Assembly: GCF_020400585.1 (NCBI RefSeq)
Contig: NZ_JAINVF010000014.1
Coordinates: 1 to 64,000 of the forward strand
Reading direction: 5' to 3'
Source of the DNA: Streptomyces sp. NK08204
GTDB lineage: Bacteria; Actinomycetota; Actinomycetes; Streptomycetales; Streptomycetaceae
Length of the DNA stretch: 64,000 bases
Of this stretch, positions 1 through 64,000 are shown piece after piece. The position numbers and the translations under genes were made by a program. The notes below the pieces were generated by a model, which worked only from the letters and a program-made list of their open reading frames with translations, was not told the DNA's origin and made no database searches. Position 1 is the first letter of the stretch; the number at the start of each line of letters is the position of its first letter.

Positions 1-188
1 ATGTTTCAAACTCTATCAGTGTTTTTCCGTCTCCCTGACCACATCTCCCGCGGACATGCGGAAGGCGACCCTGGATGGGATCTGACAAGTTTGGATGCTG
101 CTGAGAGATGACGCTTTCACGCCGGTCCGCCTCAAGCAGGGTTACGACTGTACACGGAGCCCCGAAGCAGGTGCAAATGAACCGGGCT
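1..188. other. Upstream region without a recognisable gene
   Basis: No convincing coding frame lies here. The first 30 bases are AT-rich for this chromosome and may belong to the promoter of a gene outside the window. The rest is the distal upstream region of crr. An open frame at 95-283 shows no recognisable protein and runs through the DasR site, so it was not called. Confidence 0.5.
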
Positions 189-204
189 GGTGGTCTAGAC
201 CACT
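189..204. promoter_or_regulatory. DasR-responsive element (dre) upstream of crr-ptsI
   Basis: The 16-mer GGTGGTCTAGACCACT contains the perfect 12-bp palindrome TGGTCTAGACCA at 191-202 and closely matches the dre consensus ACTGGTCTAGACCAGT bound by the GntR-family regulator DasR. DasR is known to control the general PTS genes crr-ptsI in Streptomyces and releases DNA on binding glucosamine-6-phosphate. The site lies 115 bp before the crr start codon. The site is seen directly; regulation is inferred from the family. Confidence 0.9.
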
Positions 205-319
205 AGCTGGTAGCTTCCATGCGGAACGGCCACTTCATCTGGCATACCCTGCTGCTGCGTGTGCCGTCCGGGACAGCCCGTGACGGCTCCTGTGCAGCTC
301 CACCCCTGGGAGGCTTCCC

Positions 320-769
320 ATGACCACCGTGACGTCCCCGGTCGCTGGACGCGCCATCGGACTGGCCGCTGTGCCGGATCCGGTCTTCTCCGGGGCCATG
401 GTCGGCCCGGGCACGGCGATCGACCCCGTACGTGAACCCTCCGAGGCGGTAGCGCCCGTCGACGGCGTCATCCTCTCCCTGCACCCGCACGCCTTCGTCG
501 TTCTCGACGCGAGCGGACGCGGCGTACTCACCCATCTCGGCATCGACACCGTGCAGCTCAACGGCGAGGGCTTCGAGCTCCTCGTCAGCAAGGGCGACAC
601 CGTCACGCGCGGCCAGGGCATCGTGCGCTGGGACCCCGCCGCAGTGGAGGCTGCGGGCAAGTCCCCGGTGTGCCCGATCGTCGCGCTCGAGGCCACGGCC
701 GAGTCCCTCTCCGACCTCCGCGACAGTGGCGATGTGAAGGCCGGCGACAGCCTCTTCGCCTGGCAGTGA
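320..769 (+). CDS. crr: PTS system glucose-type IIA component (EIIA-Crr)
   Basis: Cytoplasmic phosphocarrier of 149 residues that takes phosphate from HPr and passes it to EIIB domains of sugar permeases; in Streptomyces it serves N-acetylglucosamine uptake. The fold starts with a PVxG-type segment and keeps both active-site histidines: His72 in LTHLGIDTV, the phosphorylated residue, and His57 in HPHAFVV. Length matches single-domain IIA(Glc) proteins. The ATG is preceded by GGGAGG at 7-8 bp. It is followed by ptsI after 81 bp, and the pair has one upstream dre site, so co-transcription under DasR is likely. ptsH is not in the window. Confidence 0.95.
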   Translation: MTTVTSPVAGRAIGLAAVPDPVFSGAMVGPGTAIDPVREPSEAVAPVDGVILSLHPHAFVVLDASGRGVLTHLGIDTVQLNGEGFELLVSKGDTVTRGQGIVRWDPAAVEAAGKSPVCPIVALEATAESLSDLRDSGDVKAGDSLFAWQ

Positions 770-850
770 CGGCAGTGCCGGCCCGAAGGGCGGCGAACAC
801 GACAACCCCTGCGGCGGCGGGACCTGCCGCACTTATCGGAGACGGGTGAG

Positions 851-2521
851 ATGGAAACAACGCTGCGAGGCGTCGGCGTGAGCCATGGCGTGGCGATCGG
901 CGAGGTTCGGCACATGGGAACCGCGGTGCTCGAACCGCCGGCGAAGCAGATCCCGGCGGAAGAGGCGGGACGCGAGCAGGGCCGCGCCCGTCAGGCCGTG
1001 GACGCCGTTGCCGCCGACCTGGTGGCGCGCGGCAATCTGGCGGGCGGCGAGGCCCAGGCCGTGCTCGAGGCGCAGGCCATGATGGCGCAGGACCCCGAGC
1101 TGATGGCGGACGTGGACCGGCGGATCGCTGTCGGCAGCACGGCGGAGCGTGCCGTGTACGACGCGTTCGCCGCCTACCGTGAGCTGCTGGCCGGTGCGGG
1201 TGAGTATCTCGCCGGCCGCGTAGCCGACCTGGATGACGTGCGCAATCGCATCGTCGCCCGGCTGCTCGGGGTGCCGATGCCCGGTGTCCCGGACAGTGAC
1301 GAGCCCTATGTGCTCGTGGCGCGCGATCTCGCGCCGGCCGACACGGCACTTCTCGACCCGGCCCTCGTGCTCGGCTTCGTCACCGAAGAGGGCGGGCCGC
1401 CGAGCCACAGCGCCATCCTCGCGCGGGCGCTCGGCGTCCCGGCGGTCGTGGCGCTGCCGGGCGCCGGTGAGCTGGCGGAGGGCACGGTGATCGCCGTGGA
1501 CGGCAGCACCGGTGACGTCTTCGTGAACCCGAGCGCCGAGAAGACGGCGCAGCTGGAGGCCGCTGCGGCCGAGCGCAAGGCCGCGCTGGCCGCCGCGACC
1601 GGGCCCGGTGTCACCGCCGACGGGCACAAGGTGCCGCTGCTGGCCAACGTGGGCGGCCCGGCGGATGTGCCGGCCGCGGTGGAGGCCGGGGCCGAGGGCG
1701 TCGGTCTGTTCCGTACCGAGTTCCTGTTCCTGGACGACAGCAAGAACGCGCCGTCCGAGGAGAAGCAGGTCGAGGCCTACCGGCAGGTGCTGGAGGCGTT
1801 CCCCGAGGGCCGGGTGGTCGTACGGGTGCTGGACGCGGGCGCCGACAAACCGCTGGACTTCCTGACGCCGGCGGACGAGCCGAACCCGGCGCTGGGCGTG
1901 CGGGGCCTGCGGACGCTGCTCGACCACCCCGACATCCTGCGTACGCAGCTGACCGCGCTGGCGAAGGCCGCCGAGGGGCTGCCGGTCTACCTCGAGGTCA
2001 TGGCGCCCATGGTGGCGGACCGTGCCGACGCCAGGGCGTTCGCGGACGCCTGCCGGGCCGCGGGGCTGCCGGCGAAGTTCGGCGCGATGGTCGAGATCCC
2101 GTCGGCCGCTCTTCGGGCACGGTCGATCCTGCAGGAGGTCGAGTTCCTGTCGCTGGGGACGAACGACCTCGCGCAGTACACGTTCGCGGCGGACCGGCAG
2201 GTGGGCGCGGTGTCGCGGCTGCAGGACCCATGGCAGCCCGCGCTCCTGGACCTGGTCGCCCTGGCCGCCGAGGCGGCCAGGGCCGAGGGCAAGAGCTGCG
2301 GCGTGTGCGGCGAGGCCGCGTCCGACCCCCTGCTGGCCTGCGTGCTGACGGGTCTGGGCGTCACCTCCTTGTCCATGGGTGCGGCGGCCATTCCTTATGT
2401 GCGGGCGACGCTGGCGAAGTACACGCTGGCGCAGTGCGAGCGGGCCGCTGCCGCTGCTCGTGCCGCCGACAGCGCCGAGGACGCGCGCTGCGCTGCTCAG
2501 GCGGTGCTGTCCGGCGAGTAG
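851..2521 (+). CDS. ptsI: Phosphoenolpyruvate-protein phosphotransferase (PTS enzyme I)
   Basis: First enzyme of the PTS. It autophosphorylates from PEP and phosphorylates HPr in the cytoplasm. The 556-residue protein has the normal domain order: HPr-binding N-terminal helices, the phosphohistidine domain with His186 in EGGPPSHSAILAR, and a C-terminal PEP-binding barrel with GVGLFRTEFLF, a GTNDLAQYT segment and the catalytic-cysteine region GVCGEAASDP. The start ATG follows GGAG by 9 bp. It lies 81 bp after crr and ends just before a strong hairpin, so crr-ptsI looks like a self-contained operon. Confidence 0.97.
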   Translation: METTLRGVGVSHGVAIGEVRHMGTAVLEPPAKQIPAEEAGREQGRARQAVDAVAADLVARGNLAGGEAQAVLEAQAMMAQDPELMADVDRRIAVGSTAERAVYDAFAAYRELLAGAGEYLAGRVADLDDVRNRIVARLLGVPMPGVPDSDEPYVLVARDLAPADTALLDPALVLGFVTEEGGPPSHSAILARALGVPAVVALPGAGELAEGTVIAVDGSTGDVFVNPSAEKTAQLEAAAAERKAALAAATGPGVTADGHKVPLLANVGGPADVPAAVEAGAEGVGLFRTEFLFLDDSKNAPSEEKQVEAYRQVLEAFPEGRVVVRVLDAGADKPLDFLTPADEPNPALGVRGLRTLLDHPDILRTQLTALAKAAEGLPVYLEVMAPMVADRADARAFADACRAAGLPAKFGAMVEIPSAALRARSILQEVEFLSLGTNDLAQYTFAADRQVGAVSRLQDPWQPALLDLVALAAEAARAEGKSCGVCGEAASDPLLACVLTGLGVTSLSMGAAAIPYVRATLAKYTLAQCERAAAAARAADSAEDARCAAQAVLSGE

Positions 2522-2551
2522 TCGTACCGGCGCGGCCGGTCTGCCGGGTTA

Positions 2552-2583
2552 AGGGGCGCCCCGCCTTCGGGTGGGGCGCCCCT
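2552..2583. terminator. Hairpin terminator after ptsI
   Basis: AGGGGCGCCCC at 2552-2562 pairs perfectly with 2573-2583 (11-bp GC stem, 10-base loop). It lies 30 bp after the ptsI stop and between the convergent ends of ptsI and the minus-strand gene ending at 2591, so it can serve both. No U-tract follows, as is usual in Streptomyces. Confidence 0.85.
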
Positions 2584-2590
2584 GCTGTGC

Positions 2591-3484
2591 TCAGTGGCGG
2601 TGTTCCGGTGCCGTGTCCTCCTCTGCGAGGTCGGGTGGCTCGCAGTAGTCGACGCCGGACTCCGGGGAGAGGAGGTCGCCCGATTCGACGTCGGTGCAGT
2701 AGGCGTCGAAGACCTCCGAGGCGGTGAGGGGTTCCAGGCCGCCGCCGCGCAGCCGCCAGCCGCAGACCCGGTCGGCCGTGCCGGCGGTGCTGGTGCGCAT
2801 GACGAGGCCGCCTGGGCTGCGGGTCGCGAGTCCCAGGGCGAGGACGCTGGTGAATTCCAGGGCTTCCGCGTCGTCGAATCGCGGGCGGCCATCGGCGTCC
2901 CGGTCGCCGTGGAGGACGGAGATCAGGGTTTCCGGTGGTCCGGAGACGCTGCAGACGAGGTGCCTGTCGCCGGCAGGAGCGCTGTGGAGGATGCGGGTCA
3001 GGATGGTGGAGGCGCGGTCGAAGGCCGCGCGGCCGATGTCCTCGCCGCAAGTGGGGCAGGGACCGAGGCGGGTCAGCAGGGTGGTGGCGTACTCCCAGGT
3101 GGCCTGCCGTACCGCCTCGTCCACGAGGGCGGGCAGGAGCGTGGCCAGGGGCCGGCCGTCGTAGGGGACGGTGGGGCCGGTGGCCGCGAGTTCAGCGGTG
3201 AAACGGGTCCGGCTCGCGGGTGCCTCGGGATCGAGACCTGTGCTCGCGCAGAATTCGGCGTATTCCTCGGGGTCGAACAGGGCGAGTGTGGTGTGGCTGC
3301 CCTGGGCGGCCCGTGTCTTGAGGAGGGCCTCGACCTGCTGCAGGTAGGTGGGATGGTCGTCGAAGGTGAAGCTGCGGTAGCGCCGCATGGCACGGAAGTC
3401 GTGCTCGTCGGTGAGCAGGCCGATGGTGCCGGCGATTTCGCGGCGCAGGAAGCGTCGCATGGTGGTGTGGTCGGAGTGCGCCAT
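2591..3484 (-). CDS. Hypothetical protein, 297 aa
   Basis: I do not recognise the family. The protein starts MAHSDHTTMRRFLRREIAG. It is soluble, acidic towards the C-terminus, and has no signal peptide or membrane segment. A central CPTCGED motif gives two cysteines that could bind metal, but no second CxxC pair is obvious, so a zinc ribbon is not supported. The final 60 residues are rich in Asp and Glu. Codon use is typical of the neighbours. It is a single gene, convergent with ptsI and separated from the next upstream minus-strand gene by the hairpin at 3550-3596. Confidence 0.75.
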   Translation of the reverse strand: MAHSDHTTMRRFLRREIAGTIGLLTDEHDFRAMRRYRSFTFDDHPTYLQQVEALLKTRAAQGSHTTLALFDPEEYAEFCASTGLDPEAPASRTRFTAELAATGPTVPYDGRPLATLLPALVDEAVRQATWEYATTLLTRLGPCPTCGEDIGRAAFDRASTILTRILHSAPAGDRHLVCSVSGPPETLISVLHGDRDADGRPRFDDAEALEFTSVLALGLATRSPGGLVMRTSTAGTADRVCGWRLRGGGLEPLTASEVFDAYCTDVESGDLLSPESGVDYCEPPDLAEEDTAPEHRH

Positions 3485-3549
3485 GTTTTCCCCCAGTCGC
3501 GCAGTCGATCAGTGCTCACTCACCGTAACCGGCAGCACTGACAACGGAA

Positions 3550-3596
3550 CCGGCCCCGGATCATGCCGAGGTGTTCGGCGAGCTCCGGGGCCGGTG
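3550..3596. terminator. Hairpin terminator after the acetoacetyl-CoA synthetase gene
   Basis: ACCGGCCCCGGA (3550-3561) pairs perfectly with 3585-3596. The loop itself contains a smaller hairpin, GCCGA/TCGGC. It lies 15 bp beyond the stop at 3612 on the minus strand, where a terminator is expected. Confidence 0.8.
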
Positions 3597-3611
3597 GTGG
3601 AAGGGGGCGGG

Positions 3612-5579
3612 TCAGGCGCGCTTGCGGGCCAGTTCCTCGTAGAAGCCCAGCAGGGCCAGGTTGTCGATGGATCCGGGGTTGACCGCCTTCTGCAGCGGTG
3701 TGCCCTGCAGGAGCCGCTTGACCGGGACCTCGATGCGCTTTCCGGTGAGAGTGTGGGGGATGCCGGGGACCTCGATGATCTCGTCGGGCACGTGGCGTGG
3801 TGAGAGCTGCTCGCGGATGGCCTTCTTGATGCGGGTCAGCAGTACCTCGTCCAGGACGGCACCCGGGGTGAGGTGGACGAACAGGGGCATCCAGTAGCCG
3901 CCGTCGGGCTCTTCGATGCCGATGACGAGGGACTCCCTGATCTCGGGCAGGCGTTCGACGACCTCGTAGATGTCGGCCGACCCCATGCGGACGCCCTGCC
4001 GGTTGAGGGTGGAGTCGGAGCGGCCGTGGATGATCACCGAGCCGCGTGAGGTCAGGGTGATCCAGTCGCCGTGGCGCCAGAAGCCGGGATAGGTGTCGAA
4101 GTAGCTGTCGTGGTAGCGGCTGCCGTCGGGGTCGTTCCAGAAGCGGATCGGCATGGAGGGCATGGGATTGGTGACGACCAGCTCGCCCACCTCGTCCACC
4201 AGGGGCTTGCCGCTGGGGTCCCAGGACTGCAGGTCGGTGCCGAGGCCGGGGGCCTGGAGTTCGCCGATGTGGACGGGCAGGGTCGGTACGGCTCCGGCGA
4301 AGCAGGAGCAGACGTCGGTGCCGCCGCTGACGGAGGCGATCCACAGGTCGTCGCGGACCTCGTCGTGGAGCCAGCGGAACCCGTCGGGCGGCAGGGGGGA
4401 ACCGGTGGTGGCGACGCACTGGATCTTCGAGAGGTCGAAGTCGCGGGCGGGGTGCACCCCCGCCTTGCGGCAGGCCATGACGTAGGCGGCGGAGGTGCCG
4501 TAGAGGGTGGCTCCGGTGCGTTCGGCGATCCGCCACTGGGCTCCGGTGTCGGGGTACCCGGGGCTGCCGTCGTACAGGACGATCGTCGTTCCGGTGAGCA
4601 GGCCGGAGACGAGGAAGTTCCACATCATCCAGCCGGTGGACGTGTACCAGAAGAAACGGTCCCCGGGGCCGAGGTCGCAGTGCAGGCCGAGCTGCTTGAG
4701 GTGCTCGACCAGGATGCCGCCCTGGGACTGGACGATGGCCTTGGGAAGACCGGTGGTGCCGGAGGAGTACAGCACCCACAGGGGGTGGTCGAACGGGACC
4801 TGCTCGAAGACGGGCTCGGTGTCGGCCGAAGTCAGGGCAGCCCAGTCCAGGACGCCCTCGGGTGCCTCGGTGCCGAGGAGAGGAATGTGCACCACGGCGC
4901 GCAGGGTAGGCAGCTCGCGGCGCAGCTCGGCGACGATCTCGCGACGGTCGTGCTCCTTGCCGCCGTAGCGGTAGCCGTCGACGGTGAACAGGACGACGGG
5001 CTCGACCTGCTGGAAGCGGTCGAGGACGCTGCGGGCGCCGAAGTCGGGGGCGCACGAGGTCCACACGCCGCCGACGGCCGCCGTGGCGAGGAGGGCGACG
5101 ACGGCCTCGGGGATGTTGGGGAGGTAGCCGCTGACGCGGTCGCCGGGACGGACGCCGAGCGCGCGGAGTTCGGCGGCCAGGGAGCCCACCTGGCGGCGCA
5201 GCTCGGACCAGGTCACCGGGCGTGGGTCGTGGGTCTCGTCGACGTACAGGAGGGCGGGTTCGTCCTCGCGGCCGGCCGCGGCGCGCAGGGCGTGTTCGGC
5301 GTAGTTGAGGGTGGCGCCGGGGAACCACTGGGCGCCCGGCATCGACCGGTCGCCGAGCACGCGCGAGTAGGGGGTGGAGAAGCGTACGTCGAACCACTCG
5401 GTGACGGCTTTCCAGAAGGTGTCGAGCTGGTCGACGGACCACCGGTGCAGGGCCGGGTAACCGCCCTCGGCGGGGGCGCCGTGGTGCTCGGCGGCCCAGG
5501 CCTGGAATTTGGTGATGTGCGCCTGGGCGATCCGCTCGGGATCGGGCTGCCAGAGTGGCTGGGCGTTCTCTGTCGACAT
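3612..5579 (-). CDS. Acetoacetate-CoA ligase (acetoacetyl-CoA synthetase)
   Basis: Cytoplasmic ANL-superfamily enzyme, 655 residues, that activates acetoacetate with ATP and CoA and feeds C4 units to primary or secondary metabolism. The AMP-binding P-loop YSSGTTGLPKAI is present, and the C-terminal lid ends in PHTLTGKRIEVPVKRLL with the catalytic Lys region typical of the acetoacetyl-CoA subfamily. An N-terminal ACS-type domain (WQPDPERIAQAHITKFQAW) is also typical. An in-frame ATG lies at 5669, but I chose 5579 because GGGAG precedes it by 8 bp and the 30 extra residues have no family similarity. Divergent from the GH31 gene, with about 214 bp between starts. Confidence 0.9.
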   Translation of the reverse strand: MSTENAQPLWQPDPERIAQAHITKFQAWAAEHHGAPAEGGYPALHRWSVDQLDTFWKAVTEWFDVRFSTPYSRVLGDRSMPGAQWFPGATLNYAEHALRAAAGREDEPALLYVDETHDPRPVTWSELRRQVGSLAAELRALGVRPGDRVSGYLPNIPEAVVALLATAAVGGVWTSCAPDFGARSVLDRFQQVEPVVLFTVDGYRYGGKEHDRREIVAELRRELPTLRAVVHIPLLGTEAPEGVLDWAALTSADTEPVFEQVPFDHPLWVLYSSGTTGLPKAIVQSQGGILVEHLKQLGLHCDLGPGDRFFWYTSTGWMMWNFLVSGLLTGTTIVLYDGSPGYPDTGAQWRIAERTGATLYGTSAAYVMACRKAGVHPARDFDLSKIQCVATTGSPLPPDGFRWLHDEVRDDLWIASVSGGTDVCSCFAGAVPTLPVHIGELQAPGLGTDLQSWDPSGKPLVDEVGELVVTNPMPSMPIRFWNDPDGSRYHDSYFDTYPGFWRHGDWITLTSRGSVIIHGRSDSTLNRQGVRMGSADIYEVVERLPEIRESLVIGIEEPDGGYWMPLFVHLTPGAVLDEVLLTRIKKAIREQLSPRHVPDEIIEVPGIPHTLTGKRIEVPVKRLLQGTPLQKAVNPGSIDNLALLGFYEELARKRA

Positions 5580-5793
5580 GTGGGCGGCTCCCGGGCTGTG
5601 CGCGTCGTGTGCGTCGGTCCGCGCACGGGCTGGGGTGTGCGCGTGACGCGGCTGACAGGACGATGCCATGTGATCGACTTATGCACCAGGGCGTGCCCCA
5701 CATAGTCGGTGTCATGAAGATGTGGGCCTGGCACGGGTGAACGGTAGTTGAACGCCACGCGCGCGTGGGGCGGTCAGTGGCAGGGTGAGCAGC

Positions 5794-8154
5794 ATGGACG
5801 GTCGTGACCTGGTGCGTTCGGTGAGTGTGGTCGGTTCGGGAAAGGCGGCTGGGAGGTTGCGCACCGTACGGGCCGCGTGGCGCAGGAGGCGGATAGACGC
5901 CACCGGGCTGCCGCCGCGGGGGGCCGAGCGCGCGCGGGTTCCGGGACGGGTCCAGGAGGTGGAGCCGGGTCCCGGAGGCGGTCTGATCCGCTTCAGCCGG
6001 TCGGAGCTGCGGATCACCGTGGCGGTCAACGGAGCTGTCTTCCTGGGCTGGGACGGGGCGGGTCCGGAGCCGTCGTACGCGCTTGCCGGCGGCTGTCCCG
6101 AGCCGGATCCGCGGGCGGTGCTGGAGCCGGACAAGGACGGCGGCTGGCGGGTGGTCGCCGAGAGGGTGACGGTGGTCGTCTCGCGGCACGGCGCGGTGGA
6201 GGTGTGCACGCCGGGCGGTGTGACCCTGCGCCGGGACCTTCCGCCGCGCTGGTGGGAGCCGGTCGGCGGGGGTGAGGCTCGGTGGATGCAACGGTCGGAG
6301 GTGGCGGCGGACGCCAGGTTCTTCGGCCTGGGTGGGCGCGCCTGCGGGCCCCGACTGCGAGACGGCACGTACCGGCTGTGGAACACCGACCCTGGCCGGG
6401 CGTTCGGGCCGGGCGACGATCCGCTGTATCTCACCATGCCGGTGCAGCTGGTGGTGGCGGACGCCGCCGCGCATCTGGTGTTCCACGACACCTCGTGGGA
6501 CGGCACGGTGACCCTGCGGGAGGGCGAGGAGGGCGCCGGCTCCGGGCACGACCGGGCGGGGCGCTGCGAGGTGCGGATGGACGGCGGCCCGCTGCGGTGC
6601 TGGGTGGCGGTGGGCACGCCCGCGCGCGTGCTGCTCACGTGGGCGTCGCTGACCGGGGCGCCGGCGCTGCCGCCCGCGTGGGCGCTCGGCCATCATCACG
6701 CGCGGTGGGGTTTCGGCAGTGAGCAGGAGGTGCGCCGGATCGTCTCGGGTTACCAGGAGCGCGGCCTTCCGCTCGACGCGGTCCACCTGGACATCGACCA
6801 TTTCGAGGACCATCAGGTGTTCACGGTCGACCAGGAACGCTTTCCCAAGCTCCCCGTGCTCGCGGAGGAGCTGCGCCGCGACGGGATCCGGCTGGTGTCC
6901 ATCGTCGACCCAGCGGTGAAGGCCGCGCCCGGCAATCCTGTCTACGACAGCGGTTCGGCCGTGGACGCGTTCGCGCAAGACGCCTCTGGGCGCACGGTAC
7001 GGGGTGTGGTGTGGTCCGGCGAGTCGGTGTACCCGGACTTCACGCACGCGCGCGTACGCAAGTGGTGGGGCGGGCTCTACGAGGAGCGACTGGGGCAGGG
7101 TTTCGCGGGTTTCTGGCACGACATGAACGAGCCCGTGTCGTTCACCGCGTTCGGTGAGCAGACGTTGCCGCGTTCGACACGGCACTCCTTGGAGGGCCGT
7201 GGCGGTGATCACCGGGAGGCCCACAACGTGTACGCGCTGTGCATGGCGCAGGCGGCCTACGAGGGGCTGCGCGAGCTGTCTCCGCACGAGCGGCCGTTCC
7301 TGTTCTCCCGCTCCGGCTGGGCGGGGATGCAGCGCTACGGGGGCACGTGGTCGGGGGACGTGGCGACAGGCTGGCCGGGGCTGCGGGCGTCGCTGTCGCT
7401 GGTCCTGGGGCTCGGGCTGTGCGGGGTGCCGTACTCGGGGCCGGACGTGGGCGGGTTCGACGGAAGTCCGTCGCCGGAGCTGTACCTGCGGTGGTTCCAG
7501 CTGGGGGCGCATCTGCCGTTGTTCCGGACGCATGCGAGCCTGCGGGCGGGGCGCAGGGAGCCGTGGGAGTTCGGTGCCGAGGTGCTGGAGCACGCGCGCG
7601 TGGCGCTGCTGCGACGCCGGCGTCTGCTGCCGTACTTCATGACGCTGGCGCATCTGGCCCGGCGCACCGGCGCGCCCTATGTGCGGCCCCTGTGGTGGGG
7701 GGCTCCGGAGGATCGCGCGCTGCGTGACTGCGAGGACGCGTTCCTGCTGGGCGACAGCCTTCTGGTGGCTCCGGTACTGGATCCGGGCGCCGACCGGCGT
7801 GCCGTGCAGCTGCCGCCGGGCCGCTGGTACGACACGGTGACGGAGGAGGCGTACGAGGGTGCGGCGCGGGTTCTGCTGGACGCGCCGCTGTCCCGGATAC
7901 CGGTGCTGGCGCGGGCGGGTGCCGTACTGCCCGTGCGCGGCGCGGACGGCGGGCTGGAGCTGGAGGTGTGGGCACCCGCGCGGGGGCGGACGGGGGGCGG
8001 ACTGGTGGTGCCGGACGCGGGCGACGGGTGGGACGAGCCGGAGATGGAGCGCTACGTCGCCCGCCGGCAGGGCCGGCGGGTGGTGGTCACCAGGGAGCGG
8101 GAGGACGGCGTGCAGGAGCCGCCCTACCCGGTGCGTGTGCGGGGGCTCGGCTGA
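5794..8154 (+). CDS. Glycoside hydrolase family 31 (alpha-glucosidase type)
   Basis: Exo-acting alpha-glycosidase of 786 residues, probably releasing glucose (or xylose) from oligosaccharides in the cytoplasm, since no signal peptide is visible. It has the GH31 order: N-terminal beta-sandwich, then the (beta/alpha)8 barrel from about residue 290 (PALPPAWALGHHHARWGF). The nucleophile is Asp443 in GFWHDMNEP and the acid/base is Asp522 in GGTWSGDVA. C-terminal beta-sandwiches follow. A GTG at 5785 could add three codons; ATG 5794 has AGGG at 8 bp and is preferred. Next to crr-ptsI this fits a carbohydrate-use neighbourhood, but substrate cannot be read from sequence. It ends 10 bp before the convergent Nudix gene. 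Confidence 0.9.
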   Translation: MDGRDLVRSVSVVGSGKAAGRLRTVRAAWRRRRIDATGLPPRGAERARVPGRVQEVEPGPGGGLIRFSRSELRITVAVNGAVFLGWDGAGPEPSYALAGGCPEPDPRAVLEPDKDGGWRVVAERVTVVVSRHGAVEVCTPGGVTLRRDLPPRWWEPVGGGEARWMQRSEVAADARFFGLGGRACGPRLRDGTYRLWNTDPGRAFGPGDDPLYLTMPVQLVVADAAAHLVFHDTSWDGTVTLREGEEGAGSGHDRAGRCEVRMDGGPLRCWVAVGTPARVLLTWASLTGAPALPPAWALGHHHARWGFGSEQEVRRIVSGYQERGLPLDAVHLDIDHFEDHQVFTVDQERFPKLPVLAEELRRDGIRLVSIVDPAVKAAPGNPVYDSGSAVDAFAQDASGRTVRGVVWSGESVYPDFTHARVRKWWGGLYEERLGQGFAGFWHDMNEPVSFTAFGEQTLPRSTRHSLEGRGGDHREAHNVYALCMAQAAYEGLRELSPHERPFLFSRSGWAGMQRYGGTWSGDVATGWPGLRASLSLVLGLGLCGVPYSGPDVGGFDGSPSPELYLRWFQLGAHLPLFRTHASLRAGRREPWEFGAEVLEHARVALLRRRRLLPYFMTLAHLARRTGAPYVRPLWWGAPEDRALRDCEDAFLLGDSLLVAPVLDPGADRRAVQLPPGRWYDTVTEEAYEGAARVLLDAPLSRIPVLARAGAVLPVRGADGGLELEVWAPARGRTGGGLVVPDAGDGWDEPEMERYVARRQGRRVVVTREREDGVQEPPYPVRVRGLG

Positions 8155-8164
8155 GCGGTACGGC

Positions 8165-8701
8165 TCAGACGTACCGGCCGTCGAACCATGCCTTCACGGC
8201 CGCGGTGTGCAGCGGGAAGGCGAGTTCCTCGGGCCTGCGCAGCAGCCGCCAGCCCTCGGTCTCGTCCGTGGGGGCGGAGGGCGGCAGGCCGTCGGCCGGG
8301 CGTTCCGGGAGCAGTCCGAACAACAGCAGGTGCCCGTCGGGCGAGCTCATGGCGTCCACGAGCCGTACGTCGCGGGCGGCGGCGTCGATGCCCGTCTCCT
8401 CCTTGAGTTCGCGGACTACGGCCTGCTTCCAGTCCTCCCGGTCGTCGACGTATCCGCCGGGCAGTGCCGTGCCTCCGCGCGCGGGGGCGACGGTTCGGGT
8501 GACGACGACCAGGGCGGTGCCCTTGGTGTCGTAGACGGGCTGGAGCGCGATCGCGACCGGCAGCGGGTTGCGGTAGGCGACGGTGCCGCAGGAGGGGCAG
8601 GTGCGCGGCCAGCCGGAGATGCCCTCTCCGTAGGGCGCTCCGCAGCTCGAACAGTGAGAGTCCGGAGCGGAGTTGGCAGTTGAGTGCTGAGTTTCGGACA
8701 C
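8165..8701 (-). CDS. Nudix hydrolase with N-terminal zinc ribbon
   Basis: Cytoplasmic hydrolase of nucleoside-diphosphate-linked substrates, 178 residues. A zinc ribbon is formed by Cys17, Cys20, Cys35 and Cys38 (CSSC and CPSC), as in NudC-like and related Nudix proteins. The Nudix box is intact from Gly83 to Ile105, with Glu89 and RELKEETG at 97-104, so catalysis is expected. The protein is too short for a full NADH pyrophosphatase (NudC), so the substrate is unknown. It is monocistronic and convergent with the GH31 gene. Confidence 0.88.
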   Translation of the reverse strand: MSETQHSTANSAPDSHCSSCGAPYGEGISGWPRTCPSCGTVAYRNPLPVAIALQPVYDTKGTALVVVTRTVAPARGGTALPGGYVDDREDWKQAVVRELKEETGIDAAARDVRLVDAMSSPDGHLLLFGLLPERPADGLPPSAPTDETEGWRLLRRPEELAFPLHTAAVKAWFDGRYV

Positions 8702-9317
8702 GCGCGGACTGTATCCGATCGCGGGAAGGACGTCTTCCGGAAGCAGAATGACAGGGATTGACGAGGCCGGGTGACCCCCGGCGGTTCACCGCAGCGGTCT
8801 GCCTCTTCGCGACGGCTCGCGGCGGATTCCCTGACGTTCCGCCAGGTGGGGGCGGCCGGCATGGACTTCGCCACCGGCACGGGGCGGCCCGGCCGTTGCG
8901 GATCCTGGCGGTACGAATTCCGGCGGTACGGATCCAGGTGGAGTCGACGCCGACCCCGCGCTTCCCGGGGCGCGACAGGTCTCAGGGACCGTGCAGCGGG
9001 ACGACGCCGGCGCCGGGCTCACCTCTTACGGGAAGGCCGTGCCCGCTCAGGCCGTCGCCAGGTCTGTGAAATGACGTGGCAGTCGGCAGACGCCGCGGGC
9101 ACGCGCCAGGTCGCCGGGGCCCGTGGGGGAATCACCGCCGGTCAGGGGGTGTTCGGGTGGGAATCGGCGGTGGTCGCGGCGCGCTGCCGAATGCGGCGAC
9201 GCGAGTGCGGCAGCCGGGTCCGATGATGTTGTCGACGCTCTGCGACCACCCCGGAATCCTGCGTGAACGTCTCATGAACTGCGCCTGGGCGCACGCGGTC
9301 GGAGCCATCATGCTCCC
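8702..9317. other. 616-bp intergenic region, no gene seen
   Basis: No open frame here has recognisable family features or a convincing start. The region holds the upstream sequences of the divergent Nudix and EAL-GGDEF genes. Small GC-rich dyads are present, but none stands out from background. Confidence 0.5.
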
Positions 9318-10970
9318 GTGCACTCCTGGACGGATACTCTCCGCTTCGCCTTCCAGCCCGTGGTCAACCTGAGGACGAGCACGGTCGCCGCACTGGAGAC
9401 GCTCGCCCGCCCGGAGACCGGCGACGTCCTGGCCGAGGCTCGTCGGGACCCCGAGCTCGACGCCAGGCTGACCGTGTTGGCGCTCCGCGCGGCGACTCGC
9501 ACCAAGACGCTGCTGCCGCTGCACCTCAACGTGTTCGCGGCCACGCTCGCCGACCTCGGCGGCCTCACCCCGCTGCACGACGCCGTACGCGCGGCGGGGC
9601 GCCTGCCCTGGGAGGTGACGCTCGACATCGTCCCGCCCTACACCCATGTGCCCCAACGGGCCCTGCTCGAGGCAGTGACCACCTTGCGTGCGCAGGGCTT
9701 CCGGATCAGCGCGGACGGTGTCGGGGAGGGGGATGTGCCCCTCAGACTGCTCACCGACCTCTCTCCCGACCTGGTCAAGCTCGACGCCTCGCTGCTGACG
9801 CGGCCGGCCGCGGTGCGGGCCATGCGCACGCTGTGCGAACAGCTGGGCGCGCTGGTGGCGGTGGAGGGTGTGGAGACCGAACTGCAGTGCGCGGCGGCCG
9901 TGTCGGCGGGTGCCCAACTGGCCCAGGGGGAGCTGCTCGCTCCCGCCGCCCGGATTCCCGCCGCGGACGTGTACGTTCCGTCCGGCTCCGGCGGGTCCGT
10001 GGCTGCCGCGCCCCGATCGGGCCCCTCGGTGCGGGAGTTCGTGCGCCCCGCCGCCGTTCTGCCGGCCACCGCCTCCGCCGGGCAGGTGCGGGCGCTGCTG
10101 ACCGGCTCCCCGGACGTCTCCGGGGTGCTGCTGGTGGACCAGGCCGGGGCGCCCCTCCGGTCGGTTCACCGCTCCCGCTTCCTGCTGTCCATGTCCGGGC
10201 GTTACGGGCACGCCCTTTACGCGGACCGCCCGGCGTTCAAGCTCGGTGACGCGCCGCGCACGGTCGGTGTCGACGCCACCGCCTGGGAGGTGCTGGACGT
10301 GGTCGCGGTCGGCGGCCGGGACCGTACGTCGGACGATGTGGCGGTGGTCGACCGACATGGCCGGTGCGTGGGCGTCGTACGGCTCGCGGATCTCGTTCGG
10401 GCACTGGCCGAGAGTCGGGTGGAGGAGGCGGCGGGGCTCAATCCGCTGACCAGGCTGCCTGGTTCGCAGGCGATCACGGACGAGGCGGACCGGCGGATCG
10501 CGGACGGCCGGCCGTTCGCCCTGAGCTGGCTGGACATCGACCACTTCAAGCAGGTCAACGACGGCGCCGGGTTCGCCGCGGGCGACGAGCTGATCCGCTC
10601 GGTCGGGCGGGCACTGCAAGAGGCTGTGCCGGGGCACGCGCGCGTGGGGCACATCGGCGGGGACGACTTCCTGGTGCTGGCCGACGAGGAGGCGCTGGAC
10701 GCGCTGGTCGCCGCGGTGCTCGACGCTCCCTGGTCCGCGGGCGGCCGGCCGGTCACCCTGTCCCTGGCGACGGTCGTGTGCGCACCCGGCAGCGTGGCCG
10801 ACCACCGGCAGGCCGCCGCCCATCTCGCCCCTCTGAAGAAGGCGGCGAAGGCACTGGACGGCGCCGGCTGGGTGCTCGGGCGTGCCGGGCTTCCCGGCCA
10901 CGAGGTACGGCGCGGTTCGGGCACGGCGCCGGCCCGGGCGGGCTACGCGGCGGCCGAGCCGGGTGGGTGA
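9318..10970 (+). CDS. EAL-CBS-GGDEF protein, probably degenerate c-di-GMP signalling protein
   Basis: A 550-residue soluble protein with an EAL-like domain (about 1-225), a CBS-pair-like region (about 240-380) and a GGDEF-like domain (about 385-550). Key positions deviate. The EAL signature is ETL at 27-29, the usual catalytic DDFG becomes ADGVG, and the second metal-ligand segment reads LDIVPP. The GGDEF site reads GGDDF and no RxxD inhibitory site precedes it. K, D and the VEGVET glutamate of EAL domains are kept. It may bind c-di-GMP or GTP without full turnover. The GTG start is the most upstream start in frame; no good ribosome site is visible. Monocistronic. Confidence 0.82.
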   Translation: MHSWTDTLRFAFQPVVNLRTSTVAALETLARPETGDVLAEARRDPELDARLTVLALRAATRTKTLLPLHLNVFAATLADLGGLTPLHDAVRAAGRLPWEVTLDIVPPYTHVPQRALLEAVTTLRAQGFRISADGVGEGDVPLRLLTDLSPDLVKLDASLLTRPAAVRAMRTLCEQLGALVAVEGVETELQCAAAVSAGAQLAQGELLAPAARIPAADVYVPSGSGGSVAAAPRSGPSVREFVRPAAVLPATASAGQVRALLTGSPDVSGVLLVDQAGAPLRSVHRSRFLLSMSGRYGHALYADRPAFKLGDAPRTVGVDATAWEVLDVVAVGGRDRTSDDVAVVDRHGRCVGVVRLADLVRALAESRVEEAAGLNPLTRLPGSQAITDEADRRIADGRPFALSWLDIDHFKQVNDGAGFAAGDELIRSVGRALQEAVPGHARVGHIGGDDFLVLADEEALDALVAAVLDAPWSAGGRPVTLSLATVVCAPGSVADHRQAAAHLAPLKKAAKALDGAGWVLGRAGLPGHEVRRGSGTAPARAGYAAAEPGG

Positions 10971-11328
10971 ACGGCCCGCCTGTGCAGGTCCGTCGAGGCG
11001 CATCCCGGGGACAAGGGCCGTCGGGGAGACTCCGGGTGAGTCGCTGTCACCGTTGCCGTCGTCGACCTTGACGCCCCTCGAACGCCGGTGAACACTTCCC
11101 GGTGTCAGCCGACATCGCCGCACATTCTCGGCGTTATCAGGCACTGCGCCATGGGTCTGCCCTGCTCCACGTCCCTTTCTGCCCAGGCGGTCCGGCTGCG
11201 ACGGCACGCTCGTCATCGACGCCTGGCGGGGCGCGGACCCTCCCCGCCTTCGGCTGAAGTCGCCAAGGGAACGTTCCTGCACGGAGGGCCGGGGCCGATC
11301 GCCCCGAGCCGACGCCTAGGGAGCCGCC
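10971..11328. other. 358-bp region upstream of glpF, no gene seen
   Basis: This is the leader and promoter region of the glpF-glpK operon. I see no convincing open frame and no clear -35/-10 pair. A perfect copy of a known GylR operator was not recognised. Confidence 0.45.
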
Positions 11329-12078
11329 ATGAGCAATGGAGACATATTCGTCGGCGAAGTCATCGGCACCGCGATCCTGATCCTCTTCGGTGCCGGTGTC
11401 TGCGCCGCCGTCACCCTCAAGCACTCGAAGGCACGGGCCGCGGGCTGGATCGTGATCGCGTTCGGCTGGGGGTTCGGCGTGCTCGCGGGCGCGTACACCG
11501 CCGCTCCCCTCTCCGGCGGGCATCTGAACCCCGCGGTCACCATCGGCATCGCCGTGGACACCGGCAAGTGGGGCAAGGTCTGGGTGTACCTGCTGGGCCA
11601 GATCGTCGGCGCGATGCTCGGTGCGGTCCTCGCCTACCTGGTCTACCTCGCCCAGTTCCAGGCCAACGTCCGCCCGGAGGGCACGACCGAGGCGACCGAC
11701 GACGAACCGGTGCCCACGCTCGGCATCTTCTCGACCGTCCCGGAGATCCGGAACCCGGTCGCCAACCTGATCACGGAGATCATCGCGACGGTCGCGCTGG
11801 TGCTGCCGATCCTCGCCTTCGGGCTGACCAAGGGCCTCGGCGAGTCCGGCACCACCGTGCTGATCGTCTCGCTGCTCGTGGTCGGCATCGGACTCTCCCT
11901 CGGCGGGCCCACCGGCTATGCCATCAACCCGGCCCGTGACCTCGGCCCGCGCATCGTGCACCACTTCCTGCCGATCCCGAACAAGGGCACCTCCGACTGG
12001 GGTTACGCGTGGATCCCGGTCGCCGGCCCGCTGATCGGCGGAGTGCTCGCGGGTCTCGTCTACAACGCGGCCTTCTGA
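11329..12078 (+). CDS. glpF: Glycerol uptake facilitator (aquaglyceroporin)
   Basis: Membrane channel of the MIP family, 249 residues, letting glycerol diffuse into the cell for phosphorylation by GlpK. Six membrane segments can be drawn, and both pore motifs are perfect: NPA at 67-69 ([12 protein letters not shown]) and NPAR in [13 protein letters not shown], whose Asp after NPAR marks glycerol facilitators rather than water-only channels. A start ATG follows GGGAGCCGCC. glpK follows after 144 bp that contain a tandem repeat. Confidence 0.93.
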
Positions 12079-12140
12079 GACCGCCGGGCTCGTGCGACAC
12101 GGCGCGCGAGCCCCCGCGATCCGCCCCTCGAATCCCACCC

Positions 12141-12213
12141 CAGCGACCCGGCTCAGCGACCACCCCAGCGACCACCCCAGCGACCCGGCCCAGCGATTCG
12201 ACCCAGCGACCCA
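12141..12213. repeat. Six-copy 12-13 bp tandem repeat between glpF and glpK
   Basis: CAGCGAcc-type units begin at 12141, 12154, 12166, 12178, 12191 and 12204, spaced 13, 12, 12, 13 and 13 bp. The copies are imperfect; units 2 and 3 are nearly identical (CAGCGACCACCC). The array ends about 10 bp before the glpK start. It could vary in copy number or affect translation of glpK. Confidence 0.85.
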
Positions 12214-12222
12214 GGGACAGCC

Positions 12223-13758
12223 ATGACGGACACCGCCGAGAAGTACGTCGCCGCCATCGACCAGGGCACCACGTCCAGCCGCTGCATCATCTTCGACCAC
12301 GGCGGCGCGATCGTCGCCGTCGACCAGCGCGAGCACCGCCAGATCTTCCCGAAGCCGGGCTGGGTGGAGCACGACGCCACCGAGATCTGGTCCAAGGTGC
12401 AGGCCGTGGTGGCCGGGGCGCTCGCCAAGGCCGGGCTGCGCGCGGACCAGCTGAGTGCCCTCGGCATCACCAACCAGCGGGAGACGACGGTCCTGTGGGA
12501 CCGCGCCACGGGCAAGCCCGTGCACAACGCGATCGTCTGGCAGGACACCCGTACCGCGGCCCTGTGCCACGAACTGGGTGGCACGGACGGCCAGGACCGC
12601 TTCCGCGAGCGGACCGGGTTACCGCTGGCCAGCTACTTCTCCGGGCCCAAGGCGGCCTGGCTGCTGGATCACGTGCCGGGCCTCCGGGAGCGCGCCGAAC
12701 GCGGCGAGATCGCCTTCGGGACCATCGACTCCTGGCTGATCTGGAACCTCACCGGCGGCACCGACGGCGGCCGGCACGTCACCGACGTCACGAACGCCGG
12801 CCGCACCATGCTGATGAACCTCGACACCCTCCAGTGGGACACCTCCATCCTCTCCACGATGAACATCCCCGAGGCGGTCCTGCCCGAAATCAGGTCCTCC
12901 GCCGAGGTGTACGGCCCCGCCGTCGGTCAGCTCGCCGGTGTGCCCGTGGCCTCGGCGCTGGGCGACCAGCAGGCCGCCGTGTTCGGGCAGGCCTGCTACG
13001 ACGTCGGCACCGCGAAGAACACCTACGGCACCGGAAGTTTCCTGCTGCTCAACACCGGCGACCGGCCGGTGCCGTCCAAGAGCGGGCTGCTGACGACGAT
13101 GGGCTACAAGCTCGGCACCGAGGCGCCGGTGTACTGCCTGGAAGGGTCCATAGCGATAACGGGCGCGCTGGTCCAATGGTTCCGCGACCAACTCGGGATC
13201 ATCCGCACCGCCGATGAGATCGAGCCTCTCGCGGCGAGCGTCGAGGACAACGGCGGCGCCTACATCGTGCCCGCCTTCTCCGGTCTGTTCGCGCCCTACT
13301 GGCGTTCCGACGCGCGTGGGGTCGTCACCGGGCTCACCCGCTATGTGACGAAGGCCCATCTGGCGCGCGCGGTGCTGGAAGCCACGAGCTGGCAGACCCG
13401 GGAGGTCGTGGACGCCATGTACCAGGACTCCGGGGTCAGGATCACCACCCTGAAGGTCGACGGCGGCATGACCGGGAACAACCTGCTCATGCAGCACCAG
13501 GCGGACGTCCTCGGCGTCCCCGTGATCCGGCCCCGGGTGTCCGAGACCACCTGCCTGGGCGCCGCCTACGCGGCCGGTCTGGCGACGGGTGTGTGGAACG
13601 ACCTCGACGAGCTGAAGTCGCACTGGCAGAAGGACGCGGAGTGGGCGCCCGCCATGGAGGCGTCCGTGCGCGACCGTGAGTACGGCAACTGGCGCAGGGC
13701 CGTCGGGAAGAGCTTCGGGTGGCTGGCGGAGGGCGACGCTCAGAGCCGCCCGTCGTAA
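12223..13758 (+). CDS. glpK: Glycerol kinase
   Basis: Cytoplasmic FGGY-family kinase, 511 residues, making sn-glycerol-3-phosphate from glycerol and ATP. The N-terminal ATPase motif [23 protein letters not shown], the [10 protein letters not shown]-like segment and the C-terminal [13 protein letters not shown] are all present. Leu133 is encoded by TTA (12619-12621), the only in-frame TTA codon I found in the window. Full translation should therefore need the bldA tRNA, which in Streptomyces accumulates late and ties expression to development. It is downstream of glpF in one operon; no glpD or glpR lies nearby. Confidence 0.96.
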
Positions 13759-13791
13759 GTCGCTTCACGCGCTTTGGCCCTTCCCAGGACC

Positions 13792-13826
13792 ACGGCCCGT
13801 ACCCCGGTCGGCGGGATACGGGCCGT
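13792..13826. terminator. Bidirectional hairpin between glpK and cvnD
   Basis: ACGGCCCGTA (13792-13801) pairs perfectly with TACGGGCCGT (13817-13826) across a 15-base loop. It sits between the convergent ends of glpK and the minus-strand cvnD. Confidence 0.75.
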
Positions 13827-13882
13827 ACGCGCGCACGGACGCGGCGTAGCGGGTCCGCGGGGGGACGGGGTGGGGGTGCCGG

Positions 13883-14461
13883 TCAGACGATGACGGCCCG
13901 GCGGCGGTCGGCCGCGTACTCCATCGCGTGCTGGACGACGCCGATGAGTACTTCCTTGACGGACTCCCGGTCGCGGGCGTCGCACAGCAGGACGGGTACG
14001 TCGGTGTCCAGGTCGAGGGCCTGGCGTACCGCGTCGGCCGGGTACCGGTCGGCCCCCTCGAAGCAGTTGACGCCGACCGTGAACGGTATGGAGCGCCGCT
14101 CGAAGTAGTCGACGGCGGCGAAGCAGTCCTCCAAGCGGCGCGTGTCGGCGAGCACGACGGCACCGAGCGCGCCCTCGGACAGCTCGTCCCACATGAACCA
14201 GAACCGTTGCTGTCCGGGCGTGCCGAACAGGTACAGCACCAGGTCCTCGCGCAGGGTGATGCGCCCGAAGTCCATGGCCACGGTGGTGGTGCGCTTGCCC
14301 TCCACACCACTGGTGTCGTCCACCGGCCGCCCGGCCTCGGTGAGTGACTCCTCGGTGCGCAGCGGCCTGATCTCGCTGACCGCGCCGACGAGAGTCGTCT
14401 TGCCCACGCCGAAGCCACCGGCCACCAGGATCTTGAGGGTGACGGGCTCGACCGGAGGCAT
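13883..14461 (-). CDS. cvnD: CvnD-type conservon small GTPase/ATP-binding protein
   Basis: Ras-like GTP-binding protein of 192 residues, the output G protein of a conservon (CvnA kinase-like, CvnB roadblock, CvnC DUF742, CvnD GTPase) working at the membrane. The P-loop GGFGVGKTT is at 15-23, and the switch II/G3 site reads LFGTPGQQRFWFMWDEL. The start at 14461 (MPPVEPVTLKILVAGG) matches the family; upstream in-frame codons would run into the neighbouring gene. In standard conservons cvnD follows cvnC directly; here a 5-oxoprolinase gene lies between, ending 7 bp before cvnD. All genes are on one strand, so co-transcription is likely. Confidence 0.93.
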   Translation of the reverse strand: MPPVEPVTLKILVAGGFGVGKTTLVGAVSEIRPLRTEESLTEAGRPVDDTSGVEGKRTTTVAMDFGRITLREDLVLYLFGTPGQQRFWFMWDELSEGALGAVVLADTRRLEDCFAAVDYFERRSIPFTVGVNCFEGADRYPADAVRQALDLDTDVPVLLCDARDRESVKEVLIGVVQHAMEYAADRRRAVIV

Positions 14462-14468
14462 CGCTCGC

Positions 14469-17400
14469 TCAGAACGCCCGCAGATCATCGGTCTCTTCTC
14501 CTGCTTGAAGGGGGTCGGGCGACGGTCGGCCGTAGCCGCCGCCACCTGGGGTTTCGATGACGAGTACGTCGTGGGGGCCGACGTCCGCGGAACCGCTCGC
14601 GCCGAGGTCGGTGACCGTGCCGTCGGCTCGCTCCACCCGGTTGGCGCCGAGCGCGCCGGGGCCGCCGCCCGCCATGCCGTACGGCGGGACGCGGCGGTGC
14701 TGGGAGAGCGTGGAGACGGTCATGGGTTCGAGGAAGCGGATGCGGCGCAGAGCGCCGTCTCCGCCGCGCCAGCGTCCGCTTCCGCCGCTGCCCCGCCGGA
14801 CGGTGAACTCCTCCAGCCTGACGGGCAGGCGCCACTCCAGGACTTCCGGGTCGGTGAGCCGGGAGTTGGTCATGTGGGTCTGGACGACGTCGGCGCCCGG
14901 GAAACCGTCACCGGCACCCGATCCGGAGGCGACGGTCTCGTAGTACTGGTGGCGTTCGTTGCCGAAGGTCACGTTGTTCATGGTGCCGGAGCCCTCGGCC
15001 TGGACTCCGAGCGCGGCGTAGAGGGCACCGGTGATGGACTGGGACGTCTCGACGTTGCCCGCGACGACGGCGGCGGGCGGCTCGGGCGCGAGCATGGAGC
15101 CGGGCGGCACGACGATGTCCAGGGGGCGCAGACACCCGTCGTTGAGTGGGATGTCGTCGGCCACCAGGGTGCGGAAGACGTACAGGACGGCCGCGTTGAC
15201 CACGGCGAAGGGGGCGTTGAAGTTGGTGGCGAGCTGTGCCGAGGTGCCCGTGAAGTCGATGGTCGCGCGGCGCTCGGTGCGGTCGACGCGGACGCGGACG
15301 CGGAGGACGGCGCCCGAGTCGGTCTCGTAGGCGTACTCCCCGTCGTCCAGGGCGTCGATGACACGGCGGACCGCTTCCTCCGCGTTGTCCTGGACGTGCC
15401 GCATGTAGGCCTGGACGACATCGAGGCCGAACTCCTCGATCATGCGGCGGACTTCGTCCACGCCCTTCTGGTTGGCGGCGATCTGTGCCCGCAGGTCGGC
15501 GAGGTTGGTGTGCACGTTCCGGGAGGGATGGGGCGCCTCGGCGAGCAGGCGCCTGGTCTCCTCCTCGCGCAGCCGGCCGTTCTGCGCGAGCAGCCAGTTG
15601 TCGAAGAGGACTCCCTCCTCCTCGATGCTGCCGCTGTGGGCGGGCATGGAGCCGGGGGCGATGCCGCCGATCTCGGCGTGATGGCCCCGTGAGGCGACGT
15701 AGAAGAGGATCTCCGGCTCACGTTCCGTGTCGGTTGCGGAGTCGGTGTCGAAGACGGGGGTGATCACGGTGACGTCGGGCAGGTGTGTGCCGCCGTGGTA
15801 CGGGTCGTTGACGGCATAGGTGTCGCCCGGTCGCATCGAGGCGCCGCGGCGGCGGATGACCTCCTTGACGCTGGTGCCCATGGATCCCAGGTGCACGGGG
15901 ATGTGGGGGGCGTTGGCCACCAGGTTTCCGTCCGGATCGAACAGGGCGCAGGAGAAGTCCAGGCGTTCCTTGATGTTGACGGACTGGGCCGTGGACTCCA
16001 GCCGTGCGCCCATCTGTTCGGCGATCGACATGAAGAGGTTGTTGAAGACCTCCAGCAGAACCGGGTCGGCTTCTGTGCCGATGTCGGAACTCTGCGTGAT
16101 CGCCGCGCGTTCCATGACCAGATGCCCGTCCTCGGTCGCCGCGGCCCGCCAGCCGTCGTCGACGACGGTGGTCGCGCCGGCCTCCGCGATGATCGCGGGG
16201 CCGGTGACGGTCTCGCCGGGAGGAAGGTTCTCGCGGCGGTGGAGGGGTACGTCGCGCCAGACGCCGCCGGTGTGGAGGCGGACGGTGCCGGGGGCGGCCG
16301 GGTGGCCTTCGTAAGGGGCGAGGGCGGACAGATCGGGGGGCGCGGTGATGCCGGTGGCTTCGACGGAGAGGGCTTCGACGACGATCGGGCGGTCGAGGGC
16401 GAAGGAGTACGTGGCGCGATGGCGTTCTTCGAAGGCGTGCCTCATCGCGCCGGGCTCGGCCAGCTCCACGGTCAGGGTGGTGTCGGTGCCGTCGTAACGG
16501 AGCTGAGCGCGCCGGGTGACCTCGATGCGGTCCTCCGGCACGTCCTCGGCGAGGAGTTCGGCGCGGGCGGCGCCCTCCAGGTCGTCGGCCGTCTTGAGGA
16601 CGGCCGGCATCGAGGCGGCCCGCAGGGGTGCCTCGACGGACTGTTCGCGCATGGCGGTGGTGTCGGCGAGTCCGATGCCGAGCGCGGACAGGACACCGGC
16701 CATGGGAGGTACGAGGACGGTACGGATGCCGAGCGAGTCGGCGACCCTGCACGCGTGCTGGCCCCCCGCCCCACCGAAGGTGGTGAGGGCGTACCGGGTG
16801 ACGTCGTGGCCCTTCTGGACGGAGATCCGCTTCACGGCGTTGGCGATGTTGGCGACGGCGATCTGCAGGTAGCCCTCGGCCACCTGCTCCGGGGTGCGGT
16901 CGTCGCCGGTCTTCTCCCGGATCTCGCGGGCGAGGGCGGCGAAGCGGTCGCGGACCAGGGCGGTGTCGAGGGGCTGGCCGCCGTCGGGCCCGAACACGCT
17001 GGGGAAGTGGCCGGGCTGGATACGGCCGAGCATCACGTTGGCGTCGGTGACCGTGAGCGGGCCGCCCGCCCGGTAGCAGGCGGGGCCGGGGTCGGCGCCC
17101 GCCGAGTCGGGGCCGACGCGGTACCGGGAGCCGTCGAAGTGCAGGACGGAGCCGCCGCCGGCCGCGACGGTGTGGATGTCCAGCATGGGCGCGCGCAGCC
17201 GGACGCCCGCGATCTGGGTGGTGAAGACCCGCTCGTACTCGCCGGCGAAGTGCGAGACGTCGGTGGAGGTGCCGCCCATGTCGAAACCGATGACGCGCTC
17301 GAAGCCCGCGCGCTGCGACATGCGGGCCATACCGACGATGCCGCCGGCCGGCCCGGAGAGAACGGCGTCCTTGCCGCGGAACTGTCCGGCCTCCGCGAGT

Positions 17401-18107
17401 CCGCCGTTGGACTGCATGAACATCAGGCGCACGCCCTGGAGTTCGTCGGCGACGTGCCGCACGTAGCGGCGCAGCACGGGCGACAGGTAGGCGTCCACGA
17501 CGGCGGTGTCCCCCCGCGGCACCAGCTTCATCAGCGGGCTGACCTCGCTGGACAGCGAGATCTGCGGGAAGCCGGTGCGGGCGGCGAGGTCGCCGATGGC
17601 CCGCTCGTGGGCGGGGTACAGGTGGCTGTGCAGGCAGACGACGGCGACCGCGCGGATACCGTCGTCGTACGCCTGCCGCAGCGGGCCCGCCAGGGCGTCC
17701 AGGTCGGGGGCGCGCAGGACGGTGCCGTCGGCGGCGACGCGTTCGTCGGCCTCGACGACCCGCTCGTAGAGCAGCTCGGGCAGTTCGATGCGGCGGGCGA
17801 AGATCCGGGGCCGGTTCTGGTAGGCGATGCGCAGGGCGTCACCAAAGCCCCGGGTGATCACCAGAAGGGTGCGTTCGCCCTTGCGTTCGAGCAGGGCGTT
17901 GGTGGCGACCGTCGTGCCCATGCGGACGGCGTCGATGGGCTCTTCGGAGCCGTCGAGGAGTTCACGGACGCCGGCGACGGCCGCGTCGGTGTACCGGGCG
18001 GGGTTTTCGGACAGAAGCTTGTGCGTGAGCAGCCGGCCGTCCGGGCGACGCGCGACGATGTCGGTGAAGGTGCCGCCTCGATCGACCCAGAACTGCCAGC
18101 CTGTCAC
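14469..18107 (-). CDS. ATP-dependent 5-oxoprolinase / hydantoinase, fused HyuA-HyuB
   Basis: Single chain of 1212 residues joining the HyuA and HyuB subunits, the layout of eukaryotic-type OPLAH, which opens 5-oxoproline to glutamate with ATP. Hydant_A N-terminal segment: [20 protein letters not shown]. HyuA ATPase region: [14 protein letters not shown], and [16 protein letters not shown]. HyuB begins near residue 690 ([20 protein letters not shown]) and runs to the end. Both halves look intact. Hydantoinase or acetone-carboxylase-like activities are alternatives. It starts 24 bp after cvnC and ends 7 bp before cvnD, so it is embedded in a conservon operon, which is unusual. A second unrelated oxoprolinase (PxpABC) is at 47506-49770. 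Confidence 0.9.
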
Positions 18108-18131
18108 GTCACTACTCCGCTTCCGCGCCGG

Positions 18132-18527
18132 TCACAGTGCCCGGAGGCCGTTGATCACGTCGCGCAGGATACTCTCGTCCGGCAGCTCGGCCGGGGGCAC
18201 CGGCCGTGTCACGTGGACGAGCTCCGCGTGCACGAGGTCGCCGATGAGCACACGGACGACCCCGATCGGCAGATCGAGTTCCGCGGCGAGTTCGGCAACC
18301 GACTGCGGTGCCGTACGACAGAGTCCGACGATCTCCACATGCTCCGGGGACAGTGTCTGGTCCGCCTCCGGATCACCCGTGCCGGGTTCCGTGCCGACCA
18401 CCGCGATCAGGTCGAGGCGGTGCTGGGCCGCGCTCGTGGTGCGGCCACGCGTCATGGCGTACGGACGGACGACCGGTCCGGCCTCGTCGTCGAACCAGTG
18501 GCTTGTTCCCTGACCGTCTCCGCTCAT
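18132..18527 (-). CDS. cvnC: CvnC-type DUF742 protein
   Basis: Small soluble protein of 131 residues with the DUF742 winged-helix-like fold typical of conservons. The family phrases RPYAMTRGRT and SVAELAAELDLPIGVVRVLIGDL are present, and the C-terminus ends in ILRDVINGLRAL. In conservons it bridges the sensor kinase-like CvnA and the GTPase CvnD. It is 9 bp downstream of cvnB and is followed after 24 bp by the 5-oxoprolinase gene instead of cvnD. Confidence 0.93.
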   Translation of the reverse strand: MSGDGQGTSHWFDDEAGPVVRPYAMTRGRTTSAAQHRLDLIAVVGTEPGTGDPEADQTLSPEHVEIVGLCRTAPQSVAELAAELDLPIGVVRVLIGDLVHAELVHVTRPVPPAELPDESILRDVINGLRAL

Positions 18528-18536
18528 GCCATCCCA

Positions 18537-18971
18537 CTACCCGCCCAGGGGCAGACCGGTGCGCGGAGCAGTGCCCAGATGCACACCGACCCGCTTGACC
18601 AGCAGTGTCATCTCGTAGGCGACCTGCCCGACGTCCGAGTCCGCGTCCGAGAGGACGGCGAGGCAACTGCCGTCCCCGGCGGCGGTCACGAACAGGAAGG
18701 CGTCGTCCAGCTCGACCACGGTCTGCCGGACGCTACCCGCGTCGAAGTGACGGCCCACGCCCTTGGCCAGGCTGTGGAAGCCGGACGCGACGGCTGCCAG
18801 ATGCTCGCTGTCCTCCCGGGTCAGATCCTTGGACACTCCCGTGGGCAGACCGTCACCGGAGAGTATGACGGCCTTGCGGATGCTGGCGACCCGGTCGACG
18901 AGGTCGTCGAGGAGCCAGTTCAGCTCTCCCTTGTTCGTCTCCGTGTGGCCGGTGGCCTTCGGTGCGGTCAT
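18537..18971 (-). CDS. cvnB: CvnB-type roadblock/LC7 protein
   Basis: Roadblock/LC7-fold protein, 144 residues, presumed regulator of the CvnD GTPase. The core ELNWLLDDLVDRVASIRKAVILSGDGLP is typical, as is LAVLSDADSDVGQVAYEMTLLVKRVG near the C-terminus. Its start codon overlaps the cvnA stop by four bases (ATGA), so the two are translationally coupled. Confidence 0.94.
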   Translation of the reverse strand: MTAPKATGHTETNKGELNWLLDDLVDRVASIRKAVILSGDGLPTGVSKDLTREDSEHLAAVASGFHSLAKGVGRHFDAGSVRQTVVELDDAFLFVTAAGDGSCLAVLSDADSDVGQVAYEMTLLVKRVGVHLGTAPRTGLPLGG

Positions 18972-21760
18972 CGACCGTCCCCCTTAGTCGTTCCTCGTGC
19001 TGCGCCGTTCTGGGCCCCGTCGCCCGCGGCGTTGTCCTCACGGCCGCGCTGCCAGCCGCGCTGGAGCGAGGCCATCCGGCTGCGGACCTCGGCGGCGTCG
19101 CGGTCGCCGACGGGCTGCGGTCGGCGTTCGGCGCTGCGTTCGATGTCCTGCCTCAGCTGCGGGGCCAGGCTGGCCTGTCGTACGCGCCGGGGCAGCGGGC
19201 TCATGCCCGGCATCGGTTCCCGGGCGGTGCCGTGGGCCGCCGGGGCCTGCTCTCCCGGTCCACCGGTCAGGGCGGCGGGCCGGGGCCGCCTGGGCAGCGC
19301 CGGGTGCCCCGCGGTCTCGTCACCGCCCGGAACCGGCCCGCGCTCCTCGACGCGGTCGGTGTGTCCCGTGACGTCGCGGGAGGCGTCTGTGCTCCGGCGG
19401 CTGGGCAGCGGGGCCAGTGTGCCCCCGCCGGGCTGTTCCTGCGGCTCGCCGAAGTGGGAGCGCTGCTCGGTCACGGGCCTGCCGTGGGAGCTGACCAGCT
19501 TGGGCGTCTGCCGCCGGGGCAGCGGTACGGGCCCGCCGACCACTCCGTTCTGCGGGTCCCCCAGCTGCGAGGGGGCCGGCTGATGACGGTCGCCCGGCTG
19601 GAAGGCACCCGGGTCGTCGGCGCGGGAGCGGGAACGGCGGGGGCGGAAGAGTCCGCCGCGCTCGCTGTCCTGGTCCGTCAGGGCGCCGGGGAAGTCGTTG
19701 AGCGCGTCCAGGCCGACGGGCGCCTCCAGCTCGACCGGTCCGTCCAGCACGGACGTCGGCATCCCGGGCAGCTGCGCCGGTGCCTGCGCGCGGGCGACGG
19801 CGCGGCCCGCCGCCGGTTCGGACTCCTGCGCGGGCCGGTTCCGGTCGAGGCGGAAGCCGGTCCCGTCGGTGTCCGGGACGTCCTCGGTCAGAAGCGTGTC
19901 GGGGATGAAGAGAACGGCGGTGGTCCCGCCGTAGGGGGAGGGCTGGAGGGAGACCCGGACGTTCTGGCGCTGGGCGAGACGGCTGACCACGAAGAGGCCG
20001 AGCCGGTCGGTGTCGGAGAGTTCGAACTCGGGCGTCTCGGCGAGCCGCAGGTTGGCGTCCAGCAGCGCGTCGGCCGTCATGCCGAGGCCCCGGTCGTGGA
20101 TCTCCAGGGTGAAGCCGTTGGCGACTCGCTCGCCGAGGACCTGGACGGCGGTGTGCGGGGGCGAGAAGACCGTGGCGTTCTCCAGGAGTTCGGCCACGAG
20201 GTGGGTGATGTCGGCGACGGCCGGTCCGGTGACGGCGATGCGCGGCAGGCGCCGTACCTCGATGCGCTCGTAGTCCTCGACCTCGGCGACGGCGGCCCGG
20301 ACGACGTCCATCAGCTGCACGGGGCGGCGCCACTGCCGTGACGGTGCGGCGCCGGACAGGATCACCAGCCCCTCGGCGTGCCGGCGCATGCGGGTGGTGA
20401 GGTGGTCCAGGCGGAACAGGTCGGCGAGTTCGTCGGTGTCCTCGGTCCGGCGTTCCATGGTGTCCAGCAGCGTGAGCTGCTTGTGCAACAGCACCTGGCT
20501 GCGGCGGGCGAGGTTGACGAACACCTCGGAGACGCCCGCCCGCAGTTCGGCCTGCTTGACGGCGGCCTCGACGGCGGCGCGCTGCAGGGTGTTGAGGGCC
20601 TGGCCGACCTCGCCGATCTCGCTCTTGTCGTACTCCAGCCGCGGCACCTCGGTCTCCACGTCGACCTGTTCCCCGGCGGACAGGCGGCGCATCACGCTGG
20701 GCAGTCGGACACCGGACGCCTCGTGGGCCTCCGTCCGCAGCTGCCGCAGGTCGCGGATGAGGTCGCGGCCGACGCGGATGGACATGACGATGGAGAACAC
20801 GACGGCGAACAGGCCGAGCAGGCCCGCGATGACCGCTTCCACGATGACGTGCATGGCCAGGGGACGTATGCGGTTCTGGAAGTGGTCGTTCGCCTGGTCG
20901 TCGAAACCGCCGAGTTGACGGAGGGCGGGGCCGGCCGCGGAGTCCCAGCTCTTGGCGGTGATCCCGCGGGGGGTTCCCGGATCGCTGCGGGTGACGGTCT
21001 CTTCGGCTGCGCGCAGTGCCGCCGTGGGGGCGTTCTTCCAGAAGCGTTCGTAGCGTTCGCGCTCCGCGGTGGGCAGCTGCGCAAGGCCGACGGCGTACAG
21101 CGCCGTGCGCTGGGCGGCGAGGTCGGCGATCTCACGGATCTCGTTGCGGGTCAGCGTGCCGACGACCAGGGCGGAGCCGAGCAGCGCGTCCTCGCGGGAG
21201 AGCAGATCGCGGGCGGCGGAGACGTGGACCAGGGCGCGAGCCTGCTTGTCCAGGTCGACGTCGTCGACCTGGTCGAGGGAGCTGAGCAGGGTGTAGCAGG
21301 AGCCGATGAGCCGGTTGTACAGGTCGAAGGCCTGGGCGCGGGTGACCGTGCCCTCTTCGACGCTGCGGCGCAGCGAGTCCAGACCGTCGAACCCGTCCAG
21401 CACGGTGGTGAGACGGTCGCGCCCGTTCCCGTCGAGTCCGTCCTGGCCCTCGGCGTTCTTGCGGACCTCGGCGATCGCCTGGTCGGAGGCCGTGCGGGTG
21501 TGGTTGAGCGTCGAGACGGCGTCGGTGGCCCGCGGGTCGGCGAGGTAGAGCAGCGTCTGGCGGCGTTCCTCCTGCAGGACACGGATCGCGTCCTCCGTCG
21601 GATAGCCGATGTCCTGCCTCTCACCCGTCACATGGAACAGCTGGGCCACTTCACGCCCCGTCAGTACCGTCGCGAAGCCCCAGACAGCGGTCAGGGACAC
21701 CAGCGGCACGAGGAGCAGCGCCACGATCTTCCGGCGGATCGACTTCCCGCGAAAGCGCAT
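18968..21760 (-). CDS. cvnA: CvnA-type sensor histidine-kinase-like membrane protein
   Basis: Membrane sensor of 930 residues that heads the conservon. A membrane segment near 14-35 (IVALLLVPLVSLTAVWGFA) is followed by an extracytoplasmic nitrate-sensor-like (NIT) helical domain and a second membrane segment near 305-330. A HAMP-like linker, a helical dimerisation part (LFRLDHLTTRMRRHAEGL) and an HATPase_c domain follow, with VAELLENATVFSPP near residue 525 and DRGLGM and DRLGLFVVSRLA. The last 280 residues are Pro/Arg/Gln-rich and probably disordered. No response regulator is adjacent; CvnBCD take that role. The signal is unknown; the embedded 5-oxoprolinase hints at a glutamate-related cue, which is inference. 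Confidence 0.93.
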   Translation of the reverse strand: MRFRGKSIRRKIVALLLVPLVSLTAVWGFATVLTGREVAQLFHVTGERQDIGYPTEDAIRVLQEERRQTLLYLADPRATDAVSTLNHTRTASDQAIAEVRKNAEGQDGLDGNGRDRLTTVLDGFDGLDSLRRSVEEGTVTRAQAFDLYNRLIGSCYTLLSSLDQVDDVDLDKQARALVHVSAARDLLSREDALLGSALVVGTLTRNEIREIADLAAQRTALYAVGLAQLPTAERERYERFWKNAPTAALRAAEETVTRSDPGTPRGITAKSWDSAAGPALRQLGGFDDQANDHFQNRIRPLAMHVIVEAVIAGLLGLFAVVFSIVMSIRVGRDLIRDLRQLRTEAHEASGVRLPSVMRRLSAGEQVDVETEVPRLEYDKSEIGEVGQALNTLQRAAVEAAVKQAELRAGVSEVFVNLARRSQVLLHKQLTLLDTMERRTEDTDELADLFRLDHLTTRMRRHAEGLVILSGAAPSRQWRRPVQLMDVVRAAVAEVEDYERIEVRRLPRIAVTGPAVADITHLVAELLENATVFSPPHTAVQVLGERVANGFTLEIHDRGLGMTADALLDANLRLAETPEFELSDTDRLGLFVVSRLAQRQNVRVSLQPSPYGGTTAVLFIPDTLLTEDVPDTDGTGFRLDRNRPAQESEPAAGRAVARAQAPAQLPGMPTSVLDGPVELEAPVGLDALNDFPGALTDQDSERGGLFRPRRSRSRADDPGAFQPGDRHQPAPSQLGDPQNGVVGGPVPLPRRQTPKLVSSHGRPVTEQRSHFGEPQEQPGGGTLAPLPSRRSTDASRDVTGHTDRVEERGPVPGGDETAGHPALPRRPRPAALTGGPGEQAPAAHGTAREPMPGMSPLPRRVRQASLAPQLRQDIERSAERRPQPVGDRDAAEVRSRMASLQRGWQRGREDNAAGDGAQNGAARGTTKGDGR

Positions 21761-22177
21761 GGCCTCCCCCAGCTCGGCCCCCGCCGACCGGGGGCACGTA
21801 TATCCGTCAACAAACGGCGCGAGCCTACTACCGCATCACAGGTAACTCGAAGACATATTCGGAGTGTGAAATTCCGTACTGGCAGCGGGAGATGGCGAGT
21901 TGTCCGGGCATTGCGGGAGATTGTCCCCGCGATTCGACCGCCCGCGACGGGACCGGCCGCAGCGGCCCGGACAGGTGGTTGGCTGGAAATTTTCGCCGAG
22001 GGGAATCTTCGCGGGACCCCGTTCGTCCTTCTCTACAGGAAATGGGGGCGGAATCGGACACAGGAGCCGCATCCCGCATCTCGGCGGCGTAAAGCAGCGC
22101 AAGCCGGGCAGCCACTGGGGAGTCGGTGTCTTCGGGTGCCGGGGGTGAGCGGTCTGCCGGCGGTGGGGAGTGACACG
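21761..22177. other. 417-bp divergent intergenic region between cvnA and the 22178 gene
   Basis: It holds the promoters of the minus-strand conservon operon and of the plus-strand membrane protein. The part from about 21795 to 21880 is AT-richer than its surroundings, as expected for a promoter, but no clear -35/-10 pair was assigned. No gene is supported. Confidence 0.45.
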
Positions 22178-22714
22178 GTGATGGGCACGGCGGAGCGGCG
22201 CGAGGCGCCGGAGGAGAACGTGGCGGATCGCTGGGCGATGCGGCGGGGCCGAGGGGCGCTGGATCGCGACATTCCGGCGCGGGAGCACATCCGGGGGTCC
22301 AACGAGCGTCAACGGCAGGCGCGAAACCGGCCGTTGTGGGTCGATGAGCCCGCGCGCCGACGCCGGATGCCCGATCCGGTGCGTACGGCCGCGGTGCGGG
22401 CGGTACTGATCACCTCGGTGACGCTGATCCAGGCGATGATCGCGTTCCTGTGCACCATGGCCGGGTCCTGGCTGGCCTTCCCGATGGTGATCGGCAGCGT
22501 GGTGAGCACGGTGGTGGCCACCTGGGCCGTGGTCGACGTATGGGTGACCCGCCAGGTGTGGAACCAGCGGTACGGGGTCGTCTCCGAGCCGAGCAGCACG
22601 GCCCGGGCGCTGCGCCGGGAGCGCCGCGCCCGTCGGCGCGAGGAGCGGTCCGCCAGGCGGGAGCAGGAGCGCATACGCCGACGGGGCGGCGCCGGGCGGC
22701 TGTCGCACCCCTGA
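22178..22714 (+). CDS. Small membrane protein of unknown function, 178 aa
   Basis: Not recognised. The N-terminal 65 residues are charged. Two hydrophobic segments follow (about 70-92 and 95-115: AVLITSVTLIQAMIAFLCTM and LAFPMVIGSVVSTVVATWA). The C-terminal tail of about 50 residues is extremely Arg/Glu-rich (ALRRERRARRREERSARR) and probably helical and cytoplasmic. GTG 22178 is preferred because GGGGAG lies 7 bp upstream; an ATG follows immediately at 22181. The gene stands alone, divergent from the conservon and convergent with the ferredoxin-reductase gene. Confidence 0.72.
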   Translation: MMGTAERREAPEENVADRWAMRRGRGALDRDIPAREHIRGSNERQRQARNRPLWVDEPARRRRMPDPVRTAAVRAVLITSVTLIQAMIAFLCTMAGSWLAFPMVIGSVVSTVVATWAVVDVWVTRQVWNQRYGVVSEPSSTARALRRERRARRREERSARREQERIRRRGGAGRLSHP

Positions 22715-22821
22715 TCCCGGGATCGTCCTGGGCGGGGACACCGGCAGTCACGGCGAGTCCCGCTGCCGCGGCCCGGCCGGTGCTCACGGCGAGGCACCGC
22801 TGCCGTGGTCCCGGTCGCTCC

Positions 22822-24006
22822 TCACGGCACGGCCGGCTGCACTCGCCCCTCTTCTCGGCCGAGTTCCCGCCGGGCCCGTGTGAAGGGGCGGGGGCGGTCC
22901 ACCGCGAGCACGGCGACCGTGCGGCCGTCGCGTTCGTAGCGGGCGAGGAAGCCGCTCTCCCCGGGATCGTCGGCCGTGAGGTCGCCCTCCGTGACCCGGA
23001 CGGTGTCCCCCTCGCGCCACCGGCCGGCGAACTGCAGGCGCGAGCCGTACTGGTCGGACCAGAAGTACGGCACTGTGCGCAGGGTGTGGAGGGTGCGGCC
23101 GGCGAGCAGGTTGGCCACGGCGACTCGGGGCTGCTCGGTCGCGGAGGTCCAGTGCTCGGCCCGGACGCCGCCGACGCGGGCCACGTCGCCGACCGCGACG
23201 ACCTGGGGCAGGCCCGTTGCACAGCCGCCGTCGCAGAGCACGCCGTCGTGGCGGGCGAGCGTCGAGCCCGTCAGCCAGGACGTGTTGGGGGTGGTGCCGA
23301 TCCCGACGATCACGACATCGGCGGGCAGGGTGCGGCCGTCGGTGAGGTCGACGCCGCTCACCCTGCCGGTACCGCGCAGCCCGGCCACGCCGGTTCCGGT
23401 GACGAGGTGCACCCCGCCGCGGCGATGGAGCGCGGCGCACACGGCGGCCATGTCGGCGCCGAGATGGGCCACGAGCGGGAGCGGGGCGGCTTCGACGACC
23501 GTGACGGCGTGGCCGAGCAGGGCGCACGAGGAGGCGGTCTCGGCGCCGATGAAGCCACCGCCGATCACGACGACTCGGCTCGGACCCCGGGTGAGGTCGG
23601 CGCGCAGGGCGCGGGCGTCGTCCAGGGTGCGCAGGGTGTGCACCCCCGCCGGGCTGTCACCGGGCAGGCGGCGGGCGGTGGCGCCGGTGGCGATGACGAC
23701 GCCGTCGGTGGGCACGGTACGGCCGTCCTCCAGCAGCACGCTACGGCCGCGGGTGTCGAGTCCGCGCGCGCGGACGCCGAGCAGCCACTCGGCGCCGAGC
23801 CCGGCGAGGTCGTCGGGATCGGTGAGGGCGAGTTGGTCCTCGCCGGCGCGGCCGGTGAGGAAGTCCTTGGAGAGAAGGGGGCGGTCGTAGGGGCGGTGGG
23901 TTTCCTCGCCGACGATCACCAGTCGGCCGTCGAAACCCTGGGCGCGCAGTTCACGGGCCGCATAGAGCCCGGAGAGGGAAGCACCGACGACGGCCACCGT
24001 CCTCAT
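22822..24006 (-). CDS. FAD/NAD(P)H ferredoxin reductase
   Basis: Pyridine-nucleotide-disulfide-type ferredoxin reductase of 394 residues, expected to pass electrons from NAD(P)H to the Rieske ferredoxin two genes upstream. The FAD-binding motif TVAVVGASLSGLYAARELR opens the protein; the NAD-binding motif VVVIGGGFIGAETASSCALLG is near residue 145, and VVAVGDVAR is the second FAD site. Its ATG overlaps the stop of a 54-codon open frame (ATGA), so it is translationally coupled to the ferredoxin. The unit is divergent from iclR and the betaine operon and most likely supplies electrons to the Rieske oxygenase at 31287. Confidence 0.9.
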   Translation of the reverse strand: MRTVAVVGASLSGLYAARELRAQGFDGRLVIVGEETHRPYDRPLLSKDFLTGRAGEDQLALTDPDDLAGLGAEWLLGVRARGLDTRGRSVLLEDGRTVPTDGVVIATGATARRLPGDSPAGVHTLRTLDDARALRADLTRGPSRVVVIGGGFIGAETASSCALLGHAVTVVEAAPLPLVAHLGADMAAVCAALHRRGGVHLVTGTGVAGLRGTGRVSGVDLTDGRTLPADVVIVGIGTTPNTSWLTGSTLARHDGVLCDGGCATGLPQVVAVGDVARVGGVRAEHWTSATEQPRVAVANLLAGRTLHTLRTVPYFWSDQYGSRLQFAGRWREGDTVRVTEGDLTADDPGESGFLARYERDGRTVAVLAVDRPRPFTRARRELGREEGRVQPAVP

Positions 24007-24167
24007 GCGGCACCGTGCCTCTCCCCGGTCAGCCACCGGACGGCGCCGGGGGCGGTCAGTGCGGTCGCGGCCGTACCGCGGCGCCTTCCCGGGGAGTCGG
24101 GGGCGAGCGCGGGTGCCGGGGCGGCGCGTGCGGGTGTACCGGGCCGTTGCGGGTCGGCGTCGTTCAT
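24003..24167 (-). CDS. Possible 54-aa protein coupled to both neighbours
   Basis: Between the Rieske ferredoxin and its reductase lies one 54-codon frame starting MNDADPQRPGTPARAAPAPA. Its ATG overlaps the ferredoxin stop (ATGA at 24164-24167), and its stop overlaps the reductase ATG (ATGA at 24003-24006). Exact four-base overlaps at both ends are hard to explain by chance. The product is Pro/Ala/Arg-rich with no recognised domain. It may be a real small protein or only a translational bridge that carries ribosomes to the reductase start. Confidence 0.55.
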   Translation of the reverse strand: MNDADPQRPGTPARAAPAPALAPDSPGRRRGTAATALTAPGAVRWLTGERHGAA

Positions 24168-24487
24168 GCGGCCGTGTCCTCCTGCGCGGTGAGATGGACG
24201 TGGACGACGCCGTCCTCGACGGTGACGCGGTGGGTGCGGACGGGGCGCCGGGCCGGGAGGCAGGTCGGCTCGCCGGTGCGCAGATCGAAGCACGCGGCGT
24301 GCAGCGGGCACTCGACCAGGCAGCCCTCGAGCCAGCCCTCGGAGAGGGACGCGTCCTGGTGGGTGCAGGTGTCGTCGATGGCGTACAGCGCTCCGTCGTC
24401 GGTGCGGAACACGGCGACCGGCGGTGAGGTGGCGACACGGACGGACTCGCCCTCGGGGAGGTCTTCGAGACGGCAGACGGGAATCAC
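24164..24487 (-). CDS. Rieske-type [2Fe-2S] ferredoxin
   Basis: Small soluble electron carrier, 107 residues. The Rieske cluster ligands are Cys41 and His43 (CTHQ) and Cys60 and His63 (CPLH), separated by 16 residues as in NirD/BphF-like ferredoxins. It is the first gene of a divergent unit with the flavin reductase at 22822 and most likely reduces the oxygenase at 31287, whose operon carries no reductase of its own. Annotators sometimes call such proteins nitrite reductase small subunit, but no nirB is present. Confidence 0.93.
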   Translation of the reverse strand: MIPVCRLEDLPEGESVRVATSPPVAVFRTDDGALYAIDDTCTHQDASLSEGWLEGCLVECPLHAACFDLRTGEPTCLPARRPVRTHRVTVEDGVVHVHLTAQEDTAA

Positions 24488-24665
24488 GGGCCCCCTCTCG
24501 GTCCGGACGCTCGGTCCGGGACCTTCTCGGTGCAGGCTGTGGGGATGCGGGCGGGCGTCCGGACCTTCGTCGCTCCGGGCGGTGACGCAGCGCGGGAGTG
24601 ACGGACCGATCGGCGGCCCACGTGGTCCGCAACCCTTCCGGGATCCGGACGCTTCGGTAACATGA

Positions 24666-24703
24666 TGTTTCGTATGGCGCAGAAGCGAGCGCTATACGCA
24701 ACA
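24666..24703. promoter_or_regulatory. Inverted-repeat operator upstream of iclR (copy 1)
   Basis: Two 15-bp arms with an 8-bp spacer: TGTTTCGTATGGCGC at 24666-24680 and GCGCTATACGCAACA at 24689-24703. The left arm and the reverse complement of the right arm agree at 13 of 15 positions. It lies 83 bp before the iclR start and within the iclR/ferredoxin divergent region. A copy with the same 15-8-15 geometry lies before the catabolic operon at 25792-25829, so both are likely bound by the IclR regulator. Confidence 0.8.
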
Positions 24704-24786
24704 GAATCCGGGCGGGACGACCGTCGCGTCAAGGGCTTCCCGCAGATGCGGCCCGAACCGGGCCCACAGGTGGTGAGAGTTGAGCC

Positions 24787-25626
24787 ATGACCCGCGCGCA
24801 GAAGCAGTCTGACCGCAGCGAGGGGGCCACGGAGGACCCACGGGCCCCGCAGAGGCAGGACGGCCGCGGAGCAGCCGGCGCGGTGCAGTCGGTGGACCGC
24901 GCCGTGAGCGTGCTGGAGATCCTCGCCCGGCACGGCGAGGCGGGCGTCACCGAGATCGCCGAAGAGCTGGACGTGCACAAGTCCACGGCGTTCCGGCTGC
25001 TCGGCGTACTGGAGAACCGTGGCCTGGTGGCGCAGGCCAAGGACCGCGGCAAGTACTACCTGGGGGCCGGCGTACTGCGCCTCGCGGGCGCGGCGGCAGT
25101 GCGGCTGGACATCTCCCAGGAGGGCGTCCCGGTCTGCCGCGAGGTCGCGGACGAGCTGGGCGAGACGGTGAACATCGCCGTACTGGACGACGACGCGGCC
25201 GTCAACATCATGCAGGCCCGTGGCACGGCGTCGGTGACCGCGCAGAACTGGCTGGGCAGGCGCACCCCGCTGCACGCCACCTCCAGCGGCAAGGTGCTGC
25301 TCGCCCACCTGTCGCCCACCCTGCGCGAGGGCCTGCTGGCCCGTCCGCTGCACCGGTTCACGGACCGCACGATCACCGGTGCGGCGATACTGCGTGCCGA
25401 ATTGGAGGCCGTGGTGAAGCAGGGCTACGGCGTCACGATCGAGGAGCTGGAGCTCGGCCTGGCCGCCGTCGCCGCGCCGGTCCGGGCGCACGACGGCAAG
25501 GTGATCGCGGCGATCAGCGTCTCGGGTCCGGTGTACCGGCTGCACCCGGACCGGTTGCCGGAGGTGGCCAAGCGGACGGTGGCCGCGGGGGCCGAGCTGT
25601 CCCGCCGTATGGGCTACGGCTTCTGA
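24787..25626 (+). CDS. IclR-family transcriptional regulator of betaine catabolism
   Basis: DNA-binding regulator, 279 residues. A variable N-terminal tail of about 30 residues is followed by the IclR winged helix (AVQSVDRAVSVLEILARHG, then VTEIAEELDVHKSTAFRLLG) and the IclR effector-binding domain (ARGTASVTAQNWLGRRTPLHATSSGKVLLA). It stands between the divergent ferredoxin unit and the choline/betaine operon. Inverted repeats of the same design precede this gene and the operon, so autoregulation plus control of the operon is expected. The effector is probably a betaine pathway intermediate, which is inference. Confidence 0.93.
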   Translation: MTRAQKQSDRSEGATEDPRAPQRQDGRGAAGAVQSVDRAVSVLEILARHGEAGVTEIAEELDVHKSTAFRLLGVLENRGLVAQAKDRGKYYLGAGVLRLAGAAAVRLDISQEGVPVCREVADELGETVNIAVLDDDAAVNIMQARGTASVTAQNWLGRRTPLHATSSGKVLLAHLSPTLREGLLARPLHRFTDRTITGAAILRAELEAVVKQGYGVTIEELELGLAAVAAPVRAHDGKVIAAISVSGPVYRLHPDRLPEVAKRTVAAGAELSRRMGYGF

Positions 25627-25664
25627 CGGAGAAACAGCGTGCGCACGGCGCGCGAAACAGTGCA

Positions 25665-25706
25665 ACGACGGTGCGGTCCCGGGGAGTTCCCGGACCGCAC
25701 CGTCGT
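25665..25706. terminator. Strong hairpin terminator after iclR
   Basis: ACGACGGTGCGGTCC at 25665-25679 pairs perfectly with 25692-25706 (15-bp stem, 12-base GC-rich loop). It starts 39 bp after the iclR stop and precedes the operon promoter, separating iclR from the betaine operon. Confidence 0.9.
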
Positions 25707-25762
25707 GTGTCCGAGAGGTCCGGCCCCGCGGATGTCTGTAGGACAAGGGTTGCCCGCACCTC

Positions 25763-25792
25763 TTGACGGCCCCGCGGCGCCGTTCTCAATAT
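25763..25792 (+). promoter_or_regulatory. Candidate vegetative promoter of the betaine-catabolic operon
   Basis: TTGACG (25763-25768) and CAATAT (25787-25792) are separated by 18 bp and resemble a sigma-70/HrdB promoter. The putative -10 abuts the left arm of the operator at 25792-25829, so a bound repressor would block transcription start. This is motif-based only. Confidence 0.65.
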
Positions 25793-25829
25793 GTTTCTCA
25801 TCGTGCAACCCATCGTGTTATGCGCAACA
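25792..25829. promoter_or_regulatory. Inverted-repeat operator of the betaine-catabolic operon (copy 2)
   Basis: Arms TGTTTCTCATCGTGC (25792-25806) and GTGTTATGCGCAACA (25815-25829) with an 8-bp spacer. They match copy 1 at 24666-24703 at 11 of 15 and 12 of 15 positions, with identical spacing. It lies just downstream of the -10 and 15 bp before the first start codon at 25845. Confidence 0.78.
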
Positions 25830-25844
25830 GCAGAGGAGCTTGTC

Positions 25845-30114
<4,270 letters not shown>

Positions 30115-30123
30115 GAGGCGCCC

Positions 30124-31278
30124 GTGTCACCGTCTTACGACGTCATCGTCATCGGCCTCGGCGGCATGGGCAGCGCCGCCGCCCACCACCTGTCCGCGCG
30201 CGGCGCCCGCGTGCTCGGGCTGGAGAAGTTCGGCCCGGTGCACAACCGCGGCTCCAGTCACGGCGGTTCGCGGATCACCCGGCAGTCCTACTTCGAGGAC
30301 CCGGCGTACGTGCCGCTGCTGCTGCGCGCCTACGAGCTGTACGAGGACCTGGCGCGGGAGACGGGCCGGGAGATCGCCGTCCTCGGCGGCGGTGTGATGA
30401 TCGGCCGGCCGGAGTCGCGGACGGTCTCCGGCTCTCTGCGCTCGGCGCTGCGGTGGGACCTGCCGCACGAGATGCTCGACGCGAAGGAGATCCGCCGCCG
30501 CTTCCCCACTCTCGCCCCGCGCGACGACGAAGTGGCCCTGTACGAGAAGAAGGCAGGTCTGCTCCGCCCCGAGAACACCGTCGCCGCGCATCTGCAGCTC
30601 GCCACCCGCCAGGGCGCCGAGCTGCACTTCGAGGAGCCGGTGGTGCGCTGGGAGCCGTACCGGGGCGGGGTGCGCGTCCACACGGGCGTGACCACCTACA
30701 CGGCGGCCGGGTTGGTGATCTGCCCTGGTGCGTGGGCGCCGCGGCTGCTCGCCGACCTCGGGGTGCCGTTCACCATCGAACGGCAGGTCATGTACTGGTT
30801 CCAGCCGCGGGGCGGCACCGAGCCGTTCCGCCCGGAGAACCACCCGATCTACATCTGGGAGGACGCCGAGGGCGTCCAGGTGTACGGCTTCCCGGCCATC
30901 GACGGCCCGGAACTGGGCGCGAAGGTCGCCTTCTTCCGGAAGGGCCGGGTCACCACCCCGGAGACCATCGACCGGACCGTGCACGAGGACGAGGTCGAGG
31001 CGATGGCGCAGCACATGTCCCGCTGCATCCCCGACCTGCCCGGCACCTTCCTCAAGGCCGCCACCTGCATGTACTCCAACACCCCGGACGAGCACTTCGT
31101 GATCGCCCGGCACCCCGCCCACCCGGCGTCGGTCACCGTGGCCTGCGGGTTCTCCGGGCACGGTTTCAAGTTCGTGCCCGTCGTCGGTGAAATCCTCGCC
31201 GATCTGGCGCTGACCGGCTCCACCGCGCACCCCATCGGCCTGTTCGACCCCGCCCGGCTCGCCGCCGCGCCCGCCTGA
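30124..31278 (+). CDS. Monomeric sarcosine oxidase (MSOX/SoxA family)
   Basis: FAD enzyme of 384 residues oxidising sarcosine to glycine, formaldehyde and hydrogen peroxide. The FAD-binding motif [15 protein letters not shown] is followed by the [12 protein letters not shown] signature. Cys315 in [12 protein letters not shown] aligns with the covalent flavin cysteine of monomeric sarcosine oxidase, and [10 protein letters not shown] is the C-terminal active-site motif. N-methyltryptophan oxidase (SolA) is the nearest alternative name. It starts with GTG 9 bp after dmgO and after GGAGG. Confidence 0.9.
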
Positions 31279-31286
31279 CGAGGAGC

Positions 31287-32423
31287 ATGCCCGTGTCGAC
31301 GACCCCGGCCCCCGCGAGCCTCATCGCGACGCTGCCCGGCCGCTACTACACCGACCCGGAGATCTTCCGGAAGGAACAGGAGAAGCTCTTCGAGTCCATG
31401 TGGTTCTGCGCGGTCCGCAGCGCCGACCTGAGCGGGCCGGGTGCCTTCCGCACGGTCCGGGTGGGCCGCGAGAGCATCGTCATCACCCGCTCCCGCAGCG
31501 GCGAACTGCGCGCGTTCCTCAATGTGTGCCGGCATCGCGGGGCGCGACTGTGCACCGAGGAGTCCGGCCAGGTGCGCCGCAGCCTCCAGTGCCCGTACCA
31601 CGCCTGGACGTACGACCTTGACGGCAAGTTGATCGCCGCACCCAACTTGATCAAGATGCCCGACGTCGACCGGGTCGCTTACGGGTTGATCAAGGTTGCC
31701 CTGCGCGAATGGCTCGGCTATGCCTGGGTGTGCCTCGCCGACGAACCGCCCTCCTTCGAGGACACCGTGATGTACGCGGCGGTCGAACGGCTCGGCGACG
31801 CAGCCGCCATCGAGCACTACGGCACCGAGAACCTGGCCCTCGGCAAGCGCATCACCTACGAGGTGAAAGCCAACTGGAAGCTGATCGTCGAGAACTTCAT
31901 GGAGTGCTACCACTGCGCGACGATCCACCCCGAGCTCACCGCAGTGCTCCCGGAGTTCGCGAAGGGTTACGCGGCCCAGTACTACGTGGGCCACGGTGCC
32001 GAGTTCGGCGAGCGGATCCAGGGGTTCACGGTCGACGGCAGCGCGGGCTTCGGCAAGCTGGCCGAGGTCAGCGCGGAGCAGGACCGCCGCTACTACGCCA
32101 TCACCGTCAAGCCGACCGTGTTCGTCAACCTCGTACCGGACCACGTCATCCTGCACCGCATGTTCCCGCTGGCCGAGGACCGCACGTCGGTGGAGTGCGA
32201 CTGGCTGTACGCACCAGAGGTGGTGGCCTCGGGCGCGGACGTGTCGAAGTCGGTGGAGCTGTTCCACCGGGTCAACGTCCAGGACTTCGCGGCGTGTGAG
32301 CGCACCCAGCCGGCGATGTCCTCGCGCGCGTACCGCAGCGGCGGTGTGCTCGTCCCCAGCGAGCACCACATCGGGATCTTCCACGAATGGCTGCTCGGCC
32401 GGCTGGGAGACGCCCGTGCCTGA
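31287..32423 (+). CDS. Rieske non-heme iron oxygenase, glycine betaine demethylase type (GbcA-like)
   Basis: Oxygenase alpha subunit of 378 residues. It probably demethylates glycine betaine to dimethylglycine plus formaldehyde, given its place between sarcosine oxidase and betaine aldehyde dehydrogenase. The Rieske cluster uses Cys81/His83 (CRHRGARLC) and Cys102/His105 (CPYHAW). The mononuclear iron site is in ENFMECYHCATIHPEL. No GbcB-type reductase is in the operon; the divergent ferredoxin and flavin reductase at 24487-22822 probably supply electrons. Choline or carnitine monooxygenase are alternatives of the same fold. ATG start; it overlaps betB by 8 bp. Confidence 0.88.
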   Translation: MPVSTTPAPASLIATLPGRYYTDPEIFRKEQEKLFESMWFCAVRSADLSGPGAFRTVRVGRESIVITRSRSGELRAFLNVCRHRGARLCTEESGQVRRSLQCPYHAWTYDLDGKLIAAPNLIKMPDVDRVAYGLIKVALREWLGYAWVCLADEPPSFEDTVMYAAVERLGDAAAIEHYGTENLALGKRITYEVKANWKLIVENFMECYHCATIHPELTAVLPEFAKGYAAQYYVGHGAEFGERIQGFTVDGSAGFGKLAEVSAEQDRRYYAITVKPTVFVNLVPDHVILHRMFPLAEDRTSVECDWLYAPEVVASGADVSKSVELFHRVNVQDFAACERTQPAMSSRAYRSGGVLVPSEHHIGIFHEWLLGRLGDARA

Positions 32424-33882
32424 TCTGTACATCGACGGCGAGTGGCGCGGCGCCCTGGACGGGCGCATCCGCGAGATCCGCTGTCCCGCGGACGGCTCCC
32501 TGGTGGGGGTCGTGGACGAGGCGTGCGGCAAGGACACGGCAGAGGCGATCGCGGCGGCCCGCCGTGCCTTCGACACCGGCCCGTGGCCGCGTACGACCCC
32601 CGAGGAGCGCGGTGACCTGCTGCTGCGGGTCGCCGACCTGCTCGTCCGCGACAGGGACGCCCTCGCCCGCGCCGAGTCCCTGGACACGGGCAAGCGGCTG
32701 GTGGAGAGCACCGGCGACATCGACGACGTCGTGAACTGCTTCCGCTACTTCGGGCGGCTGGCGGCGGGTGAGACCGGGCGGGTGATCCACACCGGCCGGG
32801 AGGACGTCGACAGCCGGGTGGTGTACGAGCCCGTCGGCGTCTGCGCGCTGATCACGCCCTGGAACTACCCGCTGTTGCAGACCGCGTGGAAGGCCGCCCC
32901 GGCCCTCGCGGCCGGCAACACCTTCGTGCTGAAGCCGAGCGAACTGACCCCGCACACGGCGATCCGCCTGGTCCGGCTGCTGGCGGAGGCAGGACTGCCG
33001 GCGGGCGTGGCCAACCTGGTGCTGGGCGCAGGCCCCGAGGCGGGAGCTCCGCTCGGCGACCATCCGGACGTCGACCTGGTGTCGTTCACGGGCGGTCTGC
33101 GGACCGGTCGCCGGCTGATGGCGGCGGCGGCCGGCACGGTGAAGAAGGTCGCGCTGGAACTCGGCGGCAAGAACCCGAACATCGTCTTCGCGGACGCCGC
33201 CTTCGAGGCCGCGGTCGACATGGCGCTGACCGCCGTGTTCCTGCACTCCGGGCAGGTGTGCTCGGCGGGGGCCCGGTTGCTGGTAGAAGACACGCTGCAC
33301 GACCGGTTCGTCGACGAGGTCGTACGGCGGGCGCGGCGCATCCGGCTGGGCGGGCCGTTCGACGAGCGGGCCCACACCGGGCCGCTGATCTCGGCGGCCC
33401 ATCGGGCCGGGGTGGAGGCCTACGTGGCCAGAGGGCTTCAGGAGGGCGCGGTGCTGCGCTGCGGCGGCGCCCGGCCCACGGGTCCCGGCTACGACGAGGG
33501 CTTCTACTACCTGCCGACCGTCCTGGACGAGTGCACCAGCGGCATGACCGTGGTGCAGGAGGAGTCCTTCGGGCCGGTGCTGACCGTCGAGCGGTTCCAC
33601 GGCGAGGAGGAGGCCGTCCGGCTCGCCAACGACACCGTCTACGGGCTCGCCGGCGCCGTGTGGACGAGCGACGAGGCCAGGGCCGCCCGGGTCGCCGCGC
33701 GGCTGCGGCTCGGCACGGTCTGGATCAACGACTACCACCCGTATGTGCCGCAGGCCGAATGGGGAGGTTACAAGCAGTCCGGGTTCGGCCGCGAACTCGG
33801 GCCCGCAGGGCTCGCCGAGTACCGCGAGACGAAGCACATCTGGCGCGCCACCGCGCCCGCGCCGCAAGGCTGGTTCGCCTGA
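32416..33882 (+). CDS. betB: Betaine aldehyde dehydrogenase
   Basis: NAD(P)-dependent aldehyde dehydrogenase, 488 residues, converting betaine aldehyde to glycine betaine. Catalytic Glu248 lies in LELGGKNPNIVF and catalytic Cys282 in SGQVCSAGAR. The Asn of TPWNYP is also present. The GTG start (VPDLYIDGEWRGAL) overlaps the end of the oxygenase gene by 8 bp and fits the family N-terminus. It pairs with the choline dehydrogenase at the end of the operon. Substrate is assigned from context, as the family is broad. Confidence 0.9.
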   Translation: MPDLYIDGEWRGALDGRIREIRCPADGSLVGVVDEACGKDTAEAIAAARRAFDTGPWPRTTPEERGDLLLRVADLLVRDRDALARAESLDTGKRLVESTGDIDDVVNCFRYFGRLAAGETGRVIHTGREDVDSRVVYEPVGVCALITPWNYPLLQTAWKAAPALAAGNTFVLKPSELTPHTAIRLVRLLAEAGLPAGVANLVLGAGPEAGAPLGDHPDVDLVSFTGGLRTGRRLMAAAAGTVKKVALELGGKNPNIVFADAAFEAAVDMALTAVFLHSGQVCSAGARLLVEDTLHDRFVDEVVRRARRIRLGGPFDERAHTGPLISAAHRAGVEAYVARGLQEGAVLRCGGARPTGPGYDEGFYYLPTVLDECTSGMTVVQEESFGPVLTVERFHGEEEAVRLANDTVYGLAGAVWTSDEARAARVAARLRLGTVWINDYHPYVPQAEWGGYKQSGFGRELGPAGLAEYRETKHIWRATAPAPQGWFA

Positions 33883-33894
33883 AGGAGTCCGCTC

Positions 33895-35466
33895 ATGACG
33901 CCCACCGAGCAATCGCCAGGCCCACACCACCACGACGACGCCGAACTCGCCGAGTTCGGCTACAGACCCGAACTCAAGCGCACCCTGGGCAACTTCCACA
34001 CCTTCGCCGCCGGGATCAGCTACATCTCGATCCTGACCGGCACCTTCCAGCTCTTCTACTTCGGCTACGGCAGCGGCGGCCCCGCCTACTGGTGGTCGTG
34101 GCCGATGGTGTTCGCCGGCCAGTTCATGGTCGCTCTGTGTTTCGCCGAGCTGGCCGCCCGCTATCCGGTGGCGGGATCGGTCTACAACTGGTCCAAGAAG
34201 ATCGGCAATCCGCATCTCGGCTGGCTGGCCGGGTGGATGATGTTGATCGCGTCCATCGTGTCCATCTCGGCCGTCGCGCTCGCCTATCAGTTGACCCTGC
34301 CGCAGATCTCGTCCGCCTTCCAGTTCGTGGGGGACGGCACGGGGAAGTACGACGTGGCGACGAACGCGGTCGTCCTGGCGGCCGTGTTGATCCTGTTCAC
34401 CACGCTCGTCAATGCTTTCGGCGTCAAGCTGATGGCCACGATCAACACCGCGGGTGTCTTCATCGAGTTGATCGCCACCGTTGTATTGATCATCCTGTTC
34501 GCCGTCCACATCACCCGGGGCCCTCAAGTCGTCATGGAGACGAACCACACGGGCGCGGGCTACTCCACCGGGTACCTGGGCGCGTTCCTGGTCGCCTCGC
34601 TCGCGTCGGCGTACGTCATGTACGGCTTCGACACCGCCGCCTCGCTCGGCGAGGAGTCGCTGGACCCGTCCCGCAACGCCCCGCGCGCCATCGTCCGGGC
34701 GATCGTCGCCTCGTTCCTCCTGGGCGGTCTCGTGCTGCTGCTGGCGCTGATGAGCGTCTCCAGCCTCAAGGGCGACAAACTGTCCACGGACGGCCTCCAG
34801 TACGTCGTGCTGGACGTGCTCGGCCCGACGGCCGGCAAGGCCATGCTGTGGTGCGTGCTGATCGCCGTCACGGTGTGCGCCCTGGCCGTGCACACGGCGG
34901 CGATCCGGCTGGCCTTCGCGATGGCCCGCGACAACAACCTGCCCGCGTCCTCGCTGATGGCCCGGGTCAGCCCGCGCTTCCAGACTCCGGTGCTGCCGGC
35001 CGTGATCATCGGTGTGCTGGCGCTGGCGATCCTCGTGGTCAACATCCGCCAGCCGCAGATCTTCACGGTCGTCACCAGCATCGGCATCGTCATGATCTAC
35101 CTGGCCTATCTGGGCGTGACCGCGCCAATGCTGGTGGCCCGGCTGCGCGGGAAGTGGCAGCCGGCGGGCGGGGACAGGTTCTCGCTGGGCCGCTGGGGGC
35201 TGCCGGTCAACATCGTCGCGGTGGTGTGGGGCGCGGCCATGACGGTCAACCTGATCTGGCCGCGGGCCGCCGTCTACAACGCGTCCGCGCCGTACCACTG
35301 GTACCTGCGCTGGGGTGCGGTGCTGTTCGTCGCGGTCATCTCGGGCGGCGGCTTCGCCTACTACTGGTTCGTCCAGCGCCGCCGGACCGGCGTGCTCGCC
35401 GAGCACCGCCTGGAGGCCGCGCCCGCCGCCCCGTCCGCACCGCTCGCCGCTCCGGCGGCCGACTGA
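33895..35466 (+). CDS. APC-superfamily amino acid/amine permease, probable choline or betaine uptake
   Basis: Integral membrane transporter of 523 residues with about 12 hydrophobic segments. The first bundle begins GNFHTFAAGISYISILTGTF, and the conserved FAELAARYPVAGSVYNWSKK and YGFDTAASLGEE motifs of the amino acid/choline branch of the APC family are present. The N-terminus is cytoplasmic with a HHHDD patch and the C-terminal tail is Ala/Pro-rich. Its position inside the choline operon points to import of choline or glycine betaine, which is inference. It starts 12 bp after betB with AAGGAG upstream. Confidence 0.85.
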   Translation: MTPTEQSPGPHHHDDAELAEFGYRPELKRTLGNFHTFAAGISYISILTGTFQLFYFGYGSGGPAYWWSWPMVFAGQFMVALCFAELAARYPVAGSVYNWSKKIGNPHLGWLAGWMMLIASIVSISAVALAYQLTLPQISSAFQFVGDGTGKYDVATNAVVLAAVLILFTTLVNAFGVKLMATINTAGVFIELIATVVLIILFAVHITRGPQVVMETNHTGAGYSTGYLGAFLVASLASAYVMYGFDTAASLGEESLDPSRNAPRAIVRAIVASFLLGGLVLLLALMSVSSLKGDKLSTDGLQYVVLDVLGPTAGKAMLWCVLIAVTVCALAVHTAAIRLAFAMARDNNLPASSLMARVSPRFQTPVLPAVIIGVLALAILVVNIRQPQIFTVVTSIGIVMIYLAYLGVTAPMLVARLRGKWQPAGGDRFSLGRWGLPVNIVAVVWGAAMTVNLIWPRAAVYNASAPYHWYLRWGAVLFVAVISGGGFAYYWFVQRRRTGVLAEHRLEAAPAAPSAPLAAPAAD

Positions 35467-35493
35467 GTCCCGACTCCCAGGAGGTCACTGCTC

Positions 35494-37044
35494 ATGAGCA
35501 TCGATGAGTTCGACTACGTCGTGGTCGGCGGCGGCACCGCGGGCAACGTCGTGGCGGCGCGGCTCTCCGAGGACCCGTCCGTGACGGTGTGCGTCCTGGA
35601 GGCCGGCCCGAGCGACGTCGGCGACGACGACGTCCTCAGACTGGAGCGCTGGATGGGGCTGCTCGAGTCCGGCTACGACTGGGACTACCCGGTCGAGCCG
35701 CAGGCCGGCGGCAACAGTTTTATGCGGCACGCGCGCGCGAAGGTGCTGGGCGGCTGTTCGTCGCACAACTCCTGCATCGCCTTCTGGGCGCCCGCGGAGG
35801 ACCTGGACGACTGGGCCGCACAGGGCTGCAGGGGCTGGAGCGCGGCCGACCTGTTCCCGCTGTACCGGCGGCTGGAGAACAACGACGCGCCCGGCGACCA
35901 TCACGGCCGCAGCGGTCCGGTGAGACTGCGCACGCTCAAGGGCGAGGACCCGTGCGGCACGGCCCTGCTGGAGGCGTGCGCACAGGCGGGCATACCCACG
36001 GTCCCGTTCAACACCGGCAGGACCGTGGTGCGCGGGGCGAACTGGTTCCAGATCAACTCCGACGAGAACAACATCCGCCAGTCCTCGTCCGTGGCGTACC
36101 TGCACCCGGTGCTGGGCAAGCGGCCGAACCTGGATGTACGGACCGGAGTGCGGGCCAGGAAACTCGTGCTGGAGGGGCGGCGGTGCGCGGGCGCCGAGTA
36201 CCTCGGTCCGGACCTGGTGCACACCCGCACGGTACGGGCCCGGCGCGAGGTGATCGTCTCCTGTGGCTCGATCGACTCCCCCAAGCTGCTGATGCTGTCG
36301 GGCATCGGGCCGGCGGAACATCTCCGTGAGATCGGCGTCGAGGTGGTCGTGGACTCGGCGGGCGTCGGCGAGAACCTCCAGGACCACCCCGAGGGCGTCA
36401 TCATGTGGGAGGCCCGGCAGCCCATGACGACCACGTCCAGCCAGTGGTGGGAGGCAGGGGTCTTCTACGACACCGAACCCGGCCTGGACCGCCCGGACCT
36501 GATGTTCCACTACGGTTCGGTGCCGTTCGACATGAACACCGCGCGGTGGGGCTATCCGACCTCGGAGAACGCGTTCTGCCTGACGCCCAACGTGACGAAG
36601 GCGAAGTCACGGGGCACGGTGCGGCTGCGGACCCGGGACTACCGGGACAAACCCAGGGTGGACCCCCGGTACTTCACGCATGAGCACGATGTGCGCGTGA
36701 TGACGTACGGCTTCGGGCTCGCCCGGAAGATCGCCGCGCAGCCTGCGCTGAGCGGCTGGGCGGGGGCGGAGCTGGCCCCGGGACCGGATGTGCGGTCGGA
36801 CGACGAACTCCTCGACTACATCCGCAAGACCCACAACACCGTCTACCACCCTTCCTGCACGGTGAAGATGGGAGCCGACGACGACCCCTCGGCCCCGCTC
36901 GACGCGCGGCTGCGGGTCAAGGGGGTCGAGGGGCTGCGGGTCGCCGACGGGTCGGTGATGCCCGACCTGATCGCCGTCAACCCGTGCATCACCACGATGG
37001 TGATCGGGGAGAAGTGCGCGGACCTTCTGAAGGAGGACGCCTGA
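35494..37044 (+). CDS. betA: Choline dehydrogenase, GMC family
   Basis: FAD-dependent GMC oxidoreductase, 516 residues, oxidising choline to betaine aldehyde. The FAD-binding motif VVVGGGTAGNVVAARLSED is N-terminal, the GMC signature GGCSSHNSCIAFWA follows, and the C-terminal active-site region reads YHPSCTVKMG. Slightly short for BetA (about 550), so other GMC alcohol oxidases cannot be excluded, but the operon supports choline. It starts after CAGGAGG and is the last gene of the operon; only 3 bp separate its stop from that of the convergent SMC-like gene, with no terminator. Confidence 0.88.
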   Translation: MSIDEFDYVVVGGGTAGNVVAARLSEDPSVTVCVLEAGPSDVGDDDVLRLERWMGLLESGYDWDYPVEPQAGGNSFMRHARAKVLGGCSSHNSCIAFWAPAEDLDDWAAQGCRGWSAADLFPLYRRLENNDAPGDHHGRSGPVRLRTLKGEDPCGTALLEACAQAGIPTVPFNTGRTVVRGANWFQINSDENNIRQSSSVAYLHPVLGKRPNLDVRTGVRARKLVLEGRRCAGAEYLGPDLVHTRTVRARREVIVSCGSIDSPKLLMLSGIGPAEHLREIGVEVVVDSAGVGENLQDHPEGVIMWEARQPMTTTSSQWWEAGVFYDTEPGLDRPDLMFHYGSVPFDMNTARWGYPTSENAFCLTPNVTKAKSRGTVRLRTRDYRDKPRVDPRYFTHEHDVRVMTYGFGLARKIAAQPALSGWAGAELAPGPDVRSDDELLDYIRKTHNTVYHPSCTVKMGADDDPSAPLDARLRVKGVEGLRVADGSVMPDLIAVNPCITTMVIGEKCADLLKEDA

Positions 37045-37047
37045 CCG

Positions 37048-40000
37048 TCATGCCGGGCGCCGGAACACCCGGGTCGCCGTGATCTCGCTGTGCACCGTTT
37101 CTCCGGCCTGGGGCTGCTGGGGCAGACCGGGCCGCAGGTGTTCCTCGACGCTGATGTACTTCAGGCCCGCTCTGAGGTCGGCGTCGTTGCGCAGCCGGAT
37201 GACCAGCGGGAACTCCGCGAGCGCGGTCGTGTCGAACAGGCCTGTGGTGTACAGCAGCTGCACGCCCAGCGCATCCGACACGGCCCGCTGCAGCTCCAGC
37301 AGGTACGTGGCGTTGGCGCGGCCGATCGGGTTGTCCAGGAACAGCGTGCCGGCGTGCCGGTGCTTGTCCCGGCCCCGGTCGTTGGAGCGCAGGGCCGCCA
37401 TCGTGCAGTACAGGGCGATGGCGGCCGTCAGCAGCTGACCGCCCGAGAACACGTCGCCCATCTGCCCGACGGGAACGCGCTCGGCGCGCAGTACGGCGTC
37501 GGGCTTGAGGATCTCGACGGCCACGCCCTTGGGCTGGAGGGCGGCGGCGACTCCGCGCAGCAGCAGGGACATGCCGTCGCGGCGCAGGTCGGAGTTCTTC
37601 TTGACGGCCGCGCGTGTGGCCTCGTCGATGACGTCGCCGAGCCGTTCGGTGAGCGTTGCCTGGTCGGGTTCCTCGAAGCGGATGCGCAGGAACTCCTGTC
37701 CCGACCACTCGCCGAGCCCTTCGGGCAGCCGGGAGAGCCGCTGGGCGGACCTGAGCGTCGCCAGCGCCGACTCCACGAGGCCGCGCAGGCGGTCCACGAT
37801 CGAGTCACGGTTGCGCTCCAGCTGCGCCAACTCGTCGGTCAGGACGCGCAGCCGGGGTGCGAAGGCGTCCGCCCACCTCTGGGCGTGCTCGGGCAGGGCG
37901 GAGGCGGGCAGCTCGCGGATCTGCTGCCGGGCGGGGGTGCGGACCTGTTCGTAGCGCGTGGAGTTGGCGTGCCGGACGAGGACGTCGCTCGCCTCGCGCA
38001 CGGCCGACTCGGCGGCGGACAGGTCGGCGGCGCAGCCGCGCAGCGAGCGGCGGGCCTCGGCGCCGGAGTGCCGGGCCTCCTCCAGGGTGCCGGGGTAGGG
38101 CTCCGGTTCGTCCTGCTCCTCTTCCAAGGCGTGCTCGCGCAGCAGGTCGCGGAGCATCGCGGCGATCTCGTCGAAGCCGCCTGCCGCGTCCTCGGCGGCC
38201 CGGTGGGCCTCCAGCAGCTCGGCGTGTGCCTCGCGGGCCTGAGCCAGCGCCTCGGTGCGGGCCGCGAGTTCGGCGGTGGCGGTGCGCAGCAGGGCCTGGG
38301 CGTGCTCGGCGTCGCGCGGGACGAGTTCCTCGGACAGCCCGGTGTGCGCCTCGCCGTCCTCGGGGGCGAGACGCTCGGCCTCGCCACGCAGCCGGCCGAG
38401 CTGCTCGCTCGCGGACGACATACGGGTCTCCAGGAGCTGCACCAGCTCCTCCGCGCGTGCGGCCGCGGCCTGCCGGGAGGGGCCGTCGGAGCCGTCAGGC
38501 GACTGCAGGAGTTGCTCGGCGCGGGTGCGGACCTTGTTGCTGAGGCGGTCCAGTTCGGCGCGGGCCGCGCTCTCGTCGCTCTCCGCGCGGGCCTGCTCGG
38601 CGCGCAGGTCGGCGCCGACGCCGACCTTCTCGTACACCTGCGAGGCGGCCCGGTAGGCCTCGCGGAGGGCGGCCAGGGGGGCCTCGGGGGCGTCGGTGCC
38701 GTCGTCCGGTACGTCGTCGGGGGCGCCGGCGATCTCGGAGCGCTCGGCGCGCAGCGCACGCGCGGTGCGTCGGGCGTCGTCGGCGGCTCGCTGGGCGGCG
38801 CGGCGGTCCTCGTCGGCGGCTCGCGCGCGCTCCAGGCAGGCCTGGGCGCGGACCTCGCACTCGGCGGCCTCGTCGGCGAGTTCGCGCAGGCGGGCCTGCC
38901 AGCCGGCTCGCTCGCGCAGCCGGTAGGCGAGTCCGGCGAGGGCGTCGGCGGCGCGACGGGCCTTCTGCGCGGCCTCCTGCCGCTCGTCCCGGACCCGCGT
39001 GCTCTCGGCGGCGCTCTCGTCGGCCTCCGCACGGGCGGTCCGGGCCTCGGTGAGTTCGGCCTCGGCCTCCTCGGCGAACGCGCGCGCGTCCCGGGCGGCC
39101 TGGGCGAGTTCGGTGAGCCGGCCGGCCGGGCAGCCGGTGCGCCAGGAGGCGAGCCGGGCGGCCAGCTCGCGGTCCTTGCCGAGCCGGGCGGCCAGGGCGC
39201 GGATCTCCTCGTCGCGCTCGGTGGCCCGTACGCGCAGTGCCTGCCGCTCCTCGTCTGCGGCGTGCTCGTCGTGCATGGCCGGGTTCGGCGGCACGAGGAA
39301 GACGTCACCGGAGCCGGCGCCGGCGGCGGGCGGCGGGGCGAGCAGGGCCGCGGCCGTTCCGACGGCGACGGCCGAGCGTGGCAGCAGGGCCGCCTCGGCG
39401 AGCGCCTCGCGGGCACGCACGTGTGTGTCCGGGTCGGTGATGATCACGCCGTCGACCAGTTCGGGGCGGGCGGCGAGCACGCGCGCGTGGTCGGCGGGGT
39501 CGACGGCCTGGGCGAGGTAGCGCCAGCCGGGCAGCGCGGGGATGCCGTGCTCGCCGAGGTACTCGACGGTGGCCAGCACGTCGGGGCCGGGCGGCAGCAG
39601 TCCGCCGTCGCCGAGGGCGCCGAGGATGCGGGCGTCGTCGGCGGCGGCGGTGCGCAGCTCGAACAGGTGCCGTTCGGCGGTGGACACGGTGTCGTCGAGG
39701 AGTGCGCGCAGGTCGTCGGCGAAGCGGTCGAGTTCCTCGGGGCTGAGCACGGCCTGCCGTGCGTCGCCCGTCTCGCCGTCATGGCGCGGCTGGGGGATCA
39801 GCGGGCGGTCGTCGCCCGTGAGGCCCAGCAGTTCCGCGAGCCGCTTCTCGGCCGCCAGTGCCTCGGCGAGCCGGCGCTCGGCGTCGTACGAGCGCTCCGC
39901 GGCCGTCGCCGCGTCGGCCGCGCGGGCCGCGGTGAGTTCCGCGCGGGACTCTGCCGCGGCCGCCTCGCGCGCGTGCTCGGTGGCCGTGCGGGCGGCTTCG

Positions 40001-41658
40001 CGGGCCGCGTCCCAGGCGGCCACGGCGGTCTTCTCGGCGTCGCTGGCGGCGAGCGCGGCACGGGCCGGGTCGGCGTCCGGGGCGCTGTCGTCGAGCCAGC
40101 CCGCGCGGACGGCCTCGGCGGTCTCCTGCTCGACCTCGGCGAGGCGCTGGCGCAGGTGCCCGGCCTCGCTGCGGGCGCGCTGCGCCTCGGTGGCGGCAGC
40201 CGTGTTGTCGCGGTAGGCGGCGTCGCTGACCTCCTGGAGGGCGGCGGAGCGCTCCTCCTCCTCGTTGGCGAGGGACTCGGCGCTCCCGGCCGCCGTGTGC
40301 AGGGCCCGTACCAGGTCCACGGCGGCCTTGGCGCGGGCGGCGAGCGCGGGGGCCGCGTCCCGCTCGGCCTCCTGGATGGCGGCGGACACGCGCGCGACCC
40401 GGTCGGCGGCGGCACGGTGGCGCAGCGCGGCCTCGGCGGCCTGCCACGCGGCGTGCAGCGTGCGCGCGTCGGCCAGCTCGCGTTTCTGTGCGGCGGCGGA
40501 CTTCTCGGCGGCGGCGAGCGCCAGGGAGGCGTGCCGGTAGGCGAGTTCGGCGGCGACCAGGGCACTGCGCTCACGGGCGCCCTCGGAGTGCGTGACGGCG
40601 TAGGCGGCGGCCGTGACCCGCTGGGCGAGGTCGGCGGCCCGCACCCGCTCCCGCACGGCCCGCGCGGACAGCCGCCGGGCCAGCGTTCGGGTGCGGCGCT
40701 CGGCGCCGGCGTGGACGTCACGCGCGCGTGAGCGGGCCTCGGCCGCCTCCACGATCCGCCCGAGCAGGTCCACGGAACCGGCGGTGAAGTCCCGTTCGGC
40801 CATCAGTTCGGCGCGTCGGCCCAGCTTGTTGCCGAAGCCGCTGACCAGGTCGGCGAGGCCGTCGGTGTCGCGGGTGTCGGTGACCGCGCGCAGCAGCAGG
40901 TCGGTGAAGTCGGAGTCCTTCTTGACCGCGAAGAGGCCGGCCGCCTCGCCCTCGTCGGCGTTCATCTCCCGCTGGTAGCGGAAGAGTTCGGGGTCGAGGC
41001 CGAGGTCGCCGAGGTGCTCGGTCCAGCGTTCGTGGGTCTCCTCCCAGTGCACCTCCAGGTGCGGGTACGCCTTCCCCGCCTCGGTGAGGGCGTCCCGGAA
41101 ACCCTTCATGGTGCGGCGGCGGCCCTGGGCGCCGGAGGAGCCCTCCGCGGGCGGCCGTACGGCGGTGGACTCGGCGACGGGGAGGTTGTCCAGGCTGAGT
41201 CCAGGTCCGGGCCGGAAGGAGTACCAGGCCTCCGCGAACTTGCGGGGGTCGTTGGAGACCTGACGGCCGCGCCACTCGCTGACCTTGCCGACGACGACGC
41301 ACTCGCCGGTCTGCACGTGCTGCCACTCCAGGGCCACGTGTCCGCAGTCGTCGGCGAGCAGGAACTTGCGCAGCACGCCGGAGCTGGCGCCGCCGAGGGT
41401 GTTGCGGTGGCCCGGCAGCATCACCGAGAAGATCAGCTTGAGCAGCACGGACTTGCCGCCGCCGTTCTCCAGGAACAGCACGCCCGCGGGCGCGGGCCGG
41501 CGCGGCGGTCCGGTCGGCTCCTCCTCGAAGAACTCCGCCTGCGTGGGCGCCGGGTCGGGCACGGGCTCGCCCACGCCCCGCAGGTCAAGCACGGTGTCGG
41601 CGTAGCGCGCACCGGCGGGCCCGATGGAGTAGAGGCGGACCCGGGACAGCTCGTACAT
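37048..41658 (-). CDS. SMC/MukB-like coiled-coil ATPase (MksB/JetC-type)
   Basis: Large protein of 1536 residues with split ABC-ATPase heads. Walker A LFLENGGGKSVLLK lies at 62-74, the signature VFSGGQLLTAAIALYCTM near 1400, and Walker B TLFLDNPIGRANATYL near 1440. The Walker B aspartate is followed by Asn, not the usual catalytic Glu. Residues about 260-640 and 790-1370 are Ala/Glu/Arg coiled coil; a globular insert near 650-780 (YLGEHGIPALPGWRYLAQAV) could be a hinge. It belongs with the MukB/MksB/JetC group by length, head layout and partners. ATG at 41658, 89 bp after the winged-helix gene. Probable role: DNA loop extrusion, either nucleoid organisation or anti-plasmid defence. Confidence 0.85.
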   Translation of the reverse strand: MYELSRVRLYSIGPAGARYADTVLDLRGVGEPVPDPAPTQAEFFEEEPTGPPRRPAPAGVLFLENGGGKSVLLKLIFSVMLPGHRNTLGGASSGVLRKFLLADDCGHVALEWQHVQTGECVVVGKVSEWRGRQVSNDPRKFAEAWYSFRPGPGLSLDNLPVAESTAVRPPAEGSSGAQGRRRTMKGFRDALTEAGKAYPHLEVHWEETHERWTEHLGDLGLDPELFRYQREMNADEGEAAGLFAVKKDSDFTDLLLRAVTDTRDTDGLADLVSGFGNKLGRRAELMAERDFTAGSVDLLGRIVEAAEARSRARDVHAGAERRTRTLARRLSARAVRERVRAADLAQRVTAAAYAVTHSEGARERSALVAAELAYRHASLALAAAEKSAAAQKRELADARTLHAAWQAAEAALRHRAAADRVARVSAAIQEAERDAAPALAARAKAAVDLVRALHTAAGSAESLANEEEERSAALQEVSDAAYRDNTAAATEAQRARSEAGHLRQRLAEVEQETAEAVRAGWLDDSAPDADPARAALAASDAEKTAVAAWDAAREAARTATEHAREAAAAESRAELTAARAADAATAAERSYDAERRLAEALAAEKRLAELLGLTGDDRPLIPQPRHDGETGDARQAVLSPEELDRFADDLRALLDDTVSTAERHLFELRTAAADDARILGALGDGGLLPPGPDVLATVEYLGEHGIPALPGWRYLAQAVDPADHARVLAARPELVDGVIITDPDTHVRAREALAEAALLPRSAVAVGTAAALLAPPPAAGAGSGDVFLVPPNPAMHDEHAADEERQALRVRATERDEEIRALAARLGKDRELAARLASWRTGCPAGRLTELAQAARDARAFAEEAEAELTEARTARAEADESAAESTRVRDERQEAAQKARRAADALAGLAYRLRERAGWQARLRELADEAAECEVRAQACLERARAADEDRRAAQRAADDARRTARALRAERSEIAGAPDDVPDDGTDAPEAPLAALREAYRAASQVYEKVGVGADLRAEQARAESDESAARAELDRLSNKVRTRAEQLLQSPDGSDGPSRQAAAARAEELVQLLETRMSSASEQLGRLRGEAERLAPEDGEAHTGLSEELVPRDAEHAQALLRTATAELAARTEALAQAREAHAELLEAHRAAEDAAGGFDEIAAMLRDLLREHALEEEQDEPEPYPGTLEEARHSGAEARRSLRGCAADLSAAESAVREASDVLVRHANSTRYEQVRTPARQQIRELPASALPEHAQRWADAFAPRLRVLTDELAQLERNRDSIVDRLRGLVESALATLRSAQRLSRLPEGLGEWSGQEFLRIRFEEPDQATLTERLGDVIDEATRAAVKKNSDLRRDGMSLLLRGVAAALQPKGVAVEILKPDAVLRAERVPVGQMGDVFSGGQLLTAAIALYCTMAALRSNDRGRDKHRHAGTLFLDNPIGRANATYLLELQRAVSDALGVQLLYTTGLFDTTALAEFPLVIRLRNDADLRAGLKYISVEEHLRPGLPQQPQAGETVHSEITATRVFRRPA

Positions 41659-41747
41659 GGCGGACTCTCGTCGTAAGTCTTCGTAAGTCTGGAAAAGGTG
41701 CGGTGGTGCGGTGCGGGGGCTTGTGACGCCCCGCGGCTTCCGCGGGC

Positions 41748-42626
41748 TCAGGAGTGGAAGGGCAGGCCCGCGTCGGCCACCAGGTCGAGGTCGTCGAGGT
41801 CCTCGGCGGGCAGCAGGCTTGCGGTGCCGTCGGTGACCGGGACGATGCCCAGCTCCAGCAGTTCGGCCATGGCGGCGCTGCCGGCCATGTCGCGGACCTG
41901 GAGCTGGTAGCGGGCCGTGGTGCGGTACGTGCCGCCGTTCTCGTCGCCGGTGCGCTGCAGGAAGCCCGAGTCGGTGAGGAAGGCCGTGGCCTTGGCGACG
42001 ATGCCCGTGGTGGAGGCGGCCGGCCGGCGTGCGTCCTTGGTGGCGCCGGTGGCGCTGCGTCTGGACCAGATCCGCCAGGCGGCCTCCAGGCCGGGCGCGC
42101 CGGTGGCCGGGTCGGTGTTCTCGCCCTGTTCCTCGGCGCGCTCCTCCAGACGGCGGCAGGCCTGTCGGACGAAGGCGTCGACCCCGTTGACGGTGACGCG
42201 GCCGATGTAGGAGTCGTCGGCCAGGTCCTCGGGGCGCGGGAACGCCAGCGCGGCGACGGCGAGATGGGCGAGGCCGTGCAGGAAGCGGTCGCCGGAGTCG
42301 GCGGCGGTGCGGCGCGCGTAGTCGCCCATGCGCACGGCGAACACCGAGTCCTCCGCGGCCGTCACGGCCATCCCGGCGCGCGGGGACACTTCCAGCACGA
42401 CGAGGCCGAGGCCGGCGGCGACGGCATCCGCGAGGCGCGCGAAGGCGGGGTCCTCGCGGTAGCGGCGCAGCAGCTCCGTGTACTCCTGGTCCCGGGCGGG
42501 CTGCAATTTGGGCTGGAGCCCGAAGGCGACGAGCCGCGCCGCATCGGCGGCGTCGGCGGGGGTGACGGCGGCGGACGCCGCCGGAGCCGGGGCCTCCGTC
42601 TCACTCCATTCGACGTGCTCGGTCAC
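41748..42626 (-). CDS. Winged-helix KITE/MukE-like partner of the SMC-like ATPase
   Basis: Soluble protein, 292 residues. After a Pro/Ala-rich N-terminal 35 residues come two likely winged-helix modules: LLRRYREDPAFARLADAVAAGLGLVVLEVS and AFLTDSGFLQRTGDENGGTYRTTARYQLQVRDM, the latter with a beta-hairpin wing. Size, fold and position between the kleisin-like gene and the SMC-like gene match MukE/MksE/JetB. The GTG start has AAGGAG 8 bp upstream. I assign the family from architecture and context, not from a specific motif. Confidence 0.7.
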   Translation of the reverse strand: MTEHVEWSETEAPAPAASAAVTPADAADAARLVAFGLQPKLQPARDQEYTELLRRYREDPAFARLADAVAAGLGLVVLEVSPRAGMAVTAAEDSVFAVRMGDYARRTAADSGDRFLHGLAHLAVAALAFPRPEDLADDSYIGRVTVNGVDAFVRQACRRLEERAEEQGENTDPATGAPGLEAAWRIWSRRSATGATKDARRPAASTTGIVAKATAFLTDSGFLQRTGDENGGTYRTTARYQLQVRDMAGSAAMAELLELGIVPVTDGTASLLPAEDLDDLDLVADAGLPFHS

Positions 42627-42657
42627 GGTCGGGGCTCCTTGTCACGCTGGTGTTCAC

Positions 42658-44187
42658 TCATGCTGCTTCCGTCCGGTCCGCCGCCATGCCCGCCGCGTCC
42701 AGCAGGGCGGTCCCCACGATCAGGTCGGCCCCGCCGAACTCGGGGTCGTCCAGCTCGGTGCCGTCGTCCACGGCGAACAGCAGCTTCTCCTCGCCCTGCC
42801 GGTAGGCGGTGCCGACCGCGGGGCTGGCCGCGTGGACCGCCAGCAGGGCGACCAGGTAGGCCAGATCGGGATCGCCGGTGCGCCGGGCCTGCGCGAGCAG
42901 TCCGGACAGTCGGCGGGGGGCGTCCGCGGGCAGGTCCAGCAGTTCCATGGCGGTGGCCAGCTGTTCGTCGCTGAACCGGCTGTCGTCCGGGGTGGCGATC
43001 AGGTCGGGCTCGGGCATCTCCGCGCCCAGGTGCTCACGCTCGACGGGCGGCGTCAGCAGGATGTCGACCAGGTCCGCGACGCGTACGGACACGGGGGTGC
43101 GCAGTCCGGTGCCGTGCGCGAAGAACGCGTCCGTGACTCTGATGGCCTGTTCACGCGGCAGTGGCAGCAACGGGGCGAGCAGGTGACCGTACAGGTCGGT
43201 GCCGGACGTCGCGGCCGGTGCGGCGAAGGCCTGCCGGTCCTGCTCGGCGCGGAAGAGGGGGCCGGCCTCCAGCAGGCGCGACTGGAGCTGGGTGTGCCGC
43301 CGGATGCAGTCCTTGACGATGTCGACCAGTTCGGCGGCGCGGCGCTTGTGCTCGGGTTCCTCGGTCTCGTCGCGGGCCCTGCGGATGTTGGTGAGGATCG
43401 CGTTCTCGTGGCGGTAGCGGTCGGCCACGTGGTCGAGGGCCTCGGCGATCATGTCGGGTACGGCGCCCAGCCAGTCGACCGCGCGGACGTTGCGCCGGGT
43501 GGCCTCCAGGGCGCGGCGCAGGGTCTCCGAGTACTGCACGGTGCGGTAGCGGGCCTGCTCGGCAGCGAGCTGGGCGTCGGCGAGCCGGCCGCGGCTGATC
43601 AGCACCTCCAGCTTGACCTCGGCGGCGATCTGGGCGCTGGTGACATCGGTGTCCAGGGCACCGACGAGGACGTTGACGGCTTCGTCGGTCGTGCGGAGGT
43701 AGACCGTGCCGCCGGGGCCGGGGACCTCCTCGATCAGCTTGAAGTCGTAGTCACGGCGTACGTAGCTGCCGTCCTGGGCGAAGGTTCCGTACACCGCGCG
43801 GAAGCCGCGGTCCACGCTGCCGACGTTGATCAGGTTCTCCATGACCCAGCGGGCCACCCGCTCGTGCTCCTCGGCGGGACGCTGGGGGGCCTGCGCGGAG
43901 ATCCGCGGGACGAGCCGGGCCACGATCTGGTCGTGGTCGGCGCCCGTGTCGAAGTCCATGTTCAGGGTGACGAGGTCGATGGCGGCCAGGGCGACCTCGG
44001 CCATGCCGTACACCGAGTACTCGCCGGCCAGGTTGGCCTTGCGGGCGTCGAGGTCGTGCAGGGGCGCGGTGCAGGCGAGCGCGCGCAGCCGCCGCGCCAG
44101 GCCCTCGTCGGCGGCCGGCCCCGGGGCGGGGCGCGGCCCCGCGCTGAGCTGGGGCGGAACACGGTCCGTCGGTGCAGGCGAAGTCAC
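42658..44187 (-). CDS. Kleisin-like (MukF/MksF/JetA-like) protein
   Basis: Soluble helical protein of about 509 residues, first gene of the three-gene operon. The N-terminal part (AEVALAAIDLVTLNMDFDTGADHDQIVARLVPRI and a following winged-helix-like segment) and the long central helical region (ADAQLAAEQARYRTVQYSETLRRALEATRRN) resemble kleisins of Mks and Wadjet complexes. No enzymatic motif is seen. The start is uncertain: GTG 44187 sits 7 bp after a -10-like TAGTCT (44200-44195, minus strand) and would suit leaderless translation. A TTG at 44217 gives 10 more codons but has no ribosome site. Confidence 0.65.
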   Translation of the reverse strand: MTSPAPTDRVPPQLSAGPRPAPGPAADEGLARRLRALACTAPLHDLDARKANLAGEYSVYGMAEVALAAIDLVTLNMDFDTGADHDQIVARLVPRISAQAPQRPAEEHERVARWVMENLINVGSVDRGFRAVYGTFAQDGSYVRRDYDFKLIEEVPGPGGTVYLRTTDEAVNVLVGALDTDVTSAQIAAEVKLEVLISRGRLADAQLAAEQARYRTVQYSETLRRALEATRRNVRAVDWLGAVPDMIAEALDHVADRYRHENAILTNIRRARDETEEPEHKRRAAELVDIVKDCIRRHTQLQSRLLEAGPLFRAEQDRQAFAAPAATSGTDLYGHLLAPLLPLPREQAIRVTDAFFAHGTGLRTPVSVRVADLVDILLTPPVEREHLGAEMPEPDLIATPDDSRFSDEQLATAMELLDLPADAPRRLSGLLAQARRTGDPDLAYLVALLAVHAASPAVGTAYRQGEEKLLFAVDDGTELDDPEFGGADLIVGTALLDAAGMAADRTEAA

Positions 44188-44302
44188 GGTGCACAGACTA
44201 GGTCCTCGGTCTGACAACGACCCAAACGGACGCAGAAGCGACGGCCGTCACGACGACGACACGGAGCCGTGCCGGCGGTGCCCGGCGGGGGTCACTCGCT
44301 CA

Positions 44303-44342
44303 GCCCGCGGCCGTCACGGGGACCGTCTCGGGGACCGCGGGC
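44303..44342. terminator. Hairpin between gntR and the kleisin-like gene
   Basis: GCCCGCGG (44303-44310) pairs perfectly with CCGCGGGC (44335-44342), followed by a smaller GCCGGC dyad. It lies in the 300-bp gap (44188-44487) after the GntR-family gene on the minus strand and probably separates it from the SMC-like operon. No gene is seen in the gap. Confidence 0.6.
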
Positions 44343-44487
44343 CGGCCTGGGGCCGGCTTGGGGGCGTCACGGGGGGGACCGCCGGGGGGATACGTCAGGC
44401 CGGGGCATGCGTCAGGCGGGGGCCACGCCGTCGTGGGTCGTCGGCAGCGGCGCCCAGCCCTTCTCCTGGCCCGCCACGGCACCAGCG

Positions 44488-45195
44488 TCACAGGCCGCCC
44501 TGGACGTCCTCACCGACCCGTCGCCGGTACACCTCGACGATCCGGTCCAGGGAGTCCTCGAGGTACCGCTCCAGCAGCTGCTCCGCCCCCGTGCGGTCGC
44601 CGTCCTCGAGGGCCCGCAGGATGTCGCGGTTGCGGACGAGGTAGGGCTCGTGCAGGCGACGCGGGTCGTCGACGACGTGGAAGGCAAGGCGCAGCTCGGC
44701 GAAGACACTGCGCATCAACTCGTCGGTGCGCTCGCTGCCGGCCAGGGAGACCAGTTCGCGGTGGAAGTGGATGTTCGCCGTCCCCATCGCTTTCCAGTCA
44801 TTCTCCCGGGCGGCCCGCAGCCCCTCGGTGACGGCCTCGGCGAGCCTGTCGAGCGCGTACGGCGGCTCACCGAGGCCGCGTACGACGGCGCACTCGACGA
44901 GGGTCCGGGTGCGGTAGATGTCCTCGACGTCCTGCACGGTCAGGACGCGGACGAAGACGCCGCGGTTGAGTTCGTGGACGAGCAGGCGTTCATGGGTGAG
45001 CAGCCGGAAGGCCTCACGCAGCGTGTTGCGGGAGACCCCGAGGGCGCCGCCGATGGCGTCCTCGGACAGCCGTGTGCCGGGCGGGAAGTAGCCGTCGGCG
45101 ATCCGGCTTCTGAGGATGTCGGAGACCCGTTCGGCGGTGCTCGTGCGCCCCAGGAGCGCGCGGTCGTCGGCCAGTCCCGTCAGCTGCTCTGCCAT
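44488..45195 (-). CDS. GntR/FCD-family transcriptional regulator
   Basis: DNA-binding regulator, 235 residues. The GntR winged helix opens the protein (TAERVSDILRSRIADGYFPPGTRLSEDAIGGALGVSRNTLREAFRLLTHE) and is followed by an all-helical FCD effector domain with the metal/ligand His in IHFHRELVSLAGSERTDELM. It is divergent from the MFS-DUF1445-PxpABC operon, and a perfect 19-bp palindrome lies between the two start codons. It most likely represses that operon; the effector may be 5-oxoproline or a precursor, which is inference. Confidence 0.92.
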   Translation of the reverse strand: MAEQLTGLADDRALLGRTSTAERVSDILRSRIADGYFPPGTRLSEDAIGGALGVSRNTLREAFRLLTHERLLVHELNRGVFVRVLTVQDVEDIYRTRTLVECAVVRGLGEPPYALDRLAEAVTEGLRAARENDWKAMGTANIHFHRELVSLAGSERTDELMRSVFAELRLAFHVVDDPRRLHEPYLVRNRDILRALEDGDRTGAEQLLERYLEDSLDRIVEVYRRRVGEDVQGGL

Positions 45196-45243
45196 GCCCG
45201 GAATTCAATCGCAGACCCAGGAACGAAACAACGCGAGTATTGA

Positions 45244-45262
45244 AGGATCGTTGAACGATCCT
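45244..45262. promoter_or_regulatory. Perfect 19-bp palindrome, probable GntR operator
   Basis: AGGATCGTTGAACGATCCT is a perfect palindrome with 9-bp arms around one central base. It lies 48 bp before the divergent gntR start and 74 bp before the MFS gene start. Position and symmetry are those of a GntR/FCD operator. Confidence 0.82.
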
Positions 45263-45336
45263 CTACGGTGCTCCGCACGGAACGGCTCTCGGAACGGCTC
45301 TTTTCAGCACCCTCCGTCCCTTTCTGCGAGGTGCCC

Positions 45337-46656
45337 ATGAGCACAACCCCTCCACCGCGGCTCCTGACGCCCGGCTCCCTCCCCGGCGAGGCCGAACACG
45401 CCGCAGATGACGGCGCGTTCGGCTGGTTGCGCGCCCTCGGTCCGCGTGGACGGCAGGCGTTCGCCGGAGCTTTCGGCGGATATGCCCTGGATTCCTACGA
45501 CTACTTCACGCTGCCGCTGAGCATGGTGACGCTCGCGGCGTACTTCGGCCTGGACAGCGGCCAGACCGGCCTGTTCACGACCGTCACCCTGGTCGTCTCC
45601 GCGATCGGCGGTGCCGTGGCGGGTGTGATGGCGGACCGGCTGGGCCGCGTCCGGGCACTGATGATCACGGTGACCACCTACGCCGTCTTCACCGTGGCCT
45701 GCGGCTTCGCGCCCAGCTACGAGGCCCTGCTGGTCTTCCGCGCGCTACAGGGCCTCGGCTTCGGCGGCGAGTGGGCGGTCGGCGCGGTGCTGGTCGCCGA
45801 GTACACGAGCGCGCGGCACCGGGGCCGTACGCTCGGCGCGGTCCAGAGTTCCTGGGCGGTCGGCTGGGCGCTGGCCGCGGTCGTCTACACGCTGGTCTTC
45901 TCCCTCGTCGGCGACGACTGGGCCTGGCGCGTGATGTTCTGGACGGGCGCCCTGCCCGCGCTGCTCGTGGTGTGGCTGCGGCGCCGGGTGCACGACGCCC
46001 CCGCGGCCACGGCGGCCCGTGAACAGAGCCCGCGGCGCGGCTCGTTCACGGCGATCTTCCGGCCGGGTTCGGGCGAGGAGCCGGGCCTGCTGCGTACGAC
46101 GCTGTGCGCGGTGCTGCTGTCCACGGGCGTGCAGGGCGGCTACTACACGCTGGCGACCTGGGTGCCGACGTACCTGAAGACCGAGCGCGGCCTGTCGGTC
46201 GTCGGCACCGGCGGGTACCTGACCTTCCTGATCTGCGGCGCCTTCCTCGGGTATCTCACCGGCGGACACCTCACCGACCGGCTCGGCCGGCGCCGCACCA
46301 TCTGGTTGTTCGCGCTGCTGTCGGCGCTGTGCGTGCTGGTGTACGCGCACATCCCGCACGGCGCGAACACCGTGCTGCTGGTGCTGGGCTTCCCGCTCGG
46401 CTTCTGCATGTCGGCGATCTTCAGCGGCTTCGGCTCGTACCTCAGCGAGCTGTACCCGACGGCGGTGCGCGGCACCGGCCAGGGCTTCACCTACAACGCG
46501 GGCCGCGCGGTCGGCGCGGTGTTCCCCACGCTGGTGGGCTTCCTGGCGGACGGCTGGGGCGTGGGCGGCGCGCTCGTCTTCGGCGCGATCGGCTACGGCC
46601 TCGCCGCGCTGGCGCTCCTCGGGCTGCCGGAGACGCGCGGGAAGGAGCTGGTGTGA
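45337..46656 (+). CDS. MFS transporter of the 5-oxoprolinase operon
   Basis: Major facilitator of 439 residues with 12 predicted membrane segments and the loop motif [14 protein letters not shown] (DRxGRR-like) between segments 2 and 3; a second copy, [13 protein letters not shown], lies in the C-terminal half. It looks like the organic-acid/sialate proton symporter branch. The first ATG with family fit is 45337 ([10 protein letters not shown]); an in-frame start at 45268 would be too close to the operator. First gene of the operon; likely imports 5-oxoproline, D-glutamate or a related acid, which is inference. Confidence 0.85.
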
Positions 46657-47483
46657 TGCGGCGGGATCCTGTCGAGGACCGGGCGGTGACCCTCGTCGAC
46701 GCGCACGCGCGCGCGTGGAGCCCGAAAACCGCGCGGGAGCGCTTCCGGGCGGGCCTCGCGGGCCCCACGGCCGGCGTCGCAGCGGGGCACACGCAGGCCA
46801 ATCTCATCTCGGTGCCGGCCGACTGGGCGTACGACATGCTGCTGTTCTGCCAGCGCAACCCGAAGCCCTGCCCTGTGCTCGACGTCACGGACGCGGGGTC
46901 GCCCGCGACCGTGCTCGCGGACGGCGCCGATCTGCGCACCGACCTGCCGCGCTACCGGGTGTGGGAGAACGGCGAGCTGGTCGACGAGCCCACGGACGTG
47001 CGGGCGTACTGGCGGGACGACCTGGTGTCGTTCCTGCTGGGGTGCAGCTTCACCTTCGAGTGGGCGCTGGCCGGGGCGGGTGTGCCGATCCGGCACGTGG
47101 AGCAGGGCCGCAACGTGCCGATGTACACGACCAGCCGCCAGTGCCGTCCGGCGGGGCGGCTGCGCGGGCCCATGGTGGTGTCGATGCGCCCGGTGCCGCC
47201 CGAGCACCTGGCAGCCGCGATCCGGGAGAGCAGCCTGCTCCCGGCGGTGCACGGCAGTCCCGTGCACTGCGGCGACCCGGCGGGGCTGGGCATCCACGAC
47301 CTCGCCCGCCCCGACTTCGGCGACCCGGTGGCCGCCGAGCCGGACGACATCCCGGTGTTCTGGGCGTGCGGGGTGACCCCGCAGGCGGCGGTGATGGCCT
47401 CCCGGCCGCCGTTCGCCCTCACCCACGCACCGGGCCAGATGTTCCTGACCGACGCCCGTGACGAGCAGTACCGCGTGGCCTGA
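46656..47483 (+). CDS. DUF1445 / YcsI-type protein, D-glutamate cyclase family
   Basis: Soluble protein, 275 residues, of the YcsI (UPF0317) family. Family phrases include [65 protein letters not shown] and [26 protein letters not shown]. The same domain occurs in the mammalian D-glutamate cyclase that makes 5-oxo-D-proline. Bacterial members usually lie beside pxpABC, as here and in B. subtilis. ATG overlaps the MFS stop by one base (TGATG). A role in producing or racemising the PxpABC substrate is plausible but unproven. Confidence 0.88.
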
Positions 47484-47505
47484 ACCGACCAGCACGAAGG
47501 ACATC

Positions 47506-48264
47506 ATGACCGCGATCGATCTGAACGCCGACCTCGGCGAGGGTTTCGGCCGCTGGCGGCTGACCGACGACGAACAGCTGCTGTCCGTCGTCACCAGCGC
47601 CAACGTGGCCTGCGGATTCCACGCCGGGGACGCGGTCACCATGCGCCGGGTCTGCGAACTGGCCGCCGCGCGCGGAGTGGCGATCGGCGCGCAGGTCTCC
47701 TACCGGGACGTGGCAGGATTCGGGCGGCGCGCCATGGATGTGCCGCCCGCCGAGCTGACGGCCGAGGTCGCCTACCAGATCGGCGCACTGGAGGTGTTCG
47801 CGCGGGCCGCGGGCGCACGCGTGGCGTACGTCAAGCCGCACGGCGCGCTGTACAACCGGGTCGTGCACGACGGGGAGCAGGCCGCCGCCGTCGTGGACGG
47901 CGTGCTCCTGGCGGACGCCTCGCTGCCGGTGCTGGGGCTGCCCGGGTCGCAGCTGCTGGAGCTGGCCGCGAAGGCGGGCCTGTCAGCCGTCACGGAGGCG
48001 TTCGCGGACCGCGCGTACACCGACGAGGGCACCCTGGTGCCACGCGGCCGGGAGGGCGCCGTGGTGACCGACCCCGACGCGGTCGTGGAGCGCTCGGTGA
48101 GCCTCGCACGCCACGGCGAGGTGACCACGCACTCCGGCGCGCGGGTCCAGGTGCGCGCCCGCTCGCTGTGCCTGCACGGCGACACGCCCGGCGCGGTGGA
48201 ACTGGCCCGCCGGGTGCGCGAGAAGCTGGCGGCGGCCGGTGTGACAGTGGAGGCCTTCGCGTGA
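47506..48264 (+). CDS. pxpA: 5-oxoprolinase subunit A (LamB/YcsF family)
   Basis: Soluble subunit, 252 residues, of the ATP-dependent PxpABC 5-oxoprolinase. The hallmark N-terminus IDLNADLGEGFGRW is present, followed by VTSANVACGFHAGD, VKPHGALYN and the C-terminal CLHGDTPGAVELARRVR. ATG 47506 follows GAAGGACATC. Together with PxpB and PxpC it cleaves 5-oxoproline, a damage product of glutamine and glutathione-like compounds. Its stop overlaps the pxpB start (GTGA). Confidence 0.95.
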   Translation: MTAIDLNADLGEGFGRWRLTDDEQLLSVVTSANVACGFHAGDAVTMRRVCELAAARGVAIGAQVSYRDVAGFGRRAMDVPPAELTAEVAYQIGALEVFARAAGARVAYVKPHGALYNRVVHDGEQAAAVVDGVLLADASLPVLGLPGSQLLELAAKAGLSAVTEAFADRAYTDEGTLVPRGREGAVVTDPDAVVERSVSLARHGEVTTHSGARVQVRARSLCLHGDTPGAVELARRVREKLAAAGVTVEAFA

Positions 48265-48878
48265 GAGCACTGCCTGTCGGCGAGCACGCACTGCTCCTGG
48301 AAGGAACGTCCGGCGAGGAGGCGCGCGCCCTGCACGCGGAGCTGCTGCGGCGCCGCGCGGAGGGCTCGCTGACCGTCCGCGAGATCGTCCCGGCCGCCCG
48401 TACGGTCCTGCTCGACGGCCTGGACGACCCCGCCCGCTGGGCGGCCGAGCTGGCATCCTTCGACGTGCCGCCGGTACCGCCGTGCGCGCGTGAGCTGGTC
48501 GAGCTGCCCGTGCGTTACGACGGCCCCGACCTCGCGGAGGTCGCCGCGCGCTGGCAGGTACCCGAGGACGAGGTGGCCCGCATCCACGCGGGCACCGAGT
48601 TCACGGTGGCCTTCTGCGGGTTCGCGCCCGGCTTCGGCTACCTCACCGGCCTTCCCGCCCGCTGCCACGTGCCGCGCCGGTCCACTCCGCGCACGGCCGT
48701 CCCCGCCGGCGCGGTGGCGCTGGCCGGCCCGTACACGGGCGTGTACCCGCGCTCCTCGCCGGGCGGCTGGCAGCTGATCGGCACGACGGACGCCGTGCTG
48801 TGGGACCACGCGCGCGTACCGGCCGCGCTGCTCTCCCCGGGCACGCGCGTGCGCTTCGTACCCGTGGAGAACTCATGA
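48261..48878 (+). CDS. pxpB: 5-oxoprolinase subunit B (KipI family)
   Basis: Soluble subunit of 205 residues. The family core CARELVELPVRYDGPDLAEVAARW, the active-site segment FCGFAPGFGYLTGLP and the late PRSTPRTAVPAGAVALAG are all present. A GTG start overlaps the pxpA stop by four bases. In B. subtilis the homologue KipI inhibits KinA, but the enzymatic role with PxpC is the general one. Confidence 0.94.
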   Translation: MRALPVGEHALLLEGTSGEEARALHAELLRRRAEGSLTVREIVPAARTVLLDGLDDPARWAAELASFDVPPVPPCARELVELPVRYDGPDLAEVAARWQVPEDEVARIHAGTEFTVAFCGFAPGFGYLTGLPARCHVPRRSTPRTAVPAGAVALAGPYTGVYPRSSPGGWQLIGTTDAVLWDHARVPAALLSPGTRVRFVPVENS

Positions 48879-48900
48879 CCGCCGTACCGGTGGAGGGGAC

Positions 48901-49770
48901 ATGACCGACCGTGCGCTCGTCGTCGTGCGCTGCGGGGCGCTGACCACCGTGCAGGACCGTGGGCGGCCCGGGTACGCGCACCTGGGCGTGCCGCGCTCGG
49001 GCGTGCTCGACCCGCCCGCGGCGGCGCTCGTCAACCGGCTCGTGGGCAATCCCCCGGACTCGGCCGTCCTGGAGACAACCCTGAACGGCTGTGCGGTGCG
49101 CCCGCGTTCCACGCTGACGGTGGCGGTCGGCGGTGCGCCCTGCCCGGTCACCGTGGGCGGGCGCCCGGTGGGCTGGGGCGCCCCGGTCGTCGTCCCCGCC
49201 GGTGAACTGCTGGAGGTGGGCGCCGCCGTGGCCGGGGTGCGCAGCTACCTGGCCGTCGCGGGCGGCATCGCCGTGGAGCCGGTCCTCGGCAGCCGCGCCA
49301 CCGACCTGCTGTCGGGGCTCGGCCCGGCGCCGCTCACGGACGGCACGGTGCTGCCGCTCGGCGCCCCGTCGGGCCCTCCCGCGCGCGTGGACGTCGCGCC
49401 GCAGCCGGGTCCGCCCGCCGAACTCGTCCTCCGGGTGACGCCGGGCCCGCGGGACGACTGGTTCACCACGCGGGCGGTGCGGGACCTCAGCACGCGCGGG
49501 TACCGGGTGTCGTCGGCGAGCAACCGCATCGGCCTGCGCACCGAGGGCCCCGCCCTGGAGCGGGCCCGGTCCGGTGAGCTGCCCAGTGAGGGGATGGTGC
49601 GCGGGGCGGTCCAGGTGCCGCCGGACGGCCGCCCGGTGGTCTTCCTGGCCGATCATCCGACCACCGGGGGCTACCCGGTGATCGCGGTGGTCCGTGCCGC
49701 CGACCTCCCGGCGGCGGCCCAGGCGGTGCCGGGCACACCGGTCCGATTCGTGCCCGTGCACCGTCGCTGA
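48901..49770 (+). CDS. pxpC: 5-oxoprolinase subunit C (KipA family)
   Basis: Soluble subunit, 289 residues, of the biotin-dependent-carboxyltransferase-like fold. Family motifs: VQDRGRPGYAHLGVPRSGVLDPPA near the N-terminus, YLAVAGGIAVEPVLGSRATDL, and SSASNRIGLRTEGPAL, with a C-terminal PTTGGYPVIAVV. ATG 48901 follows GGAGGGG and is 22 bp after pxpB. The last codons (PVRFVPVHRR) recur as a degenerate copy downstream at 49802-49873. Confidence 0.94.
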   Translation: MTDRALVVVRCGALTTVQDRGRPGYAHLGVPRSGVLDPPAAALVNRLVGNPPDSAVLETTLNGCAVRPRSTLTVAVGGAPCPVTVGGRPVGWGAPVVVPAGELLEVGAAVAGVRSYLAVAGGIAVEPVLGSRATDLLSGLGPAPLTDGTVLPLGAPSGPPARVDVAPQPGPPAELVLRVTPGPRDDWFTTRAVRDLSTRGYRVSSASNRIGLRTEGPALERARSGELPSEGMVRGAVQVPPDGRPVVFLADHPTTGGYPVIAVVRAADLPAAAQAVPGTPVRFVPVHRR

Positions 49771-49801
49771 CCCGCCGCGGACGGCCAGCCAGGTCACCCG
49801 C

Positions 49802-49873
49802 ACCGGCCTTCCGACAGCGGCCCGGGCAGCCCCGGACATCACCCCGGTCCGGTTCGTGCCCGTACACCGCCGG
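49802..49873 (+). repeat. Degenerate duplicate of the pxpC 3' end
   Basis: About 72 bp starting 31 bp after pxpC can be translated as LPTAARAAPDITPVRFVPVHRR, mirroring the true C-terminus LPAAAQAVPGTPVRFVPVHRR encoded at 49708-49767. CCGGTCCG and TTCGTGCCCGT occur in both copies. It has no start of its own and is probably the remnant of a tandem duplication. Confidence 0.7.
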
Positions 49874-49913
49874 CCGAGGAACGCCCCATGAGCGTTGCCG
49901 CGCACCCGTGCAG

Positions 49914-49940
49914 GTCAGGCGGTGTCCATGCCCGCCTGAC
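49914..49940. terminator. Bidirectional hairpin between pxpC and the HEAT-repeat gene
   Basis: GTCAGGCGG (49914-49922) pairs perfectly with CCGCCTGAC (49932-49940) across a 9-base loop. It lies between the convergent pxpC and the minus-strand gene ending at 50018. Confidence 0.78.
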
Positions 49941-50017
49941 CCGGGGGTCACCGCACGTTCACACGACGGGCGGAAATCCGCCCCTGCCCATGTGCGTGCG
50001 TCCGGCCTGCCGGCTGG

Positions 50018-51433
50018 TCAGCCGGTGGTGTCCGGTCCGAAGCGGCTGCGCACCGCGGTCTGTACCTCGGCCTCCTCCGCCGGGTCGGCGGCGAGGCGGC
50101 GGAGTCGTTCGACGACGCGGGTGTCACCGGTCTCGGCGTGCCGGGCGGCGAGTTCGCGGGTGGTCTCCTCGCAGTCCCACAGGCATTCGACGGCGAAACC
50201 GGTGGCGAAGGAGGGGTCGGTGGCGGCCAGCGCGCGGGCGGCACGGCCGCGCAGGTGCGAGGAGGCCGTCTCACGGTAGATGTGGCGCAGCACGGGGGCG
50301 GCGCAGGCGATGCCGAGGCGCCCGGTGCCGTCGACGAGGGTCCACAGGGTCGGGGCGTCGGGGCCCTGACCGCGTACCGCCTCACGCAGGGCGCCGAGGA
50401 CGAGGTCCTTGTCCTGGGCTCCGCCCCGGCAGGCGAGCATGCGTCCGGCGGCGGCGCCGAGGGCGTCGGGGCGCTGGGCCCAGCCGCGCGCGCGGTCGAC
50501 GGCGGCGATGCTGCGCATCCGCTCGAAGGCGTCGACGGCGGCCTCCGTGACGCCGCTCGTCGCGTCGGTCACGGCGGCCTCGATCAGGTCGAGGGCGTCG
50601 GGATCGTTGCTGTCGGCGAGGTAGCGCAGTGCGGTGCAGCGGGCTCCCTCGGTGCCGCTCCGGGCGGCCTGGAGGATCTCGGGGCGGTCCTCCGGTCCGG
50701 CCACGGCACTCAGGCAGCGGGCGGCGGGCACATGGAGGGCCGCACCGCGCTCCACGCCCTGCTGGGCCCATTCCAGGACGGCGCGCACGCTCCAGCCGGG
50801 GCGGGGTCCGGTGGGCCGCAGCTGGCGCTGCCAGCGGTCGAAACAGCCGGTCTCGTGTGCGGCACGCACGCGCGTGGCGATCCATTCGCGGGGATCGTCG
50901 GCCCACAGCCGCCAGGGCCTCGGTTCGAAGGCGTCGCGGACGGCGGCGGCCAGCTCGGCCTCGCCCTCGGGATCGGTGGAGAAGCGGGCGAGGACGGGCG
51001 CGGCCAAGGCGCGCAGGCCGGCGTCGTCGTCCCGGAGGGCCAGCTCGTCCAGGGCCCAGGCCCAGTTGGAGCCGTTGGTGGCGTACCGGCGCAGCAGCTC
51101 CAGCGCGTCCCGCCTGCCGTAGGAGGCGAGGTGTCCGAGGACTGCCAGCGCGAGGCCGGTGCGGGACTCGCAGGTGTCGAGGACGTCTTCGGGGTCGAAC
51201 AGGTGCGCCTCGATGGTGTCCAGCTCGCCGTTCAGGTCCAGGTAGAGGCGGGCGTAGTAGAGGGAGCGGTTCTCCACCTGCCAGTCGTGGCGGGGGTCGC
51301 GCAGCACACAGTGGTCCAGGGCCGCGAGCGCTTCCGCGCGCGGGGCGGTGAGCGCGTGCAGTGTGCCGTCGCCGCGGCCCCGCTGGAGCAGGCCGAGCAG
51401 TGTGCCGCTGGGCGCTATGACCGGATCGAACAT
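50018..51433 (-). CDS. HEAT-repeat protein
   Basis: Soluble all-helical protein, about 471 residues, with successive HEAT/PBS-lyase-like repeats such as CTALRYLADSNDPDALDLIEAAVTD and HLRGRAARALAATDPSFATGFAVECL. Such repeats form protein-binding scaffolds; no catalytic motif is seen. ATG 51433 (MFDPVIAPSGTLLGLL) has GAGG 9 bp upstream; a GTG at 51448 would use the same bases as its own start and is less likely. Same strand as the ankyrin gene upstream, separated by 311 bp. Confidence 0.82.
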   Translation of the reverse strand: MFDPVIAPSGTLLGLLQRGRGDGTLHALTAPRAEALAALDHCVLRDPRHDWQVENRSLYYARLYLDLNGELDTIEAHLFDPEDVLDTCESRTGLALAVLGHLASYGRRDALELLRRYATNGSNWAWALDELALRDDDAGLRALAAPVLARFSTDPEGEAELAAAVRDAFEPRPWRLWADDPREWIATRVRAAHETGCFDRWQRQLRPTGPRPGWSVRAVLEWAQQGVERGAALHVPAARCLSAVAGPEDRPEILQAARSGTEGARCTALRYLADSNDPDALDLIEAAVTDATSGVTEAAVDAFERMRSIAAVDRARGWAQRPDALGAAAGRMLACRGGAQDKDLVLGALREAVRGQGPDAPTLWTLVDGTGRLGIACAAPVLRHIYRETASSHLRGRAARALAATDPSFATGFAVECLWDCEETTRELAARHAETGDTRVVERLRRLAADPAEEAEVQTAVRSRFGPDTTG

Positions 51434-51744
51434 GGGAAACAGCCTCACATCAAGCGTCGACGCAACCGGGGAACACGCACTACCTGGCCGCGGGACACAA
51501 CGTCGGAGCGTCCGCCGTCTCTTGCTTGCTGTAGACCATTTCTCTCTGCCTCTCGTCGGTGGCCCAAGCGGACCGCATCACGGCCCGCGCGGTGCGGCAA
51601 CACCTGCCCAGCCATCGCGTCCGTGAACCACGTCGTCATGATGACCCGCGGTCTGTGCTGCCGCGACCGTATTTCCGGCGGCCTTTTACCGCCTCCCCCG
51701 TTATGTGTGTCGTGCCCGGTCAGTACCTGGTCAGGACGTTCGGA
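51434..51744. other. 311-bp region between ankyrin and HEAT-repeat genes, no gene seen
   Basis: It contains the HEAT gene leader. A short frame at 51445-51639 on the minus strand has no family features and was not called. TAGACCA at 51532-51538 resembles only half of a DasR site. Confidence 0.45.
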
Positions 51745-52137
51745 TCACTGTGCGCCGAACAATTCCAGCAATTCCGTCCTGCCGAACATCCGCGCCGTGT
51801 CGACGGCCGAGGGAGTGCCCGCGGCCGGGTCGGCGCCGCTCTCCAGGAGAGCCTTGATCACTTCCGTCTCACCCTTGAAGACGGCCCCCGCGAGCGGGGT
51901 CTGACCCCGGTCGTTGACCCGGTCCGCGGACGCGCCCCGGGAGAGCAGTGCGCGCACCGCGTCGGCGTGTCCGTGATAGGCGGCGAGCATCACCAGGCAG
52001 TCGCCGCGGTCGTTCGTGAGGTCGGCCGGCACGCCCGCGTCGACGTACGCCACGAGGGCTTCGGTCTGCCCCTGGCGGGCCAGATCGAAGATCTTGGTCG
52101 CCAGCTCCACCACCTCGGGGTCGGGGGCTTCACTCAT
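51745..52137 (-). CDS. Ankyrin-repeat protein, 130 aa
   Basis: Small soluble protein of three to four ankyrin repeats, e.g. NDRGDCLVMLAAYHGHADAVRALLSRGASAD and NDRGQTPLAGAVFKGETEVIKALLESGADP. The N-terminal helix EAPDPEVVELATKIFDLARQGQTEALVAYVDAG caps the stack. It is likely a protein-protein interaction module of unknown partner; similar single-domain ankyrin proteins sit near catalases or regulatory genes elsewhere, but nothing of that kind is here. Monocistronic. Confidence 0.88.
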   Translation of the reverse strand: MSEAPDPEVVELATKIFDLARQGQTEALVAYVDAGVPADLTNDRGDCLVMLAAYHGHADAVRALLSRGASADRVNDRGQTPLAGAVFKGETEVIKALLESGADPAAGTPSAVDTARMFGRTELLELFGAQ

Positions 52138-52469
52138 CGGGCGGACCGCCTCTCCTTGCGAACTGCTGAGTCACTTCGGGGACTGAGGGAGCGTACGGCA
52201 GCGAGTGGGGCACGGCCGTACGGGTGAATCGCCAGCGTACTGGCTCGCAAGGCACATGACCCGATCTGCCCTAGGTAAAGATCAGCAACATACCCCCGCC
52301 AAGGCGACAGAACCGCCCAACCAGGACAGGAGCGCACATCAGGACCACTCCACCAAATGAGGGAAATCAGCCGAATTTCACCCAGTTGCACCTTTTATCG
52401 TATGGATACATCCTGTGATCCTGGAAGTACTCATGGTGACTGTCCCCCTTCGACACCAGGAGGCCTCAA
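52138..52469. other. 332-bp divergent region before the 64-aa membrane protein gene
   Basis: It holds promoters for the ankyrin gene and the plus-strand pair at 52470-54384. The stretch 52375-52415 is AT-rich and includes TTGCAC (52386-52391) and ATACAT, but spacing is short for a standard promoter. No gene is supported. Confidence 0.4.
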
Positions 52470-52664
52470 ATGATCCTCTCCATGTCCGGCGTCGTCCTGC
52501 TCGGCATCATCGTCTTCCTCTTCTTCCGCAAGGACGGGCTGAAGGGCTCGCACGCCGCGGTCTCGGCCCTGTTCGGCTTCTACCTCGCGAGCACGGCCAT
52601 CGCCCCGAGCATCAAGGCCGGCGGCGAGAGCCTGGCGAGCCTCCTGGGCGGCATCAAGTTCTGA
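52470..52664 (+). CDS. 64-aa membrane protein
   Basis: Very small protein with two hydrophobic stretches: MILSMSGVVLLGIIVFLFF (1-19) and SAVFGFYLAST-like residues 31-48. The C-terminus SLASLLGGIKF is amphipathic. An excellent AGGAGG lies 7 bp before the ATG, so it is surely translated. The next gene, an FtsK-like ATPase, follows after 40 bp. Similar 60-70-residue membrane proteins accompany FtsK/TraB-like proteins in Streptomyces plasmids and chromosomes (Spd-type), so the two may form a complex, which is inference. Confidence 0.82.
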   Translation: MILSMSGVVLLGIIVFLFFRKDGLKGSHAAVSALFGFYLASTAIAPSIKAGGESLASLLGGIKF

Positions 52665-52704
52665 TCCGCCCCGTCCCCACCGCACGCACCATCAGGAGAC
52701 AGCA

Positions 52705-54384
52705 GTGGCCCGGCGCCCTCTCCCCCACATTCTGAGCAACGGCAGCGCGGACTACGCCCGCACGCAGATCGCCCGGAGCCGGGAGCTGGCCCGGACGGCG
52801 GCCGACAGCGCCACCGACGTCCTCCATCCGCTGATCACCGTCTCGCGGGGGCTGTGCCGGCTGGCCGCGGCCGGACGGCGCAAGTGGGCGGACACGCCCA
52901 AGGACAAACGGGGACCACTGCTCTTCCTCGTGGCCTCTGTGATCCTGGTCGTGGCGCTGGTGCCGTACGGCCTGTTGCTCGCCGCCATCACCCTGATGGC
53001 GGCGGCGGCCTGGCAGGGCCGCGACCGCACCCCGTCGGCACCCGAAGGGCCCGACGAGTCGCAGATCGAGCGGCTCCAGTCCCTGTACGAGGCCCTGGTG
53101 CCGTACTTCTCCGCCCCCGAGGACCCGGCACCGCTGTACGCGCACGGCGGGAAGTGGGACAAGGTCTTCACCGCGCACGAGTTCGACGACGCCGGCCGCG
53201 TCGCCCACCTCGCGATCCGCTATCCGGCGTACTTCCCGGACGGTGAGCCCGAGGCCCGCGCGCGGGTCGAGCAGTTGCTCACCGCCAAGGCCGGGCGGGG
53301 CCGCGAGTACCGCTTCGCATGGGACGAGGAGGGCAACCGGCTCGACGTCACCGTCCTCGCGCCGCTGCCAACCGACTTCGCCGCCCAGCATTTCGTGACC
53401 GCGCCCGGTGAGACGGTCCTCGGCCTCACCGACCCGACCGAGGTCCAGCGCACGCTCCCCCTCTCCTACGGGGCGGAACAGCGAGACGTCCCGCCGGTCG
53501 TCTGGCGCACCGGTCTGCGCTCCACCGAGCCGCACCTGCTGGCCCTGGGCCACCCCGGCAGCGGCACCTCGACCCTGCTGCGCTCGATCGCCCTGCAGGC
53601 GCTCCGGTACGGCGACGTCCTGATCGTCGACGGCGGCGGCACCGGCGAGTACGCGTGCCTGACCGGCAGGGACGGCGTCCTCGCCGTGGAGTGCGCCCTC
53701 ACGGGCGCACTGGCCAGCCTGGAATGGGCCGCGAGCGAGACCGAGCGGCGGCTCATCGCGGTCAACCGGGCCCGGCAGGCGGGCGACCCGCCGCCCGAGG
53801 ACACCAGGCGACCGTTGTGGATCTTCCTGGACCGCCCCACCGTCTTCGACCCCGTCGCGGCGGCGGACGGCCGCAAGGACCCGCAGTCGCTGCTCCAGGT
53901 GCCCCTGCGGCACGGCCGGGCGGCGAACGTGACGGTGGTGGTGGCCGAACAGTTCGACAGCGCCGAGCTGCTCAGCGAGGCGGTACGGCAGCACACGCGC
54001 GCGCGTGTCGTCCTCGGACCCGTCGCACCGCAGCTGGTGGAGGCGGTACTGGGAGCACCGCCGCACACCACGCCGCCGGCCGAGGTGCCGCCGGGGCGCG
54101 GATACGCCCGCCTGGGGTCCGGCCCGGTGCACCGCCTGCAGGTGCCGTCGACCCCCGACCCGTACGACGACGCCACGAGCGAGACGGACCGCCAGGCGGT
54201 ACTGGCGCTGCTGCCGGCGCGGACGTGTCCCGCCGACGCGGCACCCACCGAGACGATGGAGACCGTACAGACGGTGGAGGCCGTCGAGCCCCTGCCGGTG
54301 GAGGCCGTACCCCTGGAGGCCGTCGACGCCGTACGGGTGAAGACCGCGGAGACGGTGAAGGCCGTGGCCGCCGAGAGTTCGTGA
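52705..54384 (+). CDS. FtsK/TraB-like membrane ATPase-fold protein with degenerate Walker A
   Basis: Protein of 559 residues. An N-terminal helical segment is followed by two membrane spans near 70-105 (LLFLVASVILVVALVPYGLLLAAITLMAAAA), a linker, and an FtsK-like domain. The P-loop at 282-289 reads GHPGSGTS: the invariant lysine is Thr288, so ATP hydrolysis is doubtful. WIFLDRPTVFDPV and VTVVVAEQFDSAELL correspond to later strands of the fold. The last 60 residues are a repetitive Val/Glu/Ala tail (TVEAVEPLPVEAVPLEAVDAV). A GTG start follows AGGAGACAGCA. Pairs with the 64-aa membrane protein. Confidence 0.75.
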   Translation: MARRPLPHILSNGSADYARTQIARSRELARTAADSATDVLHPLITVSRGLCRLAAAGRRKWADTPKDKRGPLLFLVASVILVVALVPYGLLLAAITLMAAAAWQGRDRTPSAPEGPDESQIERLQSLYEALVPYFSAPEDPAPLYAHGGKWDKVFTAHEFDDAGRVAHLAIRYPAYFPDGEPEARARVEQLLTAKAGRGREYRFAWDEEGNRLDVTVLAPLPTDFAAQHFVTAPGETVLGLTDPTEVQRTLPLSYGAEQRDVPPVVWRTGLRSTEPHLLALGHPGSGTSTLLRSIALQALRYGDVLIVDGGGTGEYACLTGRDGVLAVECALTGALASLEWAASETERRLIAVNRARQAGDPPPEDTRRPLWIFLDRPTVFDPVAAADGRKDPQSLLQVPLRHGRAANVTVVVAEQFDSAELLSEAVRQHTRARVVLGPVAPQLVEAVLGAPPHTTPPAEVPPGRGYARLGSGPVHRLQVPSTPDPYDDATSETDRQAVLALLPARTCPADAAPTETMETVQTVEAVEPLPVEAVPLEAVDAVRVKTAETVKAVAAESS

Positions 54385-54404
54385 ACGAAGGCAGCGGCTG
54401 GCGG

Positions 54405-55913
54405 TCACGCCACGAACGTGCGGGGCGCCTCCGTTGCACCGGTCATGCCGGTCTCCACCAGCCTCGCCGCCGCCGCCAGGCGCGTCGCCGCCTCCTCCGC
54501 CAGCGCTCCCCCGACGGTGAAGGGAAGGCGTACGTAGCCCTCGAAGGCGCCGTCGACGCCGAACCGGGGTCCTGACGGGACGCGGACGCCCACACGTTCG
54601 CCCGCCTCCGCGAGACGGGACCCGGACAGGCCGCCCGCGCGGACCCACAGGGTCAGGCCGCCCTCGGGGACCTCGAACTCCCAGGTGGGCAGTTCCCGGC
54701 GCACCGCGGCCACCAGGGCGTCCCGGTTCTCGCGGGCCTGGACGCGGCGCAGCTCGACCGCCTGCTCCCAGCCACCGGTGCTGAACAGCCAGTTCACGGC
54801 GAGCTGTTCGAGGACGGGCGTGCCCAGGTCGGCGTACGCGCGGGCGGCGACCAGGCTGCGGATCACGTCCGGGGCCGCCCGCACCCAGCCGATGCGCATG
54901 CCCGCCCAGAAGGCCTTGCTGGCCGAGCCCACGGTGATCACGGTCGAGCCGGCCGGGTCGAAGCCGCAGACGGGGCGAGGCATCCGCCCGTCGCCGAAGT
55001 CCTCGTCGAGCCACAGTTCGCTCATCGTCTCGTCCGCGACGAGGACGGTGCCCGCCGCGCGAGCTGCGTCCACCAGCCGGCGCCGCTGGTCCTCGTCGGC
55101 GAGCGCGCCGGTGGGGTTGTGGAAGTCGGCCACCACGTAGGCGATGCGGGGCGCGGCCTCGCGCAGGACCTGGCGCCAGCGGTCCATGTCCCAGCCGGCC
55201 AGCCCCTCGGCCATGGCGACGGGGACGAGCCGGGCGCCCGCCTCACGCATGAGCTGAAGGATGTTGGCGTAGGACGGGGACTCCACGGCGACCCGTTCAC
55301 CGCGGCCGGCGAAGAGGTGGCAGATGGCGTCTATGGCGCCCATCGCACCGGTCGTCACCATGATCTGCTCGGGCATGGTCGCGATGCCCCGCGCGGTGTA
55401 GCGCTCGGCGATCATCGCGCGCAGGGCGGGCAGCCCGGCCGGGTAGTCACCGTGCGTGTGGGCGTAGGGCGGCAGTTCCTCCAAAGCGCCCTGCACCGCG
55501 CGGGTGAGCCACGGTTCGGGTGCCGGAAGGGCCGCACAGCCCAGGTCGATCATCGAGCCGAGGGCCTCGGGGGGCAGCGGTTCCAGGCCACGCGCCGGCA
55601 GCGGGTTGCCGGCGGGTACGGCGGTCCAGCTGCCGGCGCCGCGCCGGGATTCCAGGAAGCCCTCGGTGCGCAGGGCCTCGTAGGCGGCGGCGACGGTGGT
55701 GCGGCTGACGGACAGGGCGAGGGCCAGCTCGCGTTCGGCGGGGAGCCTGGCGGCCACCGGGACGCGTCCTTCGAGCACCAGCAGCCGGATGCCGTCGGCG
55801 AGGGAACGGTAGGCGGGCGGGCGGCGCGTGCCGGGACCGGCCGGCCGGTCCTGCTGGGAGTGGAGCAGCCGAGCAAGCTGCGTGGCACCCACAGCCGAAG
55901 TCCAGTGCGTCAT
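54405..55913 (-). CDS. MocR-type regulator (GntR HTH plus aminotransferase fold), YczR-like
   Basis: PLP-dependent regulator of about 502 residues. The GntR winged helix spans roughly 30-110 (YRSLADGIRLLVLEGRVPVAARLPAERELALALSVSRTTVAAAYEALRTEGFLESRRGAGSW). A fold-type I aminotransferase domain follows with the PLP lysine in SASKAFWAGMRIGW and YVVADFHNPTGAL. It is divergent from a YczE-type membrane protein gene, a pairing known for the YczR subgroup of MocR proteins. ATG 55913 is chosen; further upstream in-frame codons overlap the operator-like repeat. Confidence 0.92.
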   Translation of the reverse strand: MTHWTSAVGATQLARLLHSQQDRPAGPGTRRPPAYRSLADGIRLLVLEGRVPVAARLPAERELALALSVSRTTVAAAYEALRTEGFLESRRGAGSWTAVPAGNPLPARGLEPLPPEALGSMIDLGCAALPAPEPWLTRAVQGALEELPPYAHTHGDYPAGLPALRAMIAERYTARGIATMPEQIMVTTGAMGAIDAICHLFAGRGERVAVESPSYANILQLMREAGARLVPVAMAEGLAGWDMDRWRQVLREAAPRIAYVVADFHNPTGALADEDQRRRLVDAARAAGTVLVADETMSELWLDEDFGDGRMPRPVCGFDPAGSTVITVGSASKAFWAGMRIGWVRAAPDVIRSLVAARAYADLGTPVLEQLAVNWLFSTGGWEQAVELRRVQARENRDALVAAVRRELPTWEFEVPEGGLTLWVRAGGLSGSRLAEAGERVGVRVPSGPRFGVDGAFEGYVRLPFTVGGALAEEAATRLAAAARLVETGMTGATEAPRTFVA

Positions 55914-55945
55914 GACGATCAGTCCACCTTCCCCGAATTGGCCAT

Positions 55946-55961
55946 GGATGGTGTTCCATCC
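55946..55961. promoter_or_regulatory. Inverted repeat between yczR and yczE
   Basis: GGATGG (55946-55951) and CCATCC (55956-55961) form a perfect 6-bp inverted repeat around TGTT. It lies in the 100-bp divergent region, 32 bp before the regulator start and 52 bp before the membrane protein start. It is a candidate MocR operator. Confidence 0.6.
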
Positions 55962-56013
55962 CAAGCCACAGAGTGTCATGCATCAGGCCACCGCCACCAC
56001 CCAGGGGGTATTC

Positions 56014-56667
56014 GTGTCCATTCCCGGCCGTCTCGGACGACGGTTGATCCAGCTGTACGCCGGACTCGCGCTCTACGGAGCGAGTTCGGCGCTCCTCGTC
56101 CAGGCGGACCTGGGTCTCGAACCCTGGAACGTGCTGCACCAGGGGATCGCGGAACTCACCGGGCTGAGCATCGGGGTGGTGTCGATCATCGTGGGGGCGG
56201 CGGTGCTGCTCCTGTGGATACCGCTGCGGCAGCGCCCCGGGCTCGGCACGGTCTCCAACGTCTTCGTCATCGGGCTCGCCCTGGACGGCACCCTCGCCCT
56301 CCTCCCGGAGACGCACGCGCTCCTCGTACGGGTCCCGCTGCTGCTGGCCGGGATCGTGCTGAACGGCGTGGCGACCGGCCTGTACATCACGGCGAGCTTC
56401 GGGCCGGGGCCGCGTGACGGGCTGATGACGGGCCTGCACCGGCGCACCGGCCGCTCGGTGCGGCTGATGCGGACGGGGATCGAGGTGACGGTGGTGGCCA
56501 CCGGGTTCGCCCTGGGCGGCACCATCGGCGTCGGCACCCTGCTGTACGCGGTGTCCATCGGACCGCTGGCCCAGCTGTTCCTGCGGACGTTCGCCGTCCC
56601 CGCGGCGTCGGGCGGCAGCACGGTCGTTGCCAGGCAGACACCCGGACGAGCGATACTGCGTCGGTGA
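56014..56667 (+). CDS. YczE/YitT-like integral membrane protein
   Basis: Membrane protein of 217 residues with five or more hydrophobic segments. The YczE family signature LGLEPWNVLHQGIAELTGLSIGVVSIIVG is clear, as is FGPGPRDGLMTGLHRRTG. Function is unknown; the divergent MocR regulator suggests a link to PLP or amino-acid metabolism. GTG 56014 follows AGGGGG by 5 bp; an ATG at 55978 is possible. Its stop overlaps the start of the next gene (GTGA), so the phosphodiesterase is translationally coupled. Confidence 0.88.
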   Translation: MSIPGRLGRRLIQLYAGLALYGASSALLVQADLGLEPWNVLHQGIAELTGLSIGVVSIIVGAAVLLLWIPLRQRPGLGTVSNVFVIGLALDGTLALLPETHALLVRVPLLLAGIVLNGVATGLYITASFGPGPRDGLMTGLHRRTGRSVRLMRTGIEVTVVATGFALGGTIGVGTLLYAVSIGPLAQLFLRTFAVPAASGGSTVVARQTPGRAILRR

Positions 56668-57437
56668 GCACGCCGATACGCACCCGCCACCCGTACCTGG
56701 ACCACCCCGGCCCCATCCCCTTCGCCCATCGCGGCGGGGCCGCCGACGGGCTGGAGAACACCGCGGCGCAGTTCCGCAGGGCGGTCGAGCTGGGCTACCG
56801 GTACATGGAGACCGACGTGCACGCCACGGCGGACGGCAGGCTCGTCGCCTTCCACGACGCGACCCTGGACCGGGTCACCGACGGCATGGGCCGCATCGGC
56901 GACCTGCCCTGGGAGGAGGTGCGGCACGCGCGCGTGGGCGGCCGCGAACCCGTGCCGCTCTTCGAGGAACTGCTGGAGACCTTCCCCGACGTCCGCTGGA
57001 ACGTCGACATGAAGGCCGAGTCCGCCCTGCGACCGCTGCTCGAACTGATCGAGCGCACGCAGGCCTGGGACCGGGTGTGCGTGGGCTCCTTCTCCGAGGC
57101 GCGGGTGGTGCGCGCACAGCGGCTGGCCGGGCCGCGGCTGGCCACCTCGTTCGGCACGCGCGGGGTGCTCAGCCTGCGGCTGCGCTCCCTGGGGCTGCCG
57201 GTCGCGGTACGCCGGTCCGCGGTCGCCGCCCAGGTGCCGCAGGCGCAGTCGGGCGTTCCGGTGGTCGACCACCGCTTCGTGCGCACCGCCCATGCGCTCG
57301 GGCTGCAGGTGCACGTGTGGACGATCAACGAACCGGAGCGGATGCACCGGCTCCTGGATCTCGGAGTCGATGGCATCATGACCGATCACATCGACACGTT
57401 GCGCAAGGTCATGGAGGACCGCGGCGTCTGGGTCTGA
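56664..57437 (+). CDS. Glycerophosphodiester phosphodiesterase
   Basis: Cytoplasmic GDPD-fold enzyme, 257 residues, hydrolysing glycerophosphodiesters to sn-glycerol-3-phosphate and alcohol. Catalytic motifs are intact: FAHRGGAADGLENT near residue 20, METDVHATADGRLVAFHD with the metal ligands, and WNVDMK. The C-terminal part ends HVWTINEPERMHRLLDLGVDGIMTDHIDTL, as usual. No signal peptide. A GTG start overlaps yczE by four bases. With betA and glpFK in the same window it could join glycerophosphocholine breakdown, but they are not linked. Confidence 0.93.
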   Translation: MSTPIRTRHPYLDHPGPIPFAHRGGAADGLENTAAQFRRAVELGYRYMETDVHATADGRLVAFHDATLDRVTDGMGRIGDLPWEEVRHARVGGREPVPLFEELLETFPDVRWNVDMKAESALRPLLELIERTQAWDRVCVGSFSEARVVRAQRLAGPRLATSFGTRGVLSLRLRSLGLPVAVRRSAVAAQVPQAQSGVPVVDHRFVRTAHALGLQVHVWTINEPERMHRLLDLGVDGIMTDHIDTLRKVMEDRGVWV

Positions 57438-57497
57438 CCGCCCGGGCGCCGGAACCGCACCTTCGCACGGCACGACAGCGGAGAAGCGAGGGTGCGT

Positions 57498-58844
57498 ATG
57501 AGCATCGGCACCGTGCGGGCGGAAACGCCCGACGACAGGGCCGAACGGCAGCGTGAGCAGCGCGGCTGGTACGTCTACGACTGGGCGTGCTCGGTGTATT
57601 CGACGAGCGTGCTCACCGTGTTCCTCGGCCCGTACCTCACCTCGGTCGCCGAGTCGGCGGCGGACGCCGACGGCTATGTGCACCCGCTGGGCGTCCCGGT
57701 CCGGGCGGGCTCCTTCTTCGCCTACTCGGTGTCCCTGTCGGTGATCGTGGCAGTCGTGCTGATGCCGCTGGCGGGCGCCGCGGCCGACCGCACGGGCCGT
57801 AAGAAACCGCTGCTCGGCGCGGCGGCGTACACGGGGGCCGCGGCGACCACGGGCATGTTCTTCCTGGACGGCCACCGCTATCTGCTCGGCGGGGCGCTGC
57901 TCGTCGTCGCCAACGCGGCGCAGTCGGTTGCGGCGATGGTCTACAACTCCTATCTGCCGCAGATCGCCCCGCCCGAGGAGCGGGACGCGGTCTCCTCGCG
58001 GGGCTGGGCCACCGGCTACGCGGCGGGCTCCCTGGTGCTCGTCGCGAATCTCGTCCTGTACTCCGCACACGACTCCTTCGGCCTGTCCGAGACGGCGGCG
58101 GTCCGCGTCTGCCTGGCCTCGGCCGGTCTGTGGTGGGGCACCTTCACCCTCGTACCGCTGCGCCGTCTGCGCGACCGGCACGCGCGCGTGGAGCACACCG
58201 GCGCACCCGGCCTGCGGCAGCTCGCGGCCACCGTCCGGGACATGCGCCGGCATCCGCTGACGCTGGCGTTCCTGCTGGCCTACCTCGTCTACAACGACGG
58301 CATCCAGACGGTGATCTCCCAGGCCTCGGTCTACGGCTCCCAGGAACTGGGGCTCGGGCAGTCGACGCTGATCGAGGCCGTGCTGCTGGTGCAGGTGCTG
58401 GCCGTGGCGGGCGCGCTGGCGATGGGACGGCTGGCCCGGACCTACGGCGCGCAGCGGACGATCCTCGGCTCACTGGTTGCCTGGACGCTCACGCTGGCGG
58501 CCGGCTACTTCCTGCCCGCCGGGGCGCCGGTGTGGTTCTTCGTGCTGGCCTCCGGGATCGGGCTGGTGCTCGGCGGCAGCCAGGCGCTGTCGCGGTCGCT
58601 CTTCTCGCATCTGGTGCCGCCCGGCAAGGAGGCCGAGTACTTCTCCGCGTACGAGGTGAGCGACCGCGGCATGAGCTGGCTCGGGCCGCTGCTGTTCGGC
58701 GTCACCTACCAGCTGACCGGAAGCTACCGCTCCGCGATCATCTCGCTGGTGGCCTTCTTCGTCATCGGATTCGCCCTGCTCGCACGGGTTCCGGTGCGGC
58801 AGGCGGTCCGCGCGGCGGGCAACCCCGTTCCGGAGAAGATCTAG
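57498..58844 (+). CDS. Atg22/UMF1-like MFS transporter
   Basis: Integral membrane protein of 448 residues with 12 predicted segments. The N-terminal signature GWYVYDWACSVYSTSVLTVFLGPYLTSVAE is typical of the UMF1/Atg22-like (YxiO) MFS branch, which includes amino-acid effluxers. A cytoplasmic loop RTGRKKPLLG follows segment 2. The substrate is unknown. ATG 57498 follows GAGGGTGCGT; a GTG two codons upstream is possible. About 60 bp after the phosphodiesterase gene, probably one transcript with yczE. Confidence 0.87.
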   Translation: MSIGTVRAETPDDRAERQREQRGWYVYDWACSVYSTSVLTVFLGPYLTSVAESAADADGYVHPLGVPVRAGSFFAYSVSLSVIVAVVLMPLAGAAADRTGRKKPLLGAAAYTGAAATTGMFFLDGHRYLLGGALLVVANAAQSVAAMVYNSYLPQIAPPEERDAVSSRGWATGYAAGSLVLVANLVLYSAHDSFGLSETAAVRVCLASAGLWWGTFTLVPLRRLRDRHARVEHTGAPGLRQLAATVRDMRRHPLTLAFLLAYLVYNDGIQTVISQASVYGSQELGLGQSTLIEAVLLVQVLAVAGALAMGRLARTYGAQRTILGSLVAWTLTLAAGYFLPAGAPVWFFVLASGIGLVLGGSQALSRSLFSHLVPPGKEAEYFSAYEVSDRGMSWLGPLLFGVTYQLTGSYRSAIISLVAFFVIGFALLARVPVRQAVRAAGNPVPEKI

Positions 58845-59034
58845 CCAGAATTTAGCGCTCGGGGCGAAAGCGCTGTAGTATACGCCTTTGGCCTGCCAGG
58901 CGTACCGTTACTGCGCGTCAAAGACGCCGAAACGTTGGGTGACATCTGCTAGCAGATGTGACAAACCGGGCGCCTGTGGGTAGAACAAGGGGCGGCTACG
59001 ACGGCGACGCATGACCCGGAACGGGACCCGGAAC

Positions 59035-59061
59035 GGGAATCTTTACCGCCGACCGGACGTT
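59035..59061 (+). promoter_or_regulatory. SigR-type promoter of rbpA
   Basis: GGGAAT (59035-59040) followed by 18 bp and GTT (59059-59061) matches the SigR consensus GGAAT-N18-GTT. The S. coelicolor rbpA gene is a known member of the thiol-oxidative-stress SigR regulon. The motif lies 62 bp before the start codon. A -10-like TAGTAT at 58876-58881 may mark a second, vegetative promoter. Confidence 0.82.
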
Positions 59062-59122
59062 GACCGGATGACGACGACAGCGACACCTGTCCTGTGGGCG
59101 ACAAGCCCGGGAGGCACGATTC

Positions 59123-59497
59123 ATGAGTGAGCGAGCTCTTCGCGGTACGCGCCTCGTGGTGACCAGCTACGAGACGGACCGCGGCATCGACCTGGCCCCG
59201 CGCCAGGCCGTGGAGTACGCATGTGAGAAGGGGCACCGTTTCGAGATGCCCTTCTCGGTCGAGGCGGAGATCCCGCCGGAGTGGGAGTGCAAGGTCTGCG
59301 GGGCCCAGGCACTCCTGGTGGACGGCGACGGTCCCGAGGAGAAGAAGGCAAAGCCTGCGCGTACCCATTGGGACATGCTGATGGAGCGCCGCACGCGTGA
59401 GGAACTCGAAGAGGTCCTCGAGGAGCGTCTGGCGGTCCTTCGCTCCGGGGCGATGAACATCGCGGTTCACCCCAGGGACAGCCGCAAGTCGGCGTAG
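59123..59497 (+). CDS. rbpA: RNA polymerase-binding protein RbpA
   Basis: Actinobacterial RNA polymerase-binding protein, 124 residues, that stabilises the HrdB/SigA holoenzyme on promoters. The core contains Cys/His positions in EYACEKGHRFEMPF and WECKVCGAQ. The sigma-interacting C-terminal helix is RTHWDMLMERRTREELEEVLEERL. ATG is 20 codons shorter than the longest possible frame and fits the conserved MSERALRGTRLVVTSYE start. It is monocistronic, with a perfect 19-bp terminator. Confidence 0.97.
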   Translation: MSERALRGTRLVVTSYETDRGIDLAPRQAVEYACEKGHRFEMPFSVEAEIPPEWECKVCGAQALLVDGDGPEEKKAKPARTHWDMLMERRTREELEEVLEERLAVLRSGAMNIAVHPRDSRKSA

Positions 59498-59530
59498 TCC
59501 CCTACCGGACCGCCGGAGAACGCACGAAAC

Positions 59531-59574
59531 AACCGCGGGCGCCGTACGTGAGTCAACGTACGGCGCCCGCGGTT
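59531..59574. terminator. Perfect 19-bp hairpin between rbpA and fxsA
   Basis: The 19-bp arm at 59531-59549 (AACCGCGGGCGCCGTACGT) pairs perfectly with 59556-59574 across a 6-base loop, followed by TTT. It is 33 bp beyond the rbpA stop and 19 bp beyond the fxsA stop on the other strand, so it can stop both convergent transcripts. Confidence 0.96.
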
Positions 59575-59593
59575 TGGCATACCGCCTTCTCGC

Positions 59594-60145
59594 TCACCGG
59601 GTCAACGGCGGCCACTGCTCCCCCGGCTCGGGGCGGTCCTCCCTGATGACCTCACCCGGTACCACCTTCCCGTCCGGCCGGTGCATGCGTACCTGCTGGA
59701 AGGCATCACCCAGGCTGCCCGGCGCGGACCGGCGCAGCCTCCTGTCCAGAGCGCCCTCCGCGTAGCGGCTCACGGCCTTCTGGACCGGCGGGACCAGCAG
59801 GAGCAGGCCCGCCGCGTCCGAGACCAGGCCAGGGACGAGCAGCAGCAGACCGCCGAGCATCATCAGCCCGTTGCCGCCCCCGCCTCTTGGCGAACCGCCT
59901 TGCTGCACGGCCTCGTTGAGGTTCTGGAAGGCGCGGCGGCCCGCCCGCTTGATGACCACGGAGCCGGCCACGACGCCCGCCACCAGCAGCAGGAACACGG
60001 TCGGACCGCCGGCCGCGCCCGCGACCACGGTCAGCAGCCAGATCTCCAGTACCAGCCAGGCGGCGGCACCCAGCGGCAGGTATCTGCGCAGCGGGGAGCG
60101 CCGGGGCCGGGCGGTGGTCGGGGAGGTCGGGGCGCCAGTCGTCAT
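59594..60145 (-). CDS. fxsA: FxsA-family membrane protein
   Basis: Membrane protein of 183 residues. An N-terminal Pro/Arg-rich 20 residues are followed by YLPLGAAAWLVLEIWLLTVVAGAAGG and a second span TVFLLLVAGVVAGSVVI. A Gly-rich linker leads to GGLLLLVPGLVSDAAGLLLLVPP, the FxsA signature. E. coli FxsA relieves phage T7 exclusion by F; the function in Streptomyces is unknown. Convergent with rbpA; the divergent upstream gap to ppm1 is 84 bp on the same strand. Confidence 0.9.
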   Translation of the reverse strand: MTTGAPTSPTTARPRRSPLRRYLPLGAAAWLVLEIWLLTVVAGAAGGPTVFLLLVAGVVAGSVVIKRAGRRAFQNLNEAVQQGGSPRGGGGNGLMMLGGLLLLVPGLVSDAAGLLLLVPPVQKAVSRYAEGALDRRLRRSAPGSLGDAFQQVRMHRPDGKVVPGEVIREDRPEPGEQWPPLTR

Positions 60146-60229
60146 GGTCCCAGTGTGCCTGGGCGCGGCTCAGCGCGGGATAAGGGGATGGACGGCCTGA
60201 TGGACGGCCGGCCGGAGCGGGCGCCGGTG

Positions 60230-61024
60230 TTACGGCTGCTTGCCCTTGCCGGTGATCCTGCCCACGCGGTCCCCGACACCCCAGGCGGTCACCCGCCACA
60301 GGGCCTCGACGAGGATGTCGCGGCTCATCTTGGAGTCGCCGAGTTCGCGCTCCACGAACGTGATGGGGACCTCGACCACGTGGTAGCCGGCCTTGACGGC
60401 ACGGCGGGCCAGGTCGACCTGGAAGCAGTAGCCCTGCGAGGCGACCTCGTCCAGGCCGAGCCCTTCCAGGGTCTCGCGGCGGAAGGCGCGGTAGCCGCCG
60501 GTGATGTCCCGCAGCGGCAGGTCGAGCGCGAGGCGGGAGTACAGGCTGCCGCCGCGGGAGATGAACTCGCGGGACTTGGGCCAGTTGACCACCCTCCCGC
60601 CGGGCACCCAGCGGGAGCCGAGCACCAGGTCGGCGTTCTTGAGGGCGGTGAGCAGGCGGGGCAGTTCCTCGGGCTGGTGGGAGCCGTCGGCGTCCATCTC
60701 GATCAGCACGCCGTAGCCGCGCTCCATGCCCCAGCGGAAGCCCGCGAGGTAGGCGGCGCCGAGGCCCTCCTTGCCCTTGCGGTGCAGCACCTGGACGTGG
60801 TCGTCCGCGGCGGCCAGCTCGTCCGCGAGCTTGCCGGTGCCGTCGGGGCTGTTGTCGTCCGCCACCAGTACGTGGGCCTCGGGGACGGCCTTGCGTACCC
60901 GGTCCACGATGGTCTTGATGTTCTCCGCCTCGTTGTAGGTCGGAATGATCACCAAGGCCGTGCCGAGCGGGCCGTACTTCTTCCCCTGGGCCTTGCCCGC
61001 GAGGGTCCCGTCGCCGTCGTTCAC
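60230..61024 (-). CDS. ppm1: Polyprenol-phosphate mannose synthase
   Basis: GT2 glycosyltransferase of 264 residues that makes polyprenyl-phosphate-mannose, the donor for protein O-mannosylation (Pmt) and other membrane glycosylation in Streptomyces; S. coelicolor Ppm1 is needed for phage phiC31 infection. Motifs: IIPTYNEAENIKTIVDRV, ADDNSPDGTG, MDADGSHQPE and GSRWVPGGRV. There is no C-terminal Lnt domain, so lipoprotein acyltransferase is separate. A GTG start follows GAAGGGGCAGCA. A long structured leader precedes it (61025-61453). Confidence 0.94.
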   Translation of the reverse strand: MNDGDGTLAGKAQGKKYGPLGTALVIIPTYNEAENIKTIVDRVRKAVPEAHVLVADDNSPDGTGKLADELAAADDHVQVLHRKGKEGLGAAYLAGFRWGMERGYGVLIEMDADGSHQPEELPRLLTALKNADLVLGSRWVPGGRVVNWPKSREFISRGGSLYSRLALDLPLRDITGGYRAFRRETLEGLGLDEVASQGYCFQVDLARRAVKAGYHVVEVPITFVERELGDSKMSRDILVEALWRVTAWGVGDRVGRITGKGKQP

Positions 61025-61263
61025 TGCTGCCCCTTCTGGTCGTACGCAGGCACCACCATAGTGGCCACGGCCTGCACTGACGTTCCGGCACGTGTGTATG
61101 GGGGTGTCGATTCCTCAAGAGTGGGGTAAGAAGACCCTTTTCGGCCTGCGCGTCCGCGGCGGATGGGGGCCCGGCGCCCTTCGGGCCGACCTGGGACCCG
61201 CTGGCTGCGGGTCGACCGAAAGCCGTTGTCTACTGAGCGCCCGGGCCCCACCCGGGTCACACC

Positions 61264-61298
61264 TCCCCCGAGCTCTCGACTTCGCTCGAGCAGGGGGA
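61264..61298. repeat. Streptomyces intergenic stem-loop repeat
   Basis: TCCCCC (61264-61269) and GGGGGA (61293-61298) flank inner dyads GAGC/GCTC and TCGA/TCGA. The sequence is of the kind seen many times between genes in Streptomyces chromosomes (CTCCCCC...CTCGAGC...GGGGGAC). Only one copy was noticed in this window. Confidence 0.6.
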
Positions 61299-61447
61299 CT
61301 CCCACCCCGGAACATTCCCTCGTCGGCGCGGGCACTGAGCCTGGCTCCCAGCGACGGTGCCCCGGTACGGCACACCGTCCCTGACCCAGCGGCGCTTCGA
61401 CGAGTGCGAACGCTCCCAGGTCGGGCGTCCGGTGGTGGACTCGGACG

Positions 61448-61478
61448 AACCTACCGGCCGACGGCCGCCGACTGTCAA
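61448..61478 (-). promoter_or_regulatory. Candidate promoter for ppm1 leader
   Basis: On the minus strand TTGACA (61478-61473) and TAGGTT (61453-61448) are separated by 19 bp, a good HrdB-type promoter apart from the slightly long spacer. Transcription would start near 61440 and run through the leader into ppm1. Confidence 0.6.
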
Positions 61479-61586
61479 CAAGGGTTTGGCCTGCGCAAAC
61501 AATCTACGGTTCACGCGGAGCGCGGAGGAGGCGCAGGTCGGGCGACGGACGGCGACGGGCGGTCGCCGCCGTACCGGCCCCGCAGA

Positions 61587-63191
61587 TCACTCGCCCGGCC
61601 GTACGAACACCGTCCGCCCGCCGACCACGGTCCGCAGGCAGACCGGCAGGTCGCGGCCCGGGGTCAGGTCGGGCAGGCCGGGCGTGCCGGAGCGCGGGTC
61701 GGTCGACCAGCGGGCCACGCGGTCGTCGGGGGCCTGGACGACCAGTTCGCCGGTGTGCCACACGGCGTAGTCGGCGGGTGCCCCGGGCACCAGGACGCCC
61801 GCGTCGTCGCGCCCGATGGCCCGCCAGCCGCCGCGCGTGTGCGCGGTGAACGCGGCGCGCACGGAGACCCGGTGCTCGGGCGTGCGGTGGAAGGCGGCGG
61901 CGCGGACCGTGCCCCAGGGGTCGAGCGGGGTGACGGGGCTGTCGGAACCGAAGGCGAGCGGGACGCCCGCGCGCAGCAGGGCCGCGTAGGGATTGAGGGT
62001 GCGGGCCCGCTCGGCTCCCAGCCGGTCGGCGTACATGCCGTCCTCGCCGCCCCACAGCGCGTCGAAGGCGGGCTGGACCGAGGCGATCAGGCCCAGCTCG
62101 GCGAAAGCGGCGACGGTCTGCGGGGTGAGCATCTCGGCGTGCTCGACGCGGTGCCGGGCGGCGCGGACACGGGCCAGGCCGACCTTCTCGGCGGCGGCGC
62201 GCACGCCCTCCACGACGGCGGTCACGGCGGCGTCGCCGATGGCGTGGAAGCCCGCCTGGAGGCCGGCCTCGGTGCAGGCGACGACGTGGGCGGCGACGGC
62301 GTCGGCGTCCAGGTAGGCGGTGCCGGTGTGGTCGGCGTCGGCGTACGGCTGGTGCAGGCAGGCGGTGTGCGAGCCGAGGGCGCCGTCCACGAAGAGGTCA
62401 CCGGCGGCGCCGAGCGCGCCCAGTTCGCGGGCCTTGTCGACGTTCTGCTCGGCCCAGTAGCCGACCACGCGCGGCCCCGGCACCGTGGCGGCGAGCCTCA
62501 GCAGGTCCGTGAAGTCGTCCTCGGAGGAGATCTCCGGTCCACCGCACTCGTGCACGGTTCCGATGCCGAGGGAGGCGGCGTGGGCGAGGGCGGCGCGCTG
62601 GGCCTCGGCCCGCTGGGCGGGGGTGACGGCGGCGAACGCGGCGCGGCGCACGGCGTGGTGGGCGTCGGCGGTCAGCGGGCCGTCGACGGGGCCGAGGCCC
62701 GGCACGAGGTCGATCAGCGCGGAGGTCACGACCGCGGAGTGGACGTCGATGCGGGAGAGGTAGAGCGGGCGTCCGCCGGTGGCCGTGTCGAGTTCCGCGC
62801 GGGTCGGCGGTCGGCCTCCGGGCCAGCGGGCGGCGTCCCAGCCGTGGCCGAGCAGGACGCGGTCGTCCGGGCGGGCGGCGGCGAAGTCGCGGACCCGGGC
62901 GAGGGCCGCCTCCAGGGAGGGCGCGTCGGACAGGTCGAGGCCGGTCATCGCGAGGCCGGTGGAGGTGGTGTGGACATGGGCGTCGGTGAAGGCCGGGGTG
63001 ACCAGGGCGCCGTCGAGGTCGAGCACCTCGTCCACGCCGTCGGCGAAGGCGTCCGCGGCGCCCTCGGAGCCGACCCAGGCGACTTGTCCGGCCTCGACGA
63101 CCATCGCTGTGGCGAAGGGGTCCGCGGGGCTGTGCACCTCGCCGCGGCGCAGGAGGACGGTCTTGGGGGGCTCGGCGGTGCGCTCACTCAT
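61587..63191 (-). CDS. Amidohydrolase of the YtcJ-like family
   Basis: Metal-dependent amidohydrolase, 534 residues. The N-terminal beta-sandwich precedes the metal motif VTPAFTDAHVHTTSTG (HxH), and GFHAIGDAAV, RHRVEHAEML and FGSDSPVTPLDPW carry the later metal or substrate ligands of the family. YtcJ-like enzymes act on N-substituted amides; the substrate here is unknown. No signal peptide. It starts 69 bp after the Lrp/AsnC regulator on the same strand, so the two may be co-transcribed. Confidence 0.9.
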   Translation of the reverse strand: MSERTAEPPKTVLLRRGEVHSPADPFATAMVVEAGQVAWVGSEGAADAFADGVDEVLDLDGALVTPAFTDAHVHTTSTGLAMTGLDLSDAPSLEAALARVRDFAAARPDDRVLLGHGWDAARWPGGRPPTRAELDTATGGRPLYLSRIDVHSAVVTSALIDLVPGLGPVDGPLTADAHHAVRRAAFAAVTPAQRAEAQRAALAHAASLGIGTVHECGGPEISSEDDFTDLLRLAATVPGPRVVGYWAEQNVDKARELGALGAAGDLFVDGALGSHTACLHQPYADADHTGTAYLDADAVAAHVVACTEAGLQAGFHAIGDAAVTAVVEGVRAAAEKVGLARVRAARHRVEHAEMLTPQTVAAFAELGLIASVQPAFDALWGGEDGMYADRLGAERARTLNPYAALLRAGVPLAFGSDSPVTPLDPWGTVRAAAFHRTPEHRVSVRAAFTAHTRGGWRAIGRDDAGVLVPGAPADYAVWHTGELVVQAPDDRVARWSTDPRSGTPGLPDLTPGRDLPVCLRTVVGGRTVFVRPGE

Positions 63192-63260
63192 AGCGGACAG
63201 TTTCTCTCGCCTGCCGGGGGCGGTTGCACCTGGGGCCGTGCCCGGCCCGGCGGGCCGCGG

Positions 63261-63701
63261 TCAGATCCGCGGCGGGCGGGCCTCGTACGGCGTCGACAGG
63301 ACCACCGTGGTGCGCGTCGACACCCCGGCCAGGCCGCGCAGCCTCGCCAACAGCTCTTCGAGTTCATGGGGGGTGGCCACGCGCACCTTGAGGATGTAGT
63401 TCTCGTCGCCGGCGACGCTGTGGCAGGCCTCGATCTCGGGGACGCCTGCCAGGCGGTCCGCGATGTCGTCAGGGGCGCTGGGGTCGAACGGCTTCACCGA
63501 GATGAAGGCGGTGAGCGGCAGCCCGACGGCCTCCGGGTCGACCACCGCCGCATAGCCGCGGATGACGCCACGCTGTTCGAGCCGTCGCACCCGCTGGTGC
63601 ACGGCCGACGTGGACAGGCCCGTGGCCTTGCCCAGATCGGTGTAACTCATCCGCCCGTCCTTGACGAGCAGCTGCACGATTTGACGGTCCAGCTCCTCCA
63701 T
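63261..63701 (-). CDS. Lrp/AsnC-family transcriptional regulator
   Basis: DNA-binding regulator, 146 residues. The N-terminal helix-turn-helix (MEELDRQIVQLLVKDGRMSYTDLGKATGLSTSAVHQRVRRLEQRGVI) is followed by the RAM domain (LPLTAFISVKPFD and CHSVAGDENYILKVRVATPHELEELL), where GDENY is the ligand-binding motif. I chose ATG 63701; the frame extends upstream to 63830, but those residues are not Lrp-like. Probably senses an amino acid and may control the adjacent amidohydrolase gene. Confidence 0.93.
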   Translation of the reverse strand: MEELDRQIVQLLVKDGRMSYTDLGKATGLSTSAVHQRVRRLEQRGVIRGYAAVVDPEAVGLPLTAFISVKPFDPSAPDDIADRLAGVPEIEACHSVAGDENYILKVRVATPHELEELLARLRGLAGVSTRTTVVLSTPYEARPPRI

Positions 63702-63809
63702 GGCGCAAAAACCTACAGTGCCTCTGATCTCCTCGGATACATCTGCACCGCAGGTCACACCCGGTTCGTGATGCGCCTCGGACAAATACCCCACACCGGG
63801 CACACTTCC

Positions 63810-63837
63810 GTGGCATGTGACGAACGCCACATGCCAC
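63810..63837. promoter_or_regulatory. Perfect 10-bp inverted repeat between lrp and the last gene
   Basis: GTGGCATGTG (63810-63819) and CACATGCCAC (63828-63837) are perfect inverted arms around 8 bp. The repeat lies in the divergent region, 109 bp before the lrp start and 110 bp before the start at 63948. It could be an operator of the Lrp protein or another regulator. Confidence 0.6.
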
Positions 63838-63947
63838 TGGGCGCGCTCCGTGATGTTCCCGTGATTACCGCCGAGACCGGACGGGAAATGCTTGCTGTGG
63901 TCGAGGCCTCAGTGCCTTTTCGGCCCAGCCTTCAGGGGGAGAATCCC

Positions 63948-64000
63948 ATGCAGAGTGTCAATCGCGCCGGTCGTTCCGCGAACAAGCGGCAGTCTCAGGT
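63948..64000 (+). CDS. Start of a gene cut by the window end
   Basis: ATG 63948 follows GGGGGAG by 6 bp and begins MQSVNRAGRSANKRQSQV. Only 17 full codons are present. The Arg/Lys-rich start would suit the n-region of a signal peptide or a DNA- or RNA-binding tail, but nothing can be assigned. Confidence 0.6.
   Translation, partial: MQSVNRAGRSANKRQSQ

Follow-up and report, generated by a model that had tools for sequence, protein, structure and literature searches.

Why does an enzyme gene stand between cvnC and cvnD in a conservon of Streptomyces sp. NK08204, and does it belong to the signalling module encoded around it? The locus lies in a 64,000-nucleotide stretch of DNA (the window), where open reading frames and Pfam matches revealed five consecutive minus-strand genes: cvnA, cvnB, cvnC, a fused HyuA-HyuB gene (here called oxo) and cvnD.

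Gene order and spacing in the window

The first gene, cvnA (18968..21760), encodes a sensor-kinase-like protein of 930 residues with a NIT sensor domain (PF08376, E=1e-41), HATPase_c (PF02518, E=2.9e-8) and four LPxR motifs at residues 747-856. It is followed by cvnB (18537..18971), encoding a roadblock/LC7 protein (Robl_LC7, PF03259, E=2.7e-26), and by the DUF742 gene cvnC (18132..18527; PF05331, E=1.1e-38), whose product ends in GLRAL at the stop. The coordinates agree with the 4-bp cvnA/cvnB overlap, the 9-bp cvnB-cvnC gap (18528-18536) and the 24-bp spacing from cvnC to oxo (18108..18131) reported in a first-pass annotation of this DNA; a whole promoter would not fit in the 24 bp. As that annotation also held, oxo (14469..18107) encodes a HyuA-HyuB product of 1212 residues, with Hydant_A_N, Hydantoinase_A and Hydantoinase_B domains. 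The last gene, cvnD, encodes a small Ras-like GTPase (ATP_bind_1, PF03029, E=3.4e-35 for the shorter form) with the motifs G1 GGFGVGKT, G4 NCFE and G5 DAR. The convergent neighbour glpK (12223..13758, plus strand) served as the locus marker in relatives, and a small membrane-protein-like gene (22181..22714, plus strand) diverges from cvnA. By eye, open reading frames resembling the latter occupy the equivalent site in several loci of both the ancestral and the derived kind.

The first-pass annotation placed the cvnD start at 14461, leaving a 7-bp gap after oxo. Across the derived clade described below (87 junctions), the triplet at this position reads AAG 75 times and ATG only twice. All 87, the window included, have ATG at the position matching 14488, and an upstream motif resembling a Shine-Dalgarno site is likewise present in 87 of 87; in the window this is AGGAG (14498..14502), within the oxo frame. 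Because the upstream ATG and its motif are conserved and the 14461 codon is not, cvnD most likely starts at 14488 (13883..14488, 201 residues) and overlaps the 3' end of oxo by 20 bp (14469..14488). The 7-bp gap is then an artefact of start-codon choice.

No promoter- or terminator-like site was found in either gap flanking oxo by a scan confined to sigma-70-type consensus. Together with the 24-bp gap and the 20-bp overlap, this makes the earlier suggestion of a single transcript plausible, and oxo is probably co-transcribed with the conservon genes.

The cvnC/cvnD junction among Streptomyces genomes

A comparison with other Streptomyces genomes, as the first-pass annotation had proposed, covered 199 genomes. 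In 166 of them the glpK-linked conservon could be assigned to a junction type; the other 33 reached a contig end, were not fetched or had no usable cvnC and cvnD. We found oxo embedded between cvnC and cvnD in 59 of the 166, a count that takes in one genome with oxo split into two frames (G196) and two with a flagged stop inside the match (G192 and G002). Since the arrangement recurs in 59 classified junctions, we rejected chance or an assembly artefact as its cause. The cvnC-oxo gap is exactly 24 bp in 42 of the 59 embedded genomes, and the oxo-cvnD overlap exactly 20 bp in 53. Streptomyces antibioticus DSM 40234 and S. cellostaticus are examples of strains that carry the arrangement. Another 69 genomes have an ancestral-type junction, with cvnC and cvnD overlapping by 20 bp and nothing in between, and 28 have an oxo-less junction with a separate cvnC end and cvnD start (23 footprint and 5 relic junctions). 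At the other DUF742 loci of the window genome, cvnC and cvnD are adjacent in seven of eight; at the eighth (L008), a search of 1.5 kb gave no cvnD match.

In the conservon tree (FastTree, rooted on L145), one clade (support 0.919) is made up precisely of the 59 embedded junctions, the 23 footprint junctions and the 5 relics, and contains no ancestral-type junction. The option that oxo was inserted is supported by the 69 orthologous loci with overlapping cvnC and cvnD. That the insertion was recent, as the first-pass annotation suggested, does not hold, because the arrangement and its derived junctions are spread across a clade that comprises 87 of the 166 genomes.

With tblastn, oxo remnants were detected in the cvnC-cvnD interval of 5 of the 166 genomes, one of them weak (G011, 44% over 57 residues). 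A motif from the 5' end of oxo occurs in four of the five relic, 4 of the 23 footprint and none of the 69 ancestral junctions. This motif was picked after the relics had been inspected and misfits the intact copies (GGCTGG instead of GGCCGG), so its count of 0/59 in embedded genomes carries no meaning. Since 19 of the 23 footprint junctions do not have the motif, the tree by itself underlies most of the losses. Under Dollo parsimony, which assumes a single insertion, oxo was lost 16 times, or 13 times once branches below 0.9 were collapsed. It seems from these comparisons that oxo was lost repeatedly while the conservon stayed.

The proposed sequence of events starts from an ancestral Streptomyces conservon in which cvnC and cvnD overlapped by 20 bp, and the fused HyuA-HyuB gene would have entered at this overlap. 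Both gene ends would have survived the insertion, so that the 20-bp coding content must now exist twice, as the tail of cvnC and the start of cvnD. In most copies, the oxo frame would terminate at the stop where cvnC formerly ended relative to cvnD; the present oxo/cvnD overlap has the length of the ancestral cvnC/cvnD overlap.

Other genes also occupy this junction. Unrelated inserts elsewhere comprise a carnitine-type cluster, a MASE1/SpoIIE/hydrolase/TetR set and TauE with GntR, and in 5 of the 166 genomes carnitine-type genes on the opposite strand split cvnC from oxo and/or cvnD. One genome (G043) was kept off this list, as it has no cvnB match, a cvnC-cvnD gap of 1158 bp and a conservon that looks degenerate. 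The cvnC-cvnD junction is at least 1 kb long in 67 of 166 genomes, oxo itself accounting for 59. At the control junctions, gaps of at least 200 bp were seen in 0 of 156 (cvnA-cvnB) and 0 of 165 (cvnB-cvnC).

The embedded enzyme

The oxo product matches the N-methylhydantoinase structure 7hk5 over its full length (E=1e-141). It contains the ATP-site motifs DxGGTxTD, DxGGT and GxxPGP, and its THxPD fits the His-x-x-Asp metal ligands. Such motifs and ligands (His-x-x-Asp; Asp41 of CapB) are described for ATP-dependent lactamases in the available part of PMC8453981. With HyuA and HyuB domains as well as the ATP and metal motifs, oxo belongs to the ATP-dependent lactamase/hydantoinase-oxoprolinase family and shares these features with 5-oxoprolinase, N-methylhydantoinase and caprolactamase. 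It differs from these enzymes in its gene location and in that most copies carry a C-terminal tail derived from the cvnD leader, ending in DDLRAF at the stop in the window.

The ATP and metal motifs are retained in 76 or 77 of the 77 embedded sequences, the count of 76 being that of the first ATP motif, which was sought in the first 40 residues only. For the first 28 embedded copies by locus number, a non-random draw, dN/dS was 0.143 for oxo, compared with 0.096 for cvnB and 0.169 for cvnC. These ratios indicate that the embedded gene is under purifying selection like its neighbours. No 5-oxoprolinase-specific family model matched, and the curated caprolactamase and acetophenone carboxylase models matched far below their cut-offs. 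The substrate is therefore inferred, the product being most likely a 5-oxoprolinase.

PxpA is a subunit of the other prokaryotic 5-oxoprolinase. The window itself carries pxpA (LamB_YcsF, 47515..48228, plus strand; PF03746, E=2.3e-99) about 29 kb from oxo. In genome G103, a standalone oxo copy (L067) comes after pxpA and pxpC, which flank a probable pxpB frame, and a gene read as pcp lies near it (probable). A pxpC match was found in the fetched flanks of 24 of 50 loci (L070-L120 without L101), namely 48 standalone orthologues and 2 distant paralogues. Orthologous oxo is present in 22 of 25 PxpA-lacking genomes and in 114 of 174 genomes with PxpA (Fisher one-sided p=0.016, without phylogenetic correction); G136, a genome of the derived clade, lacks both. 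It is probably the enzyme's own chemistry that is under selection, with some redundancy towards PxpABC.

Relation to the signalling module

The window locus encodes the four products of a conservon (AGPS): histidine kinase-like, roadblock, DUF742 and small GTPase. The genes are in the same order, on one strand and with the expected domains, as in the available parts of PMC13343842 and PMC8510531. The LPxR motifs of CvnA and the G motifs of CvnD are as given for conservons in the part of PMC4316618 that was available, the G4 motif NCFE having E in place of the D of NxFD. The locus differs from other conservons in that a 3.6-kb enzyme gene parts cvnC from cvnD. We class it as a conservon variant, since none of the four genes is missing and 69 of 166 orthologous loci have overlapping cvnC and cvnD. 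Published accessory genes, as far as described in those parts of PMC13343842 and PMC8510531, lie downstream of cvnD, mostly with a CvnA lacking a sensory domain. The likeness to CvnE (P450) and CvnF (GAF) is that of a fifth gene tied to a conservon; oxo belongs to a different protein family, holds a different position and accompanies a CvnA that keeps its NIT domain. In the mycobacterial mfp conservon, according to the available text of PMC4316618, an extra gene is also associated, and the product of mfpA binds the GTPase, although mfpA follows the conservon and its product is unrelated to oxo. A literature search, with subscription papers mostly outside its scope, found no conservon paired with an oxoprolinase or hydantoinase, and no gene between cvnC and cvnD is described in the available parts of PMC8510531, PMC13343842, PMC3123327, PMC2374992, PMC8453981 and PMC4316618.

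We consider it likely that a working enzyme gene was inserted long ago into a junction that tolerates insertions, and that oxo is a passenger with its own chemistry that was repeatedly lost while the conservon was kept. In the oxo tree, which excluded rows with a best match below about 1100 residues or with a stop, and identical repeats, the 77 distinct embedded sequences and L067 form one group (0.999). The group adjoins homologues of other Streptomycetaceae and is apart from the common standalone Streptomyces type, an origin from which, near the conservon, was therefore rejected. In a tree of 48 hand-picked rows of the 200, L067 groups with two embedded copies, L068 and L069 (98%), which means either one insertion with an escape or two insertions. 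At least two independent insertions of related genes into one junction, with L068/L069 separate, would fit this grouping and the different C-terminus of these copies, whose oxo stop precedes the cvnD ATG by 180 and 102 bp. However, L068/L069 branch off first within the derived clade (2 versus 85 junctions), as one insertion predicts, their cvnC-oxo spacing is similar (29 bp versus the usual 24), and an AU test on the same 48 rows did not reject the embedded copies alone as one group (p=0.076). We regard two or more insertions, which would be compatible with a passenger gene, as rather doubtful. A neutral insertion with independent expression, in which oxo and cvnD are read from an undetected promoter, either within cvnC or ahead of oxo, and not from that of cvnA, is unlikely in our view. 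The opposite-strand genes in five genomes speak for it, so that cvnD is probably expressed apart from cvnABC there; the recurrent 24-bp gap and the lack of a sigma-70-like site in the window's operon, in a scan that covered this one of the Streptomyces promoter types, speak against it.

Functional coupling, as the first-pass annotation envisaged, is possible: oxo would act like CvnE/CvnF and pass 5-oxoproline, glutamate or ATP status on to the CvnABCD pathway, or would be controlled by CvnD. The spacing and order kept in many members of the clade are consistent with this, as are the fifth genes of other conservons, among which CvnF8 acts on CvnA8 (available part of PMC13343842). Yet oxo was lost an inferred 13 to 16 times, if inserted once, from intact conservons, opposite-strand genes separate it from its neighbours in some genomes, and unrelated inserts occupy the same junction. 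Moreover, the window CvnA has its own NIT domain, whereas CvnE and CvnF, as far as those sources describe them, overwhelmingly accompany a CvnA without a sensory domain and lie after cvnD. We therefore find coupling quite unlikely, and the best reading is that oxo stands outside the core of the signalling module. Very unlikely, in our estimate, is that the junction is a natural cargo slot, with cargo under conservon control and setting the CvnD level via translational coupling from cvnC to cargo. If this were true, one G-protein switch would have different inputs or outputs in different lineages, namely the oxoprolinase, the carnitine-type cluster and the MASE1/SpoIIE set.

The inputs and outputs of conservons are poorly understood, according to the available part of PMC13343842. 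The locus cautions that gene order by itself is a poor ground for inferring functional coupling. It also provides a natural comparison, as one conservon occurs with oxo, without it, with its scars only and with other genes instead. With it one can ask directly if cvnD depends on being translated together with cvnC, and if a metabolic gene that lies in a signalling operon is tied to its function or only carried by it.

Gene layout and the start of cvnD

The conservon genes cvnA (18968-21760), cvnB (18537-18971) and cvnC (18132-18527) are located on the minus strand, followed on the same strand by the gene for a fused HyuA-HyuB protein of 1212 residues (14469-18107; here called oxo) and by cvnD, which is convergent with glpK (12223-13758, plus strand). 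All gap sizes reported in the first-pass annotation agree with this layout, except for the gap before cvnD, which was measured from an ATG at 14461. The derived clade described below comprises 87 junctions (window included). Every one of them has ATG at the codon corresponding to 14488, preceded by an SD-like site, whereas the codon of the earlier start is AAG in 75 and ATG in only 2. The start of cvnD is therefore most likely located within oxo, the two genes sharing 20 bp.

A scan of 13700-22400 for terminators and for promoters of sigma-70-type consensus gave a single terminator-like site, upstream of cvnA, and no promoter. Neither signal was found between the conservon genes, in line with the single transcript suggested earlier. 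The conservon mRNA is probably the source of the oxo protein, which probably performs its own chemistry. cvnD has retained an SD of its own, and ribosomes that complete oxo may also move on to it, as they formerly did from cvnC. A small membrane-protein-like gene (22181-22714, plus strand) is divergent from cvnA. By eye, comparable short ORFs containing an LWV(E/D) stretch occupy the equivalent position in several loci of both the ancestral and the derived type (L153 and L154, for example), and the gene may be a conservon partner.

Distribution and history of the embedded gene

Matches to oxo at E<=0.001 were obtained in 149 of 199 Streptomyces genomes, our own included; 136 were counted as orthologous and 13 weak or distant ones were left out. 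The conservon locus was recognized via best matches to the window genes, mostly also with the glpK neighbor, and the cvnC/cvnD junction was classified in 166 of the 199 genomes, leaving 33 unclassified; draft contigs were among the sequences used. The proposed comparison showed that the embedded gene is present in other Streptomyces, with 59 such junctions (window included) and carriers such as S. cellostaticus, S. antibioticus, S. naganishii and S. malachitofuscus. Another 69 junctions have a 20-bp cvnC/cvnD overlap, 5 contain oxo relics, and the remaining 33 comprise 23 footprint junctions with the derived cvnD start (ATGATC or ATGACC) and 10 without it. In 20 loci inspected from the 42 same-family genomes outside Streptomyces with a match, the fetched sequence extended 1.5 kb to either side of the oxo homologue and included no conservon gene. 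In G196 (L101) and G310, oxo is broken near residue 600 and occupies two reading frames, which may reflect a genuine split, a frameshift or an error in sequencing.

In the CvnB/CvnC/CvnD/GlpK tree, the 59 embedded junctions cluster with the 23 footprint and 5 relic junctions in a single clade (support 0.919; all support values are FastTree or SH-type) that includes no ancestral-type junction. A single entry of oxo would require 16 losses, or 13 after collapsing weak branches. The ancestral state, retained by most outer lineages, is a cvnC end ..NGLRAL* that overlaps the start of cvnD (ATGGTCTTCGGGCGC or close variants); the derived clade has the two ends as separate sequences. The oxo frame of the window and most embedded copies reads through the cvnD leader to a stop at the former cvnC end, terminating in ..LRAF* or similar. 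Pieces of oxo were detected by tblastn in the oxo-less G197, G124, G093 and G163, with a weak remnant in G011 (44% over 57 residues), and bits of both oxo ends are retained by eye in G091 and G146. The 5' motif used for relics is absent from 19 of the 23 footprint junctions, so that for most of these the loss is indicated by the tree.

The 77 distinct embedded sequences group with the standalone copy L067 of genome G103 (support 0.999). This group stands next to homologues from other genera of the Streptomycetaceae and to a few standalone copies from Streptomyces. It is separate from the standalone type that many other Streptomyces carry approximately 9-40 kb upstream of their copy of the conservon. 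L067 clusters (98%) with the embedded copies L068 and L069, which branch off first within the derived conservon clade, and the AU test gave p=0.076 for the embedded copies alone as a group. One insertion with escape, or two insertions, are both possible from these trees.

State and identity of the enzyme

The median dN/dS of oxo was 0.143 (378 pairs among 28 embedded copies), as compared to 0.096 for cvnB, 0.169 for cvnC and 0.130 for cvnD. The window copy displays the ATP-site motifs DRGGTFTD at 9, DMGGT at 276 and GADPGP at 337, and THLPD at 774, with identities and roles as described in PMC8453981. Among the 77 embedded copies, DRGGTFTD-type and GADPGP-type motifs are kept in 76 each, and DMGGT and THLPD-type motifs in 77 each.

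Among proteins of solved structure, the nearest is an N-methylhydantoinase (E=1e-141), and NCBIfam equivalog models matched only far below cut-off. Genomic context favors 5-oxoprolinase. In G103, L067 comes after pxpA and a pxpC-like gene. This locus (L175/L067) is a one-strand run of pxpA, a probable pxpB, pxpC and oxo, and a neighboring gene was read by eye as one probably encoding pyroglutamyl peptidase (Pcp). Two predicted kinds of 5-oxoprolinase are thereby encoded next to each other. A pxpC match was found in the fetched flanks, some of them short, of 24 of 50 loci (L070-L120 without L101), of which 48 are orthologues and 2 are distant paralogues. Of the 199 genomes, 25 lack PxpA; oxo is present in 22 of these versus 114 of the 174 PxpA-bearing genomes (p=0.016, uncorrected for relatedness). 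Two of the three genomes lacking both are 78-81% complete. One genome lacking both, G136, belongs to the derived clade.

Insertions between cvnC and cvnD

Adjacency of cvnC and cvnD, taken as normal in the first-pass annotation, is seen in 7 of 8 other DUF742 loci in our genome as well as in the overlapping orthologous junctions. At a paralogue in this genome (L008, contig C19 96564-99911) with cvnB and cvnC matches, no cvnD match was found within 1.5 kb.

Gaps of at least 100 bp occur at 0 of 156 A-B junctions, 4 of 165 B-C junctions (up to 199 bp) and 80 of 166 C-D junctions in the classified genomes. Of these C-D gaps, 67 are at least 1 kb; the counts are genomes rather than events, 59 being oxo by descent and 8 other. 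The C-D junction is thus special among the conservon junctions. An opposite-strand set of IclR, BKACE, 3-hydroxyacyl-CoA-dehydrogenase-like and thioesterase-like genes, which we take to be of carnitine catabolism type, is found there in G128, G177, G011 and G122, and reduced in G022. MASE1, SpoIIE, alpha/beta-hydrolase and TetR genes occupy it in G064, G137 and G194 (hydrolase alone in G175), and TauE and GntR in G086. If each gene set, oxo included, counts once, at least four insertions would have occurred. In the carnitine-type loci (L060, L122, L137, L172 and, reduced, L173), the set is located between cvnC and oxo or cvnD; the MASE1-type loci (L342, L346, L348, and L326 with the hydrolase alone) belong to genomes outside the oxo clade.

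The known accessory genes cvnE and cvnF are located downstream of cvnD, overwhelmingly with a CvnA without sensory domain, according to PMC8510531 and PMC13343842. In contrast, the extra gene here precedes cvnD and CvnA has a NIT domain, which places this conservon outside that pattern.

The initial proposal was that the G-protein-like module could be coupled to 5-oxoproline/glutamate metabolism, or that the enzyme gene was recently inserted. An insertion is supported, but not a recent one, given the spread of the arrangement through the derived clade. A required role in CvnABCD signaling is unlikely, since oxo seems to have been lost often and other genes occupy its place elsewhere. A lineage-specific role of oxo in this signaling is conceivable.
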